From a virus: a stretch of 24,412 bases of DNA. Made by a program: the position numbers and the translations under genes. The notes under the pieces were generated by a model. The model was given only the letters and a program-made list of their open reading frames with translations, did not search any database and was not told where the DNA came from. Of the stretch, positions 1 through 24,412 are shown piece after piece (position 1 is the first letter of the stretch; each line of letters opens with the position of its first letter). The DNA lies in IMG/VR virus record IMGVR_UViG_3300032462_000086, positions 1 through 24,412 of that record. One strand, given 5' to 3'.

Positions 1-389
1 AACGGTCACTTCACAAAAAGTCACAAAAACCAGAAATTTAGATTGTATATTTATCAATGGGTTATGACGTGAAAAGTGTGATATATTTGCACCGTTACCT
101 CTCCGTGACCTTTTTGTTACCCCATTTTGTTTATATGTCCCAATGTGTTGCAAGATTGAAATTGGGAAAAAGTCACATCACGCCAAAAACTATATACATG
201 TGTGCATGTGCGCTATGGGGCTATGTTTTACGTTACTTTTGTAATGTTATTATATTATTATGTTATGTTATTGATATATATATATAATTAGACGTAACAA
301 TTAAGTCACAAAAAGGTAACGGTGTTACGTCACTGAAATATAACGATATTTTTTTTTGCTTGCGTTTCAACCGTGGATTGTGTTAGTTT
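1..389. promoter_or_regulatory. AT-rich non-coding region with GTCAC/GTNAC repeats
   Basis: I see no convincing gene here; the one open frame (57-287) encodes a sequence with no family features and has no ribosome binding site. The stretch is much richer in A+T than the rest. A 10-bp unit is in tandem at 11-30 (TCACAAAAAG then TCACAAAAAC), AGTCACAAAAA recurs at 304-314, AGTCAC at 171-176, and GTTAC/GTAAC/GTGAC pentamers occur repeatedly in both orientations. Such clusters fit repressor operators, an origin with iterons or an early regulatory region. Which of these applies cannot be decided from sequence alone. Confidence 0.4.
316..328. promoter_or_regulatory. GTAAC-GGT-GTTAC dyad, possible operator
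   Basis: A perfect 5-bp inverted repeat with a 3-bp centre, followed at once by GTCAC. It uses the same pentamer scattered through the left region and lies about 70 bp before the first gene, so a protein-binding site is plausible. The assignment is inferred from symmetry and repetition only. Confidence 0.3.
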
Positions 390-395
390 TTGGAC

Positions 396-896
396 ATGTT
401 AGAAGGCTTTGAACTTGACCCATTGACCGGCGATCCCATCCCTAAAAGGATGGATTCTGTTCACTCTACTTATAGTAGAGTAGTGATGGAGCCGCACGAA
501 TTAGATAATGTTCAGAAGCTTAGCCATGCGGAGCTTGTCGCATTGGTGCAGCGCATGGCTCGTCAGTGTGGATTAGTGGCTCTCATGACACCAGAGCAAT
601 CAACGCAAGCCATCATCGACCGATGCACCGAAAAGGCGCTAAATCGTGATGTAAAAGAGTTCCTGCCCTATGCCAAGGAGTCTTTAGATCGTATGAAAGG
701 TAAGGCTGCTCAGTCAGTAGCGCTCACAGTGGAAGATAAGGGGCTAACAGGGCTTACAACTGATAAGCTTCTGGCGCTTGAGTCACAGATGGCGCTCTTA
801 TTAGGTGAACCAGTCCTGGTAATCCCTCCAATGCCTGATAAGCTAGGGACTGATTTCGGGCTAGGGTGGTTGCTAACATCCTCGCATCCCCCTTAA
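396..896 (+). CDS. putative terminase small subunit
   Basis: A 166-aa soluble protein with no membrane segment. The central part (ALNRDVKEFLPYAKE, then LDRMKGKAAQSV, then GLTTDKLLALE) resembles the pattern of many phage small terminase or packaging-initiation proteins, where a helical segment ends in a D-R-x-x-G-K-A-x-Q-like motif before a short C-terminal acidic stretch. Such proteins recognise phage DNA and hand it to the large subunit. Its place upstream of the large subunit fits, although a tRNA cluster and two small genes lie between. The frame is open from a TTG six bases upstream; the ATG was preferred because neither start has a clear Shine-Dalgarno. No helix-turn-helix is obvious at the N-terminus, so the call rests on family resemblance and context. 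Confidence 0.5.
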   Translation: MLEGFELDPLTGDPIPKRMDSVHSTYSRVVMEPHELDNVQKLSHAELVALVQRMARQCGLVALMTPEQSTQAIIDRCTEKALNRDVKEFLPYAKESLDRMKGKAAQSVALTVEDKGLTGLTTDKLLALESQMALLLGEPVLVIPPMPDKLGTDFGLGWLLTSSHPP

Positions 897-987
897 AAAC
901 CCTATTTCCGACACAATAAACACTAGTCCAATCAAAGCCCTGACAATTTCCCTCAAATAGGAGGCACGGGAATATCTCAGGCACGTG

Positions 988-1003
988 AGGGGTGGACACC
1001 CCT
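988..1003. terminator. small G/C hairpin, weak terminator candidate
   Basis: AGGGGTG pairs perfectly with CACCCCT across a 2-base centre, effectively 6 bp with a loop. It lies 90 bp after the first gene's stop codon. No T-run follows, so it may be a processing hairpin or meaningless. Confidence 0.25.
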
Positions 1004-1092
1004 ATTGAGCGCAGGACCGCACCCCCTATACGTCATTCTCCCACATATCCTCGCCTCTTTGCCACTTAATCGTTCTCTTTCTCAGAATCCTG

Positions 1093-1122
1093 TTGACCAC
1101 CCTGAATGCGCTGTTGTAGATT
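1093..1122 (+). promoter_or_regulatory. possible sigma-70-type promoter before tRNAs
   Basis: TTGACC, an 18-base spacer and TAGATT match the consensus at 5 of 6 and 4 of 6 positions. It lies about 75 bp upstream of the tRNA-like cluster, which would explain separate expression of these RNAs. The match is moderate. Confidence 0.3.
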
Positions 1123-1133
1123 GCAACTTATGG
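1122..1133 (+). repeat. TGCAACTTATGG repeat, copy 1
   Basis: This 12-mer is identical to the one at 1411-1422, so the pair brackets the tRNA cluster. A related copy forms the start region of the large terminase gene. In all three copies the ATG inside the repeat could start a frame; here it opens only a 20-codon frame. Confidence 0.6.
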
Positions 1134-1195
1134 AAAACATCTTTTCTCCAGTAACGGCCTACCATCGACCTCGACAGATTGCGGGTTGGTGAATC

Positions 1196-1259
1196 TGCGC
1201 ACCTATGGTGTAGCGGTCTCCAAAACCGCAAGCCTCGGTTCAAATCCGTGTGGAGCGCA
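1196..1259 (+). tRNA. tRNA-Trp(CCA)-like structure lacking a normal D-arm
   Basis: The anticodon arm is perfect: GCGGT, loop CTCCAAA, ACCGC, giving anticodon CCA with the expected T33 and purine 37. A T-loop TTCAAAT follows with a T-stem that has one T-T mismatch. The ends pair as TGCGCAC/GAGCGCA with one mismatch. Only about 10 bases separate the acceptor strand from the anticodon stem, where a normal tRNA has near 19, so the D-arm is reduced or half deleted. Its last 14 bases are also the 5' part of the next tRNA-like structure, so the two can hardly both be cut from one transcript. It is probably a decayed or fused tRNA. Confidence 0.35.
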
Positions 1260-1309
1260 TCTGGTTCCAAACCAGAGGGTCGAAAGTTCAAATCTTTCCA
1301 CACTGACCA
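1246..1309 (+). tRNA. tRNA-Trp(CCA)-like, D-arm truncated, CCA end encoded
   Basis: The anticodon arm TCTGG-TTCCAAA-CCAGA and the T-arm GAAAG-TTCAAAT-CTTTC both pair perfectly. The acceptor strands CCGTGTG and CACACTG pair at 6 of 7 positions. Discriminator A and a template-encoded CCA follow. Between acceptor and anticodon stem there are only 7 bases (GAGCGCA), which look like the 3' half of an ordinary D-arm, as if its 5' half were deleted. Total length is 64 nt against a usual 73-76. The anticodon CCA would read UGG (Trp). It is either a true D-armless tRNA or a pseudo-tRNA. Confidence 0.45.
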
Positions 1310-1310
1310 T

Positions 1311-1381
1311 TTCGGGTTAGTTTAGTGGCAGAACACATGATTTTGACTCATGTAACGGACGTTCGACCCGTCCACCCGGAA
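1311..1381 (+). tRNA. tRNA-Gln(TTG)
   Basis: A complete cloverleaf of 71 nt. The acceptor TTCGGGT/ACCCGGA pairs fully with one G-T. The D-arm is GTTT-AGTGGCA-GAAC. The anticodon arm CATGA-TTTTGAC-TCATG gives anticodon TTG, reading CAA (Gln). The T-arm GGACG-TTCGACC-CGTCC is perfect and the discriminator is A. No CCA end is encoded, unlike the neighbour one base upstream. Phage tRNAs usually supplement the host pool for late genes. The 3' end of this tRNA begins a 16-base sequence that recurs in the terminase gene. Confidence 0.85.
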
Positions 1382-1390
1382 CGATACAGC
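1375..1390 (+). repeat. 16-bp direct repeat copy 1, at tRNA-Gln 3' end
   Basis: CCCGGAACGATACAGC covers the last bases of the tRNA-Gln and the 9 bases after it. The identical 16-mer lies in the C-terminal extein of the large terminase gene. The 3' ends of tRNA genes are classic recombination targets, but no integrase is visible here and a chance match cannot be excluded. Confidence 0.5.
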
Positions 1391-1407
1391 AACTTATTGT
1401 CTTGACA

Positions 1408-1421
1408 GGGTGCAACTTATG
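1408..1421 (+). repeat. GGGTGCAACTTATG repeat at a gene start
   Basis: This 14-mer is identical to the one at 1831-1844. In both places the terminal ATG is the probable start of a gene, and neither has a strong Shine-Dalgarno. Here a consensus -35 hexamer TTGACA (1402-1407) sits just before it, but no good -10 follows at the right distance. Confidence 0.55.
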
Positions 1422-1631
1422 GGGTTATGTAGTGGCATGTCCTGTGTTTTGTGCAATTTTGGTTCTGTGTCTGATAAGCTAGTTCTTTGTGCGCTGCACT
1501 TTGCTGGCTGGCCGAAGGGTGTGATGCTTGAAGAGTATGTGGGATGCAAGGTTAAGCCTGACGCACGGAAGATTCAGGAGCATTTAGCGTTGACGGTGCG
1601 GTCGCGGTCTGCTGCTGGGTTGGCGAAATGA
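1419..1631 (+). CDS. small cysteine-rich protein of unknown function
   Basis: A 70-aa protein; the ATG in the repeated start sequence is preferred over a GTG nine bases upstream. The N-terminal part has cysteines at about residues 4, 9, 12, 24 and a histidine at 27, the last pair as L-C-A-L-H, which could bind zinc. The C-terminal half is basic and helical in character. Its stop overlaps the start of the next gene as ATGA, so the two are probably co-translated. I do not recognise the family. The position between the tRNAs and the intein-bearing terminase is unusual. Confidence 0.55.
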   Translation: MGLCSGMSCVLCNFGSVSDKLVLCALHFAGWPKGVMLEEYVGCKVKPDARKIQEHLALTVRSRSAAGLAK

Positions 1632-1849
1632 GTGCGTCAAGGGACATAGGTGGGCATCGGTTTGGGCGATTGACTGCGATCGAAAAATGCGGCGTTTACA
1701 ATCGCGAGGCGGTGTGGGCGTGTTCCTGCGACTGTGGTAAACAAACTCAGGTTAAGGTGGGGAATCTGGTGCGGGGAAACACGAAAAGCTGTGGGTGTTT
1801 GCGGAGCACCAAAATTTCAAAGCCGGAAGCGGGTGCAACTTATGACTGA
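1628..1849 (+). CDS. small zinc-ribbon phage protein
   Basis: A 73-aa protein of a widespread small phage family with the pattern G-x-R-F-G-R-L-T near the N-terminus (GGHRFGRLTAIEK), a central W-x-C-x-C-D-C-G (WACSCDCG, residues 30-37) and a final N-T-K-S-C-G-C-L (residues 51-58). The cysteine clusters probably bind one zinc ion. The domain commonly stands next to, or is fused to, HNH or AP2-type homing endonucleases, where it is thought to contact DNA; that role is inferred here. Its start overlaps the previous stop (ATGA), and its end overlaps the terminase start by 8 bases, implying translational coupling. Confidence 0.75.
   Translation: MSASRDIGGHRFGRLTAIEKCGVYNREAVWACSCDCGKQTQVKVGNLVRGNTKSCGCLRSTKISKPEAGATYD
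1831..1844 (+). repeat. GGGTGCAACTTATG repeat at the terminase start
   Basis: This is the second exact copy of the 14-mer, ending in the chosen ATG of the large terminase gene. Because it also forms the 3' end of the zinc-ribbon gene, it encodes residues of both proteins. Confidence 0.55.
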
Positions 1850-4800
1850 CCAGCCAAAGCCGACAAAACTCCCCTTTGATGTTGATATTTACCATGAGTT
1901 GCAGCGGGAACGTGACCGGCGGAAGCTGGAGTTGTATCGTCCTTACGTCAAGCAGCAGCAGTTCCACAAAGCAGGAGGCACGCATAGGGAAATTTTACTT
2001 CGCGCAGGCAATCAGTGTCTTGGCCCGTGGTCGCTTATGGAAACGGATTCTGGGTTGCACCGCTGCGGAGATATTTTTTTCGAGGAAGGTGCCTGTGTTC
2101 AATCGTGGGGCGGTGAATCTCAATGTACTGCTCAAATTTCTTACGGAATCCTTCGGGGGATTGAGCCAGCGTTTCGGATAGTTCTGGAATCGGGTCGTTG
2201 GTTCGATTGTTCGTCCAGTCACCAAATATTGACCGAACACGGCTATTGCCGTATCGACGAGCTAATGTCTCTCTCAAATGGTCTGCGTTTGATTCATAAA
2301 CGCGAAGGTTATCAGGCCAGTTGTGTTGCGTATGGCTATCTCGGTGGTCAATTACCTCAGTTGGCAGCAGATAGCGTCCAAGATGAACTCCCATCACAAG
2401 CCGATGTTCAGCGACATAGCCTGATATTTTCGCATGAGGATGCAGAGGCACGAATATATCAATATACCAATTTTTTTGGAGAATCCGACCTCCATTCCAT
2501 CTTTGCTTGTGGCCGCTTGCAGCGCGAGGCCCTGTACGACAGGTTCGCAGCGCCAAAGATGGAATCAGTCTTTCTACCACTGACAAGTGGACACCAAAAA
2601 AATCTGCAACTTCTTGCTGAGTTTTCACCTAAGATTCTATCATCATCTGAATCTGTTGTTTGTTTCTCAGAAGAGACTTCCCACTCATTTGAACGGGGGC
2701 AATCCCTCGACGGCTTAAATAAGCCTGAATCTGGATTTTTGTTAGGCCAAGCATTTCCGCCATCTCCTGTCGCCCCTATCCTTGACTATTCATCTCAAGA
2801 ATTTTATCGTGATGATTCTCACATGCAGATTTTTTACCCATTGCAATCTCCTCAGTTAATTGGTGGTGAAAGAATAATAGCATACGTCGATATTGGTTTT
2901 CAGCCAATAGTGGACTGTCACGTTCCAAATACAAATAATTATATACTGCAAGGTGTTATCCATCATAATTGTGGCAAAACCTATTCAGCAGCAGCCGAGA
3001 TAGCCATGCACGCTACTGGTAAATATGCGCCATGGTGGGAGGGCCGCAGATTTAAGAAAGCCCCAGTTATCTGGTGTGCTGGTGTGACTGGTGAGGTTAC
3101 AAGGGATACTATCCAGCGTCTTCTAGTGGGTGATTTAGCTAATCCTGGGACTGGCCTTATTCCTGCTGGTGATATAGTGGAAACGGTGCCAAGCAGGGGC
3201 GTTGCGGGACTGATGGATACGCTGCTTGTTAAGCACACAAGTGGTCAAAACACAAGGTTGCGCCTCAAAAATTACGAGCAAGGCCGAGAAAAATTTCAGG
3301 CCGATTCTGTTCAAATCGTGTGGCTGGATGAAGAGTGCGATATTGATTTGTATATGGAAGCCCTGACCAGAACCAATGCTACTGGTGGTTTTCTGATTAT
3401 GACATTTACCCCTCTCAAGGGCATGAGCCAAGTTGTTAGGCGTTTTCTTGTTGATAAGTCCCCTGACAGGTGTGACGTGAATATGACGATTGAGGATGCG
3501 CTGCATATACCTCCGGCAGAGCGCGAAAAAATTATTGCGAGTTATCCTGCGCATGAACGTGCTGCCCGCCTGCGCGGTGTTCCGATGATGGGTTCCGGCC
3601 TGATTTTCCCCGTTGCCGAAGAACTGATTGCCTGTGATCCGATACCTGTTGAAAAAATCCCGAACCACTGGCAGCAACTTGGTGCGCTGGATTTTGGGTG
3701 GGATCATCCGACAGCGGCGGTGAAGATTTTGCATAATACGGATGATGATATTATCTATGTGACTGGGTGCTATAGACGCAGCGAAGCTACGCCGATGCAC
3801 CATGCCAGTGCTTTGAAGCCATGGGGCAATATCAAGTATGCGTGGCCACATGATGGGTTACAGCATGATAAGGGCAGCGGAATCCCGTTGGCCGATATGT
3901 TTCGCAAAGAAGGATTGGACTTGCTACCTGACCATGCCCGTTTCCCTGATGGCAGCAATTCGGTTGAGGCCGGTATTCTGGAAATGCTGACGCGGATGGA
4001 AACAGGGCGGTTCAAGGTGTACCGACATCTGGCAGAATGGTTTGAAGAGTTCAGGATGTACCATCGCTCTGAAGGCAAGATAAAAAAGGAATATGACGAC
4101 ATACTTTGTCTGCATCCAAAAACTAAAATTATAACCGACAAGGGGGCTATCGAAATTGCCAGCCTTGTCGGCACGTCTGGGAAGGTTCTAACCAGAAATG
4201 GTAAATGGGCAAAATACAAAAATTGTAGATTGACCAGGAAGGATGCTGAACTGGTCAAGGTCACTTTTAGTGATGGGCATGAGATTCTTTGCACCCCAAA
4301 CCACAAATTGCTTTCTACTAATAACAAGTGGATATGCGCTATTGACTCTATTGGTATGGTATGCCATGATGCCATAGCGAATAGTAGAGATAAGCAATGG
4401 AAGAAATTAAATATGGAAGAGCGATTTACAGGCTCGGCGATCCCTTTAATCCAAACTATTACATCAGTAAGGGCCATCGTTTCTTGCATTGTGTTATATA
4501 TGAAAAACATTTTGGAAAAATCCCTCCTAAGCACCACATTCATCACAGGAACGGGAACAAGAGAGATAATGACATTTCTAATTTGGAATGTGTGCTGGGT
4601 AGCAAGCATTTATCAGAACACCATAAAGGGCATACAAGAAAACCCGTGTGGGCTTACGAAGCGCAAAAAAAGTGGCGAGAATCTGAAGAGGGTAAAAAAT
4701 TTCTTCATGAGTCTGGTAAAAAAAATCAGCACTTCATGCGCGTCATTCGTCAATTTAAGTGTGAGTGCTGTGGGGTTGATTTTTCAACGCAAGATGTTGG

Positions 4801-5285
4801 TGGGAACCGCTTTTGCTCCAATTCTTGCAAATCCAAGTGGCGCAGAAGTTCGGGGATTGATGATGTTCAAAAGGAATGCCGTTGGTGCAACTCCACCTTT
4901 CTTCGGAACAAGTATGACAAAGGCGTATATTGCTCAAAATCATGCGGAAGGAAAGCATGGACATCTTCTCCAAAAGGTCGAGCGCACATTGAGCGTCTTG
5001 CAAGTAAAGCCCGTGGAGGAAAGGAGCGACACATATTGCATGGAAGTAATGGGCACACATGCAATGGCAGTTGAGAATGGCGCAATAGTCCATAATTGCG
5101 CGTCCAGATATAGCATAATGTGCCTCCGTTTTGCCACCTATATTTTCCATGCAACGGGTAGTAATAAGCCCGGAACGATACAGCGAAACTACGACCCATT
5201 ATCCCTTGACCATGTGAAGCAGGATATTGGTGGGGTTAAGACATCATACGATCCCCTTTCATTAGATTATTTACGCAACAACTAG
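1842..5285 (+). CDS. terminase large subunit with two inteins
   Basis: The ATPase-nuclease that packages phage DNA into the prohead through the portal. The precursor is 1147 aa. Removing two inteins (precursor residues 59-376 and 756-1085) leaves a 499-aa protein, a normal length. After splicing, Walker A reads AGNQCGKT (near residues 55-62), Walker B VQIVWLDEE (near 172-180), the coupling segment MTFTPLKG (near 202-209), and nuclease motifs GALDFGWDHP (near 296-305) and KEYDDIL-CASRY (near 431-442). Both inteins interrupt catalytic motifs, so the protein should be inactive until spliced. The start chosen overlaps the upstream gene; the frame is open further upstream but that part overlaps the zinc-ribbon gene. 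The C-terminal tail repeats YDPLSLD. The stop is TAG, with an AGAAGGA ribosome site for the next gene overlapping it. Confidence 0.93.
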   Translation: MTDQPKPTKLPFDVDIYHELQRERDRRKLELYRPYVKQQQFHKAGGTHREILLRAGNQCLGPWSLMETDSGLHRCGDIFFEEGACVQSWGGESQCTAQISYGILRGIEPAFRIVLESGRWFDCSSSHQILTEHGYCRIDELMSLSNGLRLIHKREGYQASCVAYGYLGGQLPQLAADSVQDELPSQADVQRHSLIFSHEDAEARIYQYTNFFGESDLHSIFACGRLQREALYDRFAAPKMESVFLPLTSGHQKNLQLLAEFSPKILSSSESVVCFSEETSHSFERGQSLDGLNKPESGFLLGQAFPPSPVAPILDYSSQEFYRDDSHMQIFYPLQSPQLIGGERIIAYVDIGFQPIVDCHVPNTNNYILQGVIHHNCGKTYSAAAEIAMHATGKYAPWWEGRRFKKAPVIWCAGVTGEVTRDTIQRLLVGDLANPGTGLIPAGDIVETVPSRGVAGLMDTLLVKHTSGQNTRLRLKNYEQGREKFQADSVQIVWLDEECDIDLYMEALTRTNATGGFLIMTFTPLKGMSQVVRRFLVDKSPDRCDVNMTIEDALHIPPAEREKIIASYPAHERAARLRGVPMMGSGLIFPVAEELIACDPIPVEKIPNHWQQLGALDFGWDHPTAAVKILHNTDDDIIYVTGCYRRSEATPMHHASALKPWGNIKYAWPHDGLQHDKGSGIPLADMFRKEGLDLLPDHARFPDGSNSVEAGILEMLTRMETGRFKVYRHLAEWFEEFRMYHRSEGKIKKEYDDILCLHPKTKIITDKGAIEIASLVGTSGKVLTRNGKWAKYKNCRLTRKDAELVKVTFSDGHEILCTPNHKLLSTNNKWICAIDSIGMVCHDAIANSRDKQWKKLNMEERFTGSAIPLIQTITSVRAIVSCIVLYMKNILEKSLLSTTFITGTGTREIMTFLIWNVCWVASIYQNTIKGIQENPCGLTKRKKSGENLKRVKNFFMSLVKKISTSCASFVNLSVSAVGLIFQRKMLVGTAFAPILANPSGAEVRGLMMFKRNAVGATPPFFGTSMTKAYIAQNHAEGKHGHLLQKVERTLSVLQVKPVEERSDTYCMEVMGTHAMAVENGAIVHNCASRYSIMCLRFATYIFHATGSNKPGTIQRNYDPLSLDHVKQDIGGVKTSYDPLSLDYLRNN
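2035..2628 (-). CDS. HNH homing endonuclease encoded antisense inside intein 1
   Basis: A 197-aa reading frame on the strand opposite the terminase. Residues 71-120 form a clear HNH domain: YVAEHRLVMGVHLGRY, then EVIDHRDS (D94-H95), HNWPDNLRV (N103, N107) and a final D-H-L (H117). This matches the phage HNH_3 pattern. The N-terminal residues 3-21 (TQQEVADFFGVHLSVVERL) look like a helix-turn-helix. Homing endonucleases cut intein-less alleles so that repair copies the intein. The GTG start is the first possible after an in-frame TAG; the family-like sequence continues upstream of that TAG, so this may be a truncated gene. Its last third is antisense to splicing blocks A and B. Confidence 0.8.
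   Translation of the reverse strand: MKTQQEVADFFGVHLSVVERLIPSLALRTCRTGPRAASGHKQRWNGGRILQKNWYIDIFVPLHPHAKISGYVAEHRLVMGVHLGRYLLPTEVIDHRDSHTQHNWPDNLRVYESNADHLRETLARRYGNSRVRSIFGDWTNNRTNDPIPELSETLAQSPEGFRKKFEQYIEIHRPTIEHRHLPRKKYLRSGATQNPFP
2629..2841 (-). pseudogene. upstream in-frame part of the antisense HNH gene, with two TAG codons
   Basis: The HNH frame continues upstream to an ATG at 2841-2839, preceded at the ideal 6-base distance by GAGGAG (2853-2848). Two TAG codons interrupt it, at 2778-2776 and 2631-2629. The sequence after each looks like helix-turn-helix: GRQEMAEMLGLTKIQIQAYL after the first and TQQEVADFFGVHL after the second, so each TAG sits just before a recognition module. The complete gene would have 268 codons. 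The middle base of each TAG lies opposite the third base of a terminase-frame proline codon (CCT), so both stops could arise without altering the intein. Decay is the simplest reading; suppression or internal restart are alternatives. Confidence 0.6.
2848..2853 (-). promoter_or_regulatory. Shine-Dalgarno GAGGAG for the antisense HNH gene
   Basis: On the minus strand GAGGAG is followed by ATTGCA and ATG, near-perfect spacing. This supports an antisense gene that originally began at 2841. Confidence 0.55.
2879..2907 (-). promoter_or_regulatory. weak antisense promoter candidate
   Basis: On the minus strand TTGGCT, a 17-base spacer and TATGCT each match the sigma-70 hexamers at 4 of 6 positions. 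They lie 26 bases upstream of the GAGGAG site. The location is right for expressing the antisense endonuclease, but the match is weak. Confidence 0.2.
4107..5096 (+). other. intein 2, in the nuclease motif of the terminase
   Basis: A 330-aa protein-splicing element. Block A starts with Cys1 (CLHPKTKIITDKG) and block B lies near residues 54-72 (GHEILCTPNHKLLS, with T63 and H66). The C-terminal blocks are RSDTYCMEV and HAMAVENGAIVHN, with Cys as the next extein residue. Splicing joins KEYDDIL to CASRYSIM, the last acidic motif of the terminase nuclease. Residues from about 97 to 322 match no known domain and are the out-of-frame reading of an HNH gene on the same strand. Confidence 0.9.
4397..5074 (+). 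CDS. HNH homing endonuclease in the -1 frame inside intein 2
   Basis: A 225-aa protein read in another frame of the same strand, wholly inside intein 2. Residues 26-78 are an HNH domain: GHRFLHCVIYEKHFGKIPP, then HHIHHRNGNKRDNDISNLE (H49-H50, N62), then HLSEHH. Two zinc ribbons follow, C122-x2-C125 with C140-x3-C144 and C161-x2-C164 with C179-x3-C183, typical DNA-binding tails of phage HNH proteins. It begins right after the N-terminal splicing domain and its final ~20 codons overlap the C-terminal splicing block. The upstream ribosome site is weak (GAGA). The frame is intact with no internal stop, so it could still drive homing of intein 2. Confidence 0.82.
   Translation: MEEIKYGRAIYRLGDPFNPNYYISKGHRFLHCVIYEKHFGKIPPKHHIHHRNGNKRDNDISNLECVLGSKHLSEHHKGHTRKPVWAYEAQKKWRESEEGKKFLHESGKKNQHFMRVIRQFKCECCGVDFSTQDVGGNRFCSNSCKSKWRRSSGIDDVQKECRWCNSTFLRNKYDKGVYCSKSCGRKAWTSSPKGRAHIERLASKARGGKERHILHGSNGHTCNGS
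5169..5184 (+). repeat. 16-bp direct repeat copy 2, in terminase C-extein
   Basis: CCCGGAACGATACAGC, identical to the sequence at the 3' end of tRNA-Gln. Here it encodes part of K-P-G-T-I-Q-R. Recombination between the copies would delete the two small cysteine-rich genes and most of the terminase with both inteins. Confidence 0.5.
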
Positions 5286-5296
5286 AAGGAATTTTT

Positions 5297-5518
5297 ATGA
5301 AATATTTTATTTTATTTTGTCTTTTTGCTAATTCTGCATACGCGGATTCTCAGCAGGATTATGAGATGCGCAAACAGCAAGCGCAAATAGACGCCATGCA
5401 ACGCGATATGGAGCAGCAAAAACGAGATATGCTAAATCGAATGGAGCAGCAACGGAACGAAGCGGAAAGCCGCCGGAAATCGAATGAGTATTATGAGAGG
5501 GCAAAACAATGGGATTAA
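5297..5518 (+). CDS. exported small coiled-coil protein
   Basis: A 73-aa protein with a probable signal peptide (MKYFILFCLFANSAYA, cleavage after A-Y-A near residue 16). The mature part is highly charged and Gln/Glu/Arg-rich (residues 17-70), with a heptad-like pattern expected to form a coiled coil. It would act in the periplasm. Location and shape recall spanin-type or other envelope-acting lysis accessories, but there is no lipobox and no membrane anchor after cleavage, so no function is assigned. The ribosome site AGAAGGA is strong and overlaps the terminase stop. Its end overlaps the next gene by 10 bases. Confidence 0.65.
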   Translation: MKYFILFCLFANSAYADSQQDYEMRKQQAQIDAMQRDMEQQKRDMLNRMEQQRNEAESRRKSNEYYERAKQWD

Positions 5519-6183
5519 ATAGCCGCGTATTCAAGTTGATGACGGACTATGCTAAATCGGGGGGTAAGGCACTTGCTGCTGGCTATCCTGATATGCTGGT
5601 GACGCAACAAGATTTGCTAGATGCTGGGATTTCGCCTGAGGTTATCATACCTGCTGATGAGGATTCGGAAAAAATTGTTCGTGAGCATGGTGTGAATATC
5701 CCGTGCGCGTATGATGCAAAATCCGTGTTTACTGCCCTGAATTATGATTTGGATGTGGTTGACATCAACGTCAGTCGGAGTGGCGAGCGTTACACGGATT
5801 TGAACTATCCTCATCATATCGGCTCTTATGATTTGGTGTTGGACCACGGCACTATTGAGCATTGCTTCAATATCGCGCAGGCGGCAATTAATCTGGCGGA
5901 AGCGGTTAAAGAAGGTGGCATTATCGTGCAACACCTTCCGATGACGATGCTTAATCATGGGTTTTATAATATTAACCCGACATGGTTCCATGCGTTGTAT
6001 TCAGCGGATAACGGGTTTGAACTGCTGCATCTTGAGGTAATGGCGGGGGATAAGCATTCTCAGGGAGTTGTCCCTGCACATAATCATTTTGTTGTTAATA
6101 CGACTAGCTCGTTGCTGACTTGTGTGGCGCGACGGATTGAGCAAAAGAAAATTCTCTACCCAACTCAGGAAAAATACAAATGA
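5509..6183 (+). CDS. class I SAM-dependent methyltransferase-like protein
   Basis: A 224-aa soluble protein. The core segment YDLVLDHGTIEHCFN (residues 107-121) followed by INLAEAVKEGGIIVQHLPM (127-145) matches motifs IV-VI of small-molecule or sugar methyltransferases, where an aspartate-rich strand and a helix precede a strand with G-G. A preceding VVDINVSR (83-90) fits the acidic end of strand 2, which normally binds the SAM ribose. The glycine-rich motif I is not obvious, so the N-terminal half may be divergent. It overlaps the next gene, another methyltransferase, by 4 bases. With the following glycosyltransferase it suggests a glycan-building cassette; the substrate is unknown. Confidence 0.65.
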   Translation: MGLNSRVFKLMTDYAKSGGKALAAGYPDMLVTQQDLLDAGISPEVIIPADEDSEKIVREHGVNIPCAYDAKSVFTALNYDLDVVDINVSRSGERYTDLNYPHHIGSYDLVLDHGTIEHCFNIAQAAINLAEAVKEGGIIVQHLPMTMLNHGFYNINPTWFHALYSADNGFELLHLEVMAGDKHSQGVVPAHNHFVVNTTSSLLTCVARRIEQKKILYPTQEKYK

Positions 6184-6881
6184 TTGATGTTACTTTGATA
6201 CCCCCACCTTGCATGAGCCTTAATGATGCGGCTGAATTGTATGTTCCGGCATTTCGGCGCGGCATTGAATATACCTCACTTTGCCGCGTTGAGGGGGATG
6301 TACTGGAGTTTGGCACTAATCATGGCTTTACTGCCAGAGTTCTGGCTCAGACAATGGCGGCGCATCGTCATTCCGGCATGTTAATGCTTTATGATTCGTG
6401 GGAGGGTTTTCCAGAGATGGTGGGGGCTGATGCTGGTTGTCCCGAAGTTATCTATGGTGCATGGAAACAGGGTGACTGTAACCCGCGTGATGCTGATCAT
6501 GATGTAAAGATACATGCTGCTCTTACTCCCATATTGAATGGACGTGTCCGCACAATCAAGGGGTATTATAGCGATACGTTGCCGCACAATCTTCCTGTCA
6601 AGGCATCGGTGGTGCATATCGACTGTGATTTATACTCATCGACTATGGAAGTGCTATCTGCTCTGATTGATAATAATACTTTAAGTGATGGTGCTGTCTT
6701 GTACTTTGATGAGTTCAATAATAATGTAGCATCAAATAAGTTTGGCGAGCGTAAAGCGGTTCATGATATTTTTTGTAATTATCAGGACGGTCAACGTTTT
6801 ACTGCTAATGGCAAATATAGCATTGAACTATGGTTCACTTACGGTTGGTCTGGTTATGCATTCTTAGTGCATAGGGGGTGA
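6180..6881 (+). CDS. TylF/MycF-family O-methyltransferase
   Basis: A 233-aa protein of the macrocin O-methyltransferase type, which methylates sugar hydroxyls using SAM and a metal ion. Visible motifs are GDVLEFGTNHGFTARVLA (residues 39-56, SAM-binding loop), LYDSWEGFPE (70-79, acidic residue plus the family's W-E-G-F), SDTLP (131-135), VHIDCDLYSS (145-154, metal-binding aspartates) and DGAVLYFDEF (170-179). All expected motifs are present and the length is normal, so it is probably active. Coupling with the upstream methyltransferase (ATGA) and the downstream glycosyltransferase suggests joint modification of a sugar on virion, host surface or DNA. Which one cannot be told. Confidence 0.8.
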   Translation: MIDVTLIPPPCMSLNDAAELYVPAFRRGIEYTSLCRVEGDVLEFGTNHGFTARVLAQTMAAHRHSGMLMLYDSWEGFPEMVGADAGCPEVIYGAWKQGDCNPRDADHDVKIHAALTPILNGRVRTIKGYYSDTLPHNLPVKASVVHIDCDLYSSTMEVLSALIDNNTLSDGAVLYFDEFNNNVASNKFGERKAVHDIFCNYQDGQRFTANGKYSIELWFTYGWSGYAFLVHRG

Positions 6882-6882
6882 T

Positions 6883-7551
6883 ATGTGGTTCATGCCGACA
6901 TTCAACCGCCCCGAACAGTGCAAAGCGGTCATCGAACAAATTAACAAGGTGGGCTGCTCAACTTCTGGTATTGTCTTTGTGCAAGGCAGAGAAATGCAAG
7001 CGGAGTACGAAAAAGCACTGGATGGCACTTTGCCTGATAACTGGGTGCTGTATTTCCATGCCACTAATATTGGTTGTGACCCTGCAATGAACTGGTGTTT
7101 TAAGAATTTTCCGAATGAACCATTTTACGGATTAGTATGCGATGATGAGTATGTTTATACCGAGGGATGGGATAAAATCCTATCGGAAGCGGCTGGTGAA
7201 TGGAATATTTCGCACGGTAATGATGGCTGGCAATCGGAGAATCGTATCCATAGCTATGTAACCGTTGGTGGGGAATTGGTGCGAGCTTGTGGGTGGTGGT
7301 CATTGCCAGGACTTTGGCATTGGTTCCATGACGATGTGCAGGAGGCACTGGCAGCAGCGTGTGGGTTGCGTGTATACTGCAAGGATGTGAAAACAGAGCA
7401 TAAGCATTATATGGCGGGTAAGGTGCAGAAAGATGCTACTTATGTTTCGGCAGAAGAAGGGTCGGAAAAAGACCGTCAAACCTACTACGATTGGCGGTTA
7501 AATGAGTTCCCATTTCTTGTGGGGAAAATCATGCGGGCGAAACGAATATAA
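6883..7551 (+). CDS. glycosyltransferase-like protein (GT-A type)
   Basis: A 222-aa soluble protein. The N-terminus MWFMPTFNRPEQCKAVIEQI has the P-T-x-N-R-P start of family-2-like glycosyltransferases. A central LVCDDEYVYTEGWD (residues 84-97) supplies the D-x-D-like metal and nucleotide-sugar site at about 87-89. The later W-H-W-F-H-D-D (near 147) resembles the acceptor-side acidic motif. It would transfer a sugar from a nucleotide donor in the cytoplasm. A strong ribosome site (AGGGGG) overlaps the previous stop. It ends the cassette that separates the terminase from the head genes. Confidence 0.7.
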   Translation: MWFMPTFNRPEQCKAVIEQINKVGCSTSGIVFVQGREMQAEYEKALDGTLPDNWVLYFHATNIGCDPAMNWCFKNFPNEPFYGLVCDDEYVYTEGWDKILSEAAGEWNISHGNDGWQSENRIHSYVTVGGELVRACGWWSLPGLWHWFHDDVQEALAAACGLRVYCKDVKTEHKHYMAGKVQKDATYVSAEEGSEKDRQTYYDWRLNEFPFLVGKIMRAKRI

Positions 7552-7557
7552 ATAAGG

Positions 7558-7586
7558 TTGATAAAACTATAAATATAGCATAGAAT
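7558..7586 (+). promoter_or_regulatory. sigma-70-type promoter for the head gene operon
   Basis: TTGATA and TAGAAT each match the consensus at 5 of 6 positions and are separated by exactly 17 bases, in an AT-rich 60-bp gap between the modification cassette and the head genes. Transcription would begin near 7593, just before the ribosome site of the pre-portal gene. It is the best-matching promoter I found. Confidence 0.55.
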
Positions 7587-7611
7587 ACCAAAAAAAGAAG
7601 GATAAAATCCC

Positions 7612-7833
7612 GTGGGCCTCCTATCACCATCTACCCCTGCTCCACCACCTATACCAACCGCTCCACCAGCGGCAACTCCTGCTACTCTTGCTTCATCCCA
7701 AACTAAATCTACTGCCAATAATCAACGTCAGCGAGCAGCAGGGGCAGCAGCAGCATCTGGAGTAAATCCAACAGGTGGTCTTGGTATTACCGAGAGTCCA
7801 AACAGAGCAACAGCAACCTTGTTAGGCGCATAG
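7612..7833 (+). CDS. Pro/Ala-rich pre-portal small virion protein
   Basis: A 73-aa protein starting at GTG, with an AGAAGGA ribosome site 9-10 bases upstream. The N-terminus is proline-rich (SPSTPAPPPIPTAPPAATPA). A Q-R-Q-R-A-A-G-A-A-A segment and then G-L-G-I-T-E and a terminal ATATLLGA follow. Many podophages have a small protein just before the portal with this layout, ending in a T-L-L-G-A-like motif. Its role is unclear; a minor head or connector-associated protein is inferred. It ends in TAG. Confidence 0.65.
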   Translation: MGLLSPSTPAPPPIPTAPPAATPATLASSQTKSTANNQRQRAAGAAAASGVNPTGGLGITESPNRATATLLGA

Positions 7834-7839
7834 CACGTA

Positions 7840-7974
7840 TGGATGATAAAACTTATAATCCTCATCCACAAGTCAGAATTGCTAACATACTTGAAAAGAT
7901 AGAGCGACATCTGGCAAAATTAGTGAGTCAGCCAGAGGAGAGAAAAGTTATTGTGGTAAAGAGAAAAATCTAAA
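7840..7974 (+). CDS. small hypothetical protein between pre-portal and portal genes
   Basis: A 44-aa frame beginning MDDKTYNPHPQVRIANIL, with an amphipathic helix-like middle and a very basic end (KVIVVKRKI). It starts 6 bases after the previous stop and fills the gap up to the portal gene. The ribosome site is weak, and I know no family for it, so it is a plausible but unproven gene. Confidence 0.4.
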
Positions 7975-8007
7975 ATAAGAGGGTGTCAAACCCCAAAAGA
8001 GAACTAT

Positions 8008-9834
8008 ATGGCTAAAGCTTCAGAGAAATCACAGACCGTACATTATGATGAAGCTTCGGCTAGTCTTTTGTCCAAGCAGCCTGAGTCCCCTAAGAAAAAG
8101 AAAACCGACCCCATTGCTGTTGCAGAATGGAATGCTTTACGGGGGCATCTGGAAGGTCGGTTATCCAGTTTACAAAATTGGCGGCAAAGCTGGTGGACGG
8201 ATAATTGGTCAAACCTCGCCGAATATATTTTGCCGCGCCGCTCTATCTGGCTAACGCAATCTGCCGGAGGTATCCCTACTCCTAATAATATGACGCGGGG
8301 GCGACAAATCAATAATTCGATTAAAGATCCTACTGGAACTTTTGCCACTCGTGTGTGTTCGGCGGGTTTGATGACTGGGCTAGCTTCTCCTTCTCGTCCT
8401 TGGTTTAAGATTGTGCCTTCCATTAAAAATGCGGATATTGATGAAGATGGTCGTATTTGGATGGATGAGGTTGAGCAACGTGTTTATACGATTTTGGCTG
8501 GGAGCAATTTTTATAATTCGTTTGCTCAAGAGTGTGAGGATTTGGTGGTTTTTGGTACTGGTCCATCTATCATTTATGAAGATGAGAAGGACGTTATCCG
8601 GTGCTATAATCCAGCCGTAGGTGAATATTATCTTGCTTCGGGCGCCACCTTGCGAGTGGATGGCTTATATCGTAATTTCGTGATGACAGTTGCCCAAATG
8701 GTTGATTTCTTTGGTGTAGAAAACTGCCCCGCAGATATACAGGGTCTATGGTCTGCTAAGAGCAGTTCTCTTGATGTGGAGCGCATCGTTGCTCATTCGA
8801 TTGAACCTAATTTTGATGTTAAGGGATGTCCTAAGATTGAGGGTAATTTTACATGGCGAGAAATTTATTGGGTATATGGTAGTGGAAGTAAATTTCCTCT
8901 TTCTAAAAAAGGGTTTGTAGACTGTCCGTTTAGTGCGGCTCGTTGGGCAACGCAGAGCAATGATTCGTATGGACGCTCCCCTGGCATGGATGTGCTGCCG
9001 GATATTATCCAATTACAGGTAATGACGGTTCGCTTATCAGAGGCTATCGAGAAACAAGTTCGTCCTCCACTGATTGCTGATGCTACGATGAAGAACCAGC
9101 CAGCCTCTATTTTGCCTGGACACATTACCTATGTTCAAAGCCTTGGTTCTGGCACAGGTATGCGCCCTATTTATGAAGTGAACCCTGATATTAACGGATT
9201 AGCTCGGTTGATTGAGCAGGTGTCACAGCGCATTAAAGTTGGTTTGTTCAACGATTTATTCTTGATGTTGGAGCAAAATCCAAACAATAAAATGACTGCT
9301 TATGAGGTAGCCCAAAAAATCCAAGAGAAGATGGGTGTGCTTGGTCCTGTGGTGGAGAACCTTATCATTGAGAGTTTGAAGCCAAAATTAAAGCGTGTGT
9401 TTGGTATTATGACTCGTAAGGGTATGTTGCCGCCCGCGCCAGAGAGCATGAAGAATGTACCTCTGGATATTGAGTTTATTTCTATGCTGGCATTGGCACA
9501 GAAAGCATCAGCAACAGGTGGTCTGGAGCGTATTGTAGCACTTATTGGTAATATGGTGGGTGTCTATCCTGAAGCGCGTGATATTCTTAACCCTGATTTG
9601 TTTATACGTGAGTTCAATGACTTGCTTGCAAATCCGGAAAAAGTATTGCGTAGTGAGACCGAAGTTGGTGGCATTCGTAAAGCACAGCAAGAGGCTATGA
9701 AACAACAGCAAGCACAGAAACAAATGGGACAAATGGCACAAACCGCAAAGGTGGGGGCTGATGCTGCTAATGTTCTTAGTGAGACGGAAATAGGCGGTGG
9801 AGCCTCGGCTTTATCACAACTTCTTGGGGGTTAA
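8008..9834 (+). CDS. portal (head-to-tail connector) protein
   Basis: A 608-aa protein of the podophage head-to-tail connecting family, which forms the dodecameric ring at the capsid vertex through which the terminase pumps DNA. Typical segments are NLAEYILPRR (near residues 70-79), RQINNSIKDPTGTFATRVC followed by AGLMTGLASPSRPWFKI (near 99-135), and FGTGPSIIYEDEKD (near 181-194). A long helical region from about 410 and a Gln/Ala-rich C-terminal tail (570-608) follow. Length is usual for the family. The C-terminal Q-rich part may form the barrel or crown. The next gene starts directly after the stop codon. Confidence 0.92.
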   Translation: MAKASEKSQTVHYDEASASLLSKQPESPKKKKTDPIAVAEWNALRGHLEGRLSSLQNWRQSWWTDNWSNLAEYILPRRSIWLTQSAGGIPTPNNMTRGRQINNSIKDPTGTFATRVCSAGLMTGLASPSRPWFKIVPSIKNADIDEDGRIWMDEVEQRVYTILAGSNFYNSFAQECEDLVVFGTGPSIIYEDEKDVIRCYNPAVGEYYLASGATLRVDGLYRNFVMTVAQMVDFFGVENCPADIQGLWSAKSSSLDVERIVAHSIEPNFDVKGCPKIEGNFTWREIYWVYGSGSKFPLSKKGFVDCPFSAARWATQSNDSYGRSPGMDVLPDIIQLQVMTVRLSEAIEKQVRPPLIADATMKNQPASILPGHITYVQSLGSGTGMRPIYEVNPDINGLARLIEQVSQRIKVGLFNDLFLMLEQNPNNKMTAYEVAQKIQEKMGVLGPVVENLIIESLKPKLKRVFGIMTRKGMLPPAPESMKNVPLDIEFISMLALAQKASATGGLERIVALIGNMVGVYPEARDILNPDLFIREFNDLLANPEKVLRSETEVGGIRKAQQEAMKQQQAQKQMGQMAQTAKVGADAANVLSETEIGGGASALSQLLGG

Positions 9835-10038
9835 ATGAAGAAGCGCGACACACAGTTACTAAATGAATTGATAGATGGTATTATCCAAGCTGAGGGTGCA
9901 GCAAGCCAACTTATTCATACCGGTGGCAATCCTCGCTTCTGGATGATTATTCGGGACGCGCTGGATTTAACCAAGGAGGGATGTATTGCTATGTCTCCGC
10001 ATAATGCTTTAGTGGCTCCAAAGACGGTATTTGTATGA
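9835..10038 (+). CDS. small hypothetical protein after portal
   Basis: A 67-aa soluble protein beginning MKKRDTQLLNELIDGIIQ. No motif is recognised. It is the first of four small genes joined by start-stop contacts (portal TAA then ATG; ATGA to the next), so it is translated together with the connector. Comparable small proteins occur at this place in BPP-1-type phages. Confidence 0.6.
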   Translation: MKKRDTQLLNELIDGIIQAEGAASQLIHTGGNPRFWMIIRDALDLTKEGCIAMSPHNALVAPKTVFV

Positions 10039-10268
10039 GTGAGATGACTCAAACAGAGACGAATGAGAGATGGAGTGAGGGTCTCAAAAAAGCCGCTTCA
10101 CGCGCACGTGAGCTTTCTGTTTCTCGCAAAAATTCAAACTGGAGTGCGATTGCCGAGTCGATTGACGGTATCCGTGAAAAGGGTGAGAGGATGATTGGAA
10201 CAAGAGCGCTTAGTCGTTCGCAGGTGATTGCCGATTTGGATAGATATCAGAAGAAGAATCTGCAATGA
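10035..10268 (+). CDS. small hypothetical helical protein
   Basis: A 77-aa protein rich in charged residues and Ser/Arg, probably all helical (RWSEGLKKAASRARELSVSR). It overlaps both neighbours by ATGA. There is no recognised domain. A head-assembly role is suggested only by its place between the portal and scaffold genes. Confidence 0.6.
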   Translation: MSEMTQTETNERWSEGLKKAASRARELSVSRKNSNWSAIAESIDGIREKGERMIGTRALSRSQVIADLDRYQKKNLQ

Positions 10269-10606
10269 AGCCCTCAGAAGCAGAAGCAGAATTAGTTGCA
10301 GAGAAGCCTTATGATGCCTCTGACCCTGAACAAGTTAATCAGGCTCGAAAGAAGGCTGGGCGAAAAAAGCGTGGAACATTGGAATTTGTCAAAGCGATTA
10401 TGACTGTGCCGCAAGGACGTGAATGGATGTATGATATGCTGGTGATATGTAAAGTATTTGGCTCACCATTAGTTCCGGGTGATACGCATTATACCTATCA
10501 TAATTTAGGCGAACAGAACATCGGCAAGAAGTTATTGCAGGATATTAATACGTCGGCTCCAGACGAATATGTTATGATGATAAAAGAGGCTAATGCAAGA
10601 AAATGA
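10265..10606 (+). CDS. Bbp19-like phage protein
   Basis: A 113-aa protein that resembles the Bbp19 family of Bordetella phage BPP-1 and relatives. It has a basic linker (KKAGRKKRG, residues 30-38), then IMTVPQGREWMYDMLVIC (46-63), VFGSPLVPGDTHYTY (65-79) and GEQNIGKKLLQDI (83-95), matching the family's G-R-x-W, F-x-x-x-x-V-P-G-D and G-x-x-N-x-G-x-x-L-L order. The function is not established. In relatives it sits among the head genes just before scaffold and capsid, as here. It supports the BPP-1-like classification. Confidence 0.78.
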   Translation: MKPSEAEAELVAEKPYDASDPEQVNQARKKAGRKKRGTLEFVKAIMTVPQGREWMYDMLVICKVFGSPLVPGDTHYTYHNLGEQNIGKKLLQDINTSAPDEYVMMIKEANARK

Positions 10607-10908
10607 GCGGATGCAGAATAGGAAAAGTTCGGTATAAATCAGCGCCGCACCTTGTTGAAATTATCCCTGAAGTTCGTGGTTCTGAGTTTAGGAGTATTAT
10701 GCACGAGCATGTTGACTTGATATTCAACCTTTATCCAAAAGGTTTAGCGGGGTTTGCTATTGTTGCATGGGATTTCGATGGTCGATTTAGTCGTGGTACT
10801 CGCATTCACCCAGATTCTTTTGTTCAAAAAACTCTCCTTCCCTCTTTTGTGGGAGATATTTTGAGGCGAGATGTGGTTGATGACCAAATAGACGACCGTT
10901 TAATCTAA
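10603..10908 (+). CDS. hypothetical protein of a phage head cluster
   Basis: A 101-aa protein with a short alpha/beta look: a central GLAGFAIVAWDFDGRFSR (residues 47-64) resembles the A-G-x-A-I-V-x-W-D segment of small proteins seen in other podophage head regions, followed by a L-P-x-F-V motif (86-90). Function unknown. It overlaps the Bbp19-like gene (ATGA) and ends the four-gene chain; about 100 bases of non-coding DNA follow. Confidence 0.6.
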   Translation: MSGCRIGKVRYKSAPHLVEIIPEVRGSEFRSIMHEHVDLIFNLYPKGLAGFAIVAWDFDGRFSRGTRIHPDSFVQKTLLPSFVGDILRRDVVDDQIDDRLI

Positions 10909-10948
10909 GAAAAACACCTTGATACATCCTATTGGTGAAAAATAACTC

Positions 10949-10977
10949 TTTACAGCACAGATTTAGTATGTAAGAAT
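10949..10977 (+). promoter_or_regulatory. possible promoter before the scaffold gene
   Basis: TTTACA, a 17-base spacer and AAGAAT match the hexamers at 5 of 6 and 4 of 6 positions in the 106-bp gap before the scaffold and capsid genes. A separate promoter for these highly expressed genes would make sense, but the evidence is only this match. Confidence 0.3.
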
Positions 10978-11014
10978 ATCACAAAATAGAAGCCAGAGAA
11001 ACTGGACGGTGATT

Positions 11015-11818
11015 ATGGGTGACGAGCTAACAAATCCTCCTGCTATTACGGCTTCGCCGGAAACGGCTGCTGTCTCTAGCGAAGTCGCTTCTTCCGTTGT
11101 TGAGACTTCTGCACCAGAACAAATAGAATCCCCCCCTGAACCTAAAGAAAAATCTTTGCTGGGTTCTGCACCAGAACCCGCTGATGGAACAGAGTCACCA
11201 AAAGAAGAGCCTCCTCTCGAATCTGAGGGCGAGGAATCCCCCGACCTCGAAGGTGAACAACCTGAGGAAAAGAAGGAAGAGGCCAGCCAGTCCGAAGAAG
11301 CGGCTCCGCTGCCCACCTACGAGCCTTTTACGCTACCTGATGATATTCAGCTAGATGAAAATACGCTCGGTGAGTTCACTCAAACCCTTGCTGAATTTGA
11401 AACATTGACTAAAGCAGACCATGCTGAAGTACAGAAGTTTGGGCAAGAGCTTGTTACCCGTCATATAGCCGAAGTTCAAAATGCTGTTCAGCGTTTGACT
11501 GAGAGTTATGCGGCGACGTGGGAAAAGCAAAAAAATGACTGGAAAGAATCATTTGTTAATGACCCCGAAATCGGTGGCAATCGCCAAGAAACGACTATTA
11601 GCTCTGCCTTAGAGTTTATTCGTACTCATGGTGGTACAGATGCTCATCAAGCTGATTTCCGGAAATTGATGGATGAAACTGGAATTGGAAATCACCCTGC
11701 TATGATTCGTATTTTAGCTAATGCTATGGAAGCGAAACGTGAGGGAAAACCACTTCCTGCCAGCCAACCAATTCCTAGTCAAAGAAGCAAAGTGAATACT
11801 CGTTACGGTAAAATGTAA
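11015..11818 (+). CDS. capsid scaffolding protein
   Basis: A 267-aa protein directly upstream of the major capsid gene, as usual for scaffolds, which guide prohead assembly and leave before packaging. The first ~100 residues are very acidic and proline-rich, probably disordered. The rest is helical, starting at YEPFTLPDDIQLDE and including a long helix (TLAEFETLTKADHAEV) and the family-like W-E-K-Q-K-N-D-W and D-P-E-I-G-G (near residues 187-188), then TGIGNHPAMIRIL. The C-terminal end is basic (SQRSKVNTRYGKM), which in other scaffolds contacts coat protein. The ATG was preferred over a GTG six bases upstream. Confidence 0.82.
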   Translation: MGDELTNPPAITASPETAAVSSEVASSVVETSAPEQIESPPEPKEKSLLGSAPEPADGTESPKEEPPLESEGEESPDLEGEQPEEKKEEASQSEEAAPLPTYEPFTLPDDIQLDENTLGEFTQTLAEFETLTKADHAEVQKFGQELVTRHIAEVQNAVQRLTESYAATWEKQKNDWKESFVNDPEIGGNRQETTISSALEFIRTHGGTDAHQADFRKLMDETGIGNHPAMIRILANAMEAKREGKPLPASQPIPSQRSKVNTRYGKM

Positions 11819-11866
11819 GATTAACAATAAGCGGCGAAAAGTCCGTGAAATATAAGGAATATCAAA

Positions 11867-12919
11867 ATGGTTTTCACACAAAATCAGCTGCCTAATTTAG
11901 TCGATTGGGCAAGAATGGCAGATCCTGATGGCTCGATTGCAGACATCGCGTGGTTACTGGCTCAATGTAATGATATTCTGAAGGATATGATTTGGCAAGA
12001 AGGCAACATGACCTTGGGTCACAAAGTAAGTGTCAATGTCGGTTTGCCACAAGGCACATGGCGCGGGAATAATCAAGGTGTTGCAGCAAGTAAAATGCTC
12101 AATGCGCAGGTTCAATTCTCGATTGGTGAACTTGTATCTTATAGCATGGTAGATAAATCAGAAGCTAATCTCAATGGCGATGTGGGTAAATTCCGCTGGA
12201 ACCAAGACCAATCACATATTGAGGGCATGAGTCAGCAAATTGCTGCTGCTATGATGTACTCTAATGAGGCTACTAACCCGCAACAATTTACCGGTTTCTC
12301 ACCTTATTACAATACTCTTTCAACTGCAACTGCTCAATCTGCTAGTAATGTGATTGATGGTGGTGGCTTGGCGAGTGCTAATGCCTCTCTATGGCTAACT
12401 GGTTGGGGTGATAACACTACATTTGGTATCTTTCCGAAAGGTTCCCAAGCGGGCTTGGTTTATGAAGATAAAGGTGATATTACCCCTCTTTATGATTCAA
12501 ACGGTAATCGCTTCGAGGGGTATACATCATACTTCTGCTGGAAAATTGGCTTATGCGTGAAAAACTGGGAATACAATGTGCGTATCGCTAACCTTGATAC
12601 CACCACGGCGGGTCTAGCTGGGACAGCTCCACCTGACTTGTTCGTGCTGATGTCACAGGCAGTTGTTAAACTCCCTACCCTAACTCGTCGTGCTTCGGGT
12701 ATTACGGAAGTTGATTCTCCAGGTGATCCAGTACCTGGCATAATGCCAGCATGGTACTGTAATCGTACTATTCGTAGCTACCTCGATATTCAGGCAATTC
12801 GTGACAAGAACGTACTGCTTTCCAGCAAAGACTACGCTGGCGAGCCGGTGATGACTTTCCGCGACGTTCCAATTCGGGTGGTCGATGCTTTGACAAATTC
12901 GGAAACGGCTATTAGCTAA
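11867..12919 (+). CDS. major capsid protein (BPP-1 Bbp17-like)
   Basis: A 350-aa coat protein. Diagnostic stretches are DPDGSIADIAWLLAQCNDIL (residues 19-38), MIWQEGNMTLGHKVSVNVGL (41-60), then P-Q-G-T-W-R, and FTGFSPYYNTLS (141-152), which match the coat proteins of BPP-1-type podophages. That family has an HK97-like fold with altered strand connectivity, known from the BPP-1 capsid structure. It self-assembles on the scaffold into the icosahedral head. A good ribosome site (AAGGA) lies upstream, and the cement gene follows with a 21-base gap. It has no N-terminal processing peptide, consistent with the absence of a head protease gene here. Confidence 0.92.
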   Translation: MVFTQNQLPNLVDWARMADPDGSIADIAWLLAQCNDILKDMIWQEGNMTLGHKVSVNVGLPQGTWRGNNQGVAASKMLNAQVQFSIGELVSYSMVDKSEANLNGDVGKFRWNQDQSHIEGMSQQIAAAMMYSNEATNPQQFTGFSPYYNTLSTATAQSASNVIDGGGLASANASLWLTGWGDNTTFGIFPKGSQAGLVYEDKGDITPLYDSNGNRFEGYTSYFCWKIGLCVKNWEYNVRIANLDTTTAGLAGTAPPDLFVLMSQAVVKLPTLTRRASGITEVDSPGDPVPGIMPAWYCNRTIRSYLDIQAIRDKNVLLSSKDYAGEPVMTFRDVPIRVVDALTNSETAIS

Positions 12920-12930
12920 CCGCCATAAAG

Positions 12931-12949
12931 GAGAATTAACATGGCTTTT
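12931..12949 (+). repeat. 19-bp ribosome-site repeat, copy 1
   Basis: AAGGAGAATTAACATGGCT spans the ribosome binding site, start codon and second codon of the cement gene. An identical copy starts the gene at 14212. Exact identity over 19 bases points to duplication or recombination between initiation regions. Confidence 0.6.
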
Positions 12950-13456
12950 TTTGACAATACTTTAGTCCTCTCGACGGCGCAGGCAATCACGGTTTCCGCA
13001 TCTTCGAGTTCAATTTACGACATTACTGGTGCTGGTTCTGGCAATGCTCCGAATCAGATTATCGGTAACGCAACTGTATTTGGTGCTGATCTGGGTATAG
13101 GGGGTGGTGTTGCTACACCTTACTTGCTCATGAATGTAACTGCGGCATTTGTAAGTGGTGGTGGTGGTACGTTACAGGTAGGCGTACAAGCTGCTATTGA
13201 TAGTGCATCATCGCCCGGCACTTATACAACGATTGTGCAAACAGGTCTGTTTACTGCGGCACAATTATCTGCTGGTCAAAACTTATTAATCCCCCTTCCA
13301 CCCGTGACTATCGGTGAGGCGCTTCCGCGTTTCTACCGTGTTTATTATACGGTTGCGACTGCGGTGTTTTCTGCTGGTAAGGTGACTTCGGTGATTTTGC
13401 TGAATCCTCCTGCTGGCAAGGGTGGCACACTATACCCTAACAATTTTGACGCTTAG
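12941..13456 (+). CDS. capsid cement protein (Bbp16-like)
   Basis: A 171-aa glycine-, serine- and threonine-rich beta protein. It lies immediately after the coat gene and matches the Bbp16 cement family: MAFFDNTLVLSTAQAIT at the start, then a repeat-free jelly-roll-like core with GVATPYLLMNVT (residues 56-67), ALPRFYRVYYTVATAVF (128-144) and a final G-K-G-G-T-L-Y-P-N. In BPP-1 the cement protein sits on the capsid surface and stabilises the head. It has a strong ribosome site (AAAGGAG) and the stop is TAG. A strong hairpin follows. Confidence 0.85.
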   Translation: MAFFDNTLVLSTAQAITVSASSSSIYDITGAGSGNAPNQIIGNATVFGADLGIGGGVATPYLLMNVTAAFVSGGGGTLQVGVQAAIDSASSPGTYTTIVQTGLFTAAQLSAGQNLLIPLPPVTIGEALPRFYRVYYTVATAVFSAGKVTSVILLNPPAGKGGTLYPNNFDA

Positions 13457-13462
13457 TTTAAC

Positions 13463-13490
13463 GAGGAGAGGGGATAAAATCCCTCTCCTC
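13463..13490 (+). terminator. 10-bp hairpin after the cement gene
   Basis: GAGGAGAGGG pairs perfectly with CCCTCTCCTC around an 8-base loop, 6 bases after the cement stop. There is no T-run, so it is either a partial terminator or an mRNA end-stabilising or processing element. Placed after coat and cement, it would let these two be made in excess over downstream genes. Confidence 0.5.
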
Positions 13491-13509
13491 ACCCCCAAAA
13501 GGATATTTT

Positions 13510-13989
13510 ATGCAAGGACTATCACCAGTTCCACCATCTCCGAAACAACAAGTTTATATTGATGATGACCGAGCTGCCTATAAAGTAGTAGAAAAACGCG
13601 GATTCTTCGATGAAAACGATACGTTGTGGCCGCAAGGTGCAATGATTTATTGGGATGGTCCACTCAATATGGGTTTGGAGCCAATCAACCAAATTGCCAT
13701 TGATTCGATGCGTGAGTATCTTACTCATTTGGATGCAGAGGGTGTTAAAGTGGCTAAAGAACGCGGGACTGGTCATGCTACATTAGTCAATGCTTTTGAG
13801 GCTCGTAATCGTCTTCAATCATTGAATAAAATTGAGAACAAACTCGTAGGTATTGAACCAGAAATACAGGTGTTGGGTAAGCAAAAATCAAATGTGCGTA
13901 TGGCGGAATCCATTGGCAAGGAGTCAACCATTGTTCCGGTTATGAGTGGCACTGAGCCGCGTCGTGGTCGTCCTCGGAAGGAAGCCTAA
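13510..13989 (+). CDS. hypothetical head protein with AT-hook-like C-terminus
   Basis: A 159-aa protein. Residues 16-60 form a short beta-rich segment (YIDDDRAAYKVVEKRGFFDEND and DTLWPQGAMIYWDGP), similar to small phage proteins that modulate packaging or head completion. The middle is helical. The C-terminus ends RRGRPRKEA, an R-G-R-P AT-hook-like motif that could touch the minor groove of DNA. No named family is assigned. It follows the hairpin and has an AGGA ribosome site. Its last base is shared with the next gene's start. Confidence 0.6.
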   Translation: MQGLSPVPPSPKQQVYIDDDRAAYKVVEKRGFFDENDTLWPQGAMIYWDGPLNMGLEPINQIAIDSMREYLTHLDAEGVKVAKERGTGHATLVNAFEARNRLQSLNKIENKLVGIEPEIQVLGKQKSNVRMAESIGKESTIVPVMSGTEPRRGRPRKEA

Positions 13990-14210
13990 TGTCAAAGAAA
14001 AAGTGGATTGGTAAGGCAACGGAAGATTCTCACGGGCAATTCGCTGCTAAAGCAAAAGCGGCTGGAAAATCCACAAAAGAGTTTGCGGCTGAAAAAGATG
14101 ATGCTACTGGAAAATTAGGAAAGCAAGCACGATTGGCTAAGACTTTGATGAAAATGAATAAGCACGGTGCAAAGATTATGCGTGAAAAGCGCTATGGCAA
14201 GGAGAATTAA
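13989..14210 (+). CDS. small basic phage protein
   Basis: A 73-aa lysine-rich protein: KKKWIGKA near the start and KQARLAKTLMKMNKHG near residues 46-61. Many phages carry short basic proteins of this shape, with an N-terminal K-K-x-W-I and an A-R-L-A-K-T-L helix, in the head region, sometimes called DNA-binding or capsid-associated. The function is unproven. It touches the previous gene (TAATG) and ends 1 base before the next start. Confidence 0.65.
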   Translation: MSKKKWIGKATEDSHGQFAAKAKAAGKSTKEFAAEKDDATGKLGKQARLAKTLMKMNKHGAKIMREKRYGKEN

Positions 14211-14219
14211 CATGGCTAA
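14201..14219 (+). repeat. 19-bp ribosome-site repeat, copy 2
   Basis: AAGGAGAATTAACATGGCT, identical to the copy before the cement gene. Here it overlaps the end of the small basic protein gene, so it is also coding in that frame. Confidence 0.6.
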
Positions 14220-14490
14220 AAAAGAACCTGTGCATAAGAAAATGTATAAAAATTCTCCGCGCATCGAATCGGATGAAGGTGGTAAAAAAGTTATCAAGCG
14301 TGGCGGTGATAAAGATATCGGTGAATCTGCCGCTGAGAAAACCAGCCATCCAGGCTCCGGTGAACCAGATGGCATGGATGATAAAATGGAAATGATGAAA
14401 CGCCACCGTGAGGAAATGGATGAAATTGGAACTCGTCATAAAGGTGAGTACGAAACCATTTTTGATACTAATAAGAAAAAGGATAAATAA
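14212..14490 (+). CDS. small highly charged hypothetical protein
   Basis: A 92-aa protein, hydrophilic throughout, with many Lys/Glu/Asp and a Met-rich helix near residues 59-69 (DKMEMMKRHREE). It is probably helical or disordered. The ATG at the strong AAGGAG site was chosen rather than a GTG 45 bases upstream. No family is recognised; similar charged proteins are common among phage head accessory genes. Confidence 0.6.
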   Translation: MAKKEPVHKKMYKNSPRIESDEGGKKVIKRGGDKDIGESAAEKTSHPGSGEPDGMDDKMEMMKRHREEMDEIGTRHKGEYETIFDTNKKKDK

Positions 14491-14492
14491 TC

Positions 14493-14906
14493 ATGGCTTT
14501 AGATGGACAAGAGATTTTACAAGTACAGGGTATTACGGCAGCCGGAACCCTATCTGGGCAAACATTCATCACCACTACGCAAGAAATTGCTAATTTGGCA
14601 GGCAATGGTTCCACGGTTACAGCAAGCGGAAACATTGTATTTACAACTGCAAATGCTGGTGTTGTGTTCAAAGAAGGCGCTAATGGTCGTGTTGGTACGT
14701 TTACAGCGAGCGGTACGGCTGTTGTGACAGTATCAAATACTGCTATTTCTACTACGGATTGCATCATTGCAACTGTACAGACGGTTGGTGGTACTGTTGG
14801 TCCAGCGTATATTTCGGCGAAACAGGTTGGCGCAAGCTTTACTATCAAGTCTTTGGCTGGTGATACATCCCTTTACCACTACACTGTTATTAGCAGTCAG
14901 GCATAA
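14493..14906 (+). CDS. beta-rich virion decoration or fibre-like protein
   Basis: A 137-aa Gly/Thr/Val-rich protein with alternating hydrophobic pattern. Its second half (VSNTAISTTDCIIATVQTVG, residues 79-98, then SFTIKSLAGDTSLYHYTVI near 116-134) matches a repeat-like domain often seen in phage surface proteins: a T-A-I-x-x-x-D strand, a T-V-G-G-T turn and a final A-G-D-T-S-x-Y-x-Y strand. Capsid decoration or a head fibre is likely, given the neighbours, but a tail-spike fragment is possible. Confidence 0.6.
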   Translation: MALDGQEILQVQGITAAGTLSGQTFITTTQEIANLAGNGSTVTASGNIVFTTANAGVVFKEGANGRVGTFTASGTAVVTVSNTAISTTDCIIATVQTVGGTVGPAYISAKQVGASFTIKSLAGDTSLYHYTVISSQA

Positions 14907-14909
14907 TTT

Positions 14910-15578
14910 ATGAATCCACATATCAGCATTGCATGCCCTTCTACAGAGCATCTTCATTATAAATTTGTGAATTCACTTATTAATTTGATGTTGGGTACTA
15001 CCAAAGACTGTCAGGTGTCTTTAGCAAATGCTGTATGTTCTCGTATCACGGTGAATCGTAATAACCTTGTTGAGCTTGCTAAGGATAACGGTTGCACCCA
15101 TGTTCTGTTTGTAGACTCCGATATGGAAGTTCCATCAGATAGTATTCTGCGGCTGCTTGCCCACGACAAGGATATTGTTGGTGCAACTGCCTGTAAGCGT
15201 GGTGATGAGGCAGGCGTTCCAATCGGGACTCCGCGTTATGCAGAAGATTATGGCGTGGAAAAGGATTTGATTGAGATGTCCGTTTTAGGATGCCCTTTGA
15301 TGCTTATTAAGATGGAGGCTTTTGATAAACTCCAGCGTCCTTATTTCGCTGAGCCTCCTAAAGATGGTGTTGCCCAAGGCGAAGATGCTTATTTTTGCGA
15401 GATGGCTACCGCGGCTGGACTGAGTGTCTGGTGTGATATGAAATTATCTATGGATATTGCTCATTGGGGCAGCAAAGGCTATAAGATTAAGTCGGTTCCG
15501 AAAGCTACTGAAATTGATTTTTCTAGCGCTCCATTAGGCATTGTGGAAACTGATATACAAATGCAGGAGGCAGCATGA
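14910..15578 (+). CDS. second glycosyltransferase-like protein (GT-A type)
   Basis: A 222-aa protein with a typical GT-A core: NRNNLVELAKDNGCTHVLFV (residues 49-68), the D-S-D metal and nucleotide-sugar motif at 69-71, DIVGATACKRGD (88-99), and EDAYFCEMATAAGLSVW (near 153-169). It ends in a region with H-W-G-S-K-G-Y, as in other phage relatives. It would transfer a sugar in the cytoplasm. Unlike the first glycosyltransferase it sits inside the head operon, which suggests sugar addition to a virion component, for example the decoration protein encoded just upstream; that is inference. Confidence 0.7.
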   Translation: MNPHISIACPSTEHLHYKFVNSLINLMLGTTKDCQVSLANAVCSRITVNRNNLVELAKDNGCTHVLFVDSDMEVPSDSILRLLAHDKDIVGATACKRGDEAGVPIGTPRYAEDYGVEKDLIEMSVLGCPLMLIKMEAFDKLQRPYFAEPPKDGVAQGEDAYFCEMATAAGLSVWCDMKLSMDIAHWGSKGYKIKSVPKATEIDFSSAPLGIVETDIQMQEAA

Positions 15579-15919
15579 TGAAAGATATGGCGATTTCGCC
15601 CGAAGAACAGAAAGAAATGATGGATTTTTCTATTCCTACGATGGATGCTCCAAGTTATCCTTATGGGCTGTGTATTTCACTAACTGAAAAAGAGTTGGAA
15701 AAGCTAGACCTTTCGCCTGACTGTGAGGTCGGGGACATGATTCATCTTTTTGCCATGGCTAAAGTCACCTCTGTTTCCATTAATGAGACACAGGATGGTG
15801 AGTGTTGCCGCGTTGAGCTTCAAATCACCCATCTTGAACTCGAAGATGAGGATGGGGAAAATGAAGAAAAAGAAAGTCAACAGCCTCACAAAATAGGCTA
15901 CCGGAACTTTTATAAATAG
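15578..15919 (+). CDS. capsid staple-like protein
   Basis: A 113-aa protein. The layout is K-D-M-A-I-S-P-E-E at the N-terminus, YPYGLCISLTEKELEKL (residues 27-43), then VGDMIHLFAMAKVTSVSINE (50-69), then CRVELQITHLELEDEDGE (75-92). It matches a podophage family annotated as capsid staple protein, which binds at capsomer interfaces. AGGAGG (15565-15570) lies 7 bases before this ATG but only 4 before another ATG three bases upstream, so this start is preferred. It overlaps the glycosyltransferase stop. Confidence 0.68.
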   Translation: MKDMAISPEEQKEMMDFSIPTMDAPSYPYGLCISLTEKELEKLDLSPDCEVGDMIHLFAMAKVTSVSINETQDGECCRVELQITHLELEDEDGENEEKESQQPHKIGYRNFYK

Positions 15920-15931
15920 GGGGCTTCCAAT

Positions 15932-16717
15932 ATGGCGGCTTCAGTTATCTCGATTTGCAATCGTAGTTTGTTGGCAATCGGCTCGCAATCTCAAATCTCT
16001 GCATTAAATGAAGGGTCTACACAGGCAGATGCGTGTTCTGTGTTATTCGCTCCTGCATTTGAAGCATTGGCTCGTACAGCTTATTGGAACGCTTTACGAC
16101 AACAGGCTTCGTTAAGTTTGTACGCGGCGGCACAGGGTACGCCTGAGAATCAGGATGGCACGACATTGCCGTTGCCCCCAAGCCCATGGCTTTACCAATA
16201 CCTACTCCCTTCTGATTGTCTCATGGCTCGTTTTCTTGTGTTTACGCTACCTGATTCGTCACAAACAGGTCAATCCCCCCTTACAACGGCTTCTATTTCA
16301 GCAGCACCCTATATAATGCGTGAGGGGCAAATACCGTTCAAAGTGGCATATACTACGGATGGAAATAGCAATCCTCTTATTACTATTCTCACAAATCTTA
16401 CACAAGCGCAGTTGGTTTATACAGTGAACCAGCCTAATCCGCAAACTTGGGATTCAGACTTTCAGGCTGCAATGGTGGCGTCTCTGGCTGCGTATCTTGT
16501 CCCCGCTCTTTCTCTCAATTTACCATTAGCAAATATGCAGATGAATATTGCGGATAAAATTATAGCCAATGCTCGTGTGCGCGATGCTAATGAAGGAAGC
16601 ACTACGCAAGACCATATTCCAGATTGGGTGCGTGCGCGAAGCGGTGGCAACGGTGCTGGCTGGGGTTCTGGGTTATTATACAATGTCCCTTATGGTGATA
16701 TGGCTTGGGGGTTATGA
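15932..16717 (+). CDS. tail adaptor protein (T7 gp11-like)
   Basis: A 261-aa protein of the podophage adaptor or tail tubular A type, which joins the portal ring to the tail nozzle. It begins with the family signature ICNRSLLAIGSQSQISALNE (residues 7-26), followed by the A-D-A-C-x-x-L-F segment, then ARTAYWNALRQQASLSLY (47-64), and PWLYQYLLPSDCLMARFLVF (84-103). A helical ALAAYLVPALSLNLPLA-like region occurs towards the C-terminus. Length is a little above the T7 homologue. It lies directly upstream of the nozzle gene, as in T7-like tails. Confidence 0.85.
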   Translation: MAASVISICNRSLLAIGSQSQISALNEGSTQADACSVLFAPAFEALARTAYWNALRQQASLSLYAAAQGTPENQDGTTLPLPPSPWLYQYLLPSDCLMARFLVFTLPDSSQTGQSPLTTASISAAPYIMREGQIPFKVAYTTDGNSNPLITILTNLTQAQLVYTVNQPNPQTWDSDFQAAMVASLAAYLVPALSLNLPLANMQMNIADKIIANARVRDANEGSTTQDHIPDWVRARSGGNGAGWGSGLLYNVPYGDMAWGL

Positions 16718-16718
16718 A

Positions 16719-19700
16719 ATGTTCCCAAATATTCAAAATTCTTTCACTGGCGGCGAAATAAGCCCATCTATCTTTGGGCGCACCGATTTCAATAAGTATC
16801 ATCAAGGATGTTCAACTTTACGAAATTTCTTTGTAAATTATCGTGGTGGAGCATCTTCACGTGCGGGTTTGGCTTATGTAGGAAAGTGCAAGCAATCTGG
16901 CACATCTGAACCACCACGAAATATTCCTTTTCAGTTCAACATTAATCAAGGCTTTGTACTGGAATTTGGACATCAATATATGCGTATTGTGTCTAATGGG
17001 GCATATGTTACAGAAGCCAGTGTAACAGTCTCTGATGTAGATACTGCTGCGGTTTTTACCACAAGTGGGAGTCATGGATTCTCTGTGGGTGATTGGGTTT
17101 ATGATACAGGTAATACTGGCTTCAATGGATTGACATGGATTATAGCCACCACACCAACTGCCAGCACTTTCACAGTAACAGATTTATTTGGAACAGCCAT
17201 TAGCGTAGCAACTGTTTCGGGTGCTGGCACAGTTGCAAGAATTTATACCGTGGTTTCTCCCTATGCGGCGGTTGATTTGCCTTATCTGAAATATACGCAA
17301 TCTGCCGATACAATGTCATTATGCTGTGTGAACCAACAAACAGCGACTGAATACCCCACCTATGAACTGACACGCTCAGGGAATACCAGTTGGGCATTTA
17401 CTCAGGTTCCTTTCGAGGCATCTATTTATCCGCCAGATGCGGTATCAGTTACAGCAAACGCTTCTACCACCGTATCTACATGGTATAGCTATGTGGTAAC
17501 TGCGGTGGATTCCATAACAGGCGAAGAAAGTGTAGCATCCCAAAGGGCTCAGGTTGAAAACAATGACATCTCAGTAAATGCTGGTTCCAATGTTATTTCA
17601 TGGTCTGCTCGGACAGGCGCATCCAGTTATAATATTTATAAAGCTACACCGTCTTATGAGGTGACTGTTCCTGTAGGCTCCTCTTATGGGTATATTGGCA
17701 CAGCATTTGGCACGAGTTTTGTTGATACTAATATTACTGCAGATTTTACCAGTGTTCCGCCTGTTCATCGAGACCCATTTGCTGTGAGTACGATTACCTC
17801 GGTAAATATTACGAATGGCGGAAGCGGGCTTTCTCAAGAAACAGTGAGCTATACGATTACTACTTCCACTGGCAGCGGATTTGCAGGAAGTCCGGTGATT
17901 CAGGGTGATACGCTAGTGGCTTTCATTATTGATAATGGCGGAAAAAATTATGCCGGTGCGGACACCATTGCTATTGGGTCACGTGCTATAGGCACATACA
18001 CCTTCACTGGCAATCCTACTGATGGGCAGACGGTTATATTCAATGGAGTGACGTGGACATTTGTGAGCGGAACTCCGACAACGGGGCAAACAAAAATTCA
18101 TGCTACGGTAGAGGATACGTTGATAGCCTTTGTGAGCGATTTGAATGCTTCTGCAAATGCGAGCATCAATGTTGCTACCTATACGTTAAGCGGATTGGTT
18201 GTTACAATCTTATATGATGTGATTGGTACAGGCGGAAATTCTTACACATTAGCTGCTGGAACCTATGGGGGTACTCCGAGTGGAGGGAATCTTACTGGTG
18301 GTGCGAGTGGTGGGGCTACTGCAACACTATCTGTTGGTAATTCTACAGGCACATATCCTGGTACAGTGGCTTATTATCAGCAGCGCCGTGCATATGGTTA
18401 CACGCTCAATCAACCCGATACTTATTTTATGAGCCAGCCTGGTGCATATACGAATATGGACTCATCTATACCTACCACCGATTCCGATTCGATTACAGGT
18501 TCTCCGTGGGCGCAGCAAATTAACGGAATCCAGTTTATGGTTCCAATGCCTACAGGCTTGATTGTTTTAACGGGGGGCGGTGCATGGATGTTGAGTGGCG
18601 GTAATAATTCAGCTATTACTCCGGCAGACCAAACTGCAACGGCACAGGCTTATAATGGGTGTCACTCACATATCCCTCCGCTTGTAGCGAATGCCGATAT
18701 TATCTATGTGCAGTCAAAAGGTAGTATCGTCCGTGATTTGTCTTATAATTTTTATGTAAATATTTTTACGGGAACCGACATGACGGTTCTTTCCAACCAT
18801 CTTTTTAATTTTCATCAACTACAAGGGTGGGCGTATGCAGAAGAACCATATAAATTAGTATGGGCGGTGCGGGATGATGGAATAATGCTATGTTTGACTT
18901 ACCTGAAAGAGCAAGAGGTTATCGGATGGTCACGACATGATACAAACGGATTCTTTGTAAGTGTTTGTTCGGTTGTAGAGCCACCTGTTGACGCTGTATA
19001 TGTTATCACGAAACGCTATATTGTTGGCGAAACTCAGTGGGCTTATTATCAGGAGCAGATGGACAATAGAAATTGGCAGAATGTGGAGGATTGTTTTTGT
19101 GTAGATGCAGGGTTGCGTTATCCAATGACATACCCAAATGCCATACTAACCCCATCAGCAGCAGATGGCACTGATAATATCACTTCTATCAATCTTATTT
19201 ATGGCGGTTCTGGTTATACGGCTCCTACGGTTCGGGCGGTTGACCCCACCGGTAATGGTACAGGCGCATTATTTTCCGTTGGTTTAACGAGTGGAGTTAT
19301 TACATCAATTACGATAGATGACACAGGCAGCGGTTATGCGGAAGGTACATCCTTACAGATTTCTGATAGCACCGGAATAGCGGCGGTTGCGGCGCCCATT
19401 ATTACCAATTATGTGACGTTTACTGCCTCATCGAGTGTATTTGCTATGGGTAATGAAGGGGATGTAATTCGTATTGGCAATAGCAATGCGCCTGTATCAT
19501 CTACTAATGCTATTGCTGCCAATGGTGGTGGGATGGCAACGATTGTGACCTACAATTCAGGCACAGAAGTAATAGCAAATATCACTAATCCTATAACGAA
19601 TGTTATAACCGATGACCCTAATAGAATGCCCGCTCCAGTTACCCCTAACCAGTGGTCGCTTTCCACTCCAGTAGATGAAGTAACTGGATTAAATCACTTG

Positions 19701-20189
19701 GAGGGTATGCAAGTTTCAATTCTGGCGGATGGTAGTGTCATGCCAACAGTTACGGTTGCTGATGGCTCCGTTTTGTTGCCACAAGAAGCATCATCTATTG
19801 TTATCGGCTTGCCTTATACTTGTCAGTTGCAAACATTGTACCTTGACCCTCCTACTCCAACCACAACGCAGGGAAAGAGAAAAAACATCCAAGCTGTTAC
19901 GGTGCGTATGGAGAATAGTCGCGGTATGTCGGTAGGAACCAACCAGCCGGATTCTTCAACTCAACCTAATAATGCTACAGTCCCTTGGGTTAATATGAAA
20001 GAGTTCAAGGAACGGACTGCTCTTATCGGCGCGGGAAATAGCATTCCTTTATTCACTGGTGATGAGCGTATTTTAGTACCAGGCGAATGGAATAAGAAGG
20101 CACAGGTAGCTGTTCAAACAGAATACCCGATTGGGTGTAGTGTTCTGGCTGTAATTCCAGAATTTAGTCTTGGTGATAGCAGCGGGTAA
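16719..20189 (+). CDS. tail nozzle protein (T7 gp12-like) with inserted domains
   Basis: A 1156-aa protein. The N-terminus NSFTGGEISPSIFGRTDFNK (residues 6-25), then CSTLRNFFVNYRGGASSRAG, is the hallmark of podophage tail tubular protein B, which forms the DNA exit nozzle. It is longer than the T7 protein (about 800 aa) because of inserted beta domains. A fibronectin-III-like segment lies near 235-340 (VSTWYSYVVTAVDSITGEES, then SSYNIYKATP). Two regions, about 355-415 and 820-880, carry I-T-S-hydrophobic strands and G-S-G-Y-like turns. The central PGTVAYYQQRRAYG, near residue 550, is a conserved nozzle motif. The ATG was chosen from the GGGGG ribosome site and the overlap geometry; upstream codons belong to the adaptor gene. 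Confidence 0.88.
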   Translation: MFPNIQNSFTGGEISPSIFGRTDFNKYHQGCSTLRNFFVNYRGGASSRAGLAYVGKCKQSGTSEPPRNIPFQFNINQGFVLEFGHQYMRIVSNGAYVTEASVTVSDVDTAAVFTTSGSHGFSVGDWVYDTGNTGFNGLTWIIATTPTASTFTVTDLFGTAISVATVSGAGTVARIYTVVSPYAAVDLPYLKYTQSADTMSLCCVNQQTATEYPTYELTRSGNTSWAFTQVPFEASIYPPDAVSVTANASTTVSTWYSYVVTAVDSITGEESVASQRAQVENNDISVNAGSNVISWSARTGASSYNIYKATPSYEVTVPVGSSYGYIGTAFGTSFVDTNITADFTSVPPVHRDPFAVSTITSVNITNGGSGLSQETVSYTITTSTGSGFAGSPVIQGDTLVAFIIDNGGKNYAGADTIAIGSRAIGTYTFTGNPTDGQTVIFNGVTWTFVSGTPTTGQTKIHATVEDTLIAFVSDLNASANASINVATYTLSGLVVTILYDVIGTGGNSYTLAAGTYGGTPSGGNLTGGASGGATATLSVGNSTGTYPGTVAYYQQRRAYGYTLNQPDTYFMSQPGAYTNMDSSIPTTDSDSITGSPWAQQINGIQFMVPMPTGLIVLTGGGAWMLSGGNNSAITPADQTATAQAYNGCHSHIPPLVANADIIYVQSKGSIVRDLSYNFYVNIFTGTDMTVLSNHLFNFHQLQGWAYAEEPYKLVWAVRDDGIMLCLTYLKEQEVIGWSRHDTNGFFVSVCSVVEPPVDAVYVITKRYIVGETQWAYYQEQMDNRNWQNVEDCFCVDAGLRYPMTYPNAILTPSAADGTDNITSINLIYGGSGYTAPTVRAVDPTGNGTGALFSVGLTSGVITSITIDDTGSGYAEGTSLQISDSTGIAAVAAPIITNYVTFTASSSVFAMGNEGDVIRIGNSNAPVSSTNAIAANGGGMATIVTYNSGTEVIANITNPITNVITDDPNRMPAPVTPNQWSLSTPVDEVTGLNHLEGMQVSILADGSVMPTVTVADGSVLLPQEASSIVIGLPYTCQLQTLYLDPPTPTTTQGKRKNIQAVTVRMENSRGMSVGTNQPDSSTQPNNATVPWVNMKEFKERTALIGAGNSIPLFTGDERILVPGEWNKKAQVAVQTEYPIGCSVLAVIPEFSLGDSSG

Positions 20190-20191
20190 AT

Positions 20192-20680
20192 ATGAAATCG
20201 GTCAACCACAATGTGAAGCACAAAATGTCACTGGAAGTAGTCATAGTCCCATGTCTGTCATATCATCTTCGCAGCATTGAACTGCGGCCCGAGGATATAG
20301 ATGAAATCATTGCACTGGGTTGTTCTAAGGAGAAAGCGTTATGGCGTTCATACAAGAGTTCTATTATGAGGAATGCAGCCCTGATTGATGGTAAGGTTGC
20401 TGCTGTATGGGGTGTTGGTGGTGAAGTTCTGGGTGGTATCGGAAAGCCATGGTTGCTCACTTCCGCCGAAGTTTACAAAATCTCACCACTACGGTTTGCA
20501 CGGATTTATCAACAGGAAGTAGAAAAAATGCTTTCCATCTTTCCAAAACTTGTAAACTATTGTGATACAAGGTATAGTGCTGCAATTAGACTTTTAGATA
20601 TTACCGGGTTCAAGATAGACGAACCAGCACCGCAAGGAATGAACGGCATGCTATATTCACGATTCGAGATGGAGAGATAG
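20192..20680 (+). CDS. GNAT-like internal virion protein (T7 gp13-like)
   Basis: A 162-aa protein of a family found between nozzle and internal core genes in T7-like phages. It has an acetyltransferase-like fold pattern: ELRPEDIDEIIALG (residues 30-43), NAALIDGKVAAVWGV (61-75), GGIGKPWLLTSAEVY (81-95), and NYCDTRYSAAIRLLDITGFK (near 126-145). In true GNAT enzymes the third segment binds acetyl-CoA; here it is used as a fold marker and catalysis is not claimed. It probably helps build or load the internal core. The stop is TAG. Confidence 0.7.
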   Translation: MKSVNHNVKHKMSLEVVIVPCLSYHLRSIELRPEDIDEIIALGCSKEKALWRSYKSSIMRNAALIDGKVAAVWGVGGEVLGGIGKPWLLTSAEVYKISPLRFARIYQQEVEKMLSIFPKLVNYCDTRYSAAIRLLDITGFKIDEPAPQGMNGMLYSRFEMER

Positions 20681-20681
20681 T

Positions 20682-21242
20682 ATGGGGTTCACGGAAGCAG
20701 CAATGGCAGCAGGGGCAGTAGTATCAGCATTCGGAACTCTCCAAGCCGGAAAAGCCGCTGCTGCATCAGGAAAATATAATAATGCCGTTGCCGCGAATAA
20801 CGCCGAAATCGCACGTCGAAATGCAGAGTTCGCGGGACAAAAGGGTGAAGCAGCAGCCGCTCGTAAGCAAATGGAAACCCGCGCTAAAGTGGGTGGTATT
20901 TTAGCAAGCCAAGGTGCATCTGGTGTCAACATTAATTCTGAATCTGCTGGCGATGTTCGAGAAAGCGCTACTGAATTAGGAAAATTGGACGCGCTTACTA
21001 TTCGTTCCAATGCAGCTCGTGAGGCATATGGCTATCAGACGCAGGGCATGAATTATGATGCGGAAGGTGCTTTGGCGCTGGCAGAAGGTAAGAATGCTCA
21101 AAGTGCAAGTTATCTGACTGCTGCCAGTACGCTCCTAACTGGCGCTGGTAATGCGTATGGGGCATATACATCAAACAATGCAATAAACAATCCTTCACTG
21201 ACCTCTGGTTCGAACAATGGCTTCGATGATTGGCAACAATAA
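20682..21242 (+). CDS. internal virion protein (T7 gp14-like)
   Basis: A 186-aa alanine- and glycine-rich protein. The N-terminus is a hydrophobic, membrane-active-like stretch (AAMAAGAVVSAFGTLQAG, residues 6-23). A long helix with N-A-E-I-A-R-R-N-A follows, then GGILASQGASGVNINSESAG (71-90). These are features of the small core protein that is ejected and forms a channel in the outer membrane. It is placed immediately before the transglycosylase-bearing core gene, as in T7. Ribosome site GGAGAG is 5 bases upstream. Its last base overlaps the next start (TAATG). Confidence 0.78.
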   Translation: MGFTEAAMAAGAVVSAFGTLQAGKAAAASGKYNNAVAANNAEIARRNAEFAGQKGEAAAARKQMETRAKVGGILASQGASGVNINSESAGDVRESATELGKLDALTIRSNAAREAYGYQTQGMNYDAEGALALAEGKNAQSASYLTAASTLLTGAGNAYGAYTSNNAINNPSLTSGSNNGFDDWQQ

Positions 21243-23722
21243 TGGCAAACGCAAAAAATCTATATGGTACTTATGGCAGTGTTCCTGAAGAAAAAGTAAC
21301 AGGAACAATGGGGGAATCATTTTCTGTGCGCTCAACCGAAAAGGCGTTTGGAGCGCAAATTGGTGCGGCTGTTGAGGGGCTGGGTAAAGATGTCTCGAAA
21401 GTTACCAATGAATATGTTCAGCAAGCAGTAGAGACTAAAGTCAATGACATTTTGACAAACCAGTGGTCGCCAACTACGGCAAAAATGCTTACTGATTATG
21501 AAAGCTCAGAAGGTGCGGGTAAAATTATAGCCTATGAAAATTATGTCAATAATCTAAAATCATATCAAAACAGTTTAATTGAGAACGAACCAAACCCAGA
21601 AGCAAAAAGAATGTTGGGAGGATTCACCGCCAGACAGGTCGTAGATTCCACTGAAAGGGCTTCACGTTCACTTGCTGTTTGGCAAAAAGAATACGGCTAT
21701 GAGAGCAGGGTTAACCTCATGGAAGTCAATTCTGATTATGCCGCAAGCAATTATAATAATCCTGCTGTTGTGAATAGTATCGTGGCGCAAAATGATGCAC
21801 AGATTATGCTGAATTTTACTGCTCCAGGCAGCGACCTCGACATAAATTCTCCAGAAGTACAAGACCAAATACAAACAGCACAGAGGGACATGCGCGGGAA
21901 CATGGCCATAAAAATGATTACTCGTGCTGTGAAAAGCGGTGATGTTAGCACAGCCAATTCTATTCGTTCCGAATATGGAACGGTTATTCCAGGCTATCAG
22001 CAATTACACCTTGATGATTTGCTTAGTACAGAGAGTTTGCGTCAAACATCGGTACAGGGTACGGATGCTTTGGAAAGAGGTGCGCAACTGCCGCAACCAG
22101 TGGGTGCAGCACCTTTGCAGGTTCAATCTGTTGTAGCAAACACCGCCCAAACAAATGGAGTGGATATAAATCATGCTTTGACGATTGTTCGTATCGAATC
22201 TTCCAATGGGCAGAACCTTGGCAAACGCGGTACAATAGGTCAAACAGGCAGTGGTGTGACATTGGATGAACAGGCTGCTGACCTTGTACGCGAAGCCGCA
22301 AAATCAAAAGCTGTTGCTGATAAGGTGCTGGGGCGTCCATCGACACCGTGGGAGCAGTATATTTGCTATCAGCAAGGGGCGGGGGGAGGACCGGCATTGC
22401 TTAAAGCCGCATCTGATACTCCATCTATGAAAGCTGTTGACGTTCTAACGCCGTTATATAAATCAAGAAAACTTGCTATGAGCGCTATTGTTGGCAATGG
22501 TGGTCAGGCTAATATAACGGCACAAGATTTTACGCAATTTATTAAAGAGAAATATGATAAAAACTATAAATATGCTGCTTGTGAGTTTCCGAAGCTGAAT
22601 GCAACGTCTGAATCTGGTGGCATATTGCTTGGCGATACGGCACGACCTGGTGATATGATTATGAAACCCTATGAAACATTAGGAGATGCTGTACAGCCAG
22701 CAGCAACGCCGATGAAGGCGTATATTAACTTTGTTCAAAAAGCACCTATGATGATTGAGCAAATTAACAGCATCCCGAATCTAGAAACACGTGATGGAAT
22801 GAGGAAAGCATTTCAGCGCAAAGAGTCTGGGTATAAAGCAGCCGCAGAGTATTATGAATCCTCAATTAAGTATGAAGCACAGCAACTTGGTGCAAAACCC
22901 GATTTTACTTCTACCAACCAGATACCTCCTGAGTTAAGGGCGAACTTGGTTGATTTACCCGAAACGATGGAATATTTAGAAAAGCGGGCGGATAACAATG
23001 TGGAGAAATCTATTGGTCGTGACGCTAAAACTTATGGTCAAGGATTCCCCGCTGCTATGGGTAAAATACTGACAGGGGAAATCACAAGAGCAAAAGATAT
23101 TGAGAAACTCTATCTTGATAATAAACTTACAGCGAGCGGTCATGATGATTTACAGAAGCGACTAATAGATAGGAACTCTTCACAAGGGTCTTCAAAGGGG
23201 CAGGCATTGAATACTTTCCTAAAAATTGCCAAAAATGAAATAACGAATGATATTATGGATATTGGTGTGGATGCAGCAGGGCAGCATCTTTACTTAAACT
23301 TTATGACAGATGCGCTTGCCTTATATGATAAGGGGGTAGCGGAAGGTAAAACAGATGCACAGCTTTTGAATAATACAAGTTCAGATTATATTGGCAAGAT
23401 TATACCAAATTATCAGCGCACCAATGCACAAAAATTAGCCGATACTGTTCTGGTTGATTCAAGATCAACTCAGACTACCGTATCAACTGTTTCTAAACAA
23501 AACCCATTTGTCACCGCAGCTGGAATGATGTTAGGGGTCAGTGTTCCATCTGAAGTTTCTTCCGCAAATGTCCGCAAATTAAACATAGCTCCTGCTCTAT
23601 CAGAAATTCTCCGTGATGTACGCTTGAAGAAAATTTCTACAGGAGAAGGGCGAGATAGAGCATTCAAAGCTGGGCTGACCAACGACCCGATTCCACAATT
23701 TGACGTTCCACGGGCTGAGTGA
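21242..23722 (+). CDS. internal virion protein with lytic transglycosylase-like domain
   Basis: An 826-aa protein. The ATG overlapping the previous stop is preferred; a TTG 12 bases upstream is also open. Residues about 295-430 contain HALTIVRIESSNGQNLGKRG with a candidate catalytic Glu near 319, then TIGQTGSG and WEQYICYQQGAGGGPALL. This resembles the soluble lytic transglycosylase fold used to open peptidoglycan during DNA entry. The flanking long helical segments suit a virion core subunit. It probably joins the gp14-like protein and the large protein downstream in the ejection apparatus. Confidence 0.75.
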   Translation: MANAKNLYGTYGSVPEEKVTGTMGESFSVRSTEKAFGAQIGAAVEGLGKDVSKVTNEYVQQAVETKVNDILTNQWSPTTAKMLTDYESSEGAGKIIAYENYVNNLKSYQNSLIENEPNPEAKRMLGGFTARQVVDSTERASRSLAVWQKEYGYESRVNLMEVNSDYAASNYNNPAVVNSIVAQNDAQIMLNFTAPGSDLDINSPEVQDQIQTAQRDMRGNMAIKMITRAVKSGDVSTANSIRSEYGTVIPGYQQLHLDDLLSTESLRQTSVQGTDALERGAQLPQPVGAAPLQVQSVVANTAQTNGVDINHALTIVRIESSNGQNLGKRGTIGQTGSGVTLDEQAADLVREAAKSKAVADKVLGRPSTPWEQYICYQQGAGGGPALLKAASDTPSMKAVDVLTPLYKSRKLAMSAIVGNGGQANITAQDFTQFIKEKYDKNYKYAACEFPKLNATSESGGILLGDTARPGDMIMKPYETLGDAVQPAATPMKAYINFVQKAPMMIEQINSIPNLETRDGMRKAFQRKESGYKAAAEYYESSIKYEAQQLGAKPDFTSTNQIPPELRANLVDLPETMEYLEKRADNNVEKSIGRDAKTYGQGFPAAMGKILTGEITRAKDIEKLYLDNKLTASGHDDLQKRLIDRNSSQGSSKGQALNTFLKIAKNEITNDIMDIGVDAAGQHLYLNFMTDALALYDKGVAEGKTDAQLLNNTSSDYIGKIIPNYQRTNAQKLADTVLVDSRSTQTTVSTVSKQNPFVTAAGMMLGVSVPSEVSSANVRKLNIAPALSEILRDVRLKKISTGEGRDRAFKAGLTNDPIPQFDVPRAE

Positions 23723-24412
23723 TGGAAGAAGAAGCGGTACAACAATTTAATGAAGGTGACAGTGACTTGCTTGAGAGCGTGAGCTTCCCCAAAGGTGGTG
23801 CCACGCCCCCCGAACTTATAGAGCAGGAGCTTCCAACATGGGATGAGGCCTTAGCGCAGGAGGAAACTGTGCCATTAAAAGATGAGCCATATTTACCCAC
23901 ATGGGATGAGGCTGTTAGTGAAACAAATCAGTCAGCACTAAAAACCACCATGGAAGTCGCAAAGCATTTTACACCATTTACTGCGTTCGATTTTAGTAAA
24001 GAAAATTTACAAGATTTGAATGATGCTCAAATTGAGTTTCTTCACTATACCAAGGTTGGTCGTATTATTCGCACTATAGACGAGCGATGGAATGAAGGAA
24101 ATCAAGCGGATATCTTGGGAGAAGAAACTACAGATTCGCTAAGGGCTGCGGGTATATTAAATGATTATTCGAGGGGTGAGGCATCCCTATCTAAGGCTAT
24201 TTTGGAAGGACTAATCTTGCCAGTTACCAATGCGGCATTAAATAAATTATTGGCTGTAACGGGGATGGTAGGTGGCATTATCAATCGATCAGCAGAGGAA
24301 TTTGTACCAAAATTTATACAGACGGACCTACTGGGGGCCGAGGTTTCTGAGGGGCGGTTTGGAGAAAAGGTAGAATTTTGGACGTCACTCTACTTTCCTG
24401 GGGCATTAGGGC
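23722..24412 (+). CDS. large internal virion protein, 5' part (cut by the window edge)
   Basis: Open from the ATG, which overlaps the previous stop (TGATG), to the right edge: 230 codons without a stop. The first ~75 residues are acidic and repeat LPTWDEA twice (near residues 38-44 and 60-66). A helical region follows, with a hydrophobic stretch near 170-195 (ILPVTNAALNKLL then AVTGMVGGII). The position after the transglycosylase-bearing gene suggests the very large core protein typical of T7-like phages (over 1000 aa). Identity beyond that is not visible in the part present. Confidence 0.7.
   Translation, partial: MEEEAVQQFNEGDSDLLESVSFPKGGATPPELIEQELPTWDEALAQEETVPLKDEPYLPTWDEAVSETNQSALKTTMEVAKHFTPFTAFDFSKENLQDLNDAQIEFLHYTKVGRIIRTIDERWNEGNQADILGEETTDSLRAAGILNDYSRGEASLSKAILEGLILPVTNAALNKLLAVTGMVGGIINRSAEEFVPKFIQTDLLGAEVSEGRFGEKVEFWTSLYFPGALG

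Follow-up and report, generated by a model that had tools for sequence, protein, structure and literature searches.

In fractured genes, reportedly described by Dassa in 2009, inteins are split and a free-standing endonuclease gene lies between the halves. The inteins in the terminase large subunit (TerL) of mycobacteriophages are canonical, with a homing endonuclease domain encoded in frame (PMC5050341). The ShiLan domain of phage methylases hides an HNH gene on the same strand as its host, and its authors found neither intein motifs nor splicing (PMC11855218). Antisense homing endonuclease genes have been described in nuclear group I introns, with expression and cleavage shown for I-DsqI (PMC9548176). 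In the open-access literature we found no intein reported to contain an endonuclease gene in antisense or out of frame.

The window, meaning the entire 24,412-nucleotide (24.4-kb) IMG/VR virus contig analysed here, contains phage structural genes and a TerL gene with two in-frame inteins (Table 1). Intein 1 resembles canonical TerL inteins in its Walker A insertion, splicing motifs, sporadic distribution and probable homing. In canonical inteins, however, endonuclease and splicing domains share one polypeptide, whereas the endonuclease of intein 1 has its own gene, on the antisense strand. As in the ShiLan domain, the HNH is out of frame and the insert leaves the reading frame of the host gene uninterrupted; however, the HNH of intein 1 is antisense and both TerL inserts have intein splicing domains, so neither is a ShiLan domain. 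Intein 2 has a ShiLan-like frame layout, but is an intein. Intein 1 shares with the group I introns an endonuclease antisense to a self-splicing element, although their host is an RNA intron in rDNA and hence involves no double protein coding. With fractured genes it shares an endonuclease encoded apart from the splicing polypeptide, but there both host gene and intein are split, whereas here TerL is uninterrupted and two genes overlap. TerL is a single open frame of 1183 aa (500 aa of extein once both inteins are removed), ruling out a fractured gene or split intein. An Rfam scan of the window for a group I intron RNA core returned only tRNAs, and we rejected a group I intron as the identity of the insert.

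Table 1. Features at the TerL locus of the window (slashes mark intein boundaries).
Feature	Position	Strand	Basis
TerL gene with two in-frame inteins	1842..5285	+	Pfam Terminase_6N 3.4e-27, Terminase_6C 1.2e-12
Intein 1, 318 aa, at TerL Walker A; GNQ/CLGPW...HHN/CGKT, class-1-like termini	2016..2969	+	Termini; AF2; Foldseek; invariant residues
Linker between splicing halves of intein 1 (approximate), mostly predicted disordered	2340..2820	+	pLDDT; codon position 2 unconstrained
Open HNH frame of 197 aa in antisense, starting at a GTG that abuts a TAG	2035..2628	-	ORF; family matches; 83% identity to L001
Complete antisense frame (268 codons, HTH-HTH-HNH) as relatives have it; two TAGs here	2035..2841	-	Intact 268-aa counterpart L001:4785-5591
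In-frame TAG, antisense codon 22	2776..2778	-	L013 has TAT
In-frame TAG, antisense codon 71, GTG directly after	2629..2631	-	L013 has CAT
HNH core, EHRLVM..EVIDH..HNWPDNL..SNADHL	2275..2409	-	Invariant residues
Shine-Dalgarno AGGAG ahead of antisense ATG at 2841	2848..2852	-	Window sequence; relatives likewise examined
Candidate promoter CTGAAA-18-TATTAT, TG ahead of -10, 32 nt upstream of ATG	2874..2903	-	Consensus match
Intein 2, 330 aa, in RNaseH-like domain; EYDDIL/C...VHN/CASRY	4107..5096	+	Pfam Intein_splicing 1.5e-9; TIGR01445 intein_Nterm 1.5e-9
A further nested HNH gene, of zinc-finger type (225 aa), in +2 relative to intein 2	4397..5074	+	Pfam HNH_3 9.3e-15; phrog_15471 4.2e-33

An earlier note on this DNA had described the intein frame as open over 318 codons and devoid of an endonuclease, and this was borne out: the frame is open, has intein termini at Walker A, and matches no endonuclease domain in Pfam, PHROG or NCBIfam, so intein 1 does not belong with the inteins that carry an in-frame endonuclease. 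C1, H69, H317 and N318 are invariant among 32 intein 1 members and the +1 residue in the window is Cys, giving the residues of a class 1 intein (C or S at position 1, a block B His, a C-terminal HN, and C, S or T at +1). Both Pfam Intein_splicing (E=0.06) and the NCBIfam intein models fell below cut-off for the window copy. In the AF2 model, the splicing-domain blocks reach a pLDDT of about 90, while residues 104-146, 151-156 and 212-265 are below 50; a Foldseek search with this model gave mini-inteins as the best matches (6frg, E=2.9e-6), identifying a HINT splicing fold. Motifs, predicted fold and the stop avoidance described below argue that intein 1 would excise itself by splicing, restoring a functional terminase.

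The proposal of an HNH protein on the opposite strand also held, since the 197-aa protein matches phrog_10730 (E=3.7e-17) and phrog_20891 (1.2e-15). Pfam HNH_3, for which a strong match had been expected, stayed below cut-off (E=0.003). Residues E145, H146, R147, L148, H166, H173, N174, P176, D177, N178, L179 and H188 are invariant among 31 HNH members, and together the phrog_10730 match and the invariant H/N/H residues identify an HNH catalytic motif. The predicted helix-turn-helix was recovered as well; the minus frame upstream of the 197-aa ORF matches HTH/HNH families (phrog_7545, E=1.3e-11; phrog_664, 1e-4). The HTH-HTH-HNH model has a pLDDT of 78, and its best match in a PDB fold search, I-HmuI, was not significant (E=0.63). 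HNH proteins may serve roles besides homing. As for the 268-codon frame that the earlier note had credited with an ATG and a good Shine-Dalgarno, both signals are present but the frame is not open in the window, with its TAGs at codons 22 and 71. Neither TAG occurs in the relatives, and the full-length ones share the start MG(K/R)xS. Because TAG terminates TerL and other genes in the window, and a search for a suppressor tRNA found none, recoding of TAG in this phage seems unlikely, and we rejected its reading as a sense codon.

Several relatives have a promoter-like site at an equal distance from their ATG, the best being that of L013 (TTGCCA-18-TATAAT). Scores of at least 9/12 were reached in 5 of 14 relatives, compared with 3.3% of control positions. 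The candidate promoter overlies conserved Ile-Ile codons of the intein, so codon choice could explain part of the match; in L019 and L041 these Ile codons are ATA, which is absent from the extein stretch compared in both. Position and partial conservation are suggestive of antisense HNH expression from a promoter and Shine-Dalgarno located inside the C-terminal splicing block.

In L001, which shares the intein, the 268-aa antisense ORF is intact and 83% identical to the window over the 197-aa part (66% for the intein frame). Searching IMG/VR with an HNH alignment returned 54 loci, 53 of them antisense in one fixed phase inside a TerL-strand open frame (536-884 aa), with no internal stops in the HNH match at any of the 54. 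In all 53, the intein ends in HN before C, S or T, followed by the TerL Walker A. Pfam or NCBIfam identified a terminase in most of the host frames tested, with L062 matching intein models alone. The antisense layout is also present on two MAG contigs and in Pectobacterium phage Ymer, within a 754-aa frame annotated as hypothetical, and seven other Pectobacterium/Dickeya phages have the HNH match. A reverse search with intein-frame alignments found 27 loci, including 26 full-length inteins, and 27/27 score with the HNH profile, although these queries used conserved stretches partly in the overlap (e.g. the pattern YQASC) and are not fully independent of the HNH. Apart from L002/L214 (one contig), all full-length loci from this search keep an antisense ORF 268 codons or longer. 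Both searches support the earlier suggestion of a nested antisense homing-type gene in an uninterrupted intein, and neither of the outcomes that had been set against it (no HNH match, or an unconserved minus frame with an endonuclease in the plus frame) occurred.

With the two genes in this phase, position 2 of each intein codon pairs with the wobble base of an HNH codon. We pooled mismatch rates at codon positions 1/2/3 over 10 disjoint pairs. Position 3 is the highest in the C-extein (0.25/0.19/0.50), and the C-splicing block likewise shows ordinary protein-coding constraint (0.18/0.15/0.43). The linker has its highest rate at position 2 (0.19/0.40/0.15; position 2 vs 3, p=1.8e-51), while all positions are constrained where the HNH gene overlaps the N-splicing domain (0.13/0.17/0.19). 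The same reversal of the codon-position pattern is seen in the window/L013 pair. When the HNH was recoded with synonymous codons, about 6 intein-frame stops were expected, yet 0 were observed, with P(0) at most 0.021 in 31/31 sequences. The absence of the expected stops indicates that the linker is kept open though predicted disordered and, together with the codon-position reversal, that both frames are under selection. The HNH shapes the linker, whereas both frames shape the part that overlaps the splicing domain. The earlier description of the plus-strand linker as meaningless thus stands only in part, since it is kept stop-free and overlaps the real splicing domain in its N-terminal third.

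Could only one of the two frames matter? Antisense open frames can come about by chance, and the antisense ORF might be a mere product of intein codon usage. Given HNH matches down to E=1e-17, a single phase in 53/54 loci, the stop avoidance, and opposite codon-position patterns in linker and extein, we reject this as extremely improbable. Conversely, the HNH could be the only functional product; the TerL-strand frame would then be read through without splicing, as has been suggested for the ShiLan domain. A disordered linker would fit such a read-through, but invariant splicing residues, the conserved HN before C, S or T, a confident intein fold and the ordinary constraint on the C-splicing block would not. 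Furthermore, the insert interrupts the Walker A of the packaging ATPase, so its removal should be needed; we consider read-through very unlikely.

Selection on both frames in the family leaves the state of the window's own copy to be judged. We lean towards its antisense HNH being already a pseudogene, with only the intein frame at work and the layout real in the family, as part of a cycle of invasion, decay and loss. Its TAGs stand where L013 has sense codons, the nearly invariant E151 is Gly, and first- and second-position changes in the HNH core number 7/17 on the window branch vs 1/8 on the L013 branch (outgroups used; small counts). L002 has its HNH partly deleted and the intein frame still open, an asymmetry to be expected of an essential host gene paired with a dispensable endonuclease. 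However, the 197-aa part with HTH2 and HNH is open and still similar to that of L001, shorter natural relatives lack the first HTH, and the GTG right after the second TAG could permit re-initiation. A functional truncation, in which the 197-aa HNH is made by stop-start re-initiation where TAG and GTG abut, draws on these same features: HTH2 and HNH are kept in the GTG frame, and naturally short relatives such as L045-L058 start at HTH2. This is a possible but rather doubtful reading, as the GTG has no Shine-Dalgarno, the first TAG demands a further re-initiation, and no TAG-suppressing tRNA was found. The two TAGs, the Glu to Gly change and the window-branch changes indicate decay or, at best, a shortened protein; judged from its sequence, the window's antisense copy is probably truncated or decaying.

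Intein 2 and its nested HNH were absent from the earlier note. The same frame relation occurs in L003, L004, L005 and L011; carriers of it in TerL include Acinetobacter phage Highwayman, Tetrasphaera phage TJE1, Rhodobacteraceae phage LS06-2018-MD07 and a faecal contig. Scanning IMG/VR with the single intein 2 HNH sequence found no relative, but an alignment query did; among the best 80 relatives, 62 are nested in the +2 phase and 18 are not. Most examined intein 2-type members lie near the C-terminal nuclease site, their boundaries being approximate as they were set by pattern. Over nine pairs, intein position 2 is the most variable in the overlap, and about five intein-frame stops would be expected if the frame were unconstrained.

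Most related TerLs found in a TerL search are intein-free at both sites. Between L055 and L058, the inteins are a few percent apart, against 30% at position 3 of the exteins. This sporadic distribution and apparent recent transfer would be in keeping with homing of intein 1. In the same region, the TerL of another relative (L160) has a different, in-frame intein of LAGLIDADG type (motif read by eye). The TerL frame is broken, or the extein match split by an extra stretch, in L193, L194, L195 and L200-L204, which may possibly hold another inserted element.

We infer that splicing, cleavage and homing all take place in this system. Intein 1 would be mobile, with a homing endonuclease encoded not as an intein domain but by its own gene on the antisense strand of the same DNA. 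The TerL strand would yield a mini-intein with a filler linker that removes itself, and the other strand an HTH+HNH protein, probably from the promoter and Shine-Dalgarno in the C-terminal splicing block. This protein would cut intein-free TerL alleles at Walker A, and repair would copy the intein across. In the window phage, two amber codons in the HTH half would leave at most a shortened HNH, probably decaying. Intein 2 would repeat the principle elsewhere, its unrelated HNH being read in +2 from the TerL strand. We give this whole explanation, comprising a mobile intein 1 with an antisense gene, a decaying window copy and a parallel intein 2, a probability of about 0.88.

Slightly less firmly, though still with good confidence, we propose that phage TerL hosts widespread double-coded inteins, in which splicing and homing are assigned to overlapping, separately expressed genes. 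The antisense class at Walker A and the +2 class at the RNaseH-like site would use different HNH families and have arisen independently. The usual view is of an endonuclease domain inserted in the intein; here, the two functions would reside in different proteins yet be tied to the same DNA. An essential gene needs the splicing frame open, so the endonuclease could lose function only by changes harmless to that frame. Splicing and endonuclease expression could also be regulated separately. As a natural and deep collection of genes overlapping fully in antisense, the family further allows constraint to be measured on both frames. Surveys of phage inteins restricted to the intein's own frame have probably mislabelled many mobile inteins as endonuclease-free.

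Several other features surround TerL in the window. Just 5' of it, a 73-aa ORF (1628-1849) matches an internal part of the phrog_374 HNH endonuclease (E=2.4e-19) and is possibly a remnant of a third endonuclease gene. Further upstream, a tRNA-like match at 1246-1306 (Rfam, 40 bits; absent from the ARAGORN output) adjoins a tRNA-Gln at 1311-1382; by eye, it is a short form with a CCA anticodon, and its D arm is not clear. The group at 5509-7551, whose first gene (5509-6183) has no PHROG match, consists of methyltransferase-like and glycosyltransferase-like genes located between TerL and a portal-type gene.
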